In this document: one piece after another, positions 1-64,000 of the stretch
Position numbering within the stretch: the stretch's first letter is position 1
Layout: each line of letters starts with the position of its first letter
Assembly: GCF_028736155.1 (NCBI RefSeq)
Contig: NZ_CP117879.1
Location: forward strand, 3,782,001 to 3,846,000
Direction of reading: 5' to 3'
Source: Flavobacterium sp. KACC 22763
GTDB lineage: Bacteria; Bacteroidota; Bacteroidia; Flavobacteriales; Flavobacteriaceae
Length of the DNA stretch: 64,000 nt
The notes under the pieces: generated by a model
What the model was told of the DNA's origin: nothing
Seen by the model: only the letters and a program-made list of their open reading frames with translations
Databases searched by the model: none
Made by a program: the position numbers and the translations under genes

Positions 1-815
1 GTTGAGCCGTTTTTGCTTTTCGTGAAAACGATTAACTGTTTATCTTTTAAAAACTCATCAGCAATAGCAATCGCTTCTTCCATATAACCGCCTCCATTAT
101 CGCGAAGATCAATTACAAGCGACTGAATTCCTTTTTGCTTTAATCTTGTCAAACCAGTTTTAAACTCATTAAAAGTGGATTCTGCAAAACGGTTTATTTT
201 GATATAGCCAATATTATTTCCAAGCAGCATAGAAGCATCAACACTTTTAATCGGAATAACGTCCCGCTTAACCTTAAATTTCAGTTTCTTCTGTTCTGAT
301 TTTCTAAAAACAGTCAATTCGATTTCTGAACCTTGAAGTCCTTTTAATTTGGAGAATAAACTATCTGAAGGCAATTTTCTGCCATACAATTTGGTTTTTC
401 CTGCGAATAAAATTCGATCGCCAGATTTTATTCCTGCTTTTGCTGAAGGTCCGTTTTCTACTGGTTTTATAATCGCAACCGAATCTTTATACATATAAAA
501 ATTGATTCCGATTCCCACAAAATCACCTTTCATGCTTTCGGCAACCTCAGCTTGTTCGCTTGGCGGAATATAAACTGAATGCGGATCTAATTTGGAAAGT
601 ATATTATCGACTGTAAGATTCACAATCGAATCTGTATTGACACTATCAACATATTCGGTATTGATAAAATCAATAAGCTTATTAAGTTTGGTTTTAGAGT
701 AATTTTTAGCCAAAAGTTGGTCGCTTGCTGGAGCGTTCATAAGGCTACCAGCAATTGTTCCAAGAGCAAAAGTTGCTCCTATTACTATTGGCAAATATTT
801 CGGATTAAATTTCAT
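1..815 (-). CDS. S41 family carboxy-terminal processing peptidase (partial)
   Basis: Partial gene that runs off the left edge; about 271 N-terminal residues are visible, read by eye on the minus strand. It starts MKFNPKYLPIVIG with a hydrophobic N-terminal signal/anchor, followed by a helical segment (SKLDPHSVYIPP), a PDZ domain at about residues 90-170 (GDFVGIGINF, AGIKSGDRILFAG) and the start of the S41 protease core (NIGYIKINRFAES, LVIDLRDNGGG). The catalytic Ser/Lys region lies outside the window. The family (CtpA/Prc-like) cleaves C-terminal tails in the periplasm. The ATG overlaps the stop of the upstream dCMP deaminase gene by one base (TAATG), so the two are probably translationally coupled. 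Confidence 0.9.
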   Translation of the reverse strand, partial: MKFNPKYLPIVIGATFALGTIAGSLMNAPASDQLLAKNYSKTKLNKLIDFINTEYVDSVNTDSIVNLTVDNILSKLDPHSVYIPPSEQAEVAESMKGDFVGIGINFYMYKDSVAIIKPVENGPSAKAGIKSGDRILFAGKTKLYGRKLPSDSLFSKLKGLQGSEIELTVFRKSEQKKLKFKVKRDVIPIKSVDASMLLGNNIGYIKINRFAESTFNEFKTGLTRLKQKGIQSLVIDLRDNGGGYMEEAIAIADEFLKDKQLIVFTKSKNGS

Positions 816-1246
816 TACTCTTCTAAAACAGGAATATGTTCTACCTCTACGCCTGCTTTTATTAAAAATTGAATTCCAGAATCGTCACGATATCCATCTT
901 TATACACTACTCTTTTTATTCCAGATTGATGTATTAATTTGCTACATTCTTTGCAAGGCGAAAGCGTGATATATAGTGTCGCTCCTTCGCAAGATTGTGT
1001 TGATCTTGCTACTTTTAGGATAGCATTCGCTTCAGCATGTAAAACATCCCAACGTGTTAATCCGTCTTCGTCTTCGCAGCAATTTTCAAATCCAGAAGGT
1101 GTCCCGTTGTAACCGTCAGAAATGATCATTCTGTCTTTTACAATGATAGCACCAACTTGTTTACGTTTACAGTAAGAAAGCAAACTCCACTCTTTTGCAA
1201 TTCGCAGATATGCTTTATCGTATTTATTCAGTTTTTTTACTTCCAT
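815..1246 (-). CDS. dCMP deaminase
   Basis: Deoxycytidylate deaminase, converting dCMP to dUMP for thymidylate synthesis in the cytoplasm. The 143 residues carry the zinc-dependent cytidine/deoxycytidylate deaminase signature: H70-A-E72 (zinc ligand and catalytic glutamate) and P97-C98-x-x-C101 (the other zinc ligands). The GYNGTPSGFENC segment near residue 45 is typical of dCMP rather than free cytidine deaminases. Length matches the family. It lies 6 bp after the HupE-like gene and overlaps the S41 protease start, so a HupE-like/dCMP deaminase/protease operon is likely. A ComE-type competence name is sometimes used for this fold but is not implied here. Confidence 0.93.
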   Translation of the reverse strand: MEVKKLNKYDKAYLRIAKEWSLLSYCKRKQVGAIIVKDRMIISDGYNGTPSGFENCCEDEDGLTRWDVLHAEANAILKVARSTQSCEGATLYITLSPCKECSKLIHQSGIKRVVYKDGYRDDSGIQFLIKAGVEVEHIPVLEE

Positions 1247-1252
1247 TTAAAT

Positions 1253-1846
1253 TTATCTGTTCCAAATTGGGCTTTCAATAATCATCGGAATTACAACTCC
1301 AATAATAAAAGCCGACATTACAAGTGCCCAGTCGCGTTTTGAAAAACGGAAAACCGTCTGCACTATATATGAAATTACCAGAACAACAAAAACCACTACC
1401 AACTGAGCAGCTTCTATTCCTAAGGCAAACTCTCCCAAAGGTAACAATTTTGAGGTTGCAGAACCTCCTAAAATTGTTTTGAAATAATTAGAAAAACCTA
1501 GTCCGTGAATAATTCCAAAGAATAAAGTTATGAAAAATACCAGATTTACGCCATCATTTTTTGAGGTCTTTCCAGCCGTAAACAAATGATAAAGTGCTGT
1601 TATGAGAATTGTAATCGGAATCAGGAATTCTACAACATCTACTTTTATGGCAATTATGCCGTAAACAGAAAGAATTAAAGCCAAAGTATGGCCAATTGTA
1701 AAAAGAGAAACCAATAAGAAAATTCTTTTCCAGTCTTTAAAAAGATACGGAACGGTTAAGGCGATTAAAAAAAGAACGTGATCGTAAGCATTGATATCTA
1801 AAACGTGTTTTAATCCTATTTGAAAATAAATCCAAAATTGTGACAT
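1253..1846 (-). CDS. HupE/UreJ-like integral membrane protein
   Basis: 197-residue hydrophobic protein with about six predicted membrane segments. It carries histidines typical of the HupE/UreJ_2 family: H14, D22-H23, GH53TLAL and H113GLGF. Some HupE/UreJ relatives are linked to nickel or cobalt entry, but no urease or hydrogenase gene is nearby, so the substrate is unknown. It is the first gene of a probable operon with dCMP deaminase and the S41 protease. Family assignment is fairly sure; function is not. Confidence 0.75.
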   Translation of the reverse strand: MSQFWIYFQIGLKHVLDINAYDHVLFLIALTVPYLFKDWKRIFLLVSLFTIGHTLALILSVYGIIAIKVDVVEFLIPITILITALYHLFTAGKTSKNDGVNLVFFITLFFGIIHGLGFSNYFKTILGGSATSKLLPLGEFALGIEAAQLVVVFVVLVISYIVQTVFRFSKRDWALVMSAFIIGVVIPMIIESPIWNR

Positions 1847-1985
1847 AGGTGTAATGTAATTAAATAATTAGGGGTTGTAAACTTACGATTAATTTTCAAA
1901 CTTAAATATTGAAGACTCCAAATCCTTCAATAAAGAAAAGTTAAATTTTATGAGAATTTTAAAATCGATAATTTAAAATAAAATT

Positions 1986-1993
1986 TATCTTTG
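1986..1993 (+). promoter_or_regulatory. Bacteroidota -7 element upstream of TerB-like gene
   Basis: TATCTTTG matches the Bacteroidota -7 consensus TAnnTTTG and ends 22 bp before the ATG at 2016. No clear -33 TTG is visible at the usual distance. Confidence 0.5.
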
Positions 1994-2015
1994 TTTAACA
2001 AAAACACTTTTAATT

Positions 2016-2447
2016 ATGTCATTTTCAGAATTATTTGATAGCGAATTCAAGCAAAGAAACAAAGGACACTTTTCTGCTATTGTTCGTGTAGCTTTAGCTG
2101 ATGGTGTTGTTTATCCAGAAGAAAAAGCCTTTTTAGATAAACTTGCTTCTCGTTTAGAAATTACAGAATCGGAATACGAAGAAATTCTTAGCGATCCTTT
2201 AAAATATCCGATCAATCCACCTTATTCATATGTTCAACGTTTAGAGCGTTTATATGATTTAACAAGAATGGTTCATGTTGATCATCATCTTGAAGACAAA
2301 CAAGAAGTATTATTGAAAAAAATAAGTGTTGCGTTAGGATTTACGCCAAGTAACGTAGATTATATCATTGCAAAAGCATTGTCGTTGGTTGATAATAAAG
2401 TTGATGCAGATACTTTTATCTACGAAATGCAGCACATGCATAAATAG
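2016..2447 (+). CDS. TerB-like protein
   Basis: 143-residue soluble, mostly alpha-helical protein resembling the TerB/DjlA-N fold: an acidic helical bundle with AIVRVALADGVVYPEEKAFLDKL near residues 21-43, where D29-G30 and E35-E36 resemble the family's metal-site motif. Flavobacterial homologues have sometimes been named excinuclease subunit B, for which nothing here gives support. The role is unknown; other TerB-fold proteins act in stress and membrane-associated complexes. Its own -7 element lies upstream and a bidirectional terminator downstream, so it is monocistronic. Confidence 0.7.
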   Translation: MSFSELFDSEFKQRNKGHFSAIVRVALADGVVYPEEKAFLDKLASRLEITESEYEEILSDPLKYPINPPYSYVQRLERLYDLTRMVHVDHHLEDKQEVLLKKISVALGFTPSNVDYIIAKALSLVDNKVDADTFIYEMQHMHK

Positions 2448-2448
2448 T

Positions 2449-2486
2449 ATTCAGTAATCAGTTTTTAGTATTCAGTTTTTGTGCTG
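2449..2486. repeat. intergenic CAGTATTCAG-type phrase repeat
   Basis: Degenerate tandem units (TATTCAGTAATCAG, TTAGTATTCAG) directly after the stop codon. The same family recurs near 3107, 3225, 24213 and 55648 and inside leuS near 42411. Confidence 0.6.
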
Positions 2487-2517
2487 AAACTTGACTGCGA
2501 ATAAAAATTTAAAAAAC

Positions 2518-2555
2518 AAAGCCCGATAATTGATTTTATCGGGTTTTGTTTTTTT
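2518..2555. terminator. bidirectional rho-independent terminator
   Basis: CCCGATAA (2522-2529) pairs with TTATCGGG (2536-2543), with an A-rich flank on the left and a T-run on the right. It serves the convergent TerB-like and lipoprotein genes. Confidence 0.85.
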
Positions 2556-2561
2556 AATCCT

Positions 2562-2975
2562 TTATTTTGACTGCGTGATATTTATATTATCAAAATAGTT
2601 TCCTGACTGTAATCCTATATTAAGAATTCTTTCTGTACCCGTTGTATTTTTACTCATGGTAATAATCAAGGTGTTTCCGTTTTTCCTTTCTACCTCAAAA
2701 ACATCATTTTTAAAGATAAAATTGTCAGCAGACAAATTTACAGTTCCTTTGTCAATTCTTACTTTGTCTAATGCAAAACCATTTACCCACCACCCTTTAT
2801 ACTCTGTAATAATCGTAACTGTATTGGTTTCTGCTGTAAAAGAAGCTTCTTTTTTAGAAAGCTTAATATTATCTTCAGATAATCCAATTGGAGGATCAAC
2901 ATGCTCTTCTCTACTGCAGGCAACAAACAAAACTGAAAACATTCCGAATAGAATCATCAATAGTTTTTTCTTCAT
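2562..2975 (-). CDS. small lipoprotein with BACON-like beta domain
   Basis: 137 residues. A lipoprotein signal peptide ends in the lipobox LFVAC (Cys20), and the acidic/charged SREEHVDPP that follows is typical of exported Bacteroidota lipoproteins. The rest is beta-rich (EYKGWWVNGF, NTLIITMSKNTTGTERILNIGLQSG) and resembles one BACON-type immunoglobulin-like domain; that domain call is inference from pattern only. No enzymatic motif is visible. It stands alone with terminators on both sides. Confidence 0.6.
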   Translation of the reverse strand: MKKKLLMILFGMFSVLFVACSREEHVDPPIGLSEDNIKLSKKEASFTAETNTVTIITEYKGWWVNGFALDKVRIDKGTVNLSADNFIFKNDVFEVERKNGNTLIITMSKNTTGTERILNIGLQSGNYFDNINITQSK

Positions 2976-3106
2976 AATAATTTACTTTTTGGTTTTTGAT
3001 TAGTTTTAAGTCATTTACAAAAAAATTAATCCATAATTTCTCATAAACAATTGGTTCTTTTTAAAGATTGACAAAACTAAAAATGGTTGCGTCTTTTTTT
3101 TAGTTT

Positions 3107-3268
3107 TCTGTATTCAGTCGCAGTTAACAGTTTTGTACTTTACTTTTTAAAAATTTTATTCAAAACAAAACCCGACAGGTTAAAAAAAAACTGTCGGGTT
3201 TGCTATTTATAGTCCAGACTGAAAACTGCGACTGTGACTGAACACTAAAAACTGAATACTGAATACTT
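3107..3268. repeat. mirrored CAGT-type phrase repeats flanking a terminator
   Basis: TTCTGTATTCAGTCGCAGTTAACAG (split here as CTGTATTCAG plus CGCAGTTAACAG) lies left of the 3165-3202 hairpin. An inverted version (ACTGAAAACTGCGACTGTG, then ACTGAATACTGAATAC) lies on the right, ending at the fbp stop. The same family occurs in several other gaps. Confidence 0.6.
3165..3202 (-). terminator. fbp terminator
   Basis: CCCGACAG (3171-3178) and CTGTCGGG (3191-3198) form the stem; read on the minus strand it is followed by TTTTGTTTTG. The same stem sequence is reused in the terminator at 34523-34557. Confidence 0.8.
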
Positions 3269-4276
3269 TCACTCAGCCGTGGCCATAAACTCTTCGGCTT
3301 TTTCTACCATATTATAACTTCCACAGAAGAAAGGTACTCTTTGGTGCAATTCAGTTGGTTGAATTTCCATAATTCTTCCGAAGCCGTCTGTTGCTTTCCC
3401 TCCTGCCTGTTCTGCCAAAAATGCCATCGGATTACATTCGTACAACAAACGTAATTTCCCTTTTGGTGCTTTTGAACTTGTTGGATAAATATAGATTCCG
3501 CCTTTAATCATATTCCGATGAAAATCGGCTACCAAACTTCCGATGTATCTTGAAGTATAAGGTCTGTCACCTTCTTCACGTTGGCAGTATTTAATGTAGT
3601 TTTTTACTCCCTGCGGAAAATGAACATAATTTCCTTCGTTTACCGAATAAATATTTCCGTTTTCTGGAAATTTCATGTTTGGATGCGAAAGATAAAATGT
3701 ACCAATCGCCGGATTTAACGTAAAACCATTTACGCCATGTCCAGTGGTGTAAACCAACATCGTTGAAGTTCCATAAATTACATAGCCTGCTGCAACTTGA
3801 TTGATTCCCGGCTGTAAAAAATCCTCGCTAGTTACCGGAGTTCCTATTGGGGTTACTCTTCTGAAAACAGAAAAGATAGTTCCCACAGAAACATTTACAT
3901 CAATGTTTGAAGATCCGTCTAGCGGATCCATTAAGATCACGTACTTATTATTATGACTGTTGTCGCTCCCCTGAACAGTAATAAAATCGTCGTTTTCTTC
4001 AGAAGCAATACCACAGACAATCTCACGGTTTATTAACGTCTGGATAAATACTTCGTTTGCATAGACATCTAATTTTTGCTGGTCTTCGCCTTGGATATTC
4101 TGTTCGCCTGCCGCTCCCACAATATCTACTAAACCCGCTTGGTTTACTTTATGATTGACCACTTTTGCTGCCAATCGAATAGAGTTGATAATTCGCGAGA
4201 GTTCTCCCGACGAATACTGAAATGCTTTTTGGTTCTCAATAATAAACTCTCCCAGTGTTTTATTGCGTTCTTCCAT
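3269..4276 (-). CDS. fbp: class I fructose-1,6-bisphosphatase
   Basis: 335 residues, normal for class I FBPase, which hydrolyses fructose-1,6-bisphosphate to fructose-6-phosphate in gluconeogenesis. Visible metal/substrate motifs are SEEN (92-95), the signature D117-PLDGSSNID (metal-binding Asp and Glu/Asp cluster) and the C-terminal [19 protein letters not shown] segment that contributes to the active site. It is cytoplasmic and monocistronic, with a terminator downstream and a near-consensus -7 element (GATATTTG on the minus strand, 4309-4316) upstream. It is divergent from the GNAT gene. Confidence 0.96.
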
Positions 4277-4308
4277 TTCTAAATCGTTATAGTTTTATTT
4301 TTAAGTCA

Positions 4309-4316
4309 CAAATATC
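4309..4316 (-). promoter_or_regulatory. near-consensus -7 element of fbp
   Basis: Reads GATATTTG on the minus strand, one base from TAnnTTTG, ending 33 bp before the fbp ATG. Confidence 0.4.
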
Positions 4317-4348
4317 GCTTATTTTGTGAGAATGATTTAAAAATTATT

Positions 4349-4376
4349 TTGTTTGTTTGCTACTATTGTATATTTG
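4349..4376 (+). promoter_or_regulatory. promoter of the GNAT gene
   Basis: TTG (4349-4351), 17 bp spacer, then TATATTTG (4369-4376), a full match to the Bacteroidota TTG/TAnnTTTG pattern. The ATG follows at 4448, leaving a leader of about 65 bases. Confidence 0.55.
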
Positions 4377-4447
4377 CTAATAATCTGCAAAAAGCACTAG
4401 TTAAAATGAAGCTTTTTTAGATAATAAATAGCTAAAAATAGGAATAT

Positions 4448-4936
4448 ATGAATATTAGAAAAGGAAATCCTGAAGATATGAAATCGGTGTTAGGGCTTAT
4501 TCAGGAGCTGGCTATATTCGAAAAAGAACCCGATGCAGTTGTCATTACAGAAGAAGATTTAGTGCGCGACGGTTTTGGTGAAAAACCATTATTTAATGTG
4601 TTTGTAGCGGAGATCGAAAATGAAGAAAAACAAAAAGAAATTGTTGGAATAGCATTGTACTATTATCGCTATTCTACCTGGAAAGGAAAAACAATTCACC
4701 TTGAAGATTTGATTGTAAAAGAAAAGATGCGAGGCACTGGTTTAGGTTCTGCACTTTATGCTGAAATCATGAAACAAGGAAAAAGAGATAATGTTAGAAG
4801 AGTTGAATGGAATGTTTTGGATTGGAATACTCCAGCTGTTAATTTTTACAAAAATTCTGGCGCGAGAATTCTTGATGGCTGGCAGGTTGTTCAAATGGAT
4901 GAAACGGGAATTAATTCGTTCTTAGAAAAATTATAA
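4448..4936 (+). CDS. GNAT N-acetyltransferase, spermidine/diamine acetyltransferase-like
   Basis: 162 residues covering one GNAT fold. The acetyl-CoA binding loop is KMRGTGLGSALY (93-104), and the C-terminal VNFYKNSGAR (131-140) is a typical GNAT helix. The segments YRYSTWKGKTIHLEDLIV and WNVLDWNTPAVNFY closely follow the pattern of SSAT-type spermidine/spermine acetyltransferases, so a polyamine or small amine is the likeliest acceptor (inference). Monocistronic, with its own promoter. The next gene, lysC, lies 138 bp downstream beyond a repeat element. Confidence 0.85.
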   Translation: MNIRKGNPEDMKSVLGLIQELAIFEKEPDAVVITEEDLVRDGFGEKPLFNVFVAEIENEEKQKEIVGIALYYYRYSTWKGKTIHLEDLIVKEKMRGTGLGSALYAEIMKQGKRDNVRRVEWNVLDWNTPAVNFYKNSGARILDGWQVVQMDETGINSFLEKL

Positions 4937-4946
4937 AAAAAATATT

Positions 4947-5011
4947 TAGCCACAGATTATAAGGATTAAAATGATTTTAAAATCTGTGTAAATCATTTTA
5001 ATCTGTGGCCA
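4947..5011. repeat. inverted intergenic repeat (CCACAGATTA family)
   Basis: GCCACAGATT at the left and AATCTGTGGCC at the right are inverted; inside, GATTAAAATGATTT faces AAATCATTTTAATC. The whole element could fold into one long imperfect hairpin between the GNAT and lysC genes. Confidence 0.65.
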
Positions 5012-5035
5012 AAAAACAAATACTAGGTTTCGGTT

Positions 5036-5071
5036 TGAATCTGAAATCTAAAATCTAAAAATCTAAAATTA
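5036..5071. repeat. AATCTAAAATCT phrase repeat in lysC leader
   Basis: Tandem units AATCTGAAATCTAAAATCTAA lie immediately before the lysC ATG, so this A-rich repeat probably forms the translation-initiation leader. The same family occurs before uppP (51690-51720) and after ftsX. Confidence 0.55.
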
Positions 5072-5074
5072 AAA

Positions 5075-6334
5075 ATGAGAGTATTTAAATTTGGTGGTGC
5101 ATCGGTAAAAGATGCAGATGGAATTAAAAACGTATATGACGTTTTACAAAAAGTGGGTTATGAAGACGTGATTTTGGTAGTTTCTGCGATGGGAAAAACT
5201 ACAAATGCTCTCGAAGTTGTAATCAAGAATTACTTTGAAAAATCGACAGAATTAAATGCTTCTGTTCAGGAAATTAAAAAATACCACAATCAGATCTTAT
5301 TGGATTTGTTTGAAGATGAAAGTCATGCGGTTTTTGCAGCAGTAAATGCTCAGTTTGACGAATTAGAATATTTCTTAGCTCACAATAAATCTCCAAACTA
5401 CAACTTTGTTTATGATCAGGTGGTAAGTTTTGGTGAATTGATTTCTACAAATATCTTAAGTCATTATATGAATTTCAGAGGAATTCAGACACAATGGCTT
5501 GATGTTCGTAATTTCATTAAAACCAATGCCAACTACAGAGATGCAGAAGTTGATTGGGAAACTACACAACAAAACATAAGCAAAAATGTACCTAGAAAAC
5601 AGCTAAATATTACTCAAGGTTTCTTAGGTGCAGATGAAAATAATTTCACCACAACTTTGGGCCGTGAAGGTTCTGACTATACTGCCGGAATTTTTGCTTA
5701 TTGCTTAAACGCAGAAAGTGTAACAATCTGGAAAGACGTTCCTGGAGTTATGAATGCCGATCCGCGTTATTTTGAAAATGCTAGTCTGTTAAACCAGATT
5801 TCGTACCGTGAAGCGATCGAATTGGCGTTTTACGGAGCAACTGTAATTCATCCAAAAACATTACAACCGTTACAGAAAAAAGAAATTCCATTATATGTAA
5901 AATCATTTATCAACCCACTATTAAAAGGAACTTGCGTTTCTAAAGGAGTTGATTTGGAACCGCAATATCCATGTTTTATCGTAAAAAGAGAACAGCTTTT
6001 AATTTCGCTTTCTTCTATTGATTTCTCTTTCATTATGGAGGAAAACATTAGTGAGATTTTTGGTTTATTCCACGAATTTAAAATCAAAGTAAACCTGATT
6101 CAAAACTCAGCAATTAGTTTCTCTGTTTGTGTGGAAGATAAATTTGGAAATTTCCCAGAATTGAATGCTATCCTTTCTAAAAAATTCAAAGTAGAATACA
6201 GCGAAAATGTAACTTTATATACAATCCGTCACTTTACAGAAGAGGCAGCACAGACTGTTGAAGCTAACAAAGAAGTTTTATTGAAACAAGTTAGCCGCGA
6301 AACCATGCAGATTGTCACTAAAGAATTAATCTAA
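5075..6334 (+). CDS. lysC: aspartate kinase (monofunctional)
   Basis: 419 residues. The N-terminal amino-acid kinase domain starts MRVFKFGGASV (the family usually has KFGGTSV) and continues with GREGSDYTAGIFA and VTIWKDVPGVMNADPR near residues 190-230, the ATP/aspartate-binding motifs. A C-terminal ACT-like regulatory region follows (about 300-400). It phosphorylates aspartate as the first step towards lysine, threonine and methionine. It is not fused to homoserine dehydrogenase and stands alone, with a terminator just downstream. The KFGGASV variant is conservative and likely active. Confidence 0.9.
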   Translation: MRVFKFGGASVKDADGIKNVYDVLQKVGYEDVILVVSAMGKTTNALEVVIKNYFEKSTELNASVQEIKKYHNQILLDLFEDESHAVFAAVNAQFDELEYFLAHNKSPNYNFVYDQVVSFGELISTNILSHYMNFRGIQTQWLDVRNFIKTNANYRDAEVDWETTQQNISKNVPRKQLNITQGFLGADENNFTTTLGREGSDYTAGIFAYCLNAESVTIWKDVPGVMNADPRYFENASLLNQISYREAIELAFYGATVIHPKTLQPLQKKEIPLYVKSFINPLLKGTCVSKGVDLEPQYPCFIVKREQLLISLSSIDFSFIMEENISEIFGLFHEFKIKVNLIQNSAISFSVCVEDKFGNFPELNAILSKKFKVEYSENVTLYTIRHFTEEAAQTVEANKEVLLKQVSRETMQIVTKELI

Positions 6335-6376
6335 TATTGCTTTATAAAAGGTAATTATTTAATTCAAAAATTATTG

Positions 6377-6409
6377 AAAAGGCTTCACATAATTGTGAGG
6401 CCTTTTTTA
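6377..6409 (+). terminator. lysC terminator
   Basis: GGCTTCACA/TGTGAGGCC stem (one G-T pair) followed by TTTTTT. Confidence 0.85.
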
Positions 6410-6476
6410 TTTCGAAAGAATTTTCTTCATTTATCATTTTTTGATTATATTTACTTTTCTTTCTAAAGAACTTAAA

Positions 6477-6668
6477 ATGAGTAAAAAAGGCTTTTTATTA
6501 GTTTTCATTATTCTTGGTTTATTATACATCAGTATATCTTTAAGTCCATTACTTGCAAAAGACATAAAAGACATTTCTTATTCAGATTTTAAATTGGTAA
6601 TCGGTCCATTTTTATCTACAGTTGGAATTCTTATAACCTATACACAACTGAAAAGAAGAAAAAATTAA
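6477..6668 (+). CDS. small two-pass membrane protein, unknown
   Basis: 63 residues from the ATG at 6477 (MSKKGFLLVFIILGLLYISI); an upstream in-frame ATG at 6441 would add 12 residues but lies close to the lysC terminator. Two hydrophobic segments (about 5-23 and 40-57) are followed by a basic C-terminus (KRRKN). I do not recognise a family. It converges tail to tail with the OM barrel gene, only 4 bp apart. Confidence 0.5.
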   Translation: MSKKGFLLVFIILGLLYISISLSPLLAKDIKDISYSDFKLVIGPFLSTVGILITYTQLKRRKN

Positions 6669-6672
6669 TTAT

Positions 6673-8913
6673 TTACCTCGCCCTATTATTCTCCGACTGT
6701 TCCACTTCTGACTTTTTATAAGTTGTCTTTTTTGAATCTCCGAAATTGTATGTTGCAATTAATTTAAAATAATTGGTGCTATAGGTTCGGTGATAATAAA
6801 TCTGAGTTTGTCCCACATTATAATCGCCAGAAACCATAAACTTATGAAAGATGTCGTTTGCAGTAAAATTGAGTCTTAGCGCATCTTTAAAAAAATTTCG
6901 CTCTATTCCTAAAGTTACTGTCGAACGTCCGTTTTCACTTCCTAATCCATAACTTCTATCGCTTAAATACCAAGCCAAAAGTTGGAGCTTAAAAAGTTTA
7001 GGAATCGTAAATGTATTATTAGTATATAAATAAATCTGAGGTTCTACAGGACTAAATTCAAACTCATAATAATTGTCTACAGATTTCTGCCATGTGATGC
7101 TTGCAGTATTAACAGAATTCCACCATTTGACGTTGAAAGATCTGGAAAGCGAAGTAAAAAAAGTATGCCCTTTTTCAAGATTCAGCGCTCTTAAAATATA
7201 GCTATTTGGTGTGTCGCCACGCAGAGCTGCCGCAGAAATCGGATCTATTTTATAAGTGTATCCGACTTTAAAATCAAACTTTTTGTACATCGCACCTATT
7301 TCAAAAGCATGTGTTTTTTCTGGAAGCAGATTCGGATTTCCTTCAATCGTCGTAAACGGATCCTGATAAATTACATACGGATTTAAAGCCTGATATCTGG
7401 GTCTTGTAATTCTGGAAACATACGAAAAATGCCCTTTCCAATCTTCTGAAAAATTAAAATTTAAAAGTGCATTTGGAAAAAAATTACCGTACGATTTATC
7501 AAATTTCTGAATTCCGTTGGCATTTGTAAATAAATTATAACTCGTTTTTTCTGCCCTTACGCCAAGAGAAAAATTAACCTTTTTGTTTAATTTTCCAATA
7601 TAATTAAAGTACACGGCAGCAATTTTTTCATTGTATTCAAAATCACTCGAAAGCTCATCGTCCAGCTCAAAATTTATTTCATCATTAGAAATCAAGAAAT
7701 CTGTTCCTGAGTTTATTGTAGCGTGACTAAACTTCGCCCCTATTTCGAGTTTAGTTTTTTCATCTATTTTCTTCGAGTAATCTGCTTGAACTGCGATTAT
7801 ATTGATTCGGCTTCCCACATTATTCTTTAAAAATCTTTCAGAATCTGTTTCTTCTACCAAACTGCTTTCTTCAATAAAATCTCTTATGGTTTGGTTGTAA
7901 TTTGAAAATTGCGATCCTATAAATAGTGAAGAACCTTTGGCCGTTGTCCAATTATAATTCAAATTGATGAACTGATTTAATAAAACATCGTTTCGATCAA
8001 CATCTGTGGCATAAAAACTCTTTCCAGAATTGTTGGCAATGGAATTTCTGCTTTCTGTAATTCCGCCTAAATCATTCACATTTCCGCTATAAGCCAATGA
8101 AATATAATTATTTGGAGAAAAACTATATTGAACTCCAAATCCGAAATTAGAATAATTATTAAATCTTCTTTTCCAATCGGTAGTCAATTCAGATTTCATA
8201 AAATCATCAGGATTTGGACGCGTTCTCGTTGTGTACAGCAACTCGCGGTTTCTTCCCAATTGCAATCCATAATTAGTAACAAAAGAGAATTTCTCTTTAG
8301 AATAATTAAAATCCAAAAGCGTGTTATAAAGTGTTCCTCCAAACTTAGAAACTGTTACGTGCTGATTGACCGTTCCCATTACACCACTATCCATATTTTG
8401 TTTGGTTACAATATTGATTACGGCTTTTCCTTCAGCATCGTACCTCGAAGAAGGATTGGAAATAACTTCAATCTTTTGAATCTGCGAAACGGGAATTGCA
8501 GCAAATCGTTCGTAATTAATCAAAACTCCGTTGAGATAAATTATGGCTTCCCCTTTCCCGACAACGCTTATTTCTCCGTCGGCAACTACAACATTTGGCA
8601 CTCTTCCTAGCAATTCGTTTACCGAACTGCTGGTTGCAAGAATAGTTCCGTTTACATTGACATCAATATTTCCGTTGGCTCCATATTTTAATAATGAAGG
8701 TTGGCTTTTTATAACCACTTCATTTAACTCATTGTGCTCTTTCTCTTTAATGACCACAGTGTCTTGAGCAGACTTTAATGACTTTTTCTCGAGGAGTACA
8801 TCATCACTATAATAACTTTTATCCTTACTATTTTTTATGCGTTGCCCTTTTATTTCTATTGATGAAAAAGCAAGGAAAAAAATAGAAATAATAACCAATT
8901 TTAGAAATCTCAT
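6673..8913 (-). CDS. outer-membrane beta-barrel (TonB receptor-like) protein
   Basis: 746 residues with a signal peptide (MRFLKLVIISIFFLAFSSIEIKG). A plug-like region spans about residues 65-170 (ELLGRVPNVVVADGEISVVGKGEAIIYL split across the motif; VISNPSSRYDAEGKAVINIV). A long C-terminal beta-barrel follows (NPYVIYQDPFTTIEGNPNLLPEKTH). This matches the outer-membrane beta-barrel family related to TonB-dependent receptors; the usual N-terminal carboxypeptidase-regulatory-like domain is absent, leaving only a short linker. The ligand is unknown. The membrane AraC regulator gene lies 116 bp upstream on the same strand and probably controls it or is co-transcribed. Confidence 0.85.
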   Translation of the reverse strand: MRFLKLVIISIFFLAFSSIEIKGQRIKNSKDKSYYSDDVLLEKKSLKSAQDTVVIKEKEHNELNEVVIKSQPSLLKYGANGNIDVNVNGTILATSSSVNELLGRVPNVVVADGEISVVGKGEAIIYLNGVLINYERFAAIPVSQIQKIEVISNPSSRYDAEGKAVINIVTKQNMDSGVMGTVNQHVTVSKFGGTLYNTLLDFNYSKEKFSFVTNYGLQLGRNRELLYTTRTRPNPDDFMKSELTTDWKRRFNNYSNFGFGVQYSFSPNNYISLAYSGNVNDLGGITESRNSIANNSGKSFYATDVDRNDVLLNQFINLNYNWTTAKGSSLFIGSQFSNYNQTIRDFIEESSLVEETDSERFLKNNVGSRINIIAVQADYSKKIDEKTKLEIGAKFSHATINSGTDFLISNDEINFELDDELSSDFEYNEKIAAVYFNYIGKLNKKVNFSLGVRAEKTSYNLFTNANGIQKFDKSYGNFFPNALLNFNFSEDWKGHFSYVSRITRPRYQALNPYVIYQDPFTTIEGNPNLLPEKTHAFEIGAMYKKFDFKVGYTYKIDPISAAALRGDTPNSYILRALNLEKGHTFFTSLSRSFNVKWWNSVNTASITWQKSVDNYYEFEFSPVEPQIYLYTNNTFTIPKLFKLQLLAWYLSDRSYGLGSENGRSTVTLGIERNFFKDALRLNFTANDIFHKFMVSGDYNVGQTQIYYHRTYSTNYFKLIATYNFGDSKKTTYKKSEVEQSENNRAR

Positions 8914-9029
8914 AAATTTTAACGATTAGCAGTTTGACTTTTATTTGAAACAAAAGTCATCTGAAAATCAATAAAATAGATTCCAAAAAGTGAAATCAGG
9001 AGTACGGATTTATAAATTAATACCCCAAT

Positions 9030-10088
9030 TTACGGCTGTAAAGCCTGAATCTGATAATTAAGCGGAGTGGTTCCCGTATGTTTTTTGAATGCTGTGAAAA
9101 AGGTAGATTTAGAATTAAAACCGACATCGTAACCAACAGATTCTAAAGTTAATTTATCTGAAGAAGTGATAATTTTACACGCTTCGTTGATTCTGAATTC
9201 GTTTACATAACTGGTAAAATTCTTTCCTAAATTATTATTCAGAAACTGCGATAATTGATGACTTGAAATATTAATTTCTTGAGATAGATCTTGAAGCGTT
9301 AAGTTTGGATTTTTATATAAACTCTTTTCAAACATGGCTTTTTCAAGTTTTTCTGACCAGATTATGGCATCCGCTGATTCTATTTTTCTATTCGAGATTT
9401 TTCCATTCAACAAAAACAAGTCTTCTGTTTTTTTTCTGTACAAAAGAATCGAAATTCCTAAATATAAAATGAATGAAAAAACAACCGCACCACTTATGTA
9501 TGTTGCACCTGGCGCGCCAATGATCGCCAAAAAGTAAAATAGAAATAATAAACCATTTCCAAAATAGAGCATTGAAAACCACATTTCGGCAGGAGTTGCT
9601 TTTTCTTTTCGGCTGAGGATTTTTTTCAAAACGCCACGAAGTGCAAAACCAGCTGAAACAATGTAAACAAACCATTGAAAATAAATGATTCTTATCAAAA
9701 AGCCTCCCCAAAATTTCGGATACGTTTCATACGGATATAAAATGCCAACAGCTACAATAAAGGTTCCCCAAAATGCCAGAATAAATTTCCATAATTTGGG
9801 CATTATCTGAACTTCATCGACTGCCGATTTGATGAAATAATACAAACATGGTCCGATAAAAAAACAAGCTGTAAGTCCAAACTGAAGATACATTTTTGGC
9901 AGTTCGGGATGAAAATATACAAATACAGATTTTCCAATACGAATACTTAGTGCAAACAAAAGCGCGCCCAGAAAATAATTCGTCAGATATTTTTTCTTGG
10001 TGAAAAAGAAAAAATAAATGCCGAGAATAATTCCGTTGAAAGCTCCTAAAGCACTAAAAAAGAATAAAAGTTCTTTGCTAGTATCCAT
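9030..10088 (-). CDS. membrane-anchored AraC-family transcriptional regulator
   Basis: 352 residues. The N-terminal half has about seven hydrophobic segments (roughly 8-28, 38-58, 70-90, 102-120, 130-155, 168-190, 200-220). The C-terminal ~105 residues are an AraC-type double helix-turn-helix (LTLQDLSQEINISSHQLSQF and YDVGFNSKSTFFTAFKKHTG), ending PLNYQ. Such fusions are common in Bacteroidota and presumably sense a membrane or envelope signal. The neighbouring OM barrel gene downstream is the obvious target (inference). A -7 element (TAGCTTTG) lies upstream at 10113-10120. Confidence 0.85.
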   Translation of the reverse strand: MDTSKELLFFFSALGAFNGIILGIYFFFFTKKKYLTNYFLGALLFALSIRIGKSVFVYFHPELPKMYLQFGLTACFFIGPCLYYFIKSAVDEVQIMPKLWKFILAFWGTFIVAVGILYPYETYPKFWGGFLIRIIYFQWFVYIVSAGFALRGVLKKILSRKEKATPAEMWFSMLYFGNGLLFLFYFLAIIGAPGATYISGAVVFSFILYLGISILLYRKKTEDLFLLNGKISNRKIESADAIIWSEKLEKAMFEKSLYKNPNLTLQDLSQEINISSHQLSQFLNNNLGKNFTSYVNEFRINEACKIITSSDKLTLESVGYDVGFNSKSTFFTAFKKHTGTTPLNYQIQALQP

Positions 10089-10112
10089 AATTTAAGTTAG
10101 TTATATCCTTAA

Positions 10113-10120
10113 CAAAGCTA
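10113..10120 (-). promoter_or_regulatory. -7 element of the AraC-type gene
   Basis: Reads TAGCTTTG on the minus strand, matching TAnnTTTG, 24 bp before the ATG at 10088. Confidence 0.45.
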
Positions 10121-10244
10121 AAAAAAAGATTGTCTTCAGGTGAGATTTTTTCTGCAATTATTTTTTATTCTGCAATTTTAAAAACCTAAAAACTGCTTCA
10201 TTTTCCAATAAATAAAAGCCTCGTAATTTCTTGATTATAAATAC

Positions 10245-10252
10245 TACTTTTG
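10245..10252 (+). promoter_or_regulatory. -7 element of the SprA-like gene
   Basis: TACTTTTG matches TAnnTTTG, 22 bp before the ATG at 10275. Confidence 0.5.
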
Positions 10253-10274
10253 ACTTTTTAGAGTTAGAGTATTT

Positions 10275-13200
10275 ATGTTGAAAAAATTACTGTTTTTGAC
10301 GGTTTTCTTCTGGTTTTCTGCGCTTCAGGCTCAGGAAACTGAATCTCTGTACAAAACCAAAAAAGTAATCGTTTCAAAAGACACTATTCATCTCGAAAAT
10401 GTCTCCATTAACTCTGGATTTTTCCAGATTCTGAATACTAAAAATGAGCCAATTGATTCGGCTTTTTATAAGGTCAATTTTCAAAAAGGATATTTACTTT
10501 TAAATGAAAATTTCCAATCGGTTTCAGATACTTTAATTGTCAATTATCTTAATTATCCTGATCTCTTGACTAAAGAATACAGTCTTTACAAATCGGATCA
10601 AATTGTGAGCGGTGATGTTGGAACAGACAAATTGTATCGCATAGACAATAATTCAAATGCCAAAAAAGCAACTCCTTTTGACGGACTTGAAACTTCTGGA
10701 AGTATTACCCGTGGCGTTACGGTTGGTAATAACCAGAGTACAGTTTTAAATTCCAATTTAGATTTACAGATTACAGGAAAGCTTTCAGAAAAAGTTAGTT
10801 TAAGGGCTTCTCTTCAGGACAATAATATTCCGTTGCAAGATGGCGGTTATTCACAGAAACTCGATCAATTTGACAATATTTTTATAGAACTTTTTAGCAA
10901 TGACTGGAACATTCGCGCCGGCGATGTATTTTTAGAAAATAGAAAAACTCAATTTTTAGGCTTTAATAAAAAAGTTCAGGGACTTTCTGCCAACTTTGAT
11001 TTTGATACCGAAAAAAGCAAGACCAATGTTTTTGCTTCGGTCGCTTTTGTAAAAGGCCAATACGCCAAAAGTACTTTTACAGGTCAGGAAGGAAATCAGG
11101 GTCCGTATAAACTAAAAGGGCAAAATGGCGAATTGTATGTTTTGGTAATTTCGGGTTCTGAACGGGTTTATGTAAATGGCGTTTTATTAAAAAGAGGCGA
11201 AAACAACGATTATGTCATCGATTATAATGCTGGAGAAATTGTCTTTACTTCGCTTTTTACCATTACTTCAGAAATGCGTATTAATGTGGAATACCAATAT
11301 TCTGAACGAAATTACAACCGATTAGTTACTTACGCAGGCGCAACTCACGAAAACAAAAACTGGAGTTTTGGCGGATATATTTATTCTGAAAATGATATGA
11401 AAAATCAGCCTTTGCAGCAAAATCTTTCTCCAGAACAAGTTCAGATTTTAAGTCAGGCAGGTGATGATGTTAATCTAATGAAAGCGCCTTCTGCTTACGA
11501 AGATACTTATGCCGAAAATAAAATTTTGTATAAAAAGACACTCATCAATTCGGTTGAAGCTTATGAATATTCGAATAATCCCGCTGATGTTTTGTACAAT
11601 GTAAGATTTAGCCAAGTTGGTGCAAATTCTGGAAATTATATCATTCAAAACAATAATTCTGTTGAGCGTATTTATCAATATGTAGAACCTGTAAACGGGA
11701 TTCTACAGGGAAATTACGAACCAATTGTACAGCTTGTTGCACCAATGAAACTTCAGGTGGCAACGTTTTTAGGAAAATATAATCCGAATGAGAAAACTTT
11801 AGTTGATTTTGAATTGGCTGTCAGCAATAATGACCAAAATCTATTTTCTGGAATTGATGATGCTAATAATCAAGGAGTCGCTTTTAAAACCAATCTTAAA
11901 AAACGTCTTTTTTCTAGAAGCTGGAACTTAGACGCTTTCGCGAATTATCAATTCGTGCAGCAGAATTTTAAATCGGTGGAACGTTTGTATAATATCGAAT
12001 TTAACCGCGACTGGAATTTAACGGGAACCCAATATGGCAATCAGAGTCTTTTGGTTACGGGTTTAAATTTTGATTTATTTTCGAAAAAAGAGACTTCGAA
12101 TATTGGTTTGCTGACTTATCAATTTGAGAAATTAGATTACAGCGAAAGTTATTCTGGAGCAAGACATACTACAAACGCTTTATTCAAATTGAAAAATTGG
12201 ACAATCGAAAACAACGGAAGTTTCCTGAATTCTGATGCTACAGCTTCTACTTCAAAATTCATTAGAAACCAAACCAGAACCAAATATCATTTTGGCAAAA
12301 ACTGGGTTGGAGGAACTATGCAATTGGAAGACAATCAGCAGAAAGATAAAGTTACCAATCAGTTTTCGGCTTTAAGCCAAAGATTTTCAGAATATGGTGT
12401 ATTTACCGGACGTGGCGACAGCACCAAAGTTTTTGTGGAAGTTGGTTTTCTGCAAAGACGCAACGATAGTTTGCAAAACGGATTATTACAGCATGTCAAT
12501 AATTCGCAGACGTATTATTTAAAATCAAAATTGATTCAAAACAAAACAACCGATTTGGCGGTTTATGCGAGTTATAGAAATTTAGATTTTACTGATAAAT
12601 CGAGACAAAATGAACCTTCGTTAAATTCGAGAGTTTTATACAATGACCGCTTTTTTAATCAGTTCATGCAGATTGGAACGGCTTATGAAACGAGTTCGGG
12701 AACTATCGCGCAACAGGAATTCACTTATGTAGAAGTGCCAACAGGTCAAGGTGTTTATACTTGGAATGATTATAATGGCAACGGAATTCAGGAATTGGAA
12801 GAGTTTGAAGTTGCCGTTTACCAAGATCAAGCGCGCTATGTTAGAGTCTTTTTGCCGAATCAGATTTACATTAAAACCAATCAAAATAAATTTTCGCAGT
12901 CTTTAACTTTGAATCCGTTGCAATGGCAGAATGAAAAAGGCTTTAAAAAATTGCTATCTTATTTTTATAATCAGACCTCATTTATAATGGATCGAAAAGT
13001 TAAGAGCGAGGGCGAAAAATTAGAACTCAATCCGTTTGATTCATCAGAAGAAAATATTCTGGGTTTGAATTCGAGTTTCAGAAACAGTTTATTTTACAAT
13101 CGAGGCAAACAAAAACACTCGGTTACGTATTCTTACCTTATAAATAAAGGAAAGAGTCTGCTTTCCGTAGGTTCGCAGCATGTGCAAAATTATTCGCATC

Positions 13201-13709
13201 AAATTCAGTACACACATTTATACCAAAATAGCTGGCTGTTTAATTTCTTTACCAAAACCATAAAAACCGATTTGGTTTCAAAAGATTTTGCAGAGAAAAA
13301 CTATGATATTCAAGGTTGGCAGCTGGCACCAAAAGTCAGTTATTTATTTTCTAAAAACACCAAATTGGATTTCTTTTATGAACTTCAAAACAAAAAAAAT
13401 CAAATTGGAAATTTTGAAACTTTAGACCAAAACAGAATCGGAACTTCTTTTTCTTATGCGGGCGAAAAGAAAGTTACAGTTAATGGAGAATTCTCTTTTT
13501 ATGAAAATAAATTTAACGGAAACGAATTCTCTTCAGTCGGTTTTCAAATGCTCGAAGGACTTCAGGCGGGATCAAATTTGGTTTGGAAACTGCTTCTGCA
13601 AAAGAACATTACGTCTTTTTTGGATATTAATTTAAATTATCAGGGAAGAAAAAGTGAAACAGGAAATACGATTCATACAGGAAATGTTCAGCTTCGTGCA
13701 TATTTTTAA
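10275..13709 (+). CDS. large SprA-like outer-membrane protein
   Basis: 1144 residues with a signal peptide (MLKKLLFLTVFFWFSALQAQ). Residues about 130-350 (GSITRGVTVGNNQSTVLNSN, LQDNNIPLQDGGYSQKLDQF, AGDVFLENRKTQFLG, NDYVIDYNAGEIVFT) recall, from memory, repeated blocks of SprA, the T9SS translocon barrel and gliding protein. The remainder is rich in alternating hydrophobic strands, consistent with a large beta-barrel. It is about half the length of SprA, so it is a relative rather than SprA itself; an outer-membrane location is inferred. A role in transport or surface assembly is possible but unproven. It has its own -7 element and the K/A-rich secreted protein gene follows 63 bp downstream. 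Confidence 0.65.
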   Translation: MLKKLLFLTVFFWFSALQAQETESLYKTKKVIVSKDTIHLENVSINSGFFQILNTKNEPIDSAFYKVNFQKGYLLLNENFQSVSDTLIVNYLNYPDLLTKEYSLYKSDQIVSGDVGTDKLYRIDNNSNAKKATPFDGLETSGSITRGVTVGNNQSTVLNSNLDLQITGKLSEKVSLRASLQDNNIPLQDGGYSQKLDQFDNIFIELFSNDWNIRAGDVFLENRKTQFLGFNKKVQGLSANFDFDTEKSKTNVFASVAFVKGQYAKSTFTGQEGNQGPYKLKGQNGELYVLVISGSERVYVNGVLLKRGENNDYVIDYNAGEIVFTSLFTITSEMRINVEYQYSERNYNRLVTYAGATHENKNWSFGGYIYSENDMKNQPLQQNLSPEQVQILSQAGDDVNLMKAPSAYEDTYAENKILYKKTLINSVEAYEYSNNPADVLYNVRFSQVGANSGNYIIQNNNSVERIYQYVEPVNGILQGNYEPIVQLVAPMKLQVATFLGKYNPNEKTLVDFELAVSNNDQNLFSGIDDANNQGVAFKTNLKKRLFSRSWNLDAFANYQFVQQNFKSVERLYNIEFNRDWNLTGTQYGNQSLLVTGLNFDLFSKKETSNIGLLTYQFEKLDYSESYSGARHTTNALFKLKNWTIENNGSFLNSDATASTSKFIRNQTRTKYHFGKNWVGGTMQLEDNQQKDKVTNQFSALSQRFSEYGVFTGRGDSTKVFVEVGFLQRRNDSLQNGLLQHVNNSQTYYLKSKLIQNKTTDLAVYASYRNLDFTDKSRQNEPSLNSRVLYNDRFFNQFMQIGTAYETSSGTIAQQEFTYVEVPTGQGVYTWNDYNGNGIQELEEFEVAVYQDQARYVRVFLPNQIYIKTNQNKFSQSLTLNPLQWQNEKGFKKLLSYFYNQTSFIMDRKVKSEGEKLELNPFDSSEENILGLNSSFRNSLFYNRGKQKHSVTYSYLINKGKSLLSVGSQHVQNYSHQIQYTHLYQNSWLFNFFTKTIKTDLVSKDFAEKNYDIQGWQLAPKVSYLFSKNTKLDFFYELQNKKNQIGNFETLDQNRIGTSFSYAGEKKVTVNGEFSFYENKFNGNEFSSVGFQMLEGLQAGSNLVWKLLLQKNITSFLDINLNYQGRKSETGNTIHTGNVQLRAYF

Positions 13710-13772
13710 TGTGTTGCGAAAAAGATGACAATAAATTGTTTAATTTTAATTGAAATTTAAACTTTTAGCCTT

Positions 13773-14348
13773 ATGAAAAAATTAGTATTATTATGTTTAA
13801 TGGTTGTTTTCTCTTCTAATTTTTACGCACAGGAAACAACTGCAAAAACTACGAAAAGTAAAACAGAAGCTTCGGCAAAAAAAACGAAAGCAAGCGCAGA
13901 TAAAGCTTCGGCTGATGCAAAAAAAGAGGCCACAAAATCTAAAAAAGCAGCAGATGATGCAAAAGCAGCTTCAACAAAAGCCAAAAAAGAATCTGCTGAC
14001 GCAGCAAAAAAGACTGCCGATAAACAAGCTACAAAAGCTAAAGCAGATGCAAAAAAAGCTACTGTAGAATCTGACAAAGCAAAAAGTACTGCTGACAAAG
14101 CAAAAAGCACAGCAGACAAAACTAAAGCTGATGCCAAGAAAACAACTGCAAAAGCTGACGCTACAAAGAAAGATGCCACAGCTGCTAAAAAGTCGGCTAC
14201 TAAAACTTTAAAAGAAACGAACGAAAAAGCGCCATCTGTACCAGACAAAGTTACTGGCGAATACAATGGTAAAAAAGTATATACAGGTCCAAGAGGCGGT
14301 AAATACTACATTAACAAAAATGGTAATAAAACGTATATTCAGGATTAA
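13773..14348 (+). CDS. secreted Lys/Ala-rich protein with C-terminal PBCV-type basic adaptor motif
   Basis: 191 residues with a signal peptide (MKKLVLLCLMVVFSSNFYAQ). Residues about 25-150 are low-complexity Ala/Lys/Thr/Asp repeats (KADAKKAT, DKAKSTADKAKSTADK), likely an extended charged helix resembling TolA or histone-H1-like linkers. The C-terminal ~30 residues (YNGKKVYTGPRGGKYYINKNG) match the short basic adaptor domain first described in Paramecium bursaria chlorella virus proteins, a predicted basic or nucleic-acid-binding tail. Together they suggest a periplasmic or surface protein that binds polyanions (inference). A terminator follows at 14383. Confidence 0.7.
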   Translation: MKKLVLLCLMVVFSSNFYAQETTAKTTKSKTEASAKKTKASADKASADAKKEATKSKKAADDAKAASTKAKKESADAAKKTADKQATKAKADAKKATVESDKAKSTADKAKSTADKTKADAKKTTAKADATKKDATAAKKSATKTLKETNEKAPSVPDKVTGEYNGKKVYTGPRGGKYYINKNGNKTYIQD

Positions 14349-14470
14349 GTTTCTAAGATGCTGAGACGCTGAGATTCTAAGATTAAGCCGAACTTATAGT
14401 TCGGCTTCTTTTTTTAAACAGAAAATATTTGAACTTAGAGACTTAGCATCTTAGAAACTTAGCACCTTAA
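14349..14470. repeat. mirrored CTAAGATGCTAAG phrase repeats flanking a terminator
   Basis: TTTCTAAGATGCTGAGACGC sits before the hairpin and the inverted wording (GACTTAGCATCTTAGAAAC, TTAGCACCTTA) sits after it. The same family is present at 18556, 44087 and 50146. Confidence 0.65.
14383..14416 (+). terminator. terminator after the K/A-rich protein gene
   Basis: AAGCCGAACT/AGTTCGGCTT stem followed by CTTTTTTT. Confidence 0.88.
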
Positions 14471-14547
14471 ATTAATAATTTCGTAATACCTTCGAAATAA
14501 CATAAAAAACATATTTTTCTATCTTCGTTTTTAAAAACGTGTTAAAA

Positions 14548-15627
14548 ATGAGCATAGATTATTCTGCGAATAAAACTATTTTAGTGGCTCCATTAAATTG
14601 GGGACTTGGACATGCCACTCGATGCATTCCTATTATCAAGGCGCTTCAGGAGAATAATTATATTCCGATTATCGCCTCCGATGGTGTTGCGCTGGCTCTA
14701 TTACGAAAAGAATTTCCATATATACAAACTTTAGAATTGCCTTCTTATCATATTGAATATGCAAAGAATGGCAAAAACTTTAAATGGAAGCTGATTAAAA
14801 ATCTTCCGAAGATGATTACAGCTATTCTCGATGAGAAAAAAATGATCAATCATTGGATAAAAAAACATAGCATTGATGGTATTATCTCAGACAACAGATT
14901 GGGAGTTATCAGTAAAAAAGTGCCTTCTGTTTTTATTACGCATCAATTGAATGTCATGACAGGAAACACAACTTGGTTTACGAGTAAATGTCATCAGCAT
15001 TTTATTAAAAAATACAATGAATGCTGGGTTCCCGACTCCAACGAAAAAACAAACCTGACTGGAGATTTAGGCCACTTGAAAAATAATGAGCTGAATCTAA
15101 AATATATCGGACCGTTGAGCCGAATGAAAAAAAAGGATACTCCAAAAATATATGATTTGATGATTATATTGTCTGGACCTGAACCTCAGCGCACTTTCTT
15201 GGATGAAAAATTGCAGAAAGAAGCGGCAAAATATCCTGGAAAAGTGGTTTTTGTACAAGGAAAAGTAGAAAAATCGCAAGAAAAATGGCAGGCTGGAAAT
15301 GTCACTTATTATAATTTCATGAACTCTAAACAGCTGGAACAGACTTTTAACGAAAGTGAGTTTGTATTGTGCCGTTCGGGTTATACCACTGTTATGGATT
15401 TGGCAAAGCTAGGCAAAAAAGCCTTTTTTATTCCAACACCTGGACAATATGAGCAGGAATATCTAGCGATAAAACTGCAGGAAGAAAATCTTGTACCGTA
15501 TGCCATGCAGGATGATTTTACCATTGGAGACTTGTCGAAAGTAAAGTCATTTAAAGGATTGTCTCAATTTGAAAATAATATTGACTGGGATTCTTTATTT
15601 AAGGTTTTTGAAGACAGGACAGCGTAA
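14548..15627 (+). CDS. MurG-like (GT28-type) glycosyltransferase
   Basis: 359 residues from ATG 14548; the in-frame GTG at 14539 would add three residues, but the ATG fits the conserved start. The N-terminal donor/acceptor fold starts with APLNWGLGHATRCIPI. The C-terminal nucleotide-sugar domain has CRSGYTTVMDLAKLGKKAFF followed by PTPGQYEQEYLA, the GT28/UDP-GlcNAc-transferase pattern. There is no signal peptide, so it acts at the cytoplasmic face. Acceptor unknown: glycolipid, LPS or capsule are possible, and murein MurG itself is unlikely given the lack of cell-wall neighbours. A near-consensus -7 (TATCTTCG) lies just upstream. Confidence 0.75.
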   Translation: MSIDYSANKTILVAPLNWGLGHATRCIPIIKALQENNYIPIIASDGVALALLRKEFPYIQTLELPSYHIEYAKNGKNFKWKLIKNLPKMITAILDEKKMINHWIKKHSIDGIISDNRLGVISKKVPSVFITHQLNVMTGNTTWFTSKCHQHFIKKYNECWVPDSNEKTNLTGDLGHLKNNELNLKYIGPLSRMKKKDTPKIYDLMIILSGPEPQRTFLDEKLQKEAAKYPGKVVFVQGKVEKSQEKWQAGNVTYYNFMNSKQLEQTFNESEFVLCRSGYTTVMDLAKLGKKAFFIPTPGQYEQEYLAIKLQEENLVPYAMQDDFTIGDLSKVKSFKGLSQFENNIDWDSLFKVFEDRTA

Positions 15628-15628
15628 T

Positions 15629-15812
15629 TAAACGCGGATGAAACGGATTCGCTATCGCAAAGACGCGGATTAGGCGGATTTATCGGTATTCTTCACTACA
15701 ATAAAAAAAAACCTCCAGTTTTAGCTGGAGGCAATTATTTTTTTCTCAAAATAAAAAATCAGTTTTTATCCGCGTCTTCGCGATAGCGAATCCGTTTTAT
15801 CTGTGTACTGAT
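15629..15812. repeat. mirrored ACGGATTCGCTATCGC repeats flanking a terminator
   Basis: ACGGATTCGCTATCGCAAAG near 15650 and its inverted form CGCGATAGCGAATCCG near 15780 lie symmetrically about the hairpin at 15702-15745, between convergent genes. Confidence 0.7.
15702..15745. terminator. bidirectional terminator
   Basis: CCTCCAG (15712-15718) pairs with CTGGAGG (15725-15731), with an A9 run on the left and TTATTTTTTT on the right; shared by the convergent glycosyltransferase and porin genes. Confidence 0.88.
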
Positions 15813-15814
15813 TT

Positions 15815-17125
15815 TTAGAAATTAAACTGCACTTGCAATCTTAGTACATTTCCTTGCTGTCTGTTTATTGGCAGTGCGCTATCTTCAAAAGTTCGGTCTG
15901 CTACAACGTATTCTGCTGTAAGTTCAAATGCTTTGATTGGCTGCCATTCAACACCAAATTCGTAATCTCTTACTACATAACTTCTAGCATCTTTTTCATA
16001 TTTTTTTCCTCCATCATAATATTGAAATTTAGCAAAAGGATAAATACGCTGTTTTTTAAGATCCCATTTATAGTTTAACAAAACGTAACCTCCATTCAAA
16101 TCGGTTTGGTCAATATTTTTGGTAAGCGTATTGTATCTAGGCCCAGTTCCGAAGTTGTATTCCGTTTGAATTCCGAAAGGTCTTGGATATAAAACAAAAG
16201 TTGCTCCAACACGCTGATCTTTTACATATTGAGGATCGTTAACCGTAACTCCTGGTGAAACTTCTCCTGTAAAAGCCCATTTTCCAGTGTAAGCCTGAAT
16301 TCCAGGTTCTATAATCTGGCTTCCAATAACAAAAGGATAAGTTACTCTCGCCACCACGTTTAAATCTCTATTTCCATCCAATTTGTTTGCGATTTGACCG
16401 TTGTAAACACCTAGTGCAAAAACACCAAAATCTCCAGAACCTTTGTAGCCGTCTTTAACCAGCATTTCAAAACGCTGTCTGATTTCGGCTGGAGCCCAAT
16501 AAAAGAATATTCCTAAATCACGCTCATTCAAAATTGAAGAGTTAATTGCATCGGCGCGGTCTAGAGTTAAACGCTGCGAGCTTGACTGCATATTTTCAAA
16601 TCCGTATGGAATTTTACTTTGCCCTACACGTACTCGATATTCTTTTTTCTTATCAAAAGAAAGATCAAAATACAAGTCACGAATCTGAACGAAGTTATTA
16701 ATTCCGCTTGACGGTGAACTCGCAAAATCGGGCTGGAAATAGAAAAATACATTCGGATGCACTTGTCCAGAAAACACTAAACGGGCACGGCGAATAAAAA
16801 GTCCGTTGTTTGCTTTTGCATCTGGAGCTGTCGAAGTTGTTCCCCAAGATCTATCACATTGCTCACAAGAAACTTTATCGTTTGTAGAAAACAGTCCATT
16901 GTATCTAATCTGTGCATAACCTCTTAAAGAGATTCTATCATACCAATGTTCTTCAACTCCTCCTCCAGATTTAGTCTCCGGAAGTTTTGCTTTGTTTATA
17001 GAATCTAAAATACGCATTACTTCGTTTTTTACATCCTGTTTATTCAGCTCTTGCTTGTTTGTTTCCTGTGCATTGGCAGCACAAGTTAGCAGTAATAAAA
17101 CTGCCAATAGTTTTCTTTTTATCAT
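15815..17125 (-). CDS. OprO/OprP-type porin (phosphate-selective porin family)
   Basis: 436 residues from the ATG at 17125 (MIKRKLLAVLLLLTCAANAQ, a clear signal peptide); an upstream in-frame ATG at 17158 is ignored because it would lie within the promoter. A short charged helical segment follows (about 20-60), then the OprO/P barrel: ISLRGYAQIRYNGLF, GLFIRRARLVFSGQVHPNVF, FFYFQPDFA, VRVGQSKIPYGFENMQSS and a C-terminal aromatic (QVQFNF). There is a CEQC pair in an early loop. The family forms anion/phosphate channels in Pseudomonas. The adjacent PhoRB-like genes and the 11-bp-phased repeats in its promoter support regulation by phosphate limitation (inference). Confidence 0.85.
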   Translation of the reverse strand: MIKRKLLAVLLLLTCAANAQETNKQELNKQDVKNEVMRILDSINKAKLPETKSGGGVEEHWYDRISLRGYAQIRYNGLFSTNDKVSCEQCDRSWGTTSTAPDAKANNGLFIRRARLVFSGQVHPNVFFYFQPDFASSPSSGINNFVQIRDLYFDLSFDKKKEYRVRVGQSKIPYGFENMQSSSQRLTLDRADAINSSILNERDLGIFFYWAPAEIRQRFEMLVKDGYKGSGDFGVFALGVYNGQIANKLDGNRDLNVVARVTYPFVIGSQIIEPGIQAYTGKWAFTGEVSPGVTVNDPQYVKDQRVGATFVLYPRPFGIQTEYNFGTGPRYNTLTKNIDQTDLNGGYVLLNYKWDLKKQRIYPFAKFQYYDGGKKYEKDARSYVVRDYEFGVEWQPIKAFELTAEYVVADRTFEDSALPINRQQGNVLRLQVQFNF

Positions 17126-17155
17126 TAGTTCTGTAATTCCCTTAATTTCAGGATG

Positions 17156-17221
17156 CAAAGATGGAGCACCTATGTTAAGAAATCATTAACCAGATGTTAC
17201 TATAATAAAAATTTAATGTTA
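17156..17221 (-). promoter_or_regulatory. PHO-box-like 11-bp-phased TAAC/TAAT repeats and -7 element, porin promoter
   Basis: On the minus strand TAAC starts at 17221, 17199 and 17177 and TAAT at 17188, all on one 11-bp grid (one position, 17210, degenerate). A near-consensus -7 (CATCTTTG) starts at 17163. Distances to the -7 are 58, 36, 25 and 14. The same 25/36 register recurs at the TBDR and beta-helix lipoprotein promoters. The layout recalls PhoB boxes, where direct repeats recur every 11 bp. Confidence 0.65.
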
Positions 17222-17288
17222 TGGCCTAAATCGAAATGTTTATTTATTGTTAAACACCTTTGTTTTAGGGCTTTTAGCAAAACCTTCG

Positions 17289-18374
17289 TTACGTTTTTTT
17301 AACGTCAGTTCTTAGTGATTTATTTGCTTTTTCGAGTGTAAAAGAGAATTCAGAGCCAATTCCGAACTCACTTTCTACATAAACTTTCTCTTTATGCGCT
17401 TCAATAATATGCTTTACAATCGCCAATCCTAAACCAGAACCTCCTTCAGATCTTGTTCCGCTTTTATCCACTCTATAAAAACGTTCAAAAAGTCTCGGAA
17501 TGTTTTGTTTTTCAACGCCTTCTCCATTATCACTAATACGAATTAGGACTTTTTTCTTGGTTAAGTTTACCACGCCAACTTCAGTCAGACCACCTTCTTT
17601 TCCGTATTTAATAGAATTTACAATTAGGTTTTCCAGTACTTGCTGAATTCTATCCTGATCTCCTCTAATCATGACAGACTGCACATTTTTACTTTCAAAA
17701 GCCAGTTTAATTTTCTTCTTGTCTGCTTTCATTTCCAAAAGCTCAAAGACATTCTGGATCAATTCAACAATATCAAAATCAGTCATATTCAAATCTAAAT
17801 CTCCCGATTCTAATTTGGTAATCATATCTAAATCTTCTACTATATAGATAAGACGCTCTACACCTTTTTCGGCGCGTTTTAAGTATTTCTTTCTGATATT
17901 TTTATCGTCCATTGCTCCATCAAGCAAAGTTGAAACGTAGCCTTGAACAGTAAATAAAGGTGTTTTCAATTCGTGCGAAACGTTTCCTAAAAACTCTCTT
18001 CTATATTGTTCACGAATTTCGAGCATTTCGATTTCGAGCTTTTTATCGGTCGCGAACTTTTTCACTTCACGCGAAAGTGTTTCCATATCGGTATTAATCG
18101 GCTGATTAATTAATGTTGTGGATTCTAATAATGAAACCTCATCGTAAATTTTCTTTACCCTTCGGTAAATAAATCGTTCTACACGATATTGTAAAACCAG
18201 AAAAGAAAAAATATAGATTACGATTATGAAAATTATTCCAAACGCAACTTGATGTTTTAGTTGATTTTTATAAAATAATGACATTAACATCAGTACAAAT
18301 GCTGTTGTAAAGAGACTGATATACAATGCCGATTTTATGGCAAATTTGTATGTTTTTTTAAAATTAATCTTCAT
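17289..18374 (-). CDS. sensor histidine kinase, PhoR-like
   Basis: 361 residues. Two membrane segments (about 12-33 and 42-62) with almost no periplasmic loop are followed by a linker, the HisKA helix with phospho-acceptor H134 (FLGNVSHELKTPL), and a HATPase domain with N-box LENLIVNSIKYG, G1 SDNGEGV, F-box LFERFYRVD and G2 GGSGLGLAIVKH. The minimal sensor suggests that it reads a membrane partner rather than a soluble ligand, as E. coli PhoR does with the Pst transporter. It lies 240 bp downstream of the response-regulator gene, across a strong RNA hairpin and a repeat, so it may be co-transcribed at a different level. Confidence 0.9.
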   Translation of the reverse strand: MKINFKKTYKFAIKSALYISLFTTAFVLMLMSLFYKNQLKHQVAFGIIFIIVIYIFSFLVLQYRVERFIYRRVKKIYDEVSLLESTTLINQPINTDMETLSREVKKFATDKKLEIEMLEIREQYRREFLGNVSHELKTPLFTVQGYVSTLLDGAMDDKNIRKKYLKRAEKGVERLIYIVEDLDMITKLESGDLDLNMTDFDIVELIQNVFELLEMKADKKKIKLAFESKNVQSVMIRGDQDRIQQVLENLIVNSIKYGKEGGLTEVGVVNLTKKKVLIRISDNGEGVEKQNIPRLFERFYRVDKSGTRSEGGSGLGLAIVKHIIEAHKEKVYVESEFGIGSEFSFTLEKANKSLRTDVKKT

Positions 18375-18471
18375 TGAAAAAATTGAACCATTAAGAAATT
18401 AAGAAAATTAAGTTTTGCTTTAAGCTATTTTTCTTTTGATTAAATCAAAAAACAAAAAATGAATAACTCAA

Positions 18472-18521
18472 AAACCATATAAGAAAATGAAGATTGTAGA
18501 GCTTCAATTCTTATATGGTTT
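18472..18521. other. long imperfect hairpin between the PhoB-like and PhoR-like genes
   Basis: AAACCATATAAGAA (18472-18485) is exactly inverted at 18508-18521. Inside, TGAAG (18488-18492) pairs with CTTCA (18502-18506), giving about 19 bp of near-continuous stem. No T-run follows, so it does not look like a simple terminator; processing or mRNA stabilisation are alternatives. Confidence 0.55.
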
Positions 18522-18555
18522 AAATGTATTGAATATTTTTAAAAGAATTTGAATG

Positions 18556-18606
18556 GATTTAAAAACTAAGTGCCTTAGCAACTTAGTATCTTAGAACCTT
18601 AGCAAC
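18556..18606. repeat. CTTAGCAACTTAG phrase repeat after the PhoB-like gene
   Basis: Units GTGCCTTAGCAACTTAG and TATCTTAGAACCTTAGCAAC directly follow the response-regulator stop codon; same family as 14349 and 50146. Confidence 0.6.
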
Positions 18607-18614
18607 TTCAAAAT

Positions 18615-19298
18615 CTAAACTTCAAATTTATAGCCTACACCTTTTATGGTTTTAAAAAGATCTTCGCCTATTTTTTCGCGCAATTTTCTGATGTGAACAT
18701 CAATTGTTCTTCCTCCAACTACAACTTCGTTACCCCAAACTTTATCTAGGATTTCGTCTCTTTTAAAAACTTTTCCAGGTTTTGAAGCCAACAGATAAAA
18801 TAATTCGAATTCTTTTCTTGGCAAAGCAATTTCTACATTGCCTTTTATGATTTTGTATTCTTCACGGTTAATCTCGATTCCGCCTACATTTAAAGTATCT
18901 GTAACAACTTCTTGTTCTTTTAACCTTCTTAACAGCGCCTTTACTTTTGAGACCAATAATTTTGGTTTGATAGGTTTGGTTATATAGTCATCGGCACCGG
19001 CATCAAAACCAGCTACTTGAGAATAATCTTCGCTTCTTGCTGTAAGGAACGTTATGATAACATTATTTAATTCTGGAATTTTTCTAATATGCTCGCAAGC
19101 CTCCATTCCGTCCATTTCTGCCATCATCACGTCCATAATGATTAGTTCTGGCAGCTCTTTCTGTGCTTTTGCTATAGCATCTTTTCCGTTAGAAGCTGTA
19201 ACAATCTGGTAGCCTTCCTGAGCAAGGTTATAGCCAACGATTTCTAAGATATCTGGTTCGTCGTCAACTAATAAAATCTTAGTTTGTGTTTTTTTCAT
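18615..19298 (-). CDS. OmpR/PhoB-family response regulator
   Basis: 227 residues from the ATG at 19298 (MKKTQTKILLVDDEPD). The receiver domain has an acidic pocket (DDEPD), phospho-acceptor D56 in LIIMDVMMAEMDG, switch T in ITFLTARSED and K in ADDYITKPIKP. The C-terminal OmpR/PhoB winged helix (about 130-227) ends RTIDVHIRKLREKIGEDLFK and VGYKFEV. It pairs with the kinase downstream and is divergent from the TBDR at 19542; the shared intergenic region holds 11-bp-phased TAAC repeats that it may bind. Phosphate control is inferred from the porin and repeat pattern, not proved. Confidence 0.9.
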   Translation of the reverse strand: MKKTQTKILLVDDEPDILEIVGYNLAQEGYQIVTASNGKDAIAKAQKELPELIIMDVMMAEMDGMEACEHIRKIPELNNVIITFLTARSEDYSQVAGFDAGADDYITKPIKPKLLVSKVKALLRRLKEQEVVTDTLNVGGIEINREEYKIIKGNVEIALPRKEFELFYLLASKPGKVFKRDEILDKVWGNEVVVGGRTIDVHIRKLREKIGEDLFKTIKGVGYKFEV

Positions 19299-19406
19299 AA
19301 ATAGCAAAAATTGAGATTTTTATATCGAAACTTCTTCATTAAACATTCGATATTTCTTATTTCACAGGGTAAATATACTAACAAAAGAACCTTTAAAAAA
19401 TGGTGT

Positions 19407-19502
19407 TAACCGTAATTTAATCTCGTAACAATTTGATAATCTTAACAACACAAAAACATAACAAGTCGGTAACATGGACTTCACAGAGCGGTTCTTTCTT
19501 TG
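19407..19502 (+). promoter_or_regulatory. PHO-box-like 11-bp-phased repeats and -7 element, TBDR promoter
   Basis: TAAC at 19426, TAAT at 19437, TAAC at 19459 and TAAC at 19470 share one 11-bp grid, with the last two 36 and 25 bp before a near-consensus -7 (TTTCTTTG, 19495-19502). A further TAACCGTAATTTAAT at 19407-19421 is off that grid but nearly identical to 22457-22471 at the lipoprotein promoter. Confidence 0.65.
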
Positions 19503-19541
19503 CACAAAAATAATAAGACACAAACACAACACTGAAAAAAA

Positions 19542-22346
19542 ATGAAATTCAATTTAAGATTTCTCTTTATTGCATTATTTATCTGTACGATTTCGATCGC
19601 GCAAAACAAAGGTACGATTTCTGGAGTTCTAACTGATAAAGATATGAACAACGCATCTCTACCATTTGCTAATGTTTTAGTTAAAGGTACAAATATTAGC
19701 GTAAATACCGACGTAGACGGAAAATATTCCTTAAGCGTAAATCCTGGAAATTATACTTTAATCTTTAGTTTTTTAGGATATGAATCTGTTGAAGCTCCAG
19801 TAGCTGTTAAAGCAAACGAGACTATAACTGTTAATAAAGGACTTTCTTCTGGAAGCTATACGCTTAAAGATGTAGTTGTAAAATCAACAGCTAACAAAGA
19901 AAAAGAAACTGCTTTACTTTTAGATCAAAAAAATGCTGTTGTAATCAAACAAAGTATTGGTGCACAGGAAATGTCTCGAAAAGGTGTAAGCGATGTTGAA
20001 GAGGGTTTGACAAAAGTAACTGGAATCTCAAAAGTAGGTTCAAGAGGTATATTTGTACGTGGTCTTGAAGATCGTTACAATAACTTATTGATTAATGATC
20101 TTGCTGCTCCATCAAACAGCCCATATTCAAAAATCGTTCCGCTAGATTTATTCCCAACAAACATTGTTGGTGTAATTGATGTTTACAAAACTTTCAATCC
20201 AAATATTTACGGAGATTTCGCTGGAGGAACTTTCAATATCCAAACTTCAAAACCAACAAAAGCTGTCACTAAAATAAATATTGGAGCAGGATATACAACA
20301 GGAAACAGCTTCAAAGATTTCTTGCTTTCTGGAGACGCAGATTCTGCTGCTGGTTTCTTCGGGTTTAATGGTAAAGACAGAGAATTGCCAAGTTTCTTAA
20401 GTGAAACTGCCGGAAGAACAACTTTCACAAAAGATCAGGCATTAAACTCAGTTAGCGGAGATAAAGGTTTTAACGTTAGCAAAAGCAAAAGCCCATTAAA
20501 CTCAAGCTTCAATTTTCTGCACGCTGAAAAATTTGACTTAAGCAACAACCGTAACCTTTCATACTTATTGTCTCTTAATTTCGATAATAACTTTGCAGTT
20601 AGAGAAGGTGTTAACAGAACACTACAAACACTTGGTGATAAATACAACAATGACTTCATCAATACTGAATACCGTTTCAAAACTAGCACTTCTGCATTAG
20701 TTGGTGTAAATTATTCAGCTGAGCGATACAAATTATCTTTCAACACTTTATACCTGAAAACTACATTAAACTCGATCTTAGATCAATACGGAGTTTTAAG
20801 CAATAATGGTATCAAGAACAACTTTATCCGTACGAATCAATTGGATAAAACAGATTATCTAAATACTCAATTATTAGGTGAATACAATTTGACAGAAGAT
20901 AAAAACCAAACTTTAAAAGGTGGTGTATCTTATGCAAATACTAAATACGGTCAGCCAGACAGAAAATTCTACACTGGTACTCAAGAAACTGACAACCAAA
21001 TTAACACTTCTTATGGAGGTAACAACTTCTTACGTCAGTATTTAAGTGTAGACGGAAATGTATTTGTTTCTGGATTATTAGAATACAATTTAAAATTTGG
21101 AAAAGACAAACAAAACAAATTGACTGTTGGTTATAACGGAAATTTTTCTAAAATGGAATCTTCTTACCGTTTTGTATCAAGTTATGGTGGTACCTTTTCA
21201 TCAAACGACATCAACAATATCGATTCGAAAATTACAACTGACATCAACAACAACGTAGTTGCTTTTGCTGAAAGTTCAAACACAACTTATAAAGTAAAAC
21301 TTAACGAAAGTGCAAATGCAGGATACGCAAACTTATTCTGGAAATTTGCTGACAAGTTTGAACTTAACGGAGGTGTAAGAGTTGAAAACACGATCAAAGA
21401 AACATACTTCAGAACTTTAGGTTCTTTTGATGATCCATTCAAAAAGAAAACATACAACAATCTTTATGTTTTACCTTCTGTAAACTTGAAATATCTAATG
21501 ACAGAAACGTCTAATATTCGTTTCGCAGCAAGTAAAACGTATACAAAACCAGTTGTAATGGAATCTTTCCCTATCTCATACATCAATGCAGATAATACTT
21601 CAACACAAGGTAACTCATTATTGAAAAACAGTGATAACTATAATGTTGACTTGAAATACGAATTATTCCCAACTGCAAAAGAAATGATCACTTTTGGAAT
21701 ATTTGGAAAATATATTGACAATCCGATCGAAAGAACATTTATTGCAAACGCTACATCGGGAACTGTAACTACTTTCCTAAATTCAGATAATGCAACTTTG
21801 TACGGAGCAGAAGTTGAATTCCTTTTAGGATTAAACAGAATTAGTGAAAATCTTGAGCATTTCTCTTTCGGATTAAACGCTTCATTAATGTCTACGAAAG
21901 TAAATGTTGCAAAAACTTACGAATCTCAGGATGAGGATGGAAATGTAACGGTTAAAAATTCAATCGAAACACATAGCTCAAGATCATTGCAAGGTGCATC
22001 AGACTGGTTAGTAAACTCAGATTTGAAATATGAATTTAACTTAGGCAAAGACTGGACAAACACTATGTCTCTTGTTTATGGAGTATTCGGAAAAAGAATT
22101 TATGCAGTAGGAACAAACGGTCAGGATAATACTTATGAATTGCCTGTATCTCAATTAGACTTTGTTTGGGGAAGTAAACTCTCAGAGCATTTTGATGTGA
22201 AATTTACAGCAGACAACTTATTAAACCCAGCAAGACAGTTAGAATTTGGAAATAACGGAACTGTAAAAGTTGATGAACCATCTTTATTAGCAAACAGCTA
22301 TAAAAAAGGTGTAGGATTCTCAGTTAAAGTTGGCTATACATTCTAA
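19542..22346 (+). CDS. TonB-dependent receptor with carboxypeptidase-regulatory-like domain
   Basis: 934 residues. A signal peptide (FLFIALFICTISIAQ) is followed by a carboxypeptidase-D-regulatory-like domain at about 22-105 (GTISGVLTDKDMNNASLPFA, LSVNPGNYTLIFSFLGYES). A plug follows at about 130-240 (KGVSDVEEGLTKVTGISKVG, RGIFVRGLEDRYNNLLIN), then a 22-strand-type barrel ending GVGFSVKVGYTF. It is an energy-driven outer-membrane importer. The next gene encodes a beta-helix lipoprotein with a matching promoter; the pair is not SusC/SusD but may act similarly. Substrate unknown; phosphate or a phosphorylated compound is inferred from the regulation. A terminator at 22369 ends this transcript. 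Confidence 0.88.
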   Translation: MKFNLRFLFIALFICTISIAQNKGTISGVLTDKDMNNASLPFANVLVKGTNISVNTDVDGKYSLSVNPGNYTLIFSFLGYESVEAPVAVKANETITVNKGLSSGSYTLKDVVVKSTANKEKETALLLDQKNAVVIKQSIGAQEMSRKGVSDVEEGLTKVTGISKVGSRGIFVRGLEDRYNNLLINDLAAPSNSPYSKIVPLDLFPTNIVGVIDVYKTFNPNIYGDFAGGTFNIQTSKPTKAVTKINIGAGYTTGNSFKDFLLSGDADSAAGFFGFNGKDRELPSFLSETAGRTTFTKDQALNSVSGDKGFNVSKSKSPLNSSFNFLHAEKFDLSNNRNLSYLLSLNFDNNFAVREGVNRTLQTLGDKYNNDFINTEYRFKTSTSALVGVNYSAERYKLSFNTLYLKTTLNSILDQYGVLSNNGIKNNFIRTNQLDKTDYLNTQLLGEYNLTEDKNQTLKGGVSYANTKYGQPDRKFYTGTQETDNQINTSYGGNNFLRQYLSVDGNVFVSGLLEYNLKFGKDKQNKLTVGYNGNFSKMESSYRFVSSYGGTFSSNDINNIDSKITTDINNNVVAFAESSNTTYKVKLNESANAGYANLFWKFADKFELNGGVRVENTIKETYFRTLGSFDDPFKKKTYNNLYVLPSVNLKYLMTETSNIRFAASKTYTKPVVMESFPISYINADNTSTQGNSLLKNSDNYNVDLKYELFPTAKEMITFGIFGKYIDNPIERTFIANATSGTVTTFLNSDNATLYGAEVEFLLGLNRISENLEHFSFGLNASLMSTKVNVAKTYESQDEDGNVTVKNSIETHSSRSLQGASDWLVNSDLKYEFNLGKDWTNTMSLVYGVFGKRIYAVGTNGQDNTYELPVSQLDFVWGSKLSEHFDVKFTADNLLNPARQLEFGNNGTVKVDEPSLLANSYKKGVGFSVKVGYTF

Positions 22347-22368
22347 TATTAAGAACACAATATACTTG

Positions 22369-22398
22369 AAAGCTCCAGAAATTCTGGGGCTTTTTTTA
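22369..22398 (+). terminator. TBDR terminator
   Basis: AGCTCCAGAA/TTCTGGGGCT stem followed by TTTTTTT. Confidence 0.85.
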
Positions 22399-22456
22399 TG
22401 GCAGCAATTTGCATAAATCTACTTAACATTCCCTTCACATTTTAGTCTATTTTTAA

Positions 22457-22511
22457 TAACCGTAATGTAATACTCAGATAACACCCTAAAAGGATTAACC
22501 TCATAATTTTG
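22457..22511 (+). promoter_or_regulatory. PHO-box-like 11-bp-phased repeats and -7 element, beta-helix lipoprotein promoter
   Basis: TAAC 22457, TAAT 22468 and TAAC 22479 are spaced exactly 11 bp, and lie 47, 36 and 25 bp before a perfect -7 element TAATTTTG (22504-22511). This is the clearest of the three copies. Confidence 0.7.
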
Positions 22512-22545
22512 ACAAAAATAAAAACGAATAATACAACACAAAACT

Positions 22546-23733
22546 ATGAAAACTAAAATTCTTGCTTTAGCACTTGCTACAGGTTTATTTTTTAATTCTT
22601 GCTCAAGCAGCGACGATCCAACTCCTGCACCGACACCTGCTACAGGAGAAATTACAGGTCCTATTACTGCTAACAAAACTTATGCTTACGGTAACTACAC
22701 TTTAAAAGGAATTGTAAAAATTAATTCTGGTGTAACTGTAACTTTTGATGCAGGATCTACAATCACTATAGACAAAGCTACTGGAGACAACGCTTTAGTT
22801 GTTTTAAACGGAGGAAAACTTATCATCAACGGAACTGCTGACAAACCAGTTGTTTTTACTGAAAAATCTAAACTTCCTGGTTCTTGGGGAGGTATCATCA
22901 TGTACGGTGATGCACCTGCAAAAGTTGCTGGAGGAGGAACTTCTTCGACTTCAGAAGATGGAAACAATATTTCTTATGGAGGATCTAATGCAACTCACAA
23001 TGGTGGTTCATTAAACTACGTAAGAGTTGAGTACGCTGGTTCTAAATTAGCTGATGGAACAAAAGAAAACAATGCTTTCACATTCTACTCTGTAGGTTCT
23101 GGAACAACTTTAGATCACTTAGTAGCTTACAAAGGTGCTGACGACGGATTCGAATTCTTCGGAGGAACTGTAAGTATGACAAACGCTATCTCTTACGGTA
23201 ACTATGATGATGCTTTTGACTGGCAAGATGGATGGCAAGGAACTGCTAACACAAACTGGTACGCTTACCAAACTGGAAAAGGAAACTACGGAATGGAAAT
23301 CGAAGCATCTGCTAATGATAATTCTTTCGGACCAAAAGTTACTAACATCACTTTAAAAAGAGAAGCTGGAAACGTTCCTGAAGTTGGAGATAACCAAGTT
23401 GATGCTTTCCAATTCAAAAGAGAAGGTAACGGAGAATACAGCAACATCGTTGTTGATGGTTACGGAAACTTCACAACTGGAGCTACAACTTATCAAGGAG
23501 CAGTAGTTAGTATCTTAGATGCAGCAACTAACACTCACCAAGTAAATACATCTAAAATTAAAATTTTAAATGTAAAAATTTCTAACACAACAAACGTAAC
23601 TCCTATTGCAGGTGCTGCTGGTTTTACAGTTGCTTTCCCAGCTGGAACTTTTACAACAAGTACTACAGCTACTGGAGCTTCATTAGCAGCAGGAGCTTGG
23701 GCTTCAGTTGATGGCGCTAGCTTAATCAAATAA
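22546..23733 (+). CDS. secreted right-handed beta-helix lipoprotein
   Basis: 395 residues with a lipoprotein signal peptide (lipobox FNSC, Cys19, then SSSDDPTPAP, a surface-export-like acidic/proline stretch). The body consists of short Gly/Asn/Val-rich beta repeats (ITIDKATGDNALVVLNGGKL, VFTEKSKLPGSWGGIIMYG, DDGFEFFGGTVSMTNAISYG, DDAFDWQDGWQG) expected of a parallel beta-helix. Homologues are sometimes named multidrug transporter, which the sequence does not support. The tandem position behind the TBDR and the shared phased promoter repeats suggest a surface partner for it, such as a ligand-binding protein or nutrient hydrolase. No classical catalytic motif is recognised. Confidence 0.75.
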   Translation: MKTKILALALATGLFFNSCSSSDDPTPAPTPATGEITGPITANKTYAYGNYTLKGIVKINSGVTVTFDAGSTITIDKATGDNALVVLNGGKLIINGTADKPVVFTEKSKLPGSWGGIIMYGDAPAKVAGGGTSSTSEDGNNISYGGSNATHNGGSLNYVRVEYAGSKLADGTKENNAFTFYSVGSGTTLDHLVAYKGADDGFEFFGGTVSMTNAISYGNYDDAFDWQDGWQGTANTNWYAYQTGKGNYGMEIEASANDNSFGPKVTNITLKREAGNVPEVGDNQVDAFQFKREGNGEYSNIVVDGYGNFTTGATTYQGAVVSILDAATNTHQVNTSKIKILNVKISNTTNVTPIAGAAGFTVAFPAGTFTTSTTATGASLAAGAWASVDGASLIK

Positions 23734-23758
23734 TTTACTTCGAATATAAATTGTTAAA

Positions 23759-23790
23759 AACATCCTAAAGAATTAGGATGTTTTTTTTTT
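23759..23790 (+). terminator. beta-helix lipoprotein terminator
   Basis: CATCCTAA/TTAGGATG stem followed by ten or more T. Confidence 0.9.
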
Positions 23791-23842
23791 GGCGTCATTT
23801 TTGTATTTTTTTTTGTATATTTACTGTAATCAAATACATGCG

Positions 23843-24181
23843 ATGGCAAAAAACTACTTTTATATTACTTTCTTATTGGCATTTTTCTTCACTTTAAGCG
23901 TTTCGGCGCAAGATAGTAAGCAATTACCAAGACCTCAGGAATCTACTTCTATTGAGGGTCTAAGCTTGTATCCTAACCCAGTGACAAACGGAAAAGTCTA
24001 TATCTCATCTAAAAACGATTTAGAGAAAGAAATTATTGTGTTTGATATTCTAGGCAAAAAAGTATTGCAGGCACATTTAGTATCAAAAGAATTAAATGTT
24101 TCAGACCTGCCACCTGGCGTTTACATTATCAAAATAAGCGAACAGAATGCATCGGCAACACGAAAACTCATTATAAGATAA
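23843..24181 (+). CDS. mini-protein consisting of signal peptide plus T9SS type A sorting domain
   Basis: 112 residues from the ATG at 23843 (MAKNYFYITFLLAFFFTLSVSAQ, a clear signal peptide). Only about 20 residues separate this from a complete T9SS type A C-terminal domain: GLSLYPNPVTNGKVYISS, KEIIVFDILGKKVLQAHL, LPPGVYIIKISEQN and the basic end TRKLIIR. There is no cargo domain. It could be a remnant of a larger surface protein or a genuine small protein routed to the type IX secretion system. It shows that the organism has T9SS. It is downstream of the Pho-like module, with its own terminator. Confidence 0.75.
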   Translation: MAKNYFYITFLLAFFFTLSVSAQDSKQLPRPQESTSIEGLSLYPNPVTNGKVYISSKNDLEKEIIVFDILGKKVLQAHLVSKELNVSDLPPGVYIIKISEQNASATRKLIIR

Positions 24182-24185
24182 ATAG

Positions 24186-24212
24186 AAAAAGCTCCTCCAC
24201 AGGAGCTTTTTT
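24186..24212 (+). terminator. terminator after the T9SS-tail protein gene
   Basis: AAAAGCTCCT/AGGAGCTTTT stem with T6 tail. Confidence 0.88.
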
Positions 24213-24318
24213 AATATTCACTATTTAGCTATTAGTATTCAGATTATTTTTCATTTAAATATTTTTTTTCTAAGCTGAGCACTTATTGGATGTACAAAAA
24301 ACTGAACACTGAACACCA
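24213..24318. repeat. CTGAACACTGAACACC-type phrase repeat
   Basis: ATTCACTATTTAGCTATTAG and later ACTGAACACTGAACACC. The last unit is nearly the same as the one embedded in leuS at 42411-42434. Confidence 0.55.
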
Positions 24319-24326
24319 AAAAACAA

Positions 24327-24334
24327 TATCTTTG
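24327..24334 (+). promoter_or_regulatory. -7 element at the LuxE-like gene start
   Basis: TATCTTTG matches TAnnTTTG. It lies inside the longest possible reading frame, so the true start is probably downstream of it, at TTG 24347. Confidence 0.5.
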
Positions 24335-24346
24335 CAAAAAAAAGTT

Positions 24347-25327
24347 TTGATTACATCCAGCGATATCTTTACCATTTCAAGTCAGAAGCAATTTGAAAAA
24401 ATAGCACTAAAAGTGTTCCGTTTTCAGCATGAAAACAATAAAGTTTATCGCGATTTCTGTGATTTTTTAAAAGTAAATCCACAGCAGGTAAAATCACTAC
24501 AGCAAATTCCTTTTTTACCCATTCAGTTTTTTAAAAGTCATGATGTCGTTTCTAATACAGATCCGGCACAAGTAACTTTTACCAGTAGTGGCACAACCGG
24601 AATGATTACCAGTAGACATTTAGTGACCGATGTTTCCCTATATGAGGAAAGTTACCGCAAAGGTTTTTCTCAGTTTTATGGCAACATAGAAGATTATGTT
24701 GTTTTAGCCCTTTTGCCGTCTTATTTAGAACGCGAAGGCTCTTCGTTAATCTATATGGTCGAAGATTTGATAAAACTCTCTAATCAGCCTGAAAGTGGGT
24801 TTTATTTGCACAATCATGACGACCTTATCAAAAAGCTTCTTGAATTGGACGAGGCAGGCCAAAATGTAATCTTAATTGGGGTTACTTACGCTTTATTAGA
24901 TTTAATTGAAAAACACGAATTCAATCTTCAAAATACCATTATTATGGAAACTGGAGGAATGAAAGGAAAAAGAAAAGAAATGATTCGCGAAGAATTACAC
25001 GAAATTTTATGTAAAGGTTTTGGCGTTTCATCCATTCATTCAGAATACGGAATGACTGAACTTTTAGCACAAGCCTATTCTTTGGGCGAAGGTGTTTTTG
25101 AATGTCCATCTTGGATGCATATTTTAGTTCGAGATCCAGAAGATGCTCTTACTTACGTGAATGATGGGAAAACTGGCGGAATCAATGTGATAGATTTAGC
25201 CAATATCAATTCATGTTCTTTTATAGCTACGCAGGATTTAGGCAAAAAATACTCCAACAACTCTTTTGAAGTGTTGGGACGTTTTGATAATTCTGATATT
25301 CGCGGGTGTAATTTGATGGTCTTATAG
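24347..25327 (+). CDS. LuxE/PaaK-family acyl-protein synthetase-like ligase
   Basis: About 326 residues from a TTG at 24347 (ITSSDIFTISSQKQFEK). The frame stays open back to an ATG at 24290, but that extension consists of a phrase repeat plus a promoter element, so it is unlikely to be translated. Motifs of the LuxE acyl-adenylating family are visible: VTFTSSGTTGMITSRH (AMP-binding loop), IIMETGGMKGKRKEMIREEL and SEYGMTELLAQAYS. LuxE activates fatty acids, but in Bacteroidota lone homologues lie outside lux operons and their substrate is unknown. No luxC/D or flexirubin genes adjoin. Confidence 0.75.
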   Translation: MITSSDIFTISSQKQFEKIALKVFRFQHENNKVYRDFCDFLKVNPQQVKSLQQIPFLPIQFFKSHDVVSNTDPAQVTFTSSGTTGMITSRHLVTDVSLYEESYRKGFSQFYGNIEDYVVLALLPSYLEREGSSLIYMVEDLIKLSNQPESGFYLHNHDDLIKKLLELDEAGQNVILIGVTYALLDLIEKHEFNLQNTIIMETGGMKGKRKEMIREELHEILCKGFGVSSIHSEYGMTELLAQAYSLGEGVFECPSWMHILVRDPEDALTYVNDGKTGGINVIDLANINSCSFIATQDLGKKYSNNSFEVLGRFDNSDIRGCNLMVL

Positions 25328-25557
25328 GTTTAATCGTTGATTTGTTTAATCGGTTAATCGATATTCATCGCATTGTTCAAACGTTCCTACGGAACGTATA
25401 ACTGCAAACTAAATTTTAACTACCGACCAGACATTCCTACGGAATGTTTTTTTTCAATAAAAAAATCCCAATATTCTTTTGAACATTGGGATTTATATAT
25501 CAATTTAAGATTTTCATGAATCGATTAAACAATTAACCGATTAAACAGTTAAACCTT
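25328..25557. repeat. mirrored TTTAATCGGTTAATCG repeats flanking a terminator, with two TCCTACGGA palindromes
   Basis: Left copy TTTGTTTAATCGGTTAATCG; right copy inverted (GATTAAACAATTAACCGATT). Between them lie ACGTTCCTACGGAACGT (about 25380-25396) and ATTCCTACGGAAT (about 25430-25444), palindromes that share a TTCCTACGGAA core. Confidence 0.65.
25459..25495. terminator. bidirectional terminator between the LuxE-like gene and tyrS
   Basis: AAATCCCAAT / ATTGGGATTT stem with an A-run at left; terminates tyrS on the minus strand and possibly the LuxE-like gene. Confidence 0.8.
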
Positions 25558-25558
25558 T

Positions 25559-26854
25559 TTAAACAACACGAATCACAAAATAATTCTTCTTTCCGCTTTG
25601 CAATAAAACGAATTGATTGTTGATTAAATCATTTGCTGTTAAAACAAAATCTTCTTTTATTTTTTCTCTATTTACAGAAATTGAGTTTGCAGTTAAAGCA
25701 CGTCTCGCTTCTCCGTTTGATTTAAAGAAACCAGTTTTTTCGTTTAAAACCGTGATAATTTCCAATCCGTTTTCTAAATCAGATTTTGCAATTTCAGCTT
25801 GCGGAACTCCGTCAAAAACTTCCAAGAAAGTCGATTCATCCAGATTTTTCAAATCTTCAGTAGTAGATTTTCCAAATAATACATTTGAAGCCTGAATCGC
25901 TTTTTCTAATTCTTCTTCACCATGAACAAAAGTTGTAATTTCTTTAGCCAATGCATTCTGTAAAATTCTTAAATGTGGTTCTGCACGATGAATAGCGATT
26001 AAAGATTCTATATTTCCTTCATCTAGGAAAGTAAAAATCTTAATATATTTTTCTGCATCTGCATCAGTTGTATTAATCCAAAATTGGTAGAATTTGTATA
26101 CAGAAGTTTTATCAGCATCCAACCAAACGTTTCCACCTTCAGATTTTCCGAATTTAGATCCGTCAGCTTTTGTAATCAAAGGAGTTGTTAAAGCGTAAGC
26201 TTTAGCATTTTCACCTCCCATTCTACGCACTAATTCTGTCCCTGTGGTAATATTACCCCATTGGTCAGAACCACCCATTTGCAGAATACAGTTGTTGTTT
26301 TTATATAAATGATAGAAATCGTAACCTTGAATTAACTGATATGTAAATTCTGTAAAAGACATTCCCTCACCTTCGCCGCTAAATCTCTTTTTTACAGAAT
26401 CTTTAGCCATCATATAGTTTACAGTAATTCTTTTTCCAACTTCACGTGCAAAATCGATAAAAGAGAATTCTTTCATCCAATCGTAGTTATTCACCATTAC
26501 AGGTGCATTTACTTCGGTTGAATTAAAATCTAAGAAACGAGACAAAACGCTTTTGATTCCAGCTACGTTTTTAGCTAGAGCCTCTTCGTCAAGCAAGTTT
26601 CTTTCATCAGATTTACCAGAAGGATCCCCAATCATTCCTGTTGCTCCACCTACTAAGGCAATCGGTCTATGTCCGAAATTCTTTAAGTGAACCAATAAAA
26701 TGATCTGTACCATACTTCCGATGTGCAGTGAATCTGCCGTTGGATCAAAACCGATATAGGCAGTGGTTGCTTCTTTTAGCAATTGTTCTTCCGTTCCAGG
26801 CATACTATCATGGTATAACCCGCGCCATTTTAATTCTTCAACTAGATTCTTCAT
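25559..26854 (-). CDS. tyrS: tyrosyl-tRNA synthetase
   Basis: 431 residues, a class I synthetase charging tRNA-Tyr. The HIGH-like motif is H44-I-G-S in GFDPTADSLHIGSMVQ; the tyrosine-pocket region is YDFYHLYKNNNCILQMGGSD followed by QWGNI; the KMSKS counterpart is KFGKS in KADGSKFGKSEGG. The C-terminal S4 RNA-binding domain (RALTANSISVNREKI) is complete. The KFGKS form and length are those of the TyrS1 type. Monocistronic, with a -7 element (TACATTTG) close upstream. Confidence 0.97.
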   Translation of the reverse strand: MKNLVEELKWRGLYHDSMPGTEEQLLKEATTAYIGFDPTADSLHIGSMVQIILLVHLKNFGHRPIALVGGATGMIGDPSGKSDERNLLDEEALAKNVAGIKSVLSRFLDFNSTEVNAPVMVNNYDWMKEFSFIDFAREVGKRITVNYMMAKDSVKKRFSGEGEGMSFTEFTYQLIQGYDFYHLYKNNNCILQMGGSDQWGNITTGTELVRRMGGENAKAYALTTPLITKADGSKFGKSEGGNVWLDADKTSVYKFYQFWINTTDADAEKYIKIFTFLDEGNIESLIAIHRAEPHLRILQNALAKEITTFVHGEEELEKAIQASNVLFGKSTTEDLKNLDESTFLEVFDGVPQAEIAKSDLENGLEIITVLNEKTGFFKSNGEARRALTANSISVNREKIKEDFVLTANDLINNQFVLLQSGKKNYFVIRVV

Positions 26855-26909
26855 TTTTTAAATAATTTGCGCAAATGTAATCAATGTCGATGGCAATCAC
26901 AAAAAGCAA
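26855..26909. repeat. direct repeat copy 1 (tyrS leader/promoter)
   Basis: About 55 bp immediately upstream of tyrS recur with roughly eight changes at 28404-28458, in the same orientation, bracketing the OM barrel gene at 27104-28339. Confidence 0.65.
26872..26879 (-). promoter_or_regulatory. -7 element of tyrS
   Basis: TACATTTG on the minus strand, a full match to TAnnTTTG, 17 bp before the tyrS ATG. The duplicate at 28404-28458 carries TGCATTTG instead. Confidence 0.55.
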
Positions 26910-27103
26910 TTTCATTATCAACAATAAAAAGCCCTTTCAATATAAATTTTAATCATTTAAACTAAAAACATGATAATGAGATTTATTTAAAAACTCACTT
27001 TTCTAATACAAAAGGGCAAAGGATATTTAATAAATCACTTTACGGAAACACGTAAAAATCTATTTTATTTTTTGTTTAGATTCGCCCACCAAAAACTACC
27101 AAA

Positions 27104-28339
27104 ATGAAAAATACCTTTTTACTTATTCTTTTTCTTTACTGCACCTTTATCAATGCACAGATATCTTTTGAAAAAGGATACTTTATTTCCAACAATGGAA
27201 CACGAACAGAATGTTTCATCCGAAACTTAGACTGGAAAAACAATCCAACCGATTTCAAATACAAATCCCAGATTAATGACAACGATTACAAAACAGAAAC
27301 CCTTGCTAATGTTCAAGAATTTGGAATCGACAATACTGTAACTTTCAAAAGAGCCAAAGTAAAAATGGATCGTTCCAGTGATAATTTAGACAAACTATCA
27401 GAAACTGGACAACCTGTATGGGAAGAAAATACTCTTTTTCTAAGGTTATTAGTTCAGGGAGAAGCAACACTATACTCGTATACCGAAGGAAATCTTATTC
27501 GATATTTTTACGAAACAAAAAGTACCCCGTTAGAACAACTTATATATTTAAAATACACTCTGACAAAAGGAGATAAATCAACCGGAGAATTAAGAGAAAA
27601 TGATTCCTACAAACAACAATTAAACAACAATGTAAGATCTGCAAATACAACCGACAGCGAGATTACGAATCTAAAATATAAAAAAGCTGATCTTACCAGA
27701 TACTTTTTAAAACACAATAATACCGACAACAAAACAAAAAACAGTGTAATATCTAAATCTAGTGAAGGTCATTTTCATTTAAAAATAACACCTGAACTTA
27801 GCTTTATCTCAGGATCTATGAATGATGGAGACAGTCCATCAATAGATGTAAATTTAGATAGCAATACTAATTTTAAAATAGGCTTGGAAGCAGAATATCT
27901 TCTTCCTTTTAATAAAAACAAATGGAGCCTCTTTTTAAATCCTGCTTATCAAAAATACGAAACCACCAAACAATATAGCAGACCAGGTCTTTTTGCGGGA
28001 TCTCCCCCTATAACTCGTAACATAGAAGTTAAATACACAAGCATCCAAGTTCCAATAGGATTACGTTATTATTTTCTTATTAATAATAATTCAAAAGTTT
28101 TCATAAATGCTGCTTACTCTTTTGATATAAATGGAAAAGCAAGTTTATCCTTTGATAAAAATGCAGAGCTTGAAAGTAAAACGGGATCTAATTTTACTTT
28201 TGGAGTAGGTTACAACTTTAAAAACAAATTCAGTGCTGAAATTAGAACAAATACAAAAAAACAGCTATTAGGAGATTACAACACCATTTCTGTTGACTAC
28301 AAAGCAATTGATTTGGTATTTGCCTATTCTATCTTCTAG
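27104..28339 (+). CDS. secreted/outer-membrane beta-barrel protein, unknown
   Basis: 411 residues with a signal peptide (MKNTFLLILFLYCTFINAQ). Residues 20-190 form a soluble region (FEKGYFISNNGTRTECFIRN, NVQEFGIDNTVTFKRAKVK). The C-terminal ~190 residues look like an 8-10 strand outer-membrane barrel of the PorT type (IGLEAEYLLPFNKNKWSLFL, IQVPIGLRYYFLINNNSKVF, GVGYNFKNKFSAEIRTN). No function is recognised. It is bracketed by a duplicated copy of the tyrS leader, suggesting insertion at this site, and ends in a strong terminator. Confidence 0.6.
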   Translation: MKNTFLLILFLYCTFINAQISFEKGYFISNNGTRTECFIRNLDWKNNPTDFKYKSQINDNDYKTETLANVQEFGIDNTVTFKRAKVKMDRSSDNLDKLSETGQPVWEENTLFLRLLVQGEATLYSYTEGNLIRYFYETKSTPLEQLIYLKYTLTKGDKSTGELRENDSYKQQLNNNVRSANTTDSEITNLKYKKADLTRYFLKHNNTDNKTKNSVISKSSEGHFHLKITPELSFISGSMNDGDSPSIDVNLDSNTNFKIGLEAEYLLPFNKNKWSLFLNPAYQKYETTKQYSRPGLFAGSPPITRNIEVKYTSIQVPIGLRYYFLINNNSKVFINAAYSFDINGKASLSFDKNAELESKTGSNFTFGVGYNFKNKFSAEIRTNTKKQLLGDYNTISVDYKAIDLVFAYSIF

Positions 28340-28365
28340 TACACAACAGGAACTTCACAAAAAAA

Positions 28366-28408
28366 ACTAAAGCAAAGGACAAACATTTATCCTTTGCTTT
28401 AGTGTTTT
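28366..28408 (+). terminator. terminator of the OM barrel gene
   Basis: Perfect 14-bp stem ACTAAAGCAAAGGA/TCCTTTGCTTTAGT followed by GTTTTA. Confidence 0.85.
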
Positions 28409-28458
28409 AAATAATTTGTGCAAATGCAATCAATATTGATCGCAATGACAAAAAACAA
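28404..28458. repeat. direct repeat copy 2 (degenerate tyrS leader)
   Basis: Diverged copy of 26855-26909 (shared blocks TTTTAAATAATTTG, GCAAATG, AATCAAT, GCAAT). Confidence 0.65.
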
Positions 28459-28459
28459 A

Positions 28460-28535
28460 AAACTCTTTGAAACTCTGAAACTTTATAAAAAATCCTTTGC
28501 AACTTTGTTCCTCTGCAACTTTGCTCCTTCCAACC
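28460..28535. repeat. CTTTGCAACTTTG phrase repeat
   Basis: Units ACTCTTTGAAACTCTGAAAC and CCTTTGCAACTTTGTTCC, then CTCTGCAACTTTG, ahead of the SDR gene; related to 50190-50265. Confidence 0.5.
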
Positions 28536-28554
28536 AAAAACTTATCTTTACAAC

Positions 28555-29556
28555 ATGATATTAGTAACTGGAGGAACTGGTTTAGTAGGCGCACATTTAT
28601 TGCTTCATTTAATTGAAAATGGAGAAAATGTTCGGGCAATTTACAGAACCGAAAAGAATATTCAGAAAACAAAATCGGTTTTTGATCTTTATAAAAAAAC
28701 AGATTTGTTTGAAAAAATTAATTGGCTTGAAGCCGATATTTTGGACATACCTTCTCTTGAAACTGCTTTTATCGGCATCACAAAAGTATATCATTCCGCA
28801 GCTTTTATTTCTTTCGAACCAAAAGACGAAGAAACCCTTAGAAAAACCAATATCGAAGGAACTGCAAATATGGTCAATTTTGCTATCGCCAAAGAAGTAG
28901 AAAAGTTTTGCTATATCAGTTCGATTGCCGCTTTAGGAGATATTGCAGCGCATGAAACACACATTACCGAAGAAACAGATTGGAACCCTGAAAAACCACA
29001 CAGCGATTATGCCATTTCTAAATATGGTGCCGAGATGGAAGTTTGGCGCGGACACCAAGAAGGTTTAAATGTTATTATTGTAAATCCAGGTGTAATTCTA
29101 GGTCCGCCAAAAATGATGGATATTTTTGATGAAGGTAGTAGTGAAATATATCGTAAAGTTTCTAAAGGACTTCCATTCTACACATTGGGAAGCACTGGTT
29201 TTATCTCTGTTGATGATGTTGTCAAAACCAGTTTTGAGTTGATGAAAAGCGATATAAAAAACGAACGTTTTACACTAATTGCAGACAACATTGTTTTTAA
29301 AGATCTTTTAGACACTGTTGCTGACGCTTTAAAAGTAAAAAGACCGCATATTCATGCCACACCATTTTTAATGAATTTATTGTGGATTACTGACGGAATA
29401 TTTTCGACCTTATTTTTCAGAAAAAGAAGCATCACAAAAGCAACAGCAAAAGCTTCGTACTCAAAAAATCTGTATAGTAATGAAAAAATAAAAACCGCTC
29501 TAGGAACGGTTTTTACAGATATTCATCAATATATTATTGATAGCTCAAAATTATAG
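28555..29556 (+). CDS. NAD-dependent epimerase/dehydratase-type SDR enzyme
   Basis: 333 residues, extended short-chain dehydrogenase fold. The Rossmann loop is TGGTGLVGAHLL (G6-x-x-G9-x-x-G12), the cofactor strand continues with EADILD (58-64), and the catalytic Y152xxxK156 sits in HSDYAISKYGAE, with S122/S123 upstream. The sequence resembles dihydroflavonol reductase/NAD epimerase-type proteins; the substrate is unknown. Its last codons overlap the stop of the convergent DUF4296 gene by 6 bp. Confidence 0.85.
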   Translation: MILVTGGTGLVGAHLLLHLIENGENVRAIYRTEKNIQKTKSVFDLYKKTDLFEKINWLEADILDIPSLETAFIGITKVYHSAAFISFEPKDEETLRKTNIEGTANMVNFAIAKEVEKFCYISSIAALGDIAAHETHITEETDWNPEKPHSDYAISKYGAEMEVWRGHQEGLNVIIVNPGVILGPPKMMDIFDEGSSEIYRKVSKGLPFYTLGSTGFISVDDVVKTSFELMKSDIKNERFTLIADNIVFKDLLDTVADALKVKRPHIHATPFLMNLLWITDGIFSTLFFRKRSITKATAKASYSKNLYSNEKIKTALGTVFTDIHQYIIDSSKL

Positions 29557-30027
29557 TTTTCTTCTATTTCTGTGAGCTTGTTGTATAGAATCAATATTAA
29601 CTTTTGGAGTTGTTTTCTGAACAGAATCTTTTGACATTTCTTTCAATTTATTTCTCGCTTGCTTCGCTGCTTTTTTCTCATCAATTTTAACTAAAGAATC
29701 AGCTGCTCTTTGATTGACTTCAATTCTTTTATTGACCTGATCAAACATGTCTTTATAACTATCATAATCAGAAGCATAATACATGTTGTTCTGTGCAAAC
29801 TGAAGACTGTCTACTTTGTATTTTTTAAAAATAAACCTTTTCGGATCATTATCTATCGAATCCAAAGACAATGGTTTCTGATATCTCATTGCTTCCAAAA
29901 GAGACAAATCATACATAATATCAATCATTTTATCTTTCTCAATAAGCTTTGCAGGCTGTTTTACCACATCCTTTTTACAGCTGATAGAAAGAAACAAAAC
30001 CAATATTATTACTATAAAATTCTTCAT
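29551..30027 (-). CDS. DUF4296 lipoprotein
   Basis: 158 residues with a lipoprotein signal ending SISC (Cys17). The core DKMIDIMYDLSLLEAMRYQK and YYASDYDSYKDMFDQVNKRI is the DUF4296 pattern, and the C-terminus is highly basic (NRRKL). Function unknown; probably periplasmic, anchored to a membrane. It lies 10 bp after the dihydroorotase gene, and the DPM-synthase-like gene precedes that by 11 bp, so the three form a typical Bacteroidota operon. Confidence 0.78.
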   Translation of the reverse strand: MKNFIVIILVLFLSISCKKDVVKQPAKLIEKDKMIDIMYDLSLLEAMRYQKPLSLDSIDNDPKRFIFKKYKVDSLQFAQNNMYYASDYDSYKDMFDQVNKRIEVNQRAADSLVKIDEKKAAKQARNKLKEMSKDSVQKTTPKVNIDSIQQAHRNRRKL

Positions 30028-30036
30028 AGTTGCTTT

Positions 30037-31377
30037 TTATCTGTCAAACAATAATCTTTTACCCGCTCTAGTATCTTTTACTTTGAAATTATTGTAAACC
30101 AATTCTCCGTTTACAAAAGTATGCGTAATTCTTGATTTGAAAGTATAACCTTCAAACGGCGACCATCCGCATTTGTATAAAATGTTTTCTGGTTTAACGC
30201 TCCAAGGCAGACTTGGATTTATGATTACTAAATCGGCGTGATAACCTTCTTTGATAAATCCTCTTTTTTCAATCTTGAAAAGCTTAGCTGGATTGTGGCA
30301 CATTTTCTCCACAATTTTCTCCACACTAATTTTTCCTTGATGATGCGCTTCAAACATAGCTACAACAGCGTGCTGTACCAACGGGCCTCCAGAAGGCGCA
30401 TTTAGATAAGATTGCTGTTTTTCTTCTTTGGTATGCGGGGCGTGATCTGTCGCGATTACGTCAATTCTTCCGTCGTTAAGAGCTTTCCAAAGTTCAGCAC
30501 GATCTTCCGCTGTTTTAACCGCAGGATTCCATTTAATGAAATTTCCTTTTGTTTTATAATCTTCATCTGTAAACCAAAGATGATGCACACAAACCTCAGC
30601 AGTAATTTTTTTCTCTTCTAATGGAATTTTATTGGTAAACAATTCCATTTCTTTCGCAGTAGAAAGATGAAAAATATGCAACCTTGCGCCAGTTCTTTTA
30701 GCTAAAGCAACAGCTTTTGAAGAAGAAATATAACAAGCTTCAGCACTTCTAATTAAATTGTGTGCCGTAACCGGAACATCGTCTCCATATTGCTCTTTAA
30801 AAGCAACAAGATTATTTTTAATTGTAGTTTCGTCTTCACAGTGAACTGCAATTAACATTGGAGTGCTTGAAAATATTTTTTCTAAAACCGCTTCATTATC
30901 AACCAACATATTTCCTGTAGACGAACCTAAGAAAATCTTAATTCCCGCAACATTTTTTGGATTCGTTTTTAAAACCTCTTCCAAATTATCGTTTGTTGCT
31001 CCCATCATAAACGAGTAATTCGCAAATGATTTTTTTGACGCAATTTGATATTTATCTTCTAAAATTTCTTGAGTAACCGCATTCGGAACCGTATTCGGCT
31101 GTTCTATAAAAGAAGTAATCCCGCCCGCAACAGCTGCACGAGATTCTGATTCAATGTCGCCTTTATGCGTTAAACCTGGTTCTCTAAAATGAACTTGATC
31201 ATCGATCGCGCCTGGCATTAAATAATTTCCTTCGGCATCGATGACAATACAATCTGAAGTTTTTAGCGAAATGCTGTCTGCAATTTCAACAATCAGATCG
31301 TTTTCAATTAAAACATCACCTTCAAAAATTGTCCCTTCGTTTACAATTTTGGCATTTTTTATTAAAATCCTGTTCAT
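30037..31377 (-). CDS. pyrC: dihydroorotase (class I type)
   Basis: 446 residues of the amidohydrolase superfamily, closing carbamoyl-aspartate to dihydroorotate in pyrimidine synthesis. The metal-site strand reads IDDQVHFREPG (residues 58-68), where the usual HxH is Q61-x-H63: the first metal-binding histidine is replaced by glutamine. Later ligands look intact: HCEDE, FHLSTAKEM and the catalytic-type D in IATDHAPHTKEEK. I recall similar QVHFREPG wording in other Bacteroidota dihydroorotases, so it is probably an active lineage variant, but a non-catalytic paralogue cannot be excluded. Operon with the GT2 and DUF4296 genes. Confidence 0.85.
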   Translation of the reverse strand: MNRILIKNAKIVNEGTIFEGDVLIENDLIVEIADSISLKTSDCIVIDAEGNYLMPGAIDDQVHFREPGLTHKGDIESESRAAVAGGITSFIEQPNTVPNAVTQEILEDKYQIASKKSFANYSFMMGATNDNLEEVLKTNPKNVAGIKIFLGSSTGNMLVDNEAVLEKIFSSTPMLIAVHCEDETTIKNNLVAFKEQYGDDVPVTAHNLIRSAEACYISSSKAVALAKRTGARLHIFHLSTAKEMELFTNKIPLEEKKITAEVCVHHLWFTDEDYKTKGNFIKWNPAVKTAEDRAELWKALNDGRIDVIATDHAPHTKEEKQQSYLNAPSGGPLVQHAVVAMFEAHHQGKISVEKIVEKMCHNPAKLFKIEKRGFIKEGYHADLVIINPSLPWSVKPENILYKCGWSPFEGYTFKSRITHTFVNGELVYNNFKVKDTRAGKRLLFDR

Positions 31378-31387
31378 CTCGGTTGGT

Positions 31388-32113
31388 TTATAATGAATTG
31401 ACTAATTTTCTTAATCTAAGCGAAATCACTCCAAGTATAGCTTCTTTGATAATAGCATTACTCATTTTAGAAACTCCTTTTGTTCTGTCTGTAAAAATAA
31501 TTGGGACTTCCGTAATTTGGAATTTAGCACAGTACGTTCTGTACTTCATTTCAATTTGAAACGCGTACCCGACAAACTTTATTTTATTTAAGTTGATTTT
31601 CTCTAGAACTTCTCTTTTGTAACATACAAAACCTGCAGTGGCATCGTGAATTTTCATTCCGGTGATAAATTTCACATAAACAGAAGCAAAATAAGACATC
31701 AGAACTCGGCTAAGTGGCCAGTTTACCACATTTACCCCTTTTACATAACGAGATCCAATTGCAAGGTCAGCTCCGCCGAAATGACAAGCATCGTATAATT
31801 TTTCTAAATCATTTGGATTATGAGAAAAATCGGCATCCATCTCAAAAATAAATTGATAGTCGCGCTCCAAAGCCCATTTAAAGCCATGAACATAAGCTGT
31901 TCCCAAACCTGATTTTTTAGTTCTCTGCTCCAAAAACAGTTTTCCTGGATATTCTTCCTGCAATGCAATTACTTTCTTCGCAGTATGATCAGGAGAATTA
32001 TCATCGATAATCAGCAGATGAAAAGATTTATGTTGTGAAAGTACAGCTCTAACTATACTTTCTATATTTTCAATTTCGTTATAAGTGGGAATTATGACAA
32101 TGCTATCATTCAT
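31388..32113 (-). CDS. polyprenol-phosphate mannosyltransferase-like GT2 (Dpm1-like)
   Basis: 241 residues, a family 2 glycosyltransferase. It starts SIVIIPTYNEIENIE and carries the sugar-nucleotide motif DDNSPDHT and the DxD-type EMDADFSHNP near residues 94-101, followed by GSRYVKGVN and GFVCYKREV, the pattern of dolichol/polyprenol-phosphate mannose synthases. It lacks the C-terminal membrane helices of some bacterial DPM-like enzymes, so it is soluble or peripheral. It likely makes lipid-linked mannose for glycoprotein or envelope glycan assembly (inference). First gene of the operon with pyrC and DUF4296. Confidence 0.85.
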   Translation of the reverse strand: MNDSIVIIPTYNEIENIESIVRAVLSQHKSFHLLIIDDNSPDHTAKKVIALQEEYPGKLFLEQRTKKSGLGTAYVHGFKWALERDYQFIFEMDADFSHNPNDLEKLYDACHFGGADLAIGSRYVKGVNVVNWPLSRVLMSYFASVYVKFITGMKIHDATAGFVCYKREVLEKINLNKIKFVGYAFQIEMKYRTYCAKFQITEVPIIFTDRTKGVSKMSNAIIKEAILGVISLRLRKLVNSL

Positions 32114-32205
32114 TTTTTTCTCGGTAATTTCACCGCAAAAGTAAACTTTTTATAGCATTTGATTCATAATAAATATATAATAAAAGTATTGCATCAAAAA
32201 ATTAC

Positions 32206-32213
32206 TAATTTTG
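32206..32213 (+). promoter_or_regulatory. -7 element of DUF4271 gene
   Basis: TAATTTTG matches TAnnTTTG and ends 7 bp before the ATG at 32221, implying a very short or absent 5' leader. Confidence 0.5.
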
Positions 32214-32220
32214 TAACGCT

Positions 32221-32913
32221 ATGATTGAACAATTACACCCTCGAATTCTTGAAAACAAAGACTGGGCAACACTTTTATTTGTGCTGACCTTTGCTGTTGT
32301 TGCCATGACAAAATCGGCTTACGAAACAAGATTTAGTGAGTTTAGTAAACTTATTTTTTCTGATAAATACGCCAAAATTTATCGAGACAATAGTCACATG
32401 AAAAACAGCTTTACGGTTGGTTTATTTTTTGTGCAGATTGTATCGTTTGCCTTTTTCATTCTGCTAACGATGCATATATTTTCACTAGACCAAAAAACTG
32501 GAGCCTATACTATTCAAAAAACTGACTGGCTTTTATTTATCCGAATTGCAACTTTTCTACTTTATTTCATTTTAGGAAAATATTTGATTGAGAAAATTGT
32601 AGCTGCTTCTTTCAATATTGATGAATTTGTAGAACTTTTTAACTTACAAAAAGTAACCTACAGAACGTATATAGGTGTTTTAATCCTCCCTATCAATGCC
32701 ATTTTGTTCTATTACAACAATATTCCACAAATTATACCGCTAGCAATCATAGGCATTTCGCTGTGTATTAGCGTATACTCTTACTTTATTTCAATTAAAA
32801 CGTATCAAAACGTAATTATCGGTAAGTTATTTTATTTTATTTTGTATCTTTGCGCTCTTGAAATAGCCCCTTATTATTTTCTCTATTATTGGATAACAAA
32901 AGGGAGTGCTTAG
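32221..32913 (+). CDS. DUF4271 integral membrane protein
   Basis: 230 residues with about seven hydrophobic segments (starting near 18, 60, 95, 150, 175, 205). The arrangement and the position 14 bp before hemD match the conserved Bacteroidota DUF4271-hemD pair. Function unknown; membrane location is clear from composition. No enzymatic motif is visible. Confidence 0.75.
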   Translation: MIEQLHPRILENKDWATLLFVLTFAVVAMTKSAYETRFSEFSKLIFSDKYAKIYRDNSHMKNSFTVGLFFVQIVSFAFFILLTMHIFSLDQKTGAYTIQKTDWLLFIRIATFLLYFILGKYLIEKIVAASFNIDEFVELFNLQKVTYRTYIGVLILPINAILFYYNNIPQIIPLAIIGISLCISVYSYFISIKTYQNVIIGKLFYFILYLCALEIAPYYFLYYWITKGSA

Positions 32914-32927
32914 AAAATATTTATAAT

Positions 32928-33677
32928 ATGAAAGTGAAAACAATTTTGGTGTCACAGCCTGAACCTAAAGTGGAGAATTCTCCTTACTTTGAGCTCCAAC
33001 AAAAACACAAAATAAAAATTGATTTCAGACCATTTATTCATGTAGAAGGGGTTAGCGCAAAAGAGATTCGATTACAAAAAATCGATCTTAATCATTACAC
33101 TGCGATCATTTTAACAAGTAGAAATGCTGTAGATCATTTTTTTAGAGTGGCTGATGAAATGCGTTACAAAGTTCCTGAAGGGTTGAAGTATTTTTGTCAA
33201 TCTGAGGCTGTTGCGTTTTACCTTCAAAAGTATGTTGTGTACAGAAAACGTAAGATTTACGTTGGAGCAAAAGATTTTGCAGATTTATCTCCGTTAATTA
33301 AGAAGTACAAAGACGAGAAGTTTTTACTTCCTGCATCTGACCAATTAAATGCAGATGCTCCTGTTACATTAAACGGTTTAAAAGTAGATTGGGCACAAGC
33401 AATTTTCTACAGAACTGTAATGAGTGATTTATCTGATTTAGCAGATGTTTATTATGATGTCTTAGCTTTTTTCAGTCCGACAGGAATTAAATCATTGTTT
33501 AAAAATTTCCCAGATTTTAAACAAAACGACACCAGAATCGCCGTATTCGGAAGCACAACTCAAAAAGAAGCTTTAGATCATGGTTTAAGAATTGATATTC
33601 TTGCTCCAACTCCTGAAACGCCTTCTATGACAATGGCTTTAGAAAAATACGTTGCAGAAGCAAACAAAGGGAAATAA
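32928..33677 (+). CDS. hemD: uroporphyrinogen-III synthase
   Basis: 249 residues from ATG 32928 (MKVKTILVSQPEPK); the frame extends upstream into the DUF4271 stop region, but this start gives the family's usual N-terminus. HemD folds and cyclises hydroxymethylbilane to uroporphyrinogen III in haem synthesis. The family is poorly conserved; diagnostic patches are AIILTSRNAVDHFF, YRTVMSDLSDL, DVLAFFSPTGIKSLF and the C-terminal PTPETPSMTMALEKY. It is cytoplasmic and pairs with DUF4271. A hairpin at 33704-33749 follows. Confidence 0.88.
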   Translation: MKVKTILVSQPEPKVENSPYFELQQKHKIKIDFRPFIHVEGVSAKEIRLQKIDLNHYTAIILTSRNAVDHFFRVADEMRYKVPEGLKYFCQSEAVAFYLQKYVVYRKRKIYVGAKDFADLSPLIKKYKDEKFLLPASDQLNADAPVTLNGLKVDWAQAIFYRTVMSDLSDLADVYYDVLAFFSPTGIKSLFKNFPDFKQNDTRIAVFGSTTQKEALDHGLRIDILAPTPETPSMTMALEKYVAEANKGK

Positions 33678-33703
33678 TCTCTTATAAAATATACAATTTT
33701 TAA

Positions 33704-33749
33704 AATTCCAAATTCCAAGTTAACCGCTTGAAATTTGGAATTTTTGTTT
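33704..33749 (+). terminator. hemD terminator
   Basis: ATTCCAAATT pairs with AATTTGGAAT across a short spacer, followed by TTTTGTTTTT. It is built from the GGAATTTGGAAT repeat family. Confidence 0.6.
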
Positions 33750-33766
33750 TTAGGTTTTATTCTATA

Positions 33767-33850
33767 CATTTCCCGTGGTTGAAACCACGGGAAATGATTG
33801 GAATTTGGAATTTGGAATTTGGAATTTGGGATTTCAATATTAGAATTTCC
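33767..33850. repeat. perfect 14-bp-arm palindrome plus GGAATTTGGAATTT tandem repeat
   Basis: CATTTCCCGTGGTT (33767-33780) is exactly inverted at 33783-33796 with a 2-bp loop. It is followed by several GGAATTTG units. Nothing else is seen in this gap before the Lrp gene. Confidence 0.7.
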
Positions 33851-33925
33851 ATTTCCCCTTCATTTTGACTACATTTGATTTCTATTGATAACCCAAATCT
33901 TAAAAATAGTTTCAAATTATAAGTT

Positions 33926-34396
33926 ATGAAAATCAACTCCCTTTTAATTGAAATTGACGGAATCGACAAAGAAATACTTCGCTATCTCATGGACGATGCC
34001 CGAAAACCAATCTTGCAAATCGCTAATAAAATAGGAATTTCAGGCGCAGCCATTCACCAGAGACTAAAAAAACTAGAGCAATCTGGTGTTATTTCTGGTT
34101 CTAAATTTACTGTAAACCCAAAAGTTCTAGGCTATAACACCATGGCTTTTGTTGGAGTTTATCTCGACAAAGCTTCTAGAAACTCTGAAGCCGTAAAAGA
34201 ACTTAGAAAAATTCCAGAAGTTTTAGAATGCCATTATACGACAGGAAACTGGTCTGTTTTGATTAAAATTATCTGTCGTGATAACGAACATTTAATGCAG
34301 CTTCTTAACACAAAAATCCAAGCAATTGAAGGAGTTTCAAGAACCGAAACTTTTATTTCACTTGATCAGCAGATTGATAGGCAAATTCAACTTTAA
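33926..34396 (+). CDS. Lrp/AsnC-family transcriptional regulator
   Basis: 156 residues. The N-terminal winged helix-turn-helix (about 12-62) contains LRYLMDDARKPILQIANKIG and SGAAIHQRLKKLEQSGVISG, and is followed by the RAM/ACT-type ligand domain (about 70-150, FVGVYLDKASRNSEAVKEL, ECHYTTGNWSVLIKIICRD). It probably binds an amino acid and controls amino-acid metabolism. Two charged residues in the helix (ARKP, KLEQ) match the family. No operon partner; flanked by repeats. Confidence 0.88.
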   Translation: MKINSLLIEIDGIDKEILRYLMDDARKPILQIANKIGISGAAIHQRLKKLEQSGVISGSKFTVNPKVLGYNTMAFVGVYLDKASRNSEAVKELRKIPEVLECHYTTGNWSVLIKIICRDNEHLMQLLNTKIQAIEGVSRTETFISLDQQIDRQIQL

Positions 34397-34597
34397 TTAG
34401 AAAATGTGTCAATTCGATAATTAGATAATTTCCACTCGAGCTGTCACCTTTAGCGAATTTGAAAGGCTTAATTACCTATAAAGGCTTCGACTCCGCTCAG
34501 CTTGACAAACTTCATAAAACACAAAACCCGACAGGTTTTTAAAACCTGTCGGGTTTGCTATAAATTATCTAATTGACTAATTATCTCAATTATCCAA
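34397..34597. repeat. mirrored repeats flanking a terminator (AATTAGATAATT and GTCA-GAGCGAAG families)
   Basis: GATAATTAGATAATTTCC near 34417 is answered by AATTATCTAATTGAC near 34562. In the middle, GTCACCTTTAGCGAATTTG and TTCGACTCCGCTCAGCTTG (about 34442-34505) form a degenerate inverted pair. Confidence 0.6.
34523..34557. terminator. bidirectional terminator
   Basis: Perfect stem AAACCCGACAGGTTTT/AAAACCTGTCGGGTTT between convergent Lrp and peptidase genes; same core as the fbp terminator. Confidence 0.85.
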
Positions 34598-35284
34598 TTA
34601 ATTCCTTCTACTTCCAGAATAAATTGATATATAGTACAACAACGTTGCTATCGAACCAATTGCAGCTACGACATACGTTCTTGCTGCCCATTTTAAAGCA
34701 TCTTTTGCCCCTGCTTGTTCTTCTTGCGTAAGCATATGTTTGTTTTCTAACCAAGCCAATGCACGGTTACTCGCATCATATTCTACTGGAAGTGTTATAA
34801 TAGAAAACAAAGTTGTTGCCGCAAAAATGATAATTCCGACTAATAATAATCCTGGAAAAACTTTAATCATTAAAATTCCTGCAATTAAAATCCATTGTAC
34901 AAAATTTGAAGCTACACTTACAATCGGCACTAATTTAGAACGCATTGTAAGCCATTCGTAGCCAATTGCATGCTGCACTGCGTGACCGCATTCGTGTGCT
35001 GCAACGGCTGCCGCGGCTGCGCTGCGATGGTTATAAACTGCCTCACTTAAATTTACTGTTTTATCTGATGGATTATAATGATCTGTTAACTGACCTGGCA
35101 CTGAAATAACACGAACATCTGTAATTCCGTTATCGGCAAGCATTTTTTCAGCAATTTCTCTTCCGCTCATTCCGTTTCTCAATTGCAATTTCGAATATAA
35201 TTCAAATTTGCTCTTCAGCTGCGAACTTACTAGCCAGCTGAACAACATTATAGCTCCAGCAATAATTAAATATCCTGATCCCAT
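34598..35284 (-). CDS. YugP-like membrane zinc metallopeptidase
   Basis: 228 residues. The N-terminal membrane helix (6-21) is followed by a zinc site HECGH (H97-E98-x-x-H101) in AAVAAHECGHAVQHA, with further membrane segments at about 125-160 and 205-222. EYDASNRALAWLE is the third conserved region. It belongs to the family of YugP-like neutral zinc peptidases with unknown substrates. Monocistronic. Confidence 0.85.
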   Translation of the reverse strand: MGSGYLIIAGAIMLFSWLVSSQLKSKFELYSKLQLRNGMSGREIAEKMLADNGITDVRVISVPGQLTDHYNPSDKTVNLSEAVYNHRSAAAAAVAAHECGHAVQHAIGYEWLTMRSKLVPIVSVASNFVQWILIAGILMIKVFPGLLLVGIIIFAATTLFSIITLPVEYDASNRALAWLENKHMLTQEEQAGAKDALKWAARTYVVAAIGSIATLLYYISIYSGSRRN

Positions 35285-35385
35285 TTTTTTGTGTTTTTAG
35301 ATTGATTTTAAATTTACAAAACAAACTGCAAAATGTGAACCACTTTAACAAAATGTCATTTTGACATCATTTTACCACTTTTGAC

Positions 35386-36021
35386 TTAATTCAACATGTT
35401 ATTTTTGAGTAGAAAAGCAATTAATTCTGCCACATTCTTCATTTTATACTTCTGAAGAATATTGCGTCGGTGTGTTTGAACGGTTAGAAAACTCAAAAAC
35501 AAATCGTCTGCTATTTCTTGAGTCGATTTTCCTTGCGAGAGCAATAAGGCAATATCGCGTTCTCTTCTACTCAAACCCGGAATCCTTTCCAAATCTTCAG
35601 ACAAAGGCTGACTAATTATAGTTTTTACTTCTTCGCTAAAAACAATTTCGCCTTCAATAGCTTTGTAAATACATTCTTTAAACTCATCAAAAGAAGCGTT
35701 TTTAAGAATATATCCGTTTCCACCGTTTTGGATAAACTGCATAACTAGGCTTCTTTCAGACTGGCTGCTCATACCTATAATTACAATTCTAGGATGCTTT
35801 TGCTTGATTGTTTTGCACAAATCAACTCCATTTATTACCGGAAGAAAAATATCCATTAAAATCAAATCGACTTTATTGTCTTCTATATAATCTAAAAGCG
35901 CAATTCCCGATTCGAATTTATCTACAATTTCAATATTATCTAAATCCGACAGCAAACCTGAAATTCCAGAAATCACAATCGGATGATCGTCTACTATTAC
36001 CGTTTTATACTTCATAATCAT
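35386..36021 (-). CDS. NarL/LuxR-family response regulator
   Basis: 211 residues. The receiver domain starts VIVDDHPIVISGI with phospho-acceptor D57 (LILMDIFLPVINGVD) and switch segment IIGMSS. The C-terminal LuxR-type helix-turn-helix (about 147-210) reads LSRRERDIALLLSQGKSTQE and SFLTVQTHRRNILQKYKMKN. In-frame ATGs at 36021 and 36015 both fit and both overlap the end of the kinase gene, so the pair is translationally coupled. A 16-bp perfect palindrome at 38081-38096, upstream of the kinase gene, resembles LuxR-type sites and may be its operator. Confidence 0.9.
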   Translation of the reverse strand: MIMKYKTVIVDDHPIVISGISGLLSDLDNIEIVDKFESGIALLDYIEDNKVDLILMDIFLPVINGVDLCKTIKQKHPRIVIIGMSSQSERSLVMQFIQNGGNGYILKNASFDEFKECIYKAIEGEIVFSEEVKTIISQPLSEDLERIPGLSRRERDIALLLSQGKSTQEIADDLFLSFLTVQTHRRNILQKYKMKNVAELIAFLLKNNMLN

Positions 36022-38017
36022 GATTTGGGTTATATTTTAGTTCAATATAAGTTGAAGTTCCTTTATCCAGAACAGAATCTATTTCCAATTTTCCGTTTAA
36101 GAAAGCCACACGATTTTTAATATTTCGCAAGCCCATTCCATCTCTTTTTTCTGCGTATTCTACGTTAAAGCCAATTCCGTTATCTTCAACCGTAATAAAA
36201 AACACATCTTTGTTCTGCGAGCAGGAAACCAGAATCTGCGATGATTTGGCATATTTCAAAGAATTATTCAGAAGTTCCTGAATGATTCTGAAAATCATAA
36301 TTTTAAAATGCTGTGGCAAAGTTGTTTTTTTAATCAAATACTGAAATTCGATCGTGGTTTCGGCCGTTGAATGCGAAGCACATAAATCTCTAAGCGCATG
36401 TTCAAGCCCAAGTTTCATTAAACTTTCTGGCATTAAATTCTGAGAAATATTGCGAAGTTCTTTAATCGAATCATTCAACAAAACATTAATGTTTGGTGCG
36501 TTTTCTTTATTCTCTCGATCGGCGAGATTTAAATGCATTTTAAGACCAGAAAGCATACTTCCAAGTCCGTCATGCAGATCCCTGGCAATTCTTTTACGTT
36601 CAATTTCTTCTCCTTCAATCAAAGCATTTGAAACGGATAATTTTTGCTGATTCTCTAATGCTTCAAGTTCTTGTTTATGATTGACTTCTTTTTGAAAACT
36701 TATCTTTTTCTGATAATTATTCCAGCTCCACAAAAACAAAACCGTCAGAAACAAAACAAACGAAAGCACTGCAAAAAGCAACATATTCAAACGGTTATTA
36801 TTAACCTGCAAAACCGCTTTTTCATTCTCCGACTGCAGCAGACCAATTTTCTTTTCGCTTTCTGCTTTTTTATATTTTGCTTCAAGTTCTACAATTTCAG
36901 TTTTCAGTTTAGCATCGTTTAGACTATCGTTTATAACATTGTATTTGTTCGAATAATAATAAGCTTTTGAATATTCTTTTGTTGCATTATAAACTTTAGA
37001 CAGCTCTTTGTAATAATTCTTTTTATCTACAATAAAAGGCGTTTTTGCAATTAGATATTCTAAATTGCTTTTAGCTTTATCGTAATTTTTCAGTTTAAAA
37101 AGCACTTCATATTCAGCAAATTTCAATCTGTTTACTGCAATTGCATTCTGATGGCTTTCTGCCGATTTAATTCCTTTTTCAAAACTTACTAATGCCTCGT
37201 TGTGTTTGTTTTGTTTCGCATAATAAAGCCCTTCAGAATAATAATAAGAATCATTTAAGTTTGATTCTGGATATTTTTTTAAAGTCTCAAAAGCTTTGTC
37301 CAGAATTTCTTTGGCATCATAAAAATGTTTCAGCTCGACTAAATTTTCTGCATTTATAATATACGTTTCCATCTTAGACTCTGCTAAAGTCGCAGATTTT
37401 TTGGTGGCGCTCTCAATATATTTCTGCGCTTGGTCCAGATATTCTGCCGCTTTTTCGCGTTCATCATTGTTCATAAAAATAATGGCAACTGCTTTATTTA
37501 ATGCACTGATTAATTCATAATCACCACTTTTTTTGGCAATGGGAATCGCTTCATTTACCAGCAATTTCATATAAGCATTTTCATTATTCTTACGCTGCTG
37601 CATTATACCATAATTCTGAAGTATCACAGCGCGAAGTTTATACGCTTCTTTATTACGGTATTTTTTGAGTCTAGAGTTAGCTTCTAGCAAAGCTTTTTCA
37701 AAACCATCTAAATCGCCTTTTTCTATAAAACTATAAGCATTATAAAAAATAGAAGCATCTTTTAGAAAAGGAAATTTGACTTTAAGCTTATTTGCCTGTT
37801 CAAGATATTCTTTAGATTTTTTTGCATCCTGCGACATCAAAAACAGTTTTGATAATCTGAAACTATTCAAACTTTTAACGCTATCTGATTTTGTATTTTT
37901 TGTGATTTTAACAATACTGTCAATGTAAACAGTATCATCATCTAATGAAAGAATTACTTGTGAATTGGAAATTGCGGTAAAAAATAAAAAAAATAAAAAG
38001 GCGTAGATTTTCTTCAT
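36005..38017 (-). CDS. hybrid-free TPR sensor histidine kinase (HisKA_3/NarX-like)
   Basis: 670 residues. Signal peptide (1-19), a periplasmic TPR-like helical region (about 50-370), coiled coil (370-405), one membrane helix (412-432), then the HisKA_3 domain with H482 in KRIARDLHDGLGSMLSGLKM and a HATPase domain (LLNNSLKYAKSSQ, VEDNGIGFN, GMGLRNIKNRV). The TPR sensor suggests a protein or peptide ligand in the periplasm. It overlaps the NarL regulator by 17 bp. This is the common Bacteroidota architecture for periplasm-sensing kinases; the signal is unknown. Confidence 0.88.
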   Translation of the reverse strand: MKKIYAFLFFLFFTAISNSQVILSLDDDTVYIDSIVKITKNTKSDSVKSLNSFRLSKLFLMSQDAKKSKEYLEQANKLKVKFPFLKDASIFYNAYSFIEKGDLDGFEKALLEANSRLKKYRNKEAYKLRAVILQNYGIMQQRKNNENAYMKLLVNEAIPIAKKSGDYELISALNKAVAIIFMNNDEREKAAEYLDQAQKYIESATKKSATLAESKMETYIINAENLVELKHFYDAKEILDKAFETLKKYPESNLNDSYYYSEGLYYAKQNKHNEALVSFEKGIKSAESHQNAIAVNRLKFAEYEVLFKLKNYDKAKSNLEYLIAKTPFIVDKKNYYKELSKVYNATKEYSKAYYYSNKYNVINDSLNDAKLKTEIVELEAKYKKAESEKKIGLLQSENEKAVLQVNNNRLNMLLFAVLSFVLFLTVLFLWSWNNYQKKISFQKEVNHKQELEALENQQKLSVSNALIEGEEIERKRIARDLHDGLGSMLSGLKMHLNLADRENKENAPNINVLLNDSIKELRNISQNLMPESLMKLGLEHALRDLCASHSTAETTIEFQYLIKKTTLPQHFKIMIFRIIQELLNNSLKYAKSSQILVSCSQNKDVFFITVEDNGIGFNVEYAEKRDGMGLRNIKNRVAFLNGKLEIDSVLDKGTSTYIELKYNPNHDYEV

Positions 38018-38080
38018 AAATGTGGCATTTACTCAAAGTTATTAAAGCTTAATGACTTTCGAAAAGAAATTCCTTGCTTT

Positions 38081-38120
38081 TACCTGATATCAGGTAATAA
38101 AAAATACATTTTATCAGGTA
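38081..38120. promoter_or_regulatory. perfect 16-bp palindrome plus matching half-site (candidate operator)
   Basis: TACCTGATATCAGGTA (38081-38096) is a perfect palindrome; a second ATCAGGTA half-site lies at 38113-38120, 24 bp on, directly before the -33 TTG of the lipoprotein promoter. Its ACCTG...CAGGT ends recall LuxR-type boxes. It sits between the kinase/regulator operon and the lipoprotein. Confidence 0.55.
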
Positions 38121-38151
38121 TTGTTCTCCCATAGTTAAGGGGCTAATTTTG
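38121..38151 (+). promoter_or_regulatory. promoter of the small lipoprotein gene
   Basis: TTG (38121-38123), 20 bp, TAATTTTG (38144-38151): a good match to the Bacteroidota TTG-N17-23-TAnnTTTG promoter; ATG follows at 38185. Confidence 0.65.
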
Positions 38152-38184
38152 TTGTAGATCTTACTATTAATTAAATATATACTT

Positions 38185-38580
38185 ATGAAATCAATTTTGA
38201 AAACCTTAGCAATTGTAATGACTCTTGCTTTTACTGGAGTTTCTTGCAGCAGCGATGATGATAAAGGCGGAAACAACTCAAGAGACGTTAAATATGAAGT
38301 AACAGGAAACTTTTCTGGACAGATGGATGCAGTTTATATGGAGTCTGGAGATGCTGGACAAAGTGTTGATATTGCCAAATTACCTTGGACTAAAGAATTT
38401 ACTGCTTCCGCAGGTACTACCGGTGCTGCAGTCCAGGTTTCAGGTCATGGAGGTGTTGTCGATCAAACTTTAACTGTAAAAATTTATGTTGGAGGAAAAC
38501 TAGAAAAGGAAACAACTGCGAAAGCAAAAGCTGATGGAACAATCGTTGCGATTCCTGGCACTTACATTTTCCCACTATAG
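38185..38580 (+). CDS. small surface-type lipoprotein, unknown
   Basis: 131 residues with a lipoprotein signal ending GVSC (Cys21), followed by SSDDDKGGNN, a surface-export-like acidic run. The mature part is a small beta-rich domain (YEVTGNFSGQMDAVYMESG, TLTVKIYVGGKLEKETTAKA). I recognise no family. It is divergent from the TPR kinase/NarL pair, separated by a palindrome, so it is a likely target of that system. A strong terminator follows. Confidence 0.6.
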   Translation: MKSILKTLAIVMTLAFTGVSCSSDDDKGGNNSRDVKYEVTGNFSGQMDAVYMESGDAGQSVDIAKLPWTKEFTASAGTTGAAVQVSGHGGVVDQTLTVKIYVGGKLEKETTAKAKADGTIVAIPGTYIFPL

Positions 38581-38618
38581 TTTATAGAAATTTAAAATTT
38601 TAGATTTTTGTTTTTGGT

Positions 38619-38656
38619 AAAAGAAAGCTTCGCAATTGCGAAGCTTCTTTTTTTTA
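38619..38656. terminator. bidirectional terminator
   Basis: Perfect 22-bp palindrome at 38625-38646 (AAGCTTCGCAA inverted) with a T-run on the right and AAAAG on the left, between convergent genes. Confidence 0.88.
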
Positions 38657-39250
38657 TGATTCTAACTGATGATTAACTTCTTCAAATTTTTCAATTAGAC
38701 TATTTATTTTTTCCTGCTGTTTTCTAGTTTGTTTTGGATGAATATAGAACCAGTTAAACAACATCCAGAACAATGTCATTCCATAAATCAAAATCGCCAT
38801 CAAAGGTTTCATTCTACTTGCATATTCGTACATATACAAGCAAATTCCAAGGGTTAACAAAACAAAATACAAAGTCATCAGTTTTGTCTGCATGAAGTTT
38901 TGTTTCTTTTTAATTAAAATCAAGTTTTGCAAATATTCCTGATTGGTTTGATTTGCGTCTATATTTTTATAATTACCTAATAGTTTGTTGTAAACCATTA
39001 AATAAATCAGCATTGCTAAAATCACCAAAACAATTCCGATTTTAGTCGAAACAAATTGAGGCTGATAAGAGACCCAAATAAAAGCAATGAAAGCACTAGT
39101 TGCTAAAAGCAGAATATTTGTAAGCCATAAACAACGCAAACTTGTTTTCTTAAACTTATTTATTCGCGCCAGCAAATCGCTCATGTCTGACTGACTTACA
39201 GATTGTTTTTTCCATAAATCTTTAAAATCTATATTATTATCGTTGTCCAT
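38654..39250 (-). CDS. four-helix membrane protein, probable partner of the ECF sigma factor
   Basis: 198 residues. A charged N-terminus (NNIDFKDLWKKQSVSQSDMS) precedes about four membrane helices (roughly 40-60, 68-88, 120-140, 148-168) and a basic C-terminal coiled coil. It overlaps the sigma gene by 14 bp, the position usual for an anti-sigma factor. It lacks an obvious zinc-binding anti-sigma motif, so the anti-sigma role is inferred from context only. Confidence 0.55.
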   Translation of the reverse strand: MDNDNNIDFKDLWKKQSVSQSDMSDLLARINKFKKTSLRCLWLTNILLLATSAFIAFIWVSYQPQFVSTKIGIVLVILAMLIYLMVYNKLLGNYKNIDANQTNQEYLQNLILIKKKQNFMQTKLMTLYFVLLTLGICLYMYEYASRMKPLMAILIYGMTLFWMLFNWFYIHPKQTRKQQEKINSLIEKFEEVNHQLES

Positions 39251-39710
39251 TTTCTTTAAATTTTTGAGTCAGTTTTTCTTTAATTCTGTGAATTTTCACT
39301 CTAACATTGGCTTCAGAAAGACCGACAATTTTAGCAATTTCATTTTGTTTGATATCTTCTAATTCTAACGAAATAATGATACGATCGGTTTCTGGAAGCT
39401 CAGCAATACATTTATACAAGAATTGAATCTGAGGTTCTAATGAGGTTTGTTTTTCTTCTGAAAGATGAACGGGAAGTTCAGATTTTGGAAAACGCTTCTG
39501 TTTTTCTATCTGCCTCAGGCAATTATTAGAAGCGATTCTGAAAATCCACGTACCTATAGAAGATTCATTTCTGAAAGTTTCCAGTTTCTGCCAAACAATT
39601 ATAAAAGTTTCCTGAGTCAAATCCTGAGCGGCATCATAATCGTTTACGAAACCCATGCAAAGTCTAAAAATTCTGTCCCAATAAGTTTTATATATTTCTT
39701 CGAATTTCAT
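39237..39710 (-). CDS. ECF-type RNA polymerase sigma factor
   Basis: 157 residues. Sigma-70 region 2 includes YKTYWDRIFRLCMGFVNDYD and DLTQETFIIVWQKLETFR; region 4 has LPETDRIIISLELEDIKQNE and IAKIVGLSEANVRVKIHRIK. Typical ECF length. It lies 1 bp after the hydrolase gene and overlaps the downstream membrane protein, so the three genes form one operon. The signal and targets are not visible. Confidence 0.9.
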   Translation of the reverse strand: MKFEEIYKTYWDRIFRLCMGFVNDYDAAQDLTQETFIIVWQKLETFRNESSIGTWIFRIASNNCLRQIEKQKRFPKSELPVHLSEEKQTSLEPQIQFLYKCIAELPETDRIIISLELEDIKQNEIAKIVGLSEANVRVKIHRIKEKLTQKFKENGQR

Positions 39711-39711
39711 T

Positions 39712-40560
39712 TTAAGCTTTTAAAAAATTGTTCAACTGCCCCATGTACCAAGCCGTATCATCGTACATAATAAAGTGCAGACCATTTGTGGCGTATTGAA
39801 AATTGGCCGCTTTTAAATTTTTATACTGACCTTCAATTGCTGGTTTTAAATTTATAAAATAAGATTCTAATAAAACTAAAGACGGGCATTTAATCTGTGA
39901 GATTTTTTCTCTTAAATCGGTATTATAAAAATCACAATACATTTGCCCAAAAGTGTTTCGGTCAGATTTTACACTCCAGCTCACAACCGTCTCCAATTTA
40001 GATTGATCTTGTAGAAGTCTCGGCATCATTTGTTTCTGCATATCGTAAAACTGCGTTTCGTTCATTCCCGTCATTTTACTTACAGTTGCCGTACAATCGT
40101 TATTTTCTTTTGATTTAAAAGAAGGATCACTTAAAGCGGCCAGACAAGGAAGTGCATCCACAACCACAATTTTCCCAATCAATTCTGGATAATCTGCCGC
40201 AATAGCAAGTGCCAATCCTCCGCCCATACTGTGGCCAATTACAATTGGTTTTTCAATTTTATTGTCTTTGATATAAGTTGCGATTTCGTTTTTCCAATTT
40301 TCGAATGAAGGATTTGGCTGTGGTTTTACTCCTGCAAAACCTGACATGGTAAGCGTATAGCAAGTGAAGTCTTTTTCGAATGTTGCTTTTGTTTCATTCC
40401 AAACGTCTCCAGAAGAAGCAAATCCTGGAATGAAGATTATAGATTGTTTTCCTTTTCCTGTTTTAATTACTTCAAAAGGATATTGTTTTGTTTGTGCAAA
40501 AACATTTAGACATAATGCTGAGAATAAGAATGCGATAATTAAGATGATATACTTTTTCAT
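39712..40560 (-). CDS. secreted alpha/beta hydrolase
   Basis: 282 residues with a signal peptide (MKKYIILIIAFLFSALCLNVFAQ). The alpha/beta fold has an oxyanion-type loop IIFIPGFASSGDVW, nucleophile elbow G109-H-S111-M-G in VIGHSMGGGLALAI, acidic residue in VVVDALPC and catalytic His in NGLHFIMYDDT. The substrate is unknown (esterase/lipase class). It is the first gene of an ECF-sigma operon; a periplasmic hydrolase driven by, or feeding into, a sigma response is plausible. Confidence 0.85.
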   Translation of the reverse strand: MKKYIILIIAFLFSALCLNVFAQTKQYPFEVIKTGKGKQSIIFIPGFASSGDVWNETKATFEKDFTCYTLTMSGFAGVKPQPNPSFENWKNEIATYIKDNKIEKPIVIGHSMGGGLALAIAADYPELIGKIVVVDALPCLAALSDPSFKSKENNDCTATVSKMTGMNETQFYDMQKQMMPRLLQDQSKLETVVSWSVKSDRNTFGQMYCDFYNTDLREKISQIKCPSLVLLESYFINLKPAIEGQYKNLKAANFQYATNGLHFIMYDDTAWYMGQLNNFLKA

Positions 40561-41038
40561 TTTTAATAGTTTTAAGTTGTTAAAATTCTAATAGCAATAA
40601 ATTGTTAATTAAATCGGATCCATGCTTTTGATACGGCAACTATTAAAATGTTACAACTTAATTTAAAATTTCAATAAAAAAAATTCCAAATCCCAATGTT
40701 TACGGGGGTTTATAAGGATAAAAAATGTGAGTTTTTTTTCTCGCAAAGGCACTAAGCCGCAAAGTTTTTTCCACAATCTTGTCATTTCGACGAAGGAGAA
40801 ATCTTCGCGAGAAGCTCTACAAATATTGGCTTATTGGAACGGAGTTACTTACGAAGATTTCTCCTTCGTCGAAATGACAAACTTTACGTATTGTCAGTCT
40901 GAGCGAAGTCGAAGACCAAAATAAAAAATTCGTGGAAATTCGTGCAATTCGTGGCAAAAAAACTACGCACAAAAAAAATCCCAAACCCCAATCGTAAAAT
41001 TGGAATTTGGAATTTTAAATATTGGAATTTTAAAATAA
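40561..41038. other. gene-free interval with several intergenic repeats
   Basis: 478 bp without a credible gene. It carries short unit repeats (GGAATTTGGAATTTTAAA type near 40985-41036), a GTCAGTCTGAGCGAAGTCG unit at about 40892-40911, CTCGCAAAGGCACTAAGCCG near 40739, and the 29-bp inverted repeat listed separately. A 65-codon open frame spans these repeats and is not credible. Confidence 0.6.
40779..40880. repeat. perfect 29-bp inverted repeat element
   Basis: Arms at 40779-40807 and 40852-40880 are exact inverses (core GACGAAGGAGAAATCTTCG) with a 44-bp loop. It looks like a non-coding REP/MITE-like element of a type I recall from flavobacterial genomes. No transposase is nearby. Confidence 0.8.
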
Positions 41039-44000
41039 TTAACCGACTAGGTTAATTATTTTTCCAGGAACAATAATCACTTTATTTGGTGTTCTTCCGT
41101 CTAAGTGTTTTTGAGTTCTTTCGTCTTTCATTACGATTTCTTCGATTTGTTCTTTAGTTAAATCCAAAGGCAATTCGATAGTGAAACGCATTTTTCCGTT
41201 GAAAGAAACTGGATATTCTTTATTGGTTTCAACTAAATGTTTTTCTTCAAAAATTGGGAAAGCAACTTCTGAAATTGAAGTTGTATGTCCTAATTGCGAC
41301 CATAATTCTTCTGCAATATGCGGTGCATAAGGCGAAACCAAAATTGCTAATGGCTCTAAAATCGCTCTTGAATGACAGTTTTGAGAAGACAATTCGTTTA
41401 CACAAATCATAAACTGAGAAACCGAAGTATTGAAAGAGAAATTCTCGATATCTTCAGCTACTTTTTTGATGGTTTTATGCAATGATTTCAAGTTGTCTTT
41501 TGTTGGTTCGTCGTTATTTACGATTAAACCATTATCATCAAAATACAATCTCCATAATTTTTTCAAGAAACCAAATACTCCTGAAATTCCGGCAGTGTTC
41601 CAAGGTTTTGCCTGCTCTAATGGACCTAAGAACATTTCGTATAAACGTAATGTATCTGCACCGTATTCTGCACAGATATCATCCGGAGTTACGACATTAT
41701 AATATGACTTCGACATTTTTTCGACTTCACGGCCAACAATATATTTTCCGTTTTCGTCTAAAATAAATTCTGCTGTATTGAAATCTTCTCTCCAAGCTTT
41801 GAACTTTTCGATATTTAATTCATCCGAAGAATTAACAAAATTTACATCAACACGGATAGGCTGAAAATTATAATCAATATTCACATCAATATATTCATTT
41901 GTTCCAATGATTTCTGTTAGTCTATTCTTAAAATCATTTTTTAATTTATCAATATCTGAATGTAATAATTCTGATGTCGTTTCATTATTCAATGAATTCA
42001 ACATATTCTTCGAAATAAAAATTGGAGACTTTGCCACTTCATTTTTCAAAATTTCGTCAAATTCAGTAGTATTGAAATTTACTTGATAAAAATTTCTATA
42101 AACATAAGCAGTCGTTCCTAAAATCATTCCCTGATTAATCAGTTTTTTGAATGGTTCTTCGGTAGGAGCGAAACCTTTGTCTTTTAAGAATTTGTTCCAG
42201 AAACGAGAATACAATAAATGACCTGTTGCGTGCTCACTTCCTCCAATGTATAAATCTACATTTTCCCAGTAAGCCAATGCTTCTTTGCTAGCAAATTCAG
42301 TTTCGTTGTGCGCATCCATATAACGCATCCAATACCATGAACTTCCCGCCCAACCTGGCATGGTGTTTAATTCAAGAGGAAAAATAGTGACATTGTCAAT
42401 CAACTGTGTACTAACTACTGAACACTGAACACTGTCCCAAGCCCAAACCGCTGCGTTTCCTAATGGAGGCAAACCGTCTTCTGTTGGTAAATATTTCTCT
42501 ACTTCAGGCAAAATAATTGGCAAATGCTGAGTTTCGATCATTTTAGGTAATCCATTCACATAATAAACTGGGAATGGTTCACCCCAATAACGCTGACGAG
42601 AGAAAACAGCATCACGTAAACGGTAATTTGTTTTACCTTTTCCTTGTCCGATTTCTTCTAATTTTTCAATCGCTTTTTGAGTTCCTTTTTTATAATCTAA
42701 TCCGTTTAAGAAATCAGAATTTGCGATTTCAACGTTATCTTTTGATCCGTAAGCTGCTTCAGAAATATCAACATTCGCGAAAATATTTTTGATTTCCTGC
42801 ATTCCGTTCTGACCTTTAAAGAAATTAGCAAAAGCATAATCTCTTTCGTCTCCGCAAGGAACCGCCATTACAGCGCCAGTTCCGTAACCTGCCAAAACAT
42901 AATCCCCAATCCAAACCGGAATTGATTCTTTTGTAAAAGGATGTTCAGCATAAGCTCCCGTAAATACACCAGAAATAGTTTTTACATCGGCCATACGCTC
43001 ACGCTCAGATCGTTTTGCTGTTTTTTCGATATACGCTTCAACAGCTTCTTTTTGTTCAGCAGTTGTAATTTTAGCTACCAAATCATGTTCTGGCGCCAAA
43101 GTCATAAAAGTAACTCCAAAAATAGTATCAGGTCTTGTTGTGAATGCTTCGATTACTTCATCGTGATTTTTCACATTAAAAGTCACCAAAGCTCCAACCG
43201 ATTTCCCGATCCAGTTTCTTTGAGATTCTTTAATTGATTCACTCCAATCAATATCATTTAAACCTTGAAGCAAGCGTTCGGCATAAGCAGAAATTCGCAT
43301 ACTCCATTGTGTCATTTTTTTTCTTATAACAGGAAAGCCTCCACGTTCAGAAACTCCATTTACAATTTCGTCATTTGCCAAAACAGTTCCTAAGCCTGGA
43401 CACCAGTTTACTTCTGTTTCTGCCAAATAGGTTAATCTATATTGCAAAAGGATTTTTTCTTGTTCATCTTTAGAAAATGCATTCCATTCGCTTGACGAAA
43501 AAACGGCAATATTATCATCAGAAACGGCGCTTACATTTGCATTTCCTTCTTTCTCAAAAACTGAAATTAAAGTCGAAATATCTTCAGCTTTGTCTGTCGT
43601 TTTATTATACCAAGAATTAAACAACTGGATAAAAATCCATTGTGTATGCTTATAGTAATCAGGATTTGAAGTACGTACTTCACGCGCCCAATCAAATGAG
43701 AATCCGATTTTGTCTAATTGTTTTCTGTAACCAGCAATTTGTTTTCCTTCTTTGTCAACTCCACCGTCAATATTTACGCGCGTTGTATCTTCAGGACGCT
43801 GTCCTGTCTGAATCGCATATTGTTCTGCAGGCAATCCGAAACTATCGTAACCCATTGGATGCAAAACATTGAAACCTTGATGTCTTTTGAAACGAGAATA
43901 CACATCTGAAGCTATATAACCCAGCGGATGCCCAACGTGCAGTCCTGCTCCAGATGGATAAGGAAACATGTCGAGAACATAATGTTTCGGTTTTTCAGAG

Positions 44001-44080
44001 TTATTTTTTGCTGCAAAAGTTTGACTTTCTGCCCAATATTTTTGCCATTTGGCTTCAATTTCGTTTGGATTGTACTTCAT
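41039..44080 (-). CDS. leuS: leucyl-tRNA synthetase with unusual insertions
   Basis: 1013 residues, charging tRNA-Leu. The HIGH motif is HVGH (48-51) and KMSKS is at 788-792; the editing domain (TTRPDTIFGVTFM, YGTGAVMAVPCGDERD) and anticodon-binding region are present. Two oddities: residues about 549-557 (SVQCSVVST) are encoded by an intergenic CTGAACACTG-type repeat (42411-42434), and residues about 662-740 form a very AT-rich extra segment before the KMSKS loop. All core motifs are intact, so the enzyme is probably functional. It is preceded by a good promoter and followed by repeats. Confidence 0.95.
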   Translation of the reverse strand: MKYNPNEIEAKWQKYWAESQTFAAKNNSEKPKHYVLDMFPYPSGAGLHVGHPLGYIASDVYSRFKRHQGFNVLHPMGYDSFGLPAEQYAIQTGQRPEDTTRVNIDGGVDKEGKQIAGYRKQLDKIGFSFDWAREVRTSNPDYYKHTQWIFIQLFNSWYNKTTDKAEDISTLISVFEKEGNANVSAVSDDNIAVFSSSEWNAFSKDEQEKILLQYRLTYLAETEVNWCPGLGTVLANDEIVNGVSERGGFPVIRKKMTQWSMRISAYAERLLQGLNDIDWSESIKESQRNWIGKSVGALVTFNVKNHDEVIEAFTTRPDTIFGVTFMTLAPEHDLVAKITTAEQKEAVEAYIEKTAKRSERERMADVKTISGVFTGAYAEHPFTKESIPVWIGDYVLAGYGTGAVMAVPCGDERDYAFANFFKGQNGMQEIKNIFANVDISEAAYGSKDNVEIANSDFLNGLDYKKGTQKAIEKLEEIGQGKGKTNYRLRDAVFSRQRYWGEPFPVYYVNGLPKMIETQHLPIILPEVEKYLPTEDGLPPLGNAAVWAWDSVQCSVVSTQLIDNVTIFPLELNTMPGWAGSSWYWMRYMDAHNETEFASKEALAYWENVDLYIGGSEHATGHLLYSRFWNKFLKDKGFAPTEEPFKKLINQGMILGTTAYVYRNFYQVNFNTTEFDEILKNEVAKSPIFISKNMLNSLNNETTSELLHSDIDKLKNDFKNRLTEIIGTNEYIDVNIDYNFQPIRVDVNFVNSSDELNIEKFKAWREDFNTAEFILDENGKYIVGREVEKMSKSYYNVVTPDDICAEYGADTLRLYEMFLGPLEQAKPWNTAGISGVFGFLKKLWRLYFDDNGLIVNNDEPTKDNLKSLHKTIKKVAEDIENFSFNTSVSQFMICVNELSSQNCHSRAILEPLAILVSPYAPHIAEELWSQLGHTTSISEVAFPIFEEKHLVETNKEYPVSFNGKMRFTIELPLDLTKEQIEEIVMKDERTQKHLDGRTPNKVIIVPGKIINLVG
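42411..42434. repeat. CTGAACACTGAACACTG repeat inside leuS
   Basis: The same wording as the intergenic units at 24301 and 3240, but here within an open reading frame, contributing SVQCSVVST to LeuS in a region where I expect a loop. Confidence 0.65.
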
Positions 44081-44086
44081 TTCTAA

Positions 44087-44125
44087 GTGACTAAGATTCT
44101 AAGTTACTAAGGTTCTAAGCTTTTC
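44087..44125. repeat. CTAAG phrase repeat upstream of leuS
   Basis: AAGTGACTAAGATTCTAAG and TTACTAAGGTTCTAAGC between the leuS ATG and its promoter; part of the 5' leader. Confidence 0.6.
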
Positions 44126-44143
44126 ACTAAATTAATTAAGCCA

Positions 44144-44174
44144 CAAATTTACATTTATTGCGGATTGTACCAAA
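44144..44174 (-). promoter_or_regulatory. leuS promoter
   Basis: On the minus strand: TTG (44173-44171), 19 bp, TAAATTTG (44151-44144), a textbook match to the Bacteroidota promoter. It lies 64 bp before the ATG, with a CTAAG repeat in the leader. Confidence 0.7.
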
Positions 44175-44204
44175 GCTATTTCATTGACAAACAAATAAAA
44201 TAAC

Positions 44205-44259
44205 AAAATACTTAATTTTAATTACGTAAAAATACTTATGTTTGCAGTCAAAATACTTA
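44205..44259 (+). promoter_or_regulatory. three AAAATACTTA direct repeats and a -7 element upstream of the ModE-like gene
   Basis: AAAATACTTA at 44205, 44229 and 44250 (24 and 21 bp apart); TATGTTTG (44237-44244) matches TAnnTTTG. They may be the regulator's own control sites or a second factor's. Confidence 0.4.
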
Positions 44260-44353
44260 AGTCGTTTATTTTCTTCAAGCTTAATTTTAAATTCTGGAAG
44301 AATATTTTTACATTAAAAAAGAATTATTTTTACAAAGTCATTAAAAGAATAAA

Positions 44354-44701
44354 ATGAGCAACGATAAAAAATATTCGGTAGAAGTCCGTGTTTGGATTGA
44401 AGAAGCTGAAGGTGCGTTTCTTGGAATCGGCAAAATTTGGCTTTTAGAAAACATCGAAAAAACGGGATCAATTACCAATGCTGCCAAAGAAATGAAAATG
44501 GCGTATCGTCAAGCTTGGCAATTGGTTGAAGAAATGAATCAACGTGCTGAATCTCCTTTGGTCGAAAAACTTCTTGGAGGAAAAGGTGGTGGCGGTGCTA
44601 GATTGACTGAAGCTGGAGAAAGAGCCATTGCTGTTTTTTATGAGGTTGAAAAGCGTATTAAAGAATTTGCCCTGAAAGAAACTCAGAATTTGAAATTTTA
44701 A
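44354..44701 (+). CDS. single-domain ModE-like transcriptional regulator
   Basis: 115 residues forming one LysR-type winged helix-turn-helix of the ModE N-terminal type: GIGKIWLLENIEKTGSITNA, AAKEMKMAYRQAWQLVEEMN, LVEKLLGGKGGGGARLTEAG. The GGKGGGGA-x-LT motif is typical of ModE. The molybdate-binding MOP (di-Mop) domains of E. coli ModE are missing, so the ligand input is unknown; it may sense an indirect signal. It precedes, by 191 bp, an operon of two TBDRs and a molybdopterin-fold protein with repeated palindromes, its probable targets. Confidence 0.85.
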   Translation: MSNDKKYSVEVRVWIEEAEGAFLGIGKIWLLENIEKTGSITNAAKEMKMAYRQAWQLVEEMNQRAESPLVEKLLGGKGGGGARLTEAGERAIAVFYEVEKRIKEFALKETQNLKF

Positions 44702-44778
44702 AAAACTTTATCCTTTCAATTTTTATCGATATGATTTCGGTCACAACTTATATTATAAAAATAGATTTTTTTTGTCAT

Positions 44779-44802
44779 CAGTATTCATTTAAAAACACAC
44801 TG
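44779..44802 (+). promoter_or_regulatory. palindrome copy 1 upstream of TBDR 1
   Basis: 24-bp element beginning CAGTATTCAT and ending CACACTG (the right arm differs by one base from ATACTG). Copy 1 of three; 71 bp before copy 2. Confidence 0.6.
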
Positions 44803-44849
44803 AATTTTCAATAAAAAAACAATTAGCCAAAAATCAATTTACAAACCAT

Positions 44850-44873
44850 CAGTATTCATTATAAAACATACTA
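44850..44873 (+). promoter_or_regulatory. palindrome copy 2 upstream of TBDR 1
   Basis: 24-bp element starting CAGTATTCAT and ending CATACTA, 20 bp before the ATG at 44893. Both copies lie in a 71-bp tandem unit that also repeats the AATTAGCCAAAAA/CTAACCAAAA wording. Confidence 0.6.
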
Positions 44874-44892
44874 AAAACAACTAACCAAAAGC

Positions 44893-47451
44893 ATGAACCA
44901 TAAATTATATTTCCTTTTACTTTTTTTCGGTCTAAAAAGCTTTTCTCAAACTGAAAATTCAAAAACAAAACAAGATAGCATTAAAAAAGAAGAACTGAAC
45001 GAAGTTGTCATTACGGCATCGCGTCGTTCTGAAAAATTAATGCATTCTCCCATCAGTATCGAGCAGTTAAAATCGGCGGAAGCCAAAATAATGGGATCAC
45101 CAAGTATTTATGAAGCGCTTGAAAATGTAAAAGGGGTTCAGATTATTACGCCAAGTTTAGGTTTTAAAGTCATAAATACAAGAGGTTTTGCCAATTCTAC
45201 CAATGTTCGATTTGCTCAATTGGTAGATGGAATCGACAATCAGGCTCCGCATTTAGGCGCTCCAATTGCCAATGCGCTTGGAGCAAATGATCTCGATATT
45301 GATAAAATCGAAATTATTCCTGGAACGGCAGCCGCTTTGTACGGAATGAACGCTATTAACGGTTTAGCCAATATTCAAACCAAAAATCCTTTTGAATATC
45401 AGGGAATCGCTGTTCAGCAATTAACCGGAGTGAATCATGTCGGGAATATTGATCGGTTTTCACCGAAAGTGTATTCGCAGTTTAATTTAAGAATTGCCAA
45501 AGCTTTTAATGAAAAATTGGCCTTTAAAATAAATGCATCCACAACCGGCGGAACAGATTGGGTTGCAGATGATAGAACCGATTTGGCTCCAAACGCCAAT
45601 GCTTCGACAGGTTTGTTTGGTGCAGATAATCCAGCTTACGACGAAGTAAACGGTTACGGAAATGAATCGGCAAATCGAAAAACTTTAAACTTAAATGGCA
45701 AAAATTATGTTGTGGCCAGAACGGGTTATCGAGAAACGGATATCTCTGATTATGAAATCAAAAATTACAAAGCAGATTTCGGATTGTATTTTCGACCAAA
45801 AAAAGATCATGAACTTTCTGTGACTTACAAAACAGCTTTAATCAACACGATTTATCAGCGTTCGAACCGATTTAGATTAGACAATTATACTTTAAATCAA
45901 TTTTCTGCAGATTATCATACGCCAATTTTTCAGGTAAAAGCTTATGCAACAACAGAGAACACTGGCGATTCATACAATATGCGTTCTTTGGCAGAAAATA
46001 TGGATCGCGCTTATAAGTCTGATGATAAATGGTTTGCCGATTATAGTACAGCTTATAAAAATGCTGTTGCTGGCGGAGCAAGCGTTGCCGATGCACACAG
46101 AATTGCGAGAACTCAATCTGACGCAGGGCGATTTCTGCCTGGAACAGAAGCTTACGAACAAAAGAAAAACGAATTGATCAATATTAATAATTGGGATATT
46201 GGTGCAGCTTTGCGTGTAAAATCGACATTGGTTCATGGCGAAGGATTAATCAATTGGGATAAAGCTTTTGTCTCTTTCTTCGAAAAAATTGATGCAAAAC
46301 TTTTGAGTGGTGTCGATTACAGAAATTATATTATTGTTCCCGACGGAAATTATTTTATCAATCCAGTTCATGCTGACGAAAATCTGACGTATCAAAAAAC
46401 TGGTGCTTTCACGCAAGTGACAAAAGATTTTTTCTCAGATAAATTACGTTTGGGTGCAACTGTTAGAATGGACAAAGCCGATTATTTTGATGCAAAATTT
46501 ACGCCTCAGTTTACAGCGGTTTATTCGCCAAAAGAAAGTTTGAATTTTAGAGCTTCGTATCAAAACGGTTATCGCTTTCCAAGTATTTTTGAAGGATTTT
46601 CGAATGTCAATTCTGGCGGTGTAAAACGTGTTGGCGGATTGCGAATTATGTCTGACGGAATTTTCGAAAACTCCTATACAAAAGCTTCAATCGATAAATT
46701 TCAGGCGCAGGTAAATACAGATGTGAATACAAATGGTTTGACGCAGGCGCAGGCGATCGAAAAAAATAAAAATACGATTCAGAAAAATCCTTATACATAT
46801 CTCGAACCAGAATTTGTAAAATCTTTTGAAGTTGGTTTTAGAGGAATGGCTTTAAATAGAAATCTTTTTATTGACGCCGATTTCTATTACAACTCTTATA
46901 AAAACTTCATTGCTCAAGTTGAAGCCAGCATTCCGAATACAACAGATCCAAACTTGATTCCGACTGCTTTATATTCTAAAAACACCCAAAATCGCTACAG
47001 ACTTTGGACCAATTCAAAAAGTAAAATTTACAATTACGGAGGAAGTTTAGGTTTGAAATATCGTTTTGATAATACTTTTAGTGCTTTAACCAATCTTACT
47101 TATACCAAACTCGACCGAACGGACGATAAAGATGGCTTGGAAGACGGATTCAACACACCCGAATTTAACGTAAACGGAACATTGATCGCACAAAATATCT
47201 GGAAAAGTCTTGGCGCAAGCGTTACGGCACGTTATCAAAACAATTTTGATTATGTTTCATTTTTAGTCAGCGGAACTGTTCCTGCATACTGGTCAATGGA
47301 TGCTCAGGTAAATTATAGTTTCAAAAAAGGCATTTCGGCTAAATTAGGCGGAACAAATATTCTCAATAAACCCTACACTTCTATTCTTGGCGGACCATCG
47401 ATTGGCGGATTATATTATTTGTCGCTTGTTTGGGAAACCCATAAAATTTAA
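44893..47451 (+). CDS. TonB-dependent receptor 1 of the ModE-linked operon
   Basis: 852 residues. Signal peptide (MNHKLYFLLLFFGLKSFSQ), a TonB-box-like start (ELNEVVITASRRSEK), a plug domain at about 40-165 (SPSIYEALENVKGVQIITPS, VINTRGFANSTNVRFAQLVD, PGTAAALYGMNAINGLANIQ) and a long barrel ending LVWETHKI. There is no carboxypeptidase-regulatory domain and no SusD partner. As an outer-membrane importer, its ligand is suggested by the adjacent ModE-like gene and molybdopterin-fold protein: molybdate, tungstate, a metallophore complex or a pterin cofactor. 75 bp separate it from TBDR 2. Confidence 0.85.
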   Translation: MNHKLYFLLLFFGLKSFSQTENSKTKQDSIKKEELNEVVITASRRSEKLMHSPISIEQLKSAEAKIMGSPSIYEALENVKGVQIITPSLGFKVINTRGFANSTNVRFAQLVDGIDNQAPHLGAPIANALGANDLDIDKIEIIPGTAAALYGMNAINGLANIQTKNPFEYQGIAVQQLTGVNHVGNIDRFSPKVYSQFNLRIAKAFNEKLAFKINASTTGGTDWVADDRTDLAPNANASTGLFGADNPAYDEVNGYGNESANRKTLNLNGKNYVVARTGYRETDISDYEIKNYKADFGLYFRPKKDHELSVTYKTALINTIYQRSNRFRLDNYTLNQFSADYHTPIFQVKAYATTENTGDSYNMRSLAENMDRAYKSDDKWFADYSTAYKNAVAGGASVADAHRIARTQSDAGRFLPGTEAYEQKKNELININNWDIGAALRVKSTLVHGEGLINWDKAFVSFFEKIDAKLLSGVDYRNYIIVPDGNYFINPVHADENLTYQKTGAFTQVTKDFFSDKLRLGATVRMDKADYFDAKFTPQFTAVYSPKESLNFRASYQNGYRFPSIFEGFSNVNSGGVKRVGGLRIMSDGIFENSYTKASIDKFQAQVNTDVNTNGLTQAQAIEKNKNTIQKNPYTYLEPEFVKSFEVGFRGMALNRNLFIDADFYYNSYKNFIAQVEASIPNTTDPNLIPTALYSKNTQNRYRLWTNSKSKIYNYGGSLGLKYRFDNTFSALTNLTYTKLDRTDDKDGLEDGFNTPEFNVNGTLIAQNIWKSLGASVTARYQNNFDYVSFLVSGTVPAYWSMDAQVNYSFKKGISAKLGGTNILNKPYTSILGGPSIGGLYYLSLVWETHKI

Positions 47452-47486
47452 AAAAGCAATTAACCAAAAAATCTATTTTCAACCAG

Positions 47487-47510
47487 CAGTATTCATTTTA
47501 AAACATACTG
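47487..47510 (+). promoter_or_regulatory. palindrome copy 3 upstream of TBDR 2
   Basis: 24-bp element with outer arms CAGTAT and ATACTG, 15 bp before the ATG at 47526, in the 75-bp gap between the two receptors. It is the best of the three copies. Confidence 0.65.
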
Positions 47511-47525
47511 AAAAAAACTATTTTT

Positions 47526-49529
47526 ATGAAACCAAAATTATTAATCATTCTGTTATTTCCGCTCATCGGATTTGCACAGCAAAACAATTCGAAAACCTCA
47601 GATTCACTCAAAATTTCCAACGTCTTTAACCTTGGAGAAGTCATTATTACCAATCATCAAAACAAAGACACTTTAAATCGAATAACCTCAAAAACAATGG
47701 AATCTCAAAATAAAATGGAGGTTTCAAAAGCCTTAAATATGCTGCCTGGAGTCAGTTTAACTGCTTCTGGACCAAGAAATGAGTCAATGGTTTCTGTTCG
47801 TGGTTTCGATTTAAGACAAGTTCCCGTTTATATGGACGGAATTCCAGTTTATGTTCCGTATGACGGTTATGTCGATTTGGCTAGATTTACCACTTTTGAT
47901 TTGGCAGCTGTCGATGTTTCAAAAGGATTTTCATCTGTACTTTATGGTCCAAATTCGCTTGGAGGCGCAATCAATCTGGTTTCTAGAAAACCTTCTAAAA
48001 AGTTGGAATATGATGGTTCTTTAGGAATGATTAACGAGAATGGATACAGAGGAAATGTAAATATTGGTTCAAACTTAGGAAAATTCTATGTTCAAGGAGG
48101 TTTCTCTTATTTGGACAGAAACTCCTATAGAATGTCTTCTAATTTTATTCCGACAGCAAATGAAAATGGCGGACAAAGAGACAATTCGTATCGAACCGAT
48201 CAAAAAATTAGTTTCAAAGTTGGCTGGACGCCAACTGAAAAAAGCGAATATGCAATTGGTTACATCAATCAGCAGGGCGAAAAAGGAAATCCTGTTTATA
48301 CGGGTTACGATACACAAAATTCGCTTTTACTAAAACCTCGTTACTGGCAATGGCCTAACTGGGATAAAGAAAGTTTTTATTTTATTTCGAATTCTTCTTT
48401 CGATGATAAAAATAGTTTTAAAACTAGATTATATTTTGACCGATTTAAAAATACTTTGGACAGTTACGACGATGCTACTTATTCGACACAAACAAAACCT
48501 TACGCTTTTGAAAGCATTTACAATGATTATACTTTCGGAGGAAACTTAGAATACAACACCAAAATAATTCCGAAAAATGATTTAAAAATTGCTTTTCATT
48601 TTAAAGAAGATGTTCACCGTGAGAACAATTTAGGCGAACCCGTTCGCCATTTTATAGACAATACGGTTTTAATTGGAATTGAAGATGTTTATAAAGTAAG
48701 TTCAAAGTTTACCGTAATTCCGGGTGTTAGTTACAACATTCGAAAAAACAATGAAGCCGAAGATTACAACAGCACTACAAAAGTAATTTCAGATTTTCCA
48801 GATGCGGGAGCAAGTGATGCTTTTAATGCACAAGTTGGATTTTTCTATCAATTAAATAATCAGCAAAAACTAGGCGCAACCGTTTCTCAAAAAACAAGAT
48901 TTGCCACTATTAAGGATCGATATTCGTATAGAATGGGAACTGCGATTCCTAATCCAGATTTGAAACCTGAAAAGGCAATCAATTACGAATTGAATTATAC
49001 AGCCAATCTTTTCGAGAAAATCACTTTCCAAACAGCACTTTTCTATAGCTCACTTTCAGATGCAATTTTGAGTGTAAGCAATGTTGAACCAGGAAAATCT
49101 CAAATGCAAAATTTTGGAGAAGCCGATTATAAAGGGATTGAAGCGCAATTAAATTATGCTGTTTTAGAAAACTTGTCGCTGAATTTGAATTATACGTACA
49201 TCGAAAGAAAAAACATAACAAACCCGAATATTCATTTTACAGATGTTCCGAACACAAAAGTGATGGGAACTTTAGAATATAGCCCAATCAAAATTCTTCG
49301 ATTGATCGCCAATGCCGAATTTAATTCGCCACGTTTCAGTACAAGTTATGGTGCGCGAGTTCCAGATTATACACTTTTAAATTTATATGCCTCAGGAAAA
49401 GTCTCTAAAAATTTTAGTCTAGACGCCGGAGTTAACAATATCTTCGATAGAAATTATAGCTTAGTCGAAGGCTATCCTGAAGAAGGGCGCAATTTCTTCG
49501 TAACACTTCGTTTTTTCAATTTCAACTAA
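47526..49529 (+). CDS. TonB-dependent receptor 2 of the ModE-linked operon
   Basis: 667 residues, smaller than receptor 1. Signal peptide (MKPKLLIILLFPLIGFAQQ), TonB-box-like LGEVIITNHQNK, plug (KALNMLPGVSLTASGPRNES, MVSVRGFDLRQVPVYMDGI, SKGFSSVLYGPNSLGGAINL) and a barrel with NPDLKPEKAINYELNYTAN, ending ARNF-type VTLRFFNFN. Its structure resembles metallophore/cobalamin-type receptors. It is translated from an ATG 18 bp before the molybdopterin-fold gene, so the three genes form one operon. Confidence 0.87.
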   Translation: MKPKLLIILLFPLIGFAQQNNSKTSDSLKISNVFNLGEVIITNHQNKDTLNRITSKTMESQNKMEVSKALNMLPGVSLTASGPRNESMVSVRGFDLRQVPVYMDGIPVYVPYDGYVDLARFTTFDLAAVDVSKGFSSVLYGPNSLGGAINLVSRKPSKKLEYDGSLGMINENGYRGNVNIGSNLGKFYVQGGFSYLDRNSYRMSSNFIPTANENGGQRDNSYRTDQKISFKVGWTPTEKSEYAIGYINQQGEKGNPVYTGYDTQNSLLLKPRYWQWPNWDKESFYFISNSSFDDKNSFKTRLYFDRFKNTLDSYDDATYSTQTKPYAFESIYNDYTFGGNLEYNTKIIPKNDLKIAFHFKEDVHRENNLGEPVRHFIDNTVLIGIEDVYKVSSKFTVIPGVSYNIRKNNEAEDYNSTTKVISDFPDAGASDAFNAQVGFFYQLNNQQKLGATVSQKTRFATIKDRYSYRMGTAIPNPDLKPEKAINYELNYTANLFEKITFQTALFYSSLSDAILSVSNVEPGKSQMQNFGEADYKGIEAQLNYAVLENLSLNLNYTYIERKNITNPNIHFTDVPNTKVMGTLEYSPIKILRLIANAEFNSPRFSTSYGARVPDYTLLNLYASGKVSKNFSLDAGVNNIFDRNYSLVEGYPEEGRNFFVTLRFFNFN

Positions 49530-49547
49530 TTCAAAAATTATATTTAT

Positions 49548-50144
49548 ATGAAAACACAAAATTATATTCTCGTTTTACTGATTGCATTTTCATGCGCCAT
49601 GTGTAATTCTTCTAAAAAAGATAAAGAAGAAATCGTTACTACAGAAAAAATCGCAAAAACAGACAATGACAAACATCCTGTCTTAACTCCCGAAGACAGT
49701 TTAAAAATGGTTAACCACTCGATAGAAGTAAAAGGCGATGTCGAATTTCCTTTAAACTTAACAGTTGATTCTTTAAAAAAGATGAAAGTCGTTACGCTTG
49801 ATGATTTTAAAGTAGTCTGCCAAAGCGGTGAAGTTAAAAAAGACAATAAAGTTTGCAAAGGTGTTCTTTTGAAAGATATTTTAGAAAAAGCCAAAATCAA
49901 ACAAAACGGGCATAAAGACAGAAACTTTTACATTGTAGCAAGAGCTTCAGACGATTATAAAGCAACTTTTTCATGGGCAGAACTTTTCAATAATCCAACA
50001 GGAGAAAATGCCTATATTCTTTTTGAAGAAAATGGAAAACCAGTTAAAAATGGCGAAATGATCGCGATTTGCAAAAATGATATTAAAACTGGACCACGTC
50101 ATGTTTATTGGTTAAAAAGCATTGAAGTTTATAAGGTTGAATAA
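49548..50144 (+). CDS. exported molybdopterin-binding-fold protein (sulfite-oxidase-like)
   Basis: 198 residues. N-terminal signal (MKTQNYILVLLIAFSC) with possible lipidation at Cys16 or Cys19. The rest is a compact SUOX/MsrP-type molybdopterin domain: VTLDDFKVVCQSG (Cys91 is the expected Mo ligand), VCKGVLLKDILEKAKI, FYIVARASDDYKATFSWAEL, KNGEMIAICKNDIKTGPRHV. The domain is smaller than catalytic family members and no haem or dimerisation domain is present. It could be a true enzyme, or a metal/cofactor-binding partner of the two receptors. It ends the operon. Confidence 0.75.
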   Translation: MKTQNYILVLLIAFSCAMCNSSKKDKEEIVTTEKIAKTDNDKHPVLTPEDSLKMVNHSIEVKGDVEFPLNLTVDSLKKMKVVTLDDFKVVCQSGEVKKDNKVCKGVLLKDILEKAKIKQNGHKDRNFYIVARASDDYKATFSWAELFNNPTGENAYILFEENGKPVKNGEMIAICKNDIKTGPRHVYWLKSIEVYKVE

Positions 50145-50145
50145 A

Positions 50146-50270
50146 GATGCTAAGGTTCTGAGATACTAAGTTGCTAAGTTTTTTTTGCTCGCAAAGTCGC
50201 GGAGTTGCAAAGTTTTTCTTCTAAGATATATTAAAAACTTTGCAACTCCGCGACTTTGCGAGATTAAAAC
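50146..50270. repeat. CTAAG repeats plus a GCAAAGTCGCGGAGTTGC inverted repeat
   Basis: GATGCTAAGGTTCTGAGATAC, then CTCGCAAAGTCGCGGAGTTG at about 50189-50209, whose inverted copy (CAACTCCGCGACTTTGCGAG) lies at about 50245-50264. It could act as a terminator-like hairpin for the operon but no T-run follows. Confidence 0.7.
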
Positions 50271-50412
50271 GTTTTTACATAAAAACTTTGATTGCTTTAC
50301 AATTAAACCCGCTTTTATTCAAGATTTAAATTGTACTTTTAAGTATAAAAGTTTGTTATTAACTTTAAATAAAGAAATTCTTTATTATTTTTACCACATA
50401 ATTTAAGTATCT

Positions 50413-51288
50413 ATGAGTTCTAACTTTGATAAATTTCAAAAGCGCAGGTTAATTTCCTCTTATTTTTCGGTAGTTTTAAGTGTATTCTTGGTTTTATTCC
50501 TTTTGGGAGTACTGGGATTATTCATCATTAATTCTAAACAATTGGCTGACGATTTTAAAGAAAAAATTGCCATGACAGTTTTCTTCAAAAATGAAGCGAA
50601 TGACAGTATTATCAAAGCATTCAACACTGAACTTAAAAGAGCGCCTTTTGCAAAATCTTTTGTTTATGTATCGAAAGAAAAAGCGGCAAAAGAACACACG
50701 GATATTATCGGAGAAGATTTCTTAACCTTTTTGGGAGAAAATCCTTTATTGAATTCATACGATATTCACTTAAAAGCAGATTACGTAGAAAGAGACAGCA
50801 TCGTTAAGATTGAAAACAACTTTCGCAAAAATGCTATGATTTCTGATATTGTTTACGACAAACAATTGGTAAATCTTGTAAATGACAACATCAGAAAAGT
50901 AAGTATGTGGATTTTGATCATCAGCGGTTTCTTGACAGTAATTGCGGTTTTATTAATCAATAGTTCATTACGTTTATCGATACATTCAAATCGTTTTATT
51001 ATCAAAACCATGCAAATGGTTGGAGCAACAAAAGCTTTTATCCGTAAGCCTTTTGTAATGCGTAGCGTAAAACTTGGAATGCTTGGTGCTGGTTTGGCCA
51101 TTATTGCTCTAATTGCACTTTTATTATATGTAGACACTAATTTCCCTGGTTTAGGAATTCTTGAAGACAAAGTTTTAACTGGTTTGGTTTTGGTTGCCGT
51201 TTTCGGATTAGGAGTTCTAATTACTTGGGTAAGTACACATTTTGCAACGCAACGTTTCTTGAACTTAAGAACTGACGATCTTTATTAA
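50413..51288 (+). CDS. ftsX: cell division protein FtsX
   Basis: 291 residues of the FtsX permease family: membrane helix at about 18-42, an extracytoplasmic domain (about 45-165) with EKIAMTVFFKNEAND and VERDSIVKIENNF, then three further helices (about 170-192, 218-245, 255-282). With the FtsE ATPase (not in this window) it couples division to peptidoglycan hydrolysis. Bacteroidota-type gene order ftsX-DUF3098-uppP-truB follows. A-rich leader, no Shine-Dalgarno site. Confidence 0.9.
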   Translation: MSSNFDKFQKRRLISSYFSVVLSVFLVLFLLGVLGLFIINSKQLADDFKEKIAMTVFFKNEANDSIIKAFNTELKRAPFAKSFVYVSKEKAAKEHTDIIGEDFLTFLGENPLLNSYDIHLKADYVERDSIVKIENNFRKNAMISDIVYDKQLVNLVNDNIRKVSMWILIISGFLTVIAVLLINSSLRLSIHSNRFIIKTMQMVGATKAFIRKPFVMRSVKLGMLGAGLAIIALIALLLYVDTNFPGLGILEDKVLTGLVLVAVFGLGVLITWVSTHFATQRFLNLRTDDLY

Positions 51289-51290
51289 TT

Positions 51291-51345
51291 TTTGATTTTA
51301 GATTGCAGACTTTAGATTTTAGATTGAAATATAAACCCATATAAA
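51291..51345. repeat. TTTAGATTTTAGATT phrase repeat
   Basis: GATTTTAGATTGCAGACTTT and AGATTTTAGATTG between ftsX and the DUF3098 gene; inverse of the AATCTAAAATCT family. Confidence 0.55.
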
Positions 51346-51382
51346 AAGAGGATAAGATTGCTTCGTTCCTCGCAATGACAAA

Positions 51383-51640
51383 ATGAAAAACAACAATAAT
51401 AAAGAAGAACAACAAGTTCAAAAACAGGAATTCCTTTTTGACAGCATCAATTATAAAATTTTATTGATTGGTATTGCTGTAATTGCGCTAGGATTTATTT
51501 TAATGTCTGGTGGAGGAAGTAAAGATCCAAATGTTTTTAATGAAGAAATTTTCAACTTTAGACGTATTCGTTTAGCACCAACAACTGTTTTAATCGGTTT
51601 TGGAATCACGATTTATTCTATATTCAAAAAATCTAAATAA
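51383..51640 (+). CDS. DUF3098 small membrane protein
   Basis: 85 residues with two membrane helices (about 27-45 and 62-80), starting with a Lys/Glu/Gln-rich tail. FNFRRIRLAPTTVLIGFG is the conserved second-helix start. Found next to ftsX and uppP in Bacteroidota; role unknown, probably accessory to envelope functions. Confidence 0.75.
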   Translation: MKNNNNKEEQQVQKQEFLFDSINYKILLIGIAVIALGFILMSGGGSKDPNVFNEEIFNFRRIRLAPTTVLIGFGITIYSIFKKSK

Positions 51641-51654
51641 TAAAGGTTTATAGA

Positions 51655-51718
51655 TTTTTTGTCACCCTGAGAGAAGTCGAAGGGCAATCTAAAATCTGAA
51701 ATCTGAAATCTAAAATTC
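51655..51718. repeat. GTCACCCTGAGAGAAGTCG and AATCTGAAATCT repeats in uppP leader
   Basis: One GTCA...GAAGTCGAAG unit (51659-51682) and the tandem CTAAAATCTGAAATCTGAAAT up to the uppP ATG. Confidence 0.55.
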
Positions 51719-51721
51719 TAA

Positions 51722-52519
51722 ATGAATACATTACAAGCTATTGTTCTTGCCATTATTGAAGGAATTACAGAGTTTTTGCCTGTTTCTTCTACAGGTCACA
51801 TGATTATTGCTTCTTCTTTTTTCGGAATCGCTCATGACGATTTCACTAAACTTTTCACCATTGTAATTCAACTTGGCGCAATACTTTCGGTTGTAATTTT
51901 ATACTTCAAACGTTTCTTTCAAACTTTTGATTTTTACTTTAAACTTCTAGTCGCTTTTATTCCAGCGGTTGTTTTAGGATTATTATTAAGTGATATTATC
52001 GACGGTTTATTAGAAAATCCAGTAACAGTTGCTGTTTCACTTTTAATTGGAGGTGTTATTTTATTGAAAGTTGACGAATGGTTCAACAAACCGAACGATC
52101 CAGAAGTTTCTACTGAAATCACTTATGCTAAAGCTTTAAAAATTGGATTATTTCAATGTCTTGCTATGATTCCTGGAGTTTCTCGAAGCGGCGCAAGTAT
52201 TGTTGGAGGTATGGCGCAAAAACTGACTAGAACTTCTGCTGCAGAATTTTCATTTTTCTTAGCTGTTCCAACAATGTTAGGAGCAACTGCAAAAAAATGC
52301 TATGATTATTATAAAGCTGGTTTTGAATTATCTCATGACCAAGTTAATATGCTTGTTATTGGTAATATTGTTGCTTTTGCTGTAGCATTATTAGCAATTA
52401 AAACTTTCATCGGATTTTTGACTAAAAACGGATTTAAAGTTTTTGGTTATTACCGAATTATTGCTGGAATCATTTTATTATTGATTCACTTTTTCATTCA
52501 TCCGCTTACGATTATATAA
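51722..52519 (+). CDS. uppP: undecaprenyl-diphosphate phosphatase
   Basis: 265 residues, a BacA/UppP membrane enzyme that recycles undecaprenyl pyrophosphate for cell-wall synthesis. Active-site motifs are [17 protein letters not shown] (11-27) and [13 protein letters not shown] (about 155-167). About eight membrane helices. Its stop overlaps the truB start by one base (TAATG). Confidence 0.95.
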
Positions 52520-53214
52520 TGACACCTGAAGAATATTTAGAAGGACAAGTTTTATTGATTGACAAACCATTAAAATGGAGTTCATTTCAAGCTGTCAATA
52601 AATTAAAATACCTTTTAATTAATAAAGTCGGACTTCCGAAAAAGTTTAAAATTGGTCACGCAGGAACTTTAGATCCTTTGGCGACTGGGCTTTTATTAAT
52701 CTGCACCGGAAAATTTACTAAAAGAATTGCAGAACTTCAAGGTCAGGCAAAAGAATATACAGGTACATTTTATATTGGAGCTACTACTCCATCGTACGAT
52801 TTAGAAACCGAAATCGATCAAACGTTTCCAACCGAACATATTGATGAAGCTTTGATTCATGAAACTGTAAAACAGTTTTTAGGAGAAATCGATCAGAAAC
52901 CGCCAATTTTTTCTGCAATTAAAAAAGACGGCGTTCGTTTGTATGAACATGCTCGTGCCGGAGAATCTATTGAAATTGCAAGCAGAAAAACTACTATTCA
53001 CGAATTTGAAATTACACGAATTGCATTACCAGAAGTAGATTTTAGAGTAGTTTGTTCTAAAGGAACTTACATTCGTTCTCTAGCTTATGATTTTGGAAAA
53101 GCAATGAATTCTGGTTCGCATTTAACTGTGTTACGCCGAACGAAAATTGGCGATTACGATGTAAAAAATGCGATTGATATTACTTTGTTTGAAGAAGAAC
53201 TCCTAAAAAAATAA
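52519..53214 (+). CDS. truB: tRNA pseudouridine(55) synthase
   Basis: 231 residues, making pseudouridine at position 55 of tRNAs. Motif I is VLLIDKPLKWSSFQAVNKL and the catalytic Asp is D52 in KIGHAGTLDPLATGLLL; further motifs are YTGTFYIGATTPSYDLETE, KPPIFSAIKKDGVRLYEHA and GTYIRSLAYDFG. The C-terminal PUA domain of some TruB proteins is absent, as in short bacterial forms. Coupled to uppP; the next gene starts 8 bp downstream. Confidence 0.95.
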   Translation: MTPEEYLEGQVLLIDKPLKWSSFQAVNKLKYLLINKVGLPKKFKIGHAGTLDPLATGLLLICTGKFTKRIAELQGQAKEYTGTFYIGATTPSYDLETEIDQTFPTEHIDEALIHETVKQFLGEIDQKPPIFSAIKKDGVRLYEHARAGESIEIASRKTTIHEFEITRIALPEVDFRVVCSKGTYIRSLAYDFGKAMNSGSHLTVLRRTKIGDYDVKNAIDITLFEEELLKK

Positions 53215-53222
53215 AACCTTGT

Positions 53223-53786
53223 ATGAAGAGAATTTTACTGACTATTGCATTTATAACCTTTTTTAGTTCATTCATACATAGTCAGGCAACCAAATTCACA
53301 TACCTACAATTTGACTTTGCTGTTTCTATAACTGGAAACCCTAACACAAATGATTCATATTACGATCAAGAATCAACATCTACAAATGCTTTTCTTGTAC
53401 CAAACGGATTAGGTACAAAAATTGGGTACGGAGTTCACTATAAAAAATGGCTCACATTAGGTCTTCACAGTGGTATTGACTACAAATGGGATGACAAACT
53501 TGTTGCTGTTCCTGTCTTTTTAAATCTTGGTATAAGTCCAAAAGTAGGACCTGAAACGCGAATTATGCTTCAAGCTGGTTACGGAAAAGGGTTTGCCATA
53601 GGACGCGGCGATTTAAATGGAGCGTACAAAAAATTAAAACTCGGAATTGGTTCAGACGATTTTATTCTTTTTGCAGAAATCTGTGATTATGATTTTCCTC
53701 TTCACGATGAAAGAAGCATTGGTATGATTTCTTTTGGAATAACTCTTCAGGATTTCTTTTATTACTCATCATCAGAAGCAAACTAA
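53223..53786 (+). CDS. secreted small beta-rich protein, unknown
   Basis: 187 residues with a signal peptide (MKRILLTIAFITFFSSFIHSQ). Alternating hydrophobic/polar strands (GLGTKIGYGVHYKKWLTLGL, VFLNLGISPKVGPETRIMLQ, SIGMISFGITLQDFFYYSS) suggest a small eight-stranded outer-membrane barrel. No conserved motif is recognised. It begins 8 bp after truB and probably shares its transcript, though the function appears unrelated. Confidence 0.55.
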   Translation: MKRILLTIAFITFFSSFIHSQATKFTYLQFDFAVSITGNPNTNDSYYDQESTSTNAFLVPNGLGTKIGYGVHYKKWLTLGLHSGIDYKWDDKLVAVPVFLNLGISPKVGPETRIMLQAGYGKGFAIGRGDLNGAYKKLKLGIGSDDFILFAEICDYDFPLHDERSIGMISFGITLQDFFYYSSSEAN

Positions 53787-53798
53787 ATATTTGGTTCC

Positions 53799-53834
53799 AA
53801 AAAAAAGCACATTACAAATTTGAAAGTAATGTGC
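53799..53834 (-). terminator. terminator for the 25-residue small ORF
   Basis: GTAATGTGC/GCACATTAC stem followed on the minus strand by eight T. On the plus strand it lacks a T-run, so it is aimed at the minus-strand transcript. Confidence 0.7.
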
Positions 53835-53877
53835 CAAGCTCCTAAAACAAGTAATTTTGTTCCATACTCATCTCAAA

Positions 53878-53955
53878 TTAATAGTGAGGCACATTCTTTC
53901 CTCCAAATAAAAATGTAGAAAAGAAGTCATAAAATCTTTCGAATAACTTTTTCAT
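53878..53955 (-). CDS. 25-residue amphipathic small protein
   Basis: Short minus-strand frame, ATG at 53955, stop TAA ending at 53878. It starts MKKLFERFYDFF and ends GGKNVPHY, with a hydrophobic, aromatic-rich amphipathic N-terminal helix. It has its own rho-independent terminator 44 bp downstream and an AT-rich upstream region, so it looks like an independent transcription unit rather than noise. A near-consensus -7 (TAGCTTTC) is about 60 bp upstream. Function unknown: membrane-active peptide, leader peptide or small regulator are all possible. Confidence 0.5.
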   Translation of the reverse strand: MKKLFERFYDFFSTFLFGGKNVPHY

Positions 53956-54128
53956 AATAGTGTACTTTTAATTGTTAAGCATTAAATAAACACCAATAAA
54001 AAGAGTAAATCTGAAAGCTATAATAGACGTGGGATTAGTTTTACTAAGTTACGAAATTCTATTGAAGTCAAAAAGACTTTAAGATAATTTTATTAACAAA
54101 TAATCTGTTTATCAACACATTAATCCGA

Positions 54129-54746
54129 TTAAAGGCGATTATACTTAATATTTTCCATAATTTCGACCAGTTCTTCCTGAACAGAAATTCCTTTATCAGC
54201 CAGATACCATAACTGCAGATCTGTTTTTATTTTTTCGTCAATAGCACCGACTTCTCTTTTATGTTTTTCCATTAATTCGGTTGCTCCTTTTGGTCTTGGT
54301 CCCCAATCTGCTCGTACAATTCCTGCTTCTTTACAAATTACGATTATTTTTGGAATTGCTCTTCCTCCATTTGTTAAATAATGGCTCATCAAATCATCAT
54401 TTTCATCGCGAAACGCAATTCTCAAATCGATCTTTTTATGAGAAGCCAAAGCCATTTTATTTAAAATTGGAAGAATTTGTGCTGCATCTCCGCACCAGCC
54501 TTCTGAAAGCACTAGCCAGATGTAATGATTATCTAAGTTTTGAAGTTTCTCGGCAATTGTATCTGAAATAGTTATCGTTTTTTCCAGCCTATTCATTCTG
54601 GCTTCATTCAATTTAGAATAATTTGTAAGACTTTCAGATTGTTCGTTCCCTGTAGATTTTCCTTCGGTCAATAAATCGGTTACAATTTTTCTGTATTCAG
54701 CATAAGAATGACTATTGAATAATGCTTTGGCTACGATGCTTTTCAT
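54129..54746 (-). CDS. thioredoxin-family protein with single-cysteine motif
   Basis: 205 residues from the ATG at 54746 (MKSIVAKALFNSHSYAEYR); an upstream in-frame ATG would add an AT-rich extension unlike the family. The thioredoxin-like fold has WLVLSEGWCGDAAQILPILN; the expected CxxC is W84-C85-G-D-A, so only one redox cysteine remains. GRAIPKIIVICKEAGIVRAD is the cis-Pro strand region. Thioredoxin_9-like proteins of this form are common; a thiol-binding or scaffold function is plausible. Divergent from pyrH. Confidence 0.8.
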   Translation of the reverse strand: MKSIVAKALFNSHSYAEYRKIVTDLLTEGKSTGNEQSESLTNYSKLNEARMNRLEKTITISDTIAEKLQNLDNHYIWLVLSEGWCGDAAQILPILNKMALASHKKIDLRIAFRDENDDLMSHYLTNGGRAIPKIIVICKEAGIVRADWGPRPKGATELMEKHKREVGAIDEKIKTDLQLWYLADKGISVQEELVEIMENIKYNRL

Positions 54747-54909
54747 ATTTGTTTCATTTTTAGAATACAATAAAAATACAAAATTTAGGAAGACGGAGAA
54801 AATGACATTTATCACATTTAATTTAAATAACTGTAAAGCCTTTCTAAGCCTAAAATTGGAGCAAGAATTAATTTTTTGCAAACATTATTTTTAAAAATCA
54901 GAATATGTC

Positions 54910-54917
54910 TATATTTG
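54910..54917 (+). promoter_or_regulatory. -7 element of pyrH
   Basis: TATATTTG matches TAnnTTTG and ends 22 bp before the ATG at 54940. Confidence 0.5.
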
Positions 54918-54939
54918 CACAAATTAACGCAACACACAC

Positions 54940-55647
54940 ATGAAATATAAAAGAATTCTTCTTAAACTTAGCGGAGAAGCCCTAATGGGTGATTTACAAT
55001 ACGGTATTGATCCGAAAAGATTAGGCGAATATGCAGATGAAATCAAGCAGATTCACGACAAAGGAGTAGAAATTGCTATTGTTATTGGAGGAGGAAATAT
55101 TTTTAGAGGCGTTGCCGGAGCAAGCTCAGGAATGGACAGAGTGCAAGGAGATTACATGGGAATGCTTGCAACTGTAATTAACGGAATGGCTTTGCAGGGC
55201 GCTCTTGAAGATAAAGGAATGAAAACGCGTTTGCAAACTGCTTTAAAAATGGAATCTATTGCAGAACCATACATTAAAAGAAGAGCTGACCGACACCTTG
55301 AAAAAGGCAGAATTGTAATTTTTGGAGCTGGAACCGGAAATCCATATTTTACAACTGATACTGCTGCAGTTTTAAGAGGTATCGAAATCAATGCTGATGT
55401 TATCTTAAAAGGAACTCGCGTTGATGGTGTTTACGATTCTGATCCAGAAAAAAATGCTTCTGCAGTGAAATTTGATTTTATTTCGTTTGACGATGTAATC
55501 AAAAAAGGATTGAATGTAATGGACACTACTGCGTTTACATTAAGCCAAGAAAATAAATTGCCAATCGTTGTTTTTGATATGAATAAAATCGGAAACCTTT
55601 TGAAGATTTGCGAAGGCGAAAATATCGGAACTGTAGTAAATATATAG
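54940..55647 (+). CDS. pyrH: UMP kinase
   Basis: 235 residues of the amino-acid-kinase fold, phosphorylating UMP to [17 protein letters not shown] (N-terminal ATP/phosphate loop), [32 protein letters not shown] and [16 protein letters not shown] are all present. Length normal. It precedes frr by 75 bp, the classic pyrH-frr pair. Confidence 0.96.
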
Positions 55648-55712
55648 TCATCAGTAACAGTTTTAAAGTCGCGCAAGACTATAACTGAAAACTGAGAATG
55701 AAAACTGAAAAC
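55648..55712. repeat. GAAAACTGAAAACTGA phrase repeat between pyrH and frr
   Basis: TCATCAGTAACAG and AACTGAAAACTGAG, ATGAAAACTGAAAAC in the frr leader. Confidence 0.55.
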
Positions 55713-55722
55713 TAAAGAAAAA

Positions 55723-56286
55723 ATGACTGAAGAAATAGACTTTATTTTAGAAAGTACTGAGGAATCAATGAACGGTACTATTGCACACTTAGAGAAAGAA
55801 TTTCTTAATATTCGTGCAGGAAAAGCTTCTCCAGCTATGCTTGGAGGTGTTTTTGTTGATTATTACGGATCTGCAACACCGCTTTCTCAAGTATCTAAAA
55901 TTAGTGTTCCAGATGCTAGAACAATTACATTACAGCCATTTGAAAAAAATATGCTGCAAGCAATTGAAAAAGCAATCTTAATCGCTAACATTGGTTTTAA
56001 CCCAATGAATAATGGAGATATGGTAATCATTAGCGTACCGCCATTAACAGAAGAGCGTCGTCGTGATTTAGCAAAACAAGCAAAATCTGAAGCTGAAGAT
56101 GCTAAAATTGGTATTCGTAATTCTCGTAAAGATGCTAATACTGACATCAAAAAATTAGAAAAAGAAGGAACTTCAGAAGATATCTGTAAATCTGCAGAAG
56201 AAGAAGTTCAGAACTTAACAAATGCTTACATTAAAAAAATTGATGAGTTATTGGCTGCAAAAGAAGCCGAAATCATGAAAGTATAA
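55723..56286 (+). CDS. frr: ribosome recycling factor
   Basis: 187 residues. The head domain and long three-helix bundle are recognisable: EFLNIRAGKASPAMLGGVFV, YYGSATPLSQVSKISVPDAR, PFEKNMLQAIEKAI and PLTEERRRDLAKQAKSEAED, ending KIDELLAAKEAEIMKV. It splits post-termination ribosomes with EF-G. Terminator directly downstream. Confidence 0.97.
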   Translation: MTEEIDFILESTEESMNGTIAHLEKEFLNIRAGKASPAMLGGVFVDYYGSATPLSQVSKISVPDARTITLQPFEKNMLQAIEKAILIANIGFNPMNNGDMVIISVPPLTEERRRDLAKQAKSEAEDAKIGIRNSRKDANTDIKKLEKEGTSEDICKSAEEEVQNLTNAYIKKIDELLAAKEAEIMKV

Positions 56287-56305
56287 GTAAGATTTGGTTA
56301 TAAAA

Positions 56306-56346
56306 TAAAAATCCGTCTGGTTTATTACACCAGACGGATTTTTTTA
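56306..56346 (+). terminator. frr terminator
   Basis: AATCCGTCTGG/CCAGACGGATT stem followed by TTTTTTT. Confidence 0.9.
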
Positions 56347-56350
56347 TTGC

Positions 56351-56358
56351 TATTTTTG
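56351..56358 (+). promoter_or_regulatory. -7 element of the DUF5686 gene
   Basis: TATTTTTG matches TAnnTTTG just after the frr terminator; ATG at 56406. Confidence 0.45.
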
Positions 56359-56405
56359 CATACGAAAATTAATTTCTTTTCGTTTTTGAAACTATATCAT
56401 TCTGT

Positions 56406-58901
56406 ATGAAGCTATTTTGTTTTTTGACTTTGTTTTTTACGCTTACTCTTCAGGCGCAAATTCAAATAAACGGAATCGTAACCGATTCAAACAACAAACC
56501 ACTTCCGTTTGCCACCATTACCACTTCAGAAAACAATAATACGATTACAGATGTTGACGGAAAATTCATTTTTAAAATCAGTTCCTCTGCAACATCACTT
56601 ACGGTTTCTTATATAGGTTTTCAATCAAAAACTATTGCTTTAATCAACAGCAAAACCTTTTATTCAATAGCGCTTTTACAGCAGACCGATGATTTACAAG
56701 AAGTTGTGGTTTCTAATGAAAATCCTGCTCTCACGATAATAAAAAAAGTTATTGCCAGCAAAGCAATAAACGATCCGCAGAAAAAGCTCAATAATTTTGA
56801 ATACAAAACCTATAACAAACTTATTGTAACGGCCAATCCAGATTCGATCGACGGTCGCATTGATACTTCTGCGGCTTATAAAGATTTAAACAAAAAAATC
56901 ATCAACATCGATTCTTCCGATTATAAGTTTAAAGAAATTGTAAGCAAACAACACTTATTTCAAACCGAGAAAGTTTCGCAATATCAATTTGGAAACAACA
57001 AACTGAAGGAAACTGTTTTAGGAACAAAAATCGCTGGTTTCAAACAGCCTATTTACGAAGTTCTTGCCTTCAACCTTCAATCTATTTCGATTTATGATTC
57101 TAATTATGAATTATTCGAAACCAAGTACGAAAACCCGATTTCCAAAAATGCTCCTTCAAGTTATAACTACAAACTTTTAGATACTGTTAGCATACGAGGC
57201 CGTGATGCCTACATGATTTATTTCAAAAACAAATCAAAACACAGAACAACTGGGTTAGAAGGAGTTTTATATATTGACAAAGAAAATTACGCTGTCGCGA
57301 AAGCGGTAATGCGAATAAAAGGCGTTTTGGACATCAGCGGTATTCATGAATTTGAATATATTCCGAAAGAAAAAATCTGGTTTCAGAGCAATACCACTTT
57401 TAAAATTGTAAAAGGAAAAAATGATGATGATATTCGTATTTTAGGCGGTACCATTCAATTTGATGGAGATGTTGAGGACAATTTCGAACGAAGAAAAAAA
57501 GTGGCTTCAGACTTTACCTATCTACTTTCTGAAAGCAATAGTTTTGATATTCGCGTAAATACTGACACCCCAATAAAAAGCCCTTCGCTTTATATCGAAA
57601 TTAAAGACGATGCGGCCAAAAAACCTGAAAGTTTCTGGGAAGCTTACCGAAAAGAAAATCTAGACTTAAAAAGCCAAAAAACCTACTTATTATTAGACAG
57701 TCTTTCTGTTCGAAATAGGATTGAAAAACGATTAGGAATTGGCCGAAAAATCATTAACGGCTTCTACCCAATTGGTCCTATCGATTTAGATTTAAAAAAG
57801 ATCATAAGTTATAACAATTACGAAGGCTTTCGTCTTGGTATAGGCGGTATTACAAACGACCGTTTGTCTAAATATTTCCGCGTTGAAGGCTACGGTGCTT
57901 ACGGAACAAAAGATGGCGTTTTTAAATACAGCGTTGGCGGAGGCGTTCTGTTAGACAAACATACCAACACTTGGTTTAATGGTTATTATGCCGATGATGT
58001 TCGAGAGATAGCGAGTACTGTTTTTAGCGTTGATAAACGTGTTTTTAAAATTTATGATCCTCGTCCCATCAACATTAGTACTTTTTATGAATATGTTGGA
58101 TGGCGTGCCAATGTTCAAACCAAATTTATTCCGAAAACCGAGGCTGTTTTAGAACTTTCAAGAAATTATATCGAACCAAAATTCGATTATCTCTATAATC
58201 TAAACGGAAAACTGTATTCTAATTATATTATGACCACAGCAATGCTTTCTATTGTTTGGGCGCCTTTCAGTAATTATATGCAGACTCCGACGGGAAGAAA
58301 CGAAAGCGATAAAAAATTCCCGAGGTTTACTTTTCAGTATACTCAATCTCTGCCGAATGTTTTTGAAAATGATTTTACGTTTAGCAAAATAGATTTTAAA
58401 GCTGAATACGAAAAACAATATTTAAACCGTCAGAAAACAGGTTTGCTTTTACAAGCTGGTTTAGCAATGGGAGATGTTCCTATTACTCATTTGTACAATA
58501 CGGCTCCAAACAACTTAACAAAGGAAACTGTTGTTCAGCGTATCACTTTTGCGGGTAGAAATTCTTTTGAAACCATGTATTTTAATGAGTTCTTCTCGAG
58601 TCAATACTTAATGTTTCAAATCAAACATGGTTTTGACCGATTGACACTTTTCAAAAAAGTAAGGCCATCGTTAGTTTTAGTTACAAGAATGGCTTGGGGA
58701 AGCATGGAAAAACCAGAACAGCACGTTGGTCCAGCTTACAAAACTTTAGATAAAGGTTATTATGAATCGGGATTAGAATTGAACAGAATTTTTAAAGGTT
58801 TTGGTTTGGGAGGTTTCTACAGATACGGACCAAATCAGTTAATGAGGTTTGAAGACAATATTGCGGTTAAGATTTCTTATGTTCTTGATTTAGGACTATA
58901 A
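56406..58901 (+). CDS. DUF5686 and carboxypeptidase-regulatory-like outer-membrane protein
   Basis: 831 residues. Signal peptide (MKLFCFLTLFFTLTLQAQ), a carboxypeptidase-regulatory-like domain at about 20-100 (GIVTDSNNKPLPFATITTSE, DVDGKFIFKI, LTVSYIGFQS), then DUF5686 (about 105-830) with IGRKIINGFYPIGPIDLDLK and barrel strands ending AVKISYVLDLGL. A surface or outer-membrane protein; the function is unknown. Monocistronic. Confidence 0.85.
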   Translation: MKLFCFLTLFFTLTLQAQIQINGIVTDSNNKPLPFATITTSENNNTITDVDGKFIFKISSSATSLTVSYIGFQSKTIALINSKTFYSIALLQQTDDLQEVVVSNENPALTIIKKVIASKAINDPQKKLNNFEYKTYNKLIVTANPDSIDGRIDTSAAYKDLNKKIINIDSSDYKFKEIVSKQHLFQTEKVSQYQFGNNKLKETVLGTKIAGFKQPIYEVLAFNLQSISIYDSNYELFETKYENPISKNAPSSYNYKLLDTVSIRGRDAYMIYFKNKSKHRTTGLEGVLYIDKENYAVAKAVMRIKGVLDISGIHEFEYIPKEKIWFQSNTTFKIVKGKNDDDIRILGGTIQFDGDVEDNFERRKKVASDFTYLLSESNSFDIRVNTDTPIKSPSLYIEIKDDAAKKPESFWEAYRKENLDLKSQKTYLLLDSLSVRNRIEKRLGIGRKIINGFYPIGPIDLDLKKIISYNNYEGFRLGIGGITNDRLSKYFRVEGYGAYGTKDGVFKYSVGGGVLLDKHTNTWFNGYYADDVREIASTVFSVDKRVFKIYDPRPINISTFYEYVGWRANVQTKFIPKTEAVLELSRNYIEPKFDYLYNLNGKLYSNYIMTTAMLSIVWAPFSNYMQTPTGRNESDKKFPRFTFQYTQSLPNVFENDFTFSKIDFKAEYEKQYLNRQKTGLLLQAGLAMGDVPITHLYNTAPNNLTKETVVQRITFAGRNSFETMYFNEFFSSQYLMFQIKHGFDRLTLFKKVRPSLVLVTRMAWGSMEKPEQHVGPAYKTLDKGYYESGLELNRIFKGFGLGGFYRYGPNQLMRFEDNIAVKISYVLDLGL

Positions 58902-58914
58902 TAATTAAATCTCA

Positions 58915-59140
58915 ATTTTAAAATTCCAAATTCCAAGTTGGGAAATTCCAAATTCCAATCTGAACGCAAAATTAACACGACGTATATCTGTAGAGACGCA
59001 CTGCAGTGCGTCTAACCCATGATGATATTCGTTGCGTAGACGCACTGCAGTGCGTCTCTACAGAATATTGGAACGAAATAAAAAATCCCAAACTCCAACA
59101 ATCAATTGGAATTTGGGATTTTAAAATTTTAGAATTTCAA
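58915..59140. repeat. mirrored GGAATTTGGAATT repeats with a nested palindromic element
   Basis: AATTCCAAATTCCAAG at the left (about 58921-58965) and GGAATTTGGGATTTTAAAAT at the right face each other, with the 58988-59063 element between. Confidence 0.65.
58988..59063. repeat. nested palindromic REP-like element
   Basis: The 20-bp palindrome AGACGCACTGCAGTGCGTCT occurs twice (58994-59013, 59038-59057). With the outer CTGTAG/CTACAG bases the two copies form 26-bp inverted arms separated by 24 bp. Confidence 0.8.
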
Positions 59141-59143
59141 CTT

Positions 59144-61414
59144 TTATGGTTTCAGAATCAAAACTGATGGAGAATTATTTAGCCAAATACTTTGAGATTC
59201 TATAAGTTTTTTCCAGCTTTCTAGACTGATGATCATCAAATCTTGGCTTTCTAAAAACTCTTTCTTCAAGGTTCTGTCATTCATAATCATGATGTGATTT
59301 GGGGCAATCTGTTCAATAGAACGAATGGTTTCTTGAATTTCTCTTGTATTTTTCACTTCTCCACCAGCATCTAAAACTGTAATCTGAGAACCGTTATTAT
59401 TGATTAGTTTTTTAGCATAATCAATTAAAAAAGCATCCTCTTTATTAAAAACAGGAATAAAAACTTGATTGACTTCTTCTAGATCTTTTTCAATAAAAAT
59501 TCCAACTGGCATTTTAGCTTTAGCAATAATGTGTCGCGTTCTTTCATCAAATGGAGAATTTTCAAACAATCCTTCTTTTCCTGTAAACTTATCAATCAAA
59601 CGATCTGGATTTACAATTCTGGTTGTAAAGCCAAGAATTTTTCCAAGCAATGTTCCGTCAAAAATAGATTGTCCTAAACCAATTAGCAGTAAATCATATT
59701 CGCCTTGATTTGCAGTATCAATAATATCCGAATCAATATCATTAGAAACTTTAAACAAACTTACCACATTCTGATTCAAACGTTGTGATTCCTCAATTAC
59801 AGGAACCAGCATTTTGCGTTCGTGTTCTTTAATATCAAAAGAATGCACTTCTGTACTTAAAGACAAATGCATTGCTGTCACAATAGAATTGTCTCCTTGT
59901 TTTTTAACTAAACTATTTGCAATTTGAAGCAATTTTTTACCTCTTTCTGGAGTAGCAAATGAAAGCAGAATCTTATACTTGCTTTTGGTTCCAATTTCTT
60001 CCGGAACGGCTGTCGCTTTATCTTTAAAAATAAATCCGATAAAATCTAATGCAGGACCTGTCATAAAAGTAGTCACCAGTGCCATAATTACCATCATAGT
60101 AAAAATCTCAGTAGATAATACTCCCAAATCATAACCAATATTTAAAACCACCAATTCCATTAAACCTCTAGTGTTCATCAAGGCTCCAATAGACAAGCTG
60201 TCTTTCCAGTTCTGCCCCATAAATTTCGCCGCCAAAGCACTTCCGAAGAATTTACCAACTACGGCAACCAAAATGATCAAACCAGTAATTTTCCATAATT
60301 CAGGATCATTCAATAATCCGATTTGTGTACGTAAACCAGTAAACACGAAGAACAGTGGCAACAAAACAATAATCGAAACGTCTTCAACTTTTTCAATAAA
60401 TATATTTCTGAATTTGTTGTTCTCTGGCATAATTGCTCCAGCCAAAAAAGCTCCAAATAAAGCGTGAATTCCGATTAATTCTGATGCATAAGCAGAAATT
60501 AAAAGTGTAATAAAGAAAATCGCAACAACAGGTTTGTTCAAACTTTCGCGCGTTGCATTCAAATCTCCAACTCTTTTTAAGAACGGACGAACGATTTTAA
60601 GCATTATAATGACATACAAAATCGCCATTCCAATTACATACAATGAGCTCGCAAGCGAACCTGCTTTTACAATGGCAATAACAACCGCCAAAATACACCA
60701 AGCCGTAATATCGTCTGCTGCGGCGCAAGTAATGGCAATAGTTCCAAGTCTAGTCTTTTGCATACCACGTTCTTGGACAATTCTAGCTAAAACTGGGAAA
60801 GCAGTAATACTCATGGCAATTCCCATAAACAATCCGAAAGAAGAAAATTCAACTCCCATTGGAGCATAGATTTCATAAATAAAATAAGCTAATGATAATC
60901 CCAAAGCAAACGGAATAACAATACTCGCGTGACTGATGACAACTGCATCATGCGCTTTATTTTTTAGCACTTTCAAATCCAATTCCATTCCAATAACAAA
61001 CATGAAAAGGATTAAACCGATTTGGCTTAAAAACTGTAGATTGCCTAAAGATTCTTTTGGAAATAAAGCCGCTGAAAATTCCGGAAAATACATTCCGACC
61101 AAAGATGGCCCTAACACAATTCCGGCAATCATTTCACCAATTACAGAAGGTTGTCCTATTTTTCTAAAAAACCAGCCAAATAATCGTGCGACTAAAATTA
61201 TGGTAATAATCTGTGCCAATAAAATGGCCAACGGATGCTGTAAATTATCAACCATAGAATGAAGAAAGTCTTTCCAGTGATTGCTTTCAACACTCTTTTT
61301 TACAATATTGCGTCCCACTTCTAATGAAACACCTTTTGAAATTACCCAATATATCAGTGCTGTAAAACCACCAATAATTGTTACATAGAATAAAGAGTTC
61401 TTAATGTTATTCAT
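59144..61414 (-). CDS. CPA2-family cation:proton antiporter with C-terminal universal-stress-like domain
   Basis: 756 residues from the ATG at 61414 (MNNIKNSLFYVTIIGG). It starts with a hydrophobic helix, then about twelve membrane segments of the CPA2 Na+/H+ (or K+/H+) exchanger fold (about 80-470: GEMIAGIVLGPSLVGMYFPE, IGLILFMFVIGMELDLKVL, AITCAAADDITAWC, FLAGAIMPENNKFR). The C-terminal ~250 residues form a soluble regulatory region with stress-protein-like repeats (EYDLLLIGLGQSIFDG, QVFIPVFNKEDAFLIDYAKK). The DD in AAADDITAW is the expected transport site. Near-consensus -7 (GATATTTG) upstream. Confidence 0.88.
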   Translation of the reverse strand: MNNIKNSLFYVTIIGGFTALIYWVISKGVSLEVGRNIVKKSVESNHWKDFLHSMVDNLQHPLAILLAQIITIILVARLFGWFFRKIGQPSVIGEMIAGIVLGPSLVGMYFPEFSAALFPKESLGNLQFLSQIGLILFMFVIGMELDLKVLKNKAHDAVVISHASIVIPFALGLSLAYFIYEIYAPMGVEFSSFGLFMGIAMSITAFPVLARIVQERGMQKTRLGTIAITCAAADDITAWCILAVVIAIVKAGSLASSLYVIGMAILYVIIMLKIVRPFLKRVGDLNATRESLNKPVVAIFFITLLISAYASELIGIHALFGAFLAGAIMPENNKFRNIFIEKVEDVSIIVLLPLFFVFTGLRTQIGLLNDPELWKITGLIILVAVVGKFFGSALAAKFMGQNWKDSLSIGALMNTRGLMELVVLNIGYDLGVLSTEIFTMMVIMALVTTFMTGPALDFIGFIFKDKATAVPEEIGTKSKYKILLSFATPERGKKLLQIANSLVKKQGDNSIVTAMHLSLSTEVHSFDIKEHERKMLVPVIEESQRLNQNVVSLFKVSNDIDSDIIDTANQGEYDLLLIGLGQSIFDGTLLGKILGFTTRIVNPDRLIDKFTGKEGLFENSPFDERTRHIIAKAKMPVGIFIEKDLEEVNQVFIPVFNKEDAFLIDYAKKLINNNGSQITVLDAGGEVKNTREIQETIRSIEQIAPNHIMIMNDRTLKKEFLESQDLMIISLESWKKLIESQSIWLNNSPSVLILKP

Positions 61415-61439
61415 AACTCGTTCTTTTAATTTATTGCAG

Positions 61440-61447
61440 CAAATATC
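61440..61447 (-). promoter_or_regulatory. near-consensus -7 element of the antiporter gene
   Basis: GATATTTG on the minus strand, one base off TAnnTTTG, 26 bp before the ATG. Confidence 0.4.
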
Positions 61448-61540
61448 AGAACTGAGTTTTAAGTGAAAAAGCAAACTTCCTGTTAATTTTCAATGTATGT
61501 AACAAGTCGGAAAAACTTTGTAATAAGTTATAAAAATGAT

Positions 61541-61606
61541 TGTCATCCTGAGCGAAGTCGAAGGCTTAACACTCTGCATCGGGCTTCGACTCCGCTCAGC
61601 CTGACA
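61541..61606. repeat. inverted GTCATCCTGAGCGAAGTCGAAG element
   Basis: GTCATCCTGAGCGAAGTCG at the left and CGACTCCGCTCAGCCTGAC at the right. Other copies of the unit are at about 34442, 40892 and 51659. Confidence 0.7.
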
Positions 61607-61628
61607 GAAAACAATTTGTTTTAAATGG

Positions 61629-62348
61629 CTATAATTTTACCTTTTTCAAAAAATCAGAACGATAGGTTTCGCTTAAGATTAAAGCTATATTTTTATTATT
61701 TTCTTCTAAATGATGAAGCACAATTTCGTTATGGTTAAAAAATTTTATAGCCTTTACTGCTACAATTTCTTTTTTATTAATTCTACAAAAATCGGCATCG
61801 GGCAATTCTTTCAAAAGCGTATCAAATTTTACGTTTTTTAAATTCAGAAAACTTCCATCAGCAAGCAAAACTGTTTTGTCGCGACTATCGCTTATAGCAG
61901 TTGTTATATATTGAATTTTGTTAAAATACAGCAGCGTTTTTCCTCTGTCTGTATTAAGCTGTATGAATTTTTTATCTGAATTTGATTTTTCAAAACGTTC
62001 AAAAGCTTTTGCAATTGCTTTTTGCAGACGTTCCAATTTTACTGGTTTTGTAATATAATCTACTGCATCAATATTAAACGCTTCGGCTGCATATTCTTTA
62101 TAAGCCGTACAGAAAATCACCAATTTGTCTTGCAATTTTTCAGCCAGATGCAATCCGTCAATTCCTGGCATTTCGATATCCGAAATCAGCAGATCAAAAT
62201 CTAAATCGGGAATATCAGACAAAAGTTTTTCAGGATTATTAAATGTTTTCACGATTTCCAATTCTGGAATTTGCTCGCAAAGCATTTTAAGGTAAGTCAA
62301 TCCCGGAATTTCATCGTCCAGAAGCAAGCATTTCAGTTTTGTATTCAA
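61629..62348 (-). CDS. LytTR-family response regulator
   Basis: 239 residues. Receiver domain (CLLLDDEIPGLTYLKM, phospho-acceptor D57 in LLISDIEMPGIDG, VIFCTAYKEYAAEAF, YITKPVKLERL) followed by a LytTR DNA-binding domain (about 135-239, FIQLNTDRGKTLLYFNKIQY, LLKELPDADFCRINKKEIVA). It overlaps the kinase gene upstream by 38 bp, so the two are translated together. Targets are not visible; the RND/MMPL gene beyond the kinase is divergent. Confidence 0.9.
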   Translation of the reverse strand: MNTKLKCLLLDDEIPGLTYLKMLCEQIPELEIVKTFNNPEKLLSDIPDLDFDLLISDIEMPGIDGLHLAEKLQDKLVIFCTAYKEYAAEAFNIDAVDYITKPVKLERLQKAIAKAFERFEKSNSDKKFIQLNTDRGKTLLYFNKIQYITTAISDSRDKTVLLADGSFLNLKNVKFDTLLKELPDADFCRINKKEIVAVKAIKFFNHNEIVLHHLEENNKNIALILSETYRSDFLKKVKL

Positions 62349-63072
62349 GTAAATCTATTTTTAGATGAGCAATATAAACGTCATTTTCTATAAACTTGTC
62401 AAGTTTGAAATTATTCTTGTAAATAATTCGCAGTCGATGTTCTAAAGTAGCGTGGCCAAAACCGCTTCGTTCTTTTTTTAATACTTTTTTATCAGAGATT
62501 TTATTGGAAACCGTCATAAAAAAAGCATTGTTTTTAAATTCAAAAACTACCGAAATAAAAGCATCTGCACTTTGTAAGTCAGCATGTTTAAAAGCATTTT
62601 CAATTAAATCAATCGAAATTAAAGGCGCCAGCAAAGGCTGATCGTACAATTTGTCTTCCTGATGAATGTTGGTTTTGACTTTAAGTTCAAAAAGCGGACT
62701 GATTTTAATTTTATTGATTTCGATTAAATTCATCGCAAAATCAATTTCTTCTTTGGCCGTTACAAATTTCTTTTTGCTTTCGTACAAAATATAATCTAAA
62801 ACATTTGCCAGCTTATCTAGAGCAAAATACGTCTGATACGCATGCGACTGAATCGAATTTAGAATATTCTTAAACAAATGTGGATTCAGTTTTGATTCTA
62901 AATTTTCCAATTGCAAATCATTGACTTTAGATTCTAAGGCATAAAAACTTTTTTCTGCATCTTCTTTTGCTTTTTTGGTTTGCATTAATTGATACACCAT
63001 AAAACAAATGATGACAACTAAAAGCAATAGAATTGCCAGAAAAATAAAAGTGGTTGTATTGTTTTGCTGCAT
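62311..63072 (-). CDS. LytS-like sensor histidine kinase
   Basis: 253 residues. N-terminal membrane helix (about 10-30), a coiled-coil linker (34-60), then the His-kinase signature ENLESKLNPHLFKNILNSIQ with phospho-acceptor H65, and a degenerate HATPase domain (LAPLISIDLIENAFKHADLQ, SGFGHATLEHRLRIIY). It is short and lacks a large sensor domain, so the input signal is likely in the membrane. Partner of the LytTR regulator downstream. Confidence 0.85.
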   Translation of the reverse strand: MQQNNTTTFIFLAILLLLVVIICFMVYQLMQTKKAKEDAEKSFYALESKVNDLQLENLESKLNPHLFKNILNSIQSHAYQTYFALDKLANVLDYILYESKKKFVTAKEEIDFAMNLIEINKIKISPLFELKVKTNIHQEDKLYDQPLLAPLISIDLIENAFKHADLQSADAFISVVFEFKNNAFFMTVSNKISDKKVLKKERSGFGHATLEHRLRIIYKNNFKLDKFIENDVYIAHLKIDLLEYKTEMLASGR

Positions 63073-63331
63073 TTGTGTGTTTTTATATTTAAGTCAAATT
63101 CAAGAATAAAATTACTGAATCTGCTTCAATCTGTTGAATCTGCGTGAAGCTTTTTCACTAAGAAAACAACTCAATCTAAATTTTCCTAAAATCTAAATTG
63201 TTTGCAAATATGAGAAAACCTAACGGTTTACAAATAAAACAAGGCAAATTATAGCCAAAACAGCACTATCAAATTTGTGTTAACGTTAAGTAAAATAGAA
63301 CGGAATATTTATGATTTCGAGCACTTTTCAC

Positions 63332-63339
63332 TACATTTG
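63332..63339 (+). promoter_or_regulatory. -7 element of the RND/MMPL gene
   Basis: TACATTTG matches TAnnTTTG, 20 bp before the ATG at 63360. Confidence 0.5.
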
Positions 63340-63359
63340 CATCCATTTTTAAAGATTTT

Positions 63360-64000
63360 ATGAAAAACACTGTCCAAGTTGGATTTTGGGAAAAACTTGC
63401 CCGAATTATACTTAAAAACCGAATTACGATTCTGGTTATACTTTCTGCTTTAACTCTTTTCTTTGGTTATCAGTGGAAGAATCTTTCTATGACTTATACT
63501 GAAGCTAACTTGCTTCCGAAAGATCATATTGCAAATAAAGATTATCAAAAATTCTTAGACAAATTTGGCGAAGAAGGAAACTTAATTGTTATTGGTTTTA
63601 AAGATCCTAAATTCTTTACACCAAAAAATTATGCGGCTTGGACCGAATTGATGAACGGTTTGAAAAAAGCCAAAGAAGTTGATTTGGTAATTTCTTTGAA
63701 TGATTTAAAGAAACTTGAAAAAGATACTGTAAATCAGAAGTTTGTTCTAGCACCATTTATCGAAGAAAGCAAAGCTCTTGACGCTAATTATTTAAAAAGT
63801 GTACAATATGATTTGTTTCACAATCTTCCTTTTTACGAAGGATTGTTGTTTAACAAAGAAAGCGGTAGCGTTCGCTCTGCTATTTATATGAACAAAGCCC
63901 TAGTAAATACGGCAGAAAGAAAAACTTTTATCTTAAATGATTTAGTTCCTAAAATCGATAAATTCGAAAAAACAACTGGAATCGATCTTAAAGTTTCGGG
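63360..64000 (+). CDS. MMPL/RND-superfamily exporter (partial)
   Basis: 213 codons to the right edge; the gene continues outside. The start is MKNTVQVGFWEKLARIILKN, with the first membrane helix (RITILVILSALTLFFGY) and a periplasmic porter-like domain (LPKDHIANKDYQKFLDKFGE, GNLIVIGFKDPKFFTPKNYA). This is the layout of HAE3/MMPL-type RND proteins that move lipids or hydrophobic compounds. It is divergent from the LytS-like kinase gene. Confidence 0.85.
   Translation, partial: MKNTVQVGFWEKLARIILKNRITILVILSALTLFFGYQWKNLSMTYTEANLLPKDHIANKDYQKFLDKFGEEGNLIVIGFKDPKFFTPKNYAAWTELMNGLKKAKEVDLVISLNDLKKLEKDTVNQKFVLAPFIEESKALDANYLKSVQYDLFHNLPFYEGLLFNKESGSVRSAIYMNKALVNTAERKTFILNDLVPKIDKFEKTTGIDLKVS

Follow-up and report, generated by a model that had tools for sequence, protein, structure and literature searches.

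Phased TAAC/TAAT repeats in register with the -7 element as a candidate PHO box upstream of phosphate genes in the class Bacteroidia

Gene regulation in the Bacteroidota is hard to predict, given an unusual core promoter with -33/-7 geometry and the few operator sequences known. In E. coli, the PHO box takes the place of the -35 element, and the boxes of Bacillus PhoP and cyanobacterial SphR are 11-bp-phased repeats of the TT(A/C)ACA and CTTAAC types, the nearest in letters to TTAACA, in systems that use another sigma factor and another core promoter. Within the Bacteroidia, B. fragilis cells without PhoB have pstC reduced to a trace, and PhoB shifts a 512-bp fragment of the pstC promoter (PMC3547664). 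In R. anatipestifer, the regulator named PhoP was reported to bind a motif whose most conserved letters are TTTAACA, as well as the moxR promoter and its own (DAP-seq, PMC9603813). An earlier description of a Bacteroidota PHO box was not found among the matches listed for the open-licence PMC literature. Here, we describe in-register arrays of TAAC and TAAT (TAAY) words at phosphate genes, which, on comparative sequence evidence, very probably represent the PHO box of the class Bacteroidia for phosphorylated PhoB. A box in such a strict register would let the phosphate regulon of a class common in soils, roots, the sea and the gut be predicted from sequence, and it bears on how activators of the PhoB type engage a polymerase that uses the -7 element.

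The window, that is, the whole stretch of 64,000 nucleotides analysed, corresponds to C1:3782001-3846000 of the single-contig genome (5,561,005 bases) of Flavobacterium sp. KACC 22763. It contains a cluster formed by a glycosyltransferase, a porin, a PhoR-like kinase, a PhoB-like regulator, a divergent TonB-dependent receptor (TBDR) and a lipoprotein (Table 1), the last one without a match in a Pfam search. For its DNA-binding domain, the regulator has a relative in E. coli PhoB, the structure of which was solved on DNA (1gxp, E 1.9e-15). The best NCBIfam models for the regulator, TIGR02154 (PhoB; 214.8 bits, cut-off 296.2) and NF053854 (204.2 bits, cut-off 270), both scored below cut-off and short of an equivalog assignment, and scores below cut-off were also obtained for the kinase, with PnpS and PhoR as best models. 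The closest named PhoB loci among the best 80 of 583 were those of F. potami and F. panici, at 100 percent identity. Judging by gene order, the cluster likely corresponds to the phoBR cluster of F. johnsoniae, Fjoh_0541 to 0546 (Table 1 of PMC8115612). According to the values given there, low phosphate raises the F. johnsoniae TBDT (FC 8.02), lipoprotein (9.91), glycosyltransferase (5.42) and PhoB (3.06), and the porin counterpart is not induced (FC -1.3, FDR 0.245; PMC8115612).

Table 1. Coordinates of the genes, -7 elements and TAAY half-sites (positions in the window, except for C1 coordinates; in brackets, distances in bp to the -7 element)
Feature	Position	Strand	Remark
Glycosyltransferase -7 element (TATCTTCG)	14520..14527	+	
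Glycosyltransferase in-register pair TAAT-N7-TAAT (47, 36)	14473..14487	+	
Glycosyltransferase family 28-like	14548..15627	+	by locus order likely Fjoh_0541 counterpart
Phosphate-selective porin, Porin_O_P (Pfam)	15815..17125	-	
Porin -7 element (CATCTTTG)	17156..17163	-	
Porin, three in-register half-sites TAAC, TAAT, TAAC (36, 25, 14)	17174..17199	-	
Porin, additional in-register half-site TAAC (58)	17218..17221	-	
PhoR-like histidine kinase	17289..18374	-	HisKA + HATPase_c (Pfam)
PhoB-like OmpR-family response regulator	18615..19301	-	Response_reg + Trans_reg_C (Pfam)
TBDR third pair, off-register, TAAC-N7-TAAT (88, 77)	19407..19421	+	antisense to phoB
TBDR second in-register pair TAAC-N7-TAAT (69, 58)	19426..19440	+	
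TBDR promoter-proximal half-site pair TAAC-N7-TAAC (36, 25)	19459..19473	+	
TBDR -7 element (TTTCTTTG)	19495..19502	+	
TonB-dependent receptor (TBDR)	19542..22346	+	
Lipoprotein, three in-register half-sites TAAC, TAAT, TAAC (47, 36, 25)	22457..22482	+	
Lipoprotein -7 element (TAATTTTG)	22504..22511	+	
Lipoprotein	22546..23733	+	likely equivalent to F. johnsoniae form II (Fjoh_0546), judging by gene order
RprY-like regulator	C1:746265-746981		best NCBIfam model NF051850, below cut-off

An earlier note on this DNA had placed TAAY words on one 11-bp grid at the porin, TBDR and lipoprotein promoters, and the distances to the -7 element were the same when recomputed (58, 36, 25 and 14 for the porin; 69, 58, 36 and 25 for the TBDR; 47, 36 and 25 for the lipoprotein), every one of them being 3 modulo 11 (register 3). 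Beyond these three, the glycosyltransferase provided a fourth in-register promoter, with words 47 and 36 bp before TATCTTCG. Among the porin, TBDR and lipoprotein promoters, only that of the lipoprotein has a perfect TAnnTTTG, the other two presenting CATCTTTG and TTTCTTTG, respectively. Further TAAY words, which the note had not listed, are located off the grid, at 88, 82, 77 and 52 in the TBDR promoter and at 50, 41 and 8 in the lipoprotein promoter. The longer word said to be shared by these two promoters is present at 19407 and 22457, but its registers differ, the TBDR copy lying off grid (88) and the lipoprotein copy on grid (47). In the window as a whole, register 3 11-bp TAAY pairs were found in 4 of 41 promoters, which are exactly those of the four phosphate-cluster genes. 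Two further genes showed pairs solely in other registers, and a register 10 pair occurs in the TBDR promoter as well.

The same arrangement was found in the Flavobacteriaceae, for which the best 80 of 583 named phoB loci were taken and the neighbouring genes then located. Upstream of the TBDR, 44 loci gave 119 11-bp TAAY pairs versus 4.3 in dinucleotide shuffles, and the corresponding numbers were 40 versus 2.9 for the lipoprotein (39 loci), 21 versus 0.8 for the porin (10 loci) and 15 versus 2.4 for the glycosyltransferase (47 loci). No excess of such pairs was detected upstream of the control genes for TyrRS (3 versus 2.5, 40 loci) and LuxE (1 versus 1.0, 17 loci), and the complementary word, GTTA, gave 0 or 1 11-bp pair per gene set. 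The TTTG anchor is present in 44 of 44 aligned TBDR promoters, the anchor having been selected on TTTG. In these promoters, TAAY occupies the grid positions 25 (38/44), 36 (36/44), 58 (36/44) and 69 (37/44), as well as the off-grid positions 77 (30/44), 82 (21/44) and 88 (29/44), and these positions are kept although many of the TBDRs downstream share just about 30 to 40 percent identity. Related lipoproteins showed TAAY at 47 in 15, at 36 in 13 and at 25 in 18 of 27 anchored promoters, a count that leaves out 12 more without the anchor. Finally, the porin promoters of relatives had TAAY at 36 and at 25 in 9 of 10 each, at 14 in 8 and at 58 in 6.

Of 76 loci, 72 also had an 11-bp TAAY pair ahead of phoB. 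Where no TBDR adjoins phoB, the pair antisense to phoB is kept in 29 of 32 loci; in the same 32 upstream regions, other gaps gave 1 to 13 and the sense orientation 7. The 88/77 pair of the TBDR promoter, antisense to phoB, is therefore a candidate site that would probably serve phoB autoregulation.

Outside the phoB neighbourhood, the search for pstC in 295 genomes of the class yielded 134 genomes with a match at E up to 0.001, 92 of them over the cut-off. From these, 65 distinct pst loci were obtained and 61 operon heads after removing 4 with short upstreams; the heads come from a simple ORF caller, which placed some starts wrongly, and the loci include close relatives (L266, L274). A TAAY pair with a gap of 7 was present in 24 of the 61 heads, with 0-7 for the remaining gaps (2 to 14), and for TAAC-TAAC the gap of 7 gave 16 versus 0-2 at other gaps. 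Gap 7 was also the top one on the opposite strand (13/61 versus 1 to 10). When all 4-mers were counted in the first 30 pst loci, TAAC ranked first at 11 bp (6 versus 0). With respect to the promoter, TT(T/C)G lay in register 3 in 22 of 27 pair-bearing heads, each of the other registers accounting for 0-2, and 31 of 38 pair-to-TTYG distances were on the grid, at 14 (6), 25 (2), 36 (14), 47 (7) and 58 (2). Those 22 heads span 15 families (by family labels), one of them being the family of this genome. The earlier note had already suggested a distinct phosphate box adapted to the Bacteroidota promoter, and this recurrence of the same repeat in the same register supports it. Counting any gene of a pst locus, a register 3 box was present in 38 of 65 (other registers 0-4), and the remaining 27 had no in-register box in the stretch read. 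Another 24 genes of pst loci had an in-register box, 8 of which were run through Pfam: three were PBP_like_2 (PstS-type), two Porin_O_P and three unmatched. The boxes at the two Porin_O_P genes lend support to a box at the window porin.

Within this genome, we used a half-site matrix, trained solely on TBDR promoters from other species, to score 114 upstream regions from the window and nine further stretches. The genes scored as follows: DUF47-PitA (20.1), TBDR (19.2), a MarR-like gene (17.4), porin (17.2), a 193-aa protein (15.9), a DUF5686 gene (15.8), window lipoprotein (15.5), a lipoprotein paralogue (14.9), a choice-of-anchor I lipoprotein (14.7), the phytase-cluster TBDR (14.5), a nuclease (14.4), glycosyltransferase (12.5) and a gene at 2562 in the window (11.9). 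As the stretches were picked for phosphate genes or pattern matches, these scores do not amount to a blind ranking, and PitA, the choice-of-anchor I, DUF5686 and MarR-like genes entered via the pattern or adjoined pattern matches. High scores were also reached without a known phosphate link, by the MarR-like gene, the 193-aa protein, the DUF5686 gene and moxR (16.6). The box anticipated at further phosphate genes was found for PitA, the phytase-cluster TBDR and lipoproteins, with some misses: no in-register box was detected upstream of the PhoA1-like gene and one lipoprotein paralogue, and the extracellular nuclease promoter has a single intact half-site and lacks the strict box. PhoX (PF05787) had no match in this genome, its pstC gave just a weak match, below cut-off, and it was the only one with a DUF47 match among 60 genomes of 60 genera.

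In five promoters chosen by gene family or paralogy alone (two lipoprotein paralogues, phytase cluster, PhoA1-like and nuclease), a strict in-register pair was present in two, versus 3 of 671 random promoters of this genome. Pairs of TAAY with a gap of 7 occurred in 48 of the 671, the gap of 7 being no commoner than gaps 3 to 12. Seven of the random promoters reached a matrix score of 12, the top one (16.6) being that of moxR; against a mean of 3.7 (range 0-7) in shifted registers, these seven represent no clear register excess, which means that most weak matches are noise. A pair upstream of a sigma/FecR/SusCD-like cluster, named by eye, was off register by one base. The genome scan proposed in the earlier note, with TAAY-N7-TAAY-N21-TAnnTTTG, returned 8 matches versus 1 for the reversed pattern, but only 4 of the 8 were at promoter position, upstream of the PitA operon, the choice-of-anchor I lipoprotein, the DUF5686 gene and the window lipoprotein; such a strict scan misses the TBDR and the porin because their -7 elements are imperfect. 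With a free spacer, 21 of 77 matches, only some of them annotated, fell in the three in-register gaps and 56 in 28 other gaps. A scan for TAAC-TAAC-TTTG gave 50 matches versus 148 for its reversed control, without a peak at the expected gap.

The porin speaks against this proposal in one respect, its half-sites being in register and its counterpart in F. johnsoniae uninduced, and it could be a special case. Under one alternative, which we consider unlikely, true PhoB boxes would exist at the TBDR, the lipoprotein and the glycosyltransferase, and the extra half-site at 14 of the porin promoter would block the polymerase, leaving this gene uninduced or repressed. Such a block would agree with the in-register half-sites at 36, 25 and 14 of this promoter, each conserved in 8 to 9 of the 10 relatives, and with the F. 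johnsoniae porin not being induced (FC -1.3, FDR 0.245; PMC8115612); however, the phytase-cluster TBDR also has, by eye, a TAAT at 14, and yet its counterpart appears as induced in the same source (PMC8115612), and the 25/14 arrangement is used by some pst heads.

A different OmpR-family protein could also be considered, namely an RprY-like regulator that would bind TTTAAC repeats and cover the phosphate genes too. In 29 of 30 genera (loci from 30 of 60 genomes), the promoter of moxR (Bat operon) carries TAAC-N7-TAAC at 36/25, a geometry identical to that of the phosphate genes, so that 11-bp TAAC spacing and register are not enough to identify a PHO box and the bases next to the half-site core count as well. 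These bases differ: the second base ahead of TAAY is C or G in 38 of 53 half-sites at pst, in 101 of 148 at the TBDR and in 7 of 62 at moxR, where it is T or A in 55 of 62; the base directly ahead is T in 34/53, 38/148 and 62/62, respectively. The combination of an RprY-type box (T directly before TAAC and T or A two bases before) is not that of the phosphate half-sites, and the moxR geometry probably serves an RprY-type regulator. The R. anatipestifer "PhoP", with its TTTAACA motif and moxR target (PMC9603813), fits such a protein, as the primers published for it (PMC5399024), translated by eye, encode GEEGLK and GYQLGAD. The peptides for comparison are NGMEGF and GYKAGADDY in the RprY-like protein and NGKDAI and GFDAGADDY in PhoB; no PhoB protein among the best 80 of 583 contains GYQLGADDY, and neither does any of 120 RprY-like relatives among the matches listed, which have GYK(V/A)GADDY. 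From these partial peptides, we infer that the R. anatipestifer PhoP is RprY-like rather than PhoB, in which case its motif would be a sister box and not a PHO box; the primer peptides being closer to the RprY-like protein, the R. anatipestifer data are not taken as direct support for PhoB. As an explanation for the phosphate boxes, the RprY-like regulator nevertheless seems very improbable: besides the different flanks, an 11-bp pair precedes phoB itself in nearly all the loci mentioned above, the deletion of the regulator pair in R. anatipestifer was reported to increase pstS 8-fold and not to abolish it (PMC5399024), and in B. fragilis PhoB itself is required for pstC (PMC3547664).

Finally, the already disfavoured idea that these words merely belong to the general make-up of promoters (UP-like or curved AT-rich DNA with a natural period of 10.5 to 11 bp) and are not a regulator site is hardly credible, for even if the words are AT-rich and gap-7 pairs are no commoner in random promoters than those of gaps 3 to 12, the signal is specific to strand, word, spacing, register and gene in related loci and pst operons, 31 of the 38 pair-to-TTYG distances equal 14, 25, 36, 47 or 58, and the LuxE and TyrRS controls were negative.

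Returning to PhoB as the preferred reader of these arrays, the half-site can be approximated as (C/G)NTAA(C/T)A, repeated every 11 bp, with the -7 element 14, 25, 36, 47 or 58 bp downstream of the lower half-site. The arrays are tandem 11-bp direct repeats and are located upstream of phosphate-acquisition genes, pst included, as is characteristic of PHO boxes. Under low phosphate, PhoR would phosphorylate PhoB, whose monomers would align head to tail, each occupying 11 bp, on the half-sites and on degenerate grid sites between them. At empty grid positions, that is, those without TAAY, 18 of 61 words keep at least 3 of the 4 core letters, versus 123 of 860 off the grid (one-sided p = 0.003), and the exact 11-bp steps over 44 bp fit such a head-to-tail tiling of monomers better than a helical turn of 10.5 bp. 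The promoter-proximal monomer would be held at a fixed place relative to an RNA polymerase bound to TAnnTTTG/TTCG and would recruit it; at 36/25, the lower half-site would coincide with the expected place of the -33 element. A broader proposal, for and against which we see the balance as even, is a quantised activator grammar in the Bacteroidia, in which OmpR-family regulators (PhoB and its RprY-like paralogue) would act from TAAC arrays whose lower member is only at 14, 25, 36, 47 or 58, the 11-bp step arising from tiling and regulators on the same grid being distinguished by the two bases before TAAC.

Compared with described systems, the E. coli PHO box (PMC4415409) is alike in its 11-bp direct repeats, its OmpR/PhoB-family regulator and its location upstream of phosphate genes, and differs in that here boxes are found at several places, in 11-bp steps from the -7 element. 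Pairs of the E. coli half-site CTGTCAT at 11 bp with up to one mismatch per unit were absent from the 4 window, 61 pst and 44 TBDR promoters, and with two mismatches per unit they numbered 0, 1 and 1, respectively. Unlike the boxes of Bacillus PhoP and SphR, those described here favour C or G two bases before TAAC and keep a fixed register to the -7 element. The R. anatipestifer PhoP motif shares with them the TAAC core, an OmpR-family regulator and the bound moxR promoter, in a species assigned by its authors to the Flavobacteriaceae (PMC9603813), and it differs in having TT before TAAC and in a regulator that, from its primers, looks RprY-like; the available portions of that article do not mention a phase to the -7 element or contain the term "direct repeat" (PMC9603813). 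The case of PhoB and pstC in B. fragilis is alike in belonging to the class Bacteroidia and in requiring PhoB for pstC, and is unlike in that the available text gives no box sequence (PMC3547664). In conclusion, the predicted box is of a known kind, that of 11-bp direct repeats, and what is new in it is the half-site together with the strict register, quantised in 11-bp steps, that it keeps to the -7 element of the Bacteroidota.

At the phoB locus, PhoB identity was 98 to 100 percent when loci L009, L013, and L014 were compared with L010 and the window, whereas the neighbouring TonB-dependent receptor (TBDR) and lipoprotein showed 32 to 40 percent identity in the former three and 91 to 92 in L010. 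As the TBDR promoter was retained despite this low identity, the sequences indicate that the receptor is swapped beneath a constant promoter. The pair antisense to phoB (see table) is likely a site of autoregulation; an 11-bp pair was also retained at this place in 29 of the 32 loci without an adjacent TBDR.

Boxes in or near the register (positions before the -7 element) were found elsewhere in the genome, and, given its in-register box, the DUF5686 gene is a possible new phosphate gene. Upstream of moxR (Bat operon), a TTTTAACCAATTATTAACA-like repeat was located 36/25 before TTTG in 29 of the 30 genera examined.

Regarding phosphate sensing, no pstC above the cut-off was detected in the G000 genome, PhoR is short (361 aa, with two N-terminal hydrophobic stretches, seen by eye, ahead of the kinase part), and, of the regions scored, the DUF47-PitA operon carried the best box; therefore, the signal may come via PitA rather than Pst.

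Coordinates of the features (G000, this genome; C1, its contig)
Feature	Location	Box
PhoR	window 17289-18374 (-)	
DUF47-PitA operon	G000:C1:587861-589876	best scored
DUF5686 + CarbopepD_reg_2 gene, function unknown	G000:C1:3387418-3389907 (L103)	in register, 36/25
Small MarR-like gene (named by eye)	G000:C1:3040043-3040501 (L100)	TAAC-N7-TAAC, in register, 47/36
Upstream of sigma/FecR/SusCD/PhoA1-like cluster (partly named by eye)	G000:C1:5493900-5493944	37/26, one base off register
Pair antisense to phoB	window 19407-19421	off TBDR grid; conserved upstream of phoB in L009-L088 (best 80 of 583 loci)
RprXY-like kinase/regulator pair	G000:C1:744672-746981 (in L210)	

Finally, the peptides translated from the published primers for the R. 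anatipestifer PhoPR system were closer to the RprXY-like pair than to PhoBR, so that this system, as far as its primers represent it, may be misnamed.
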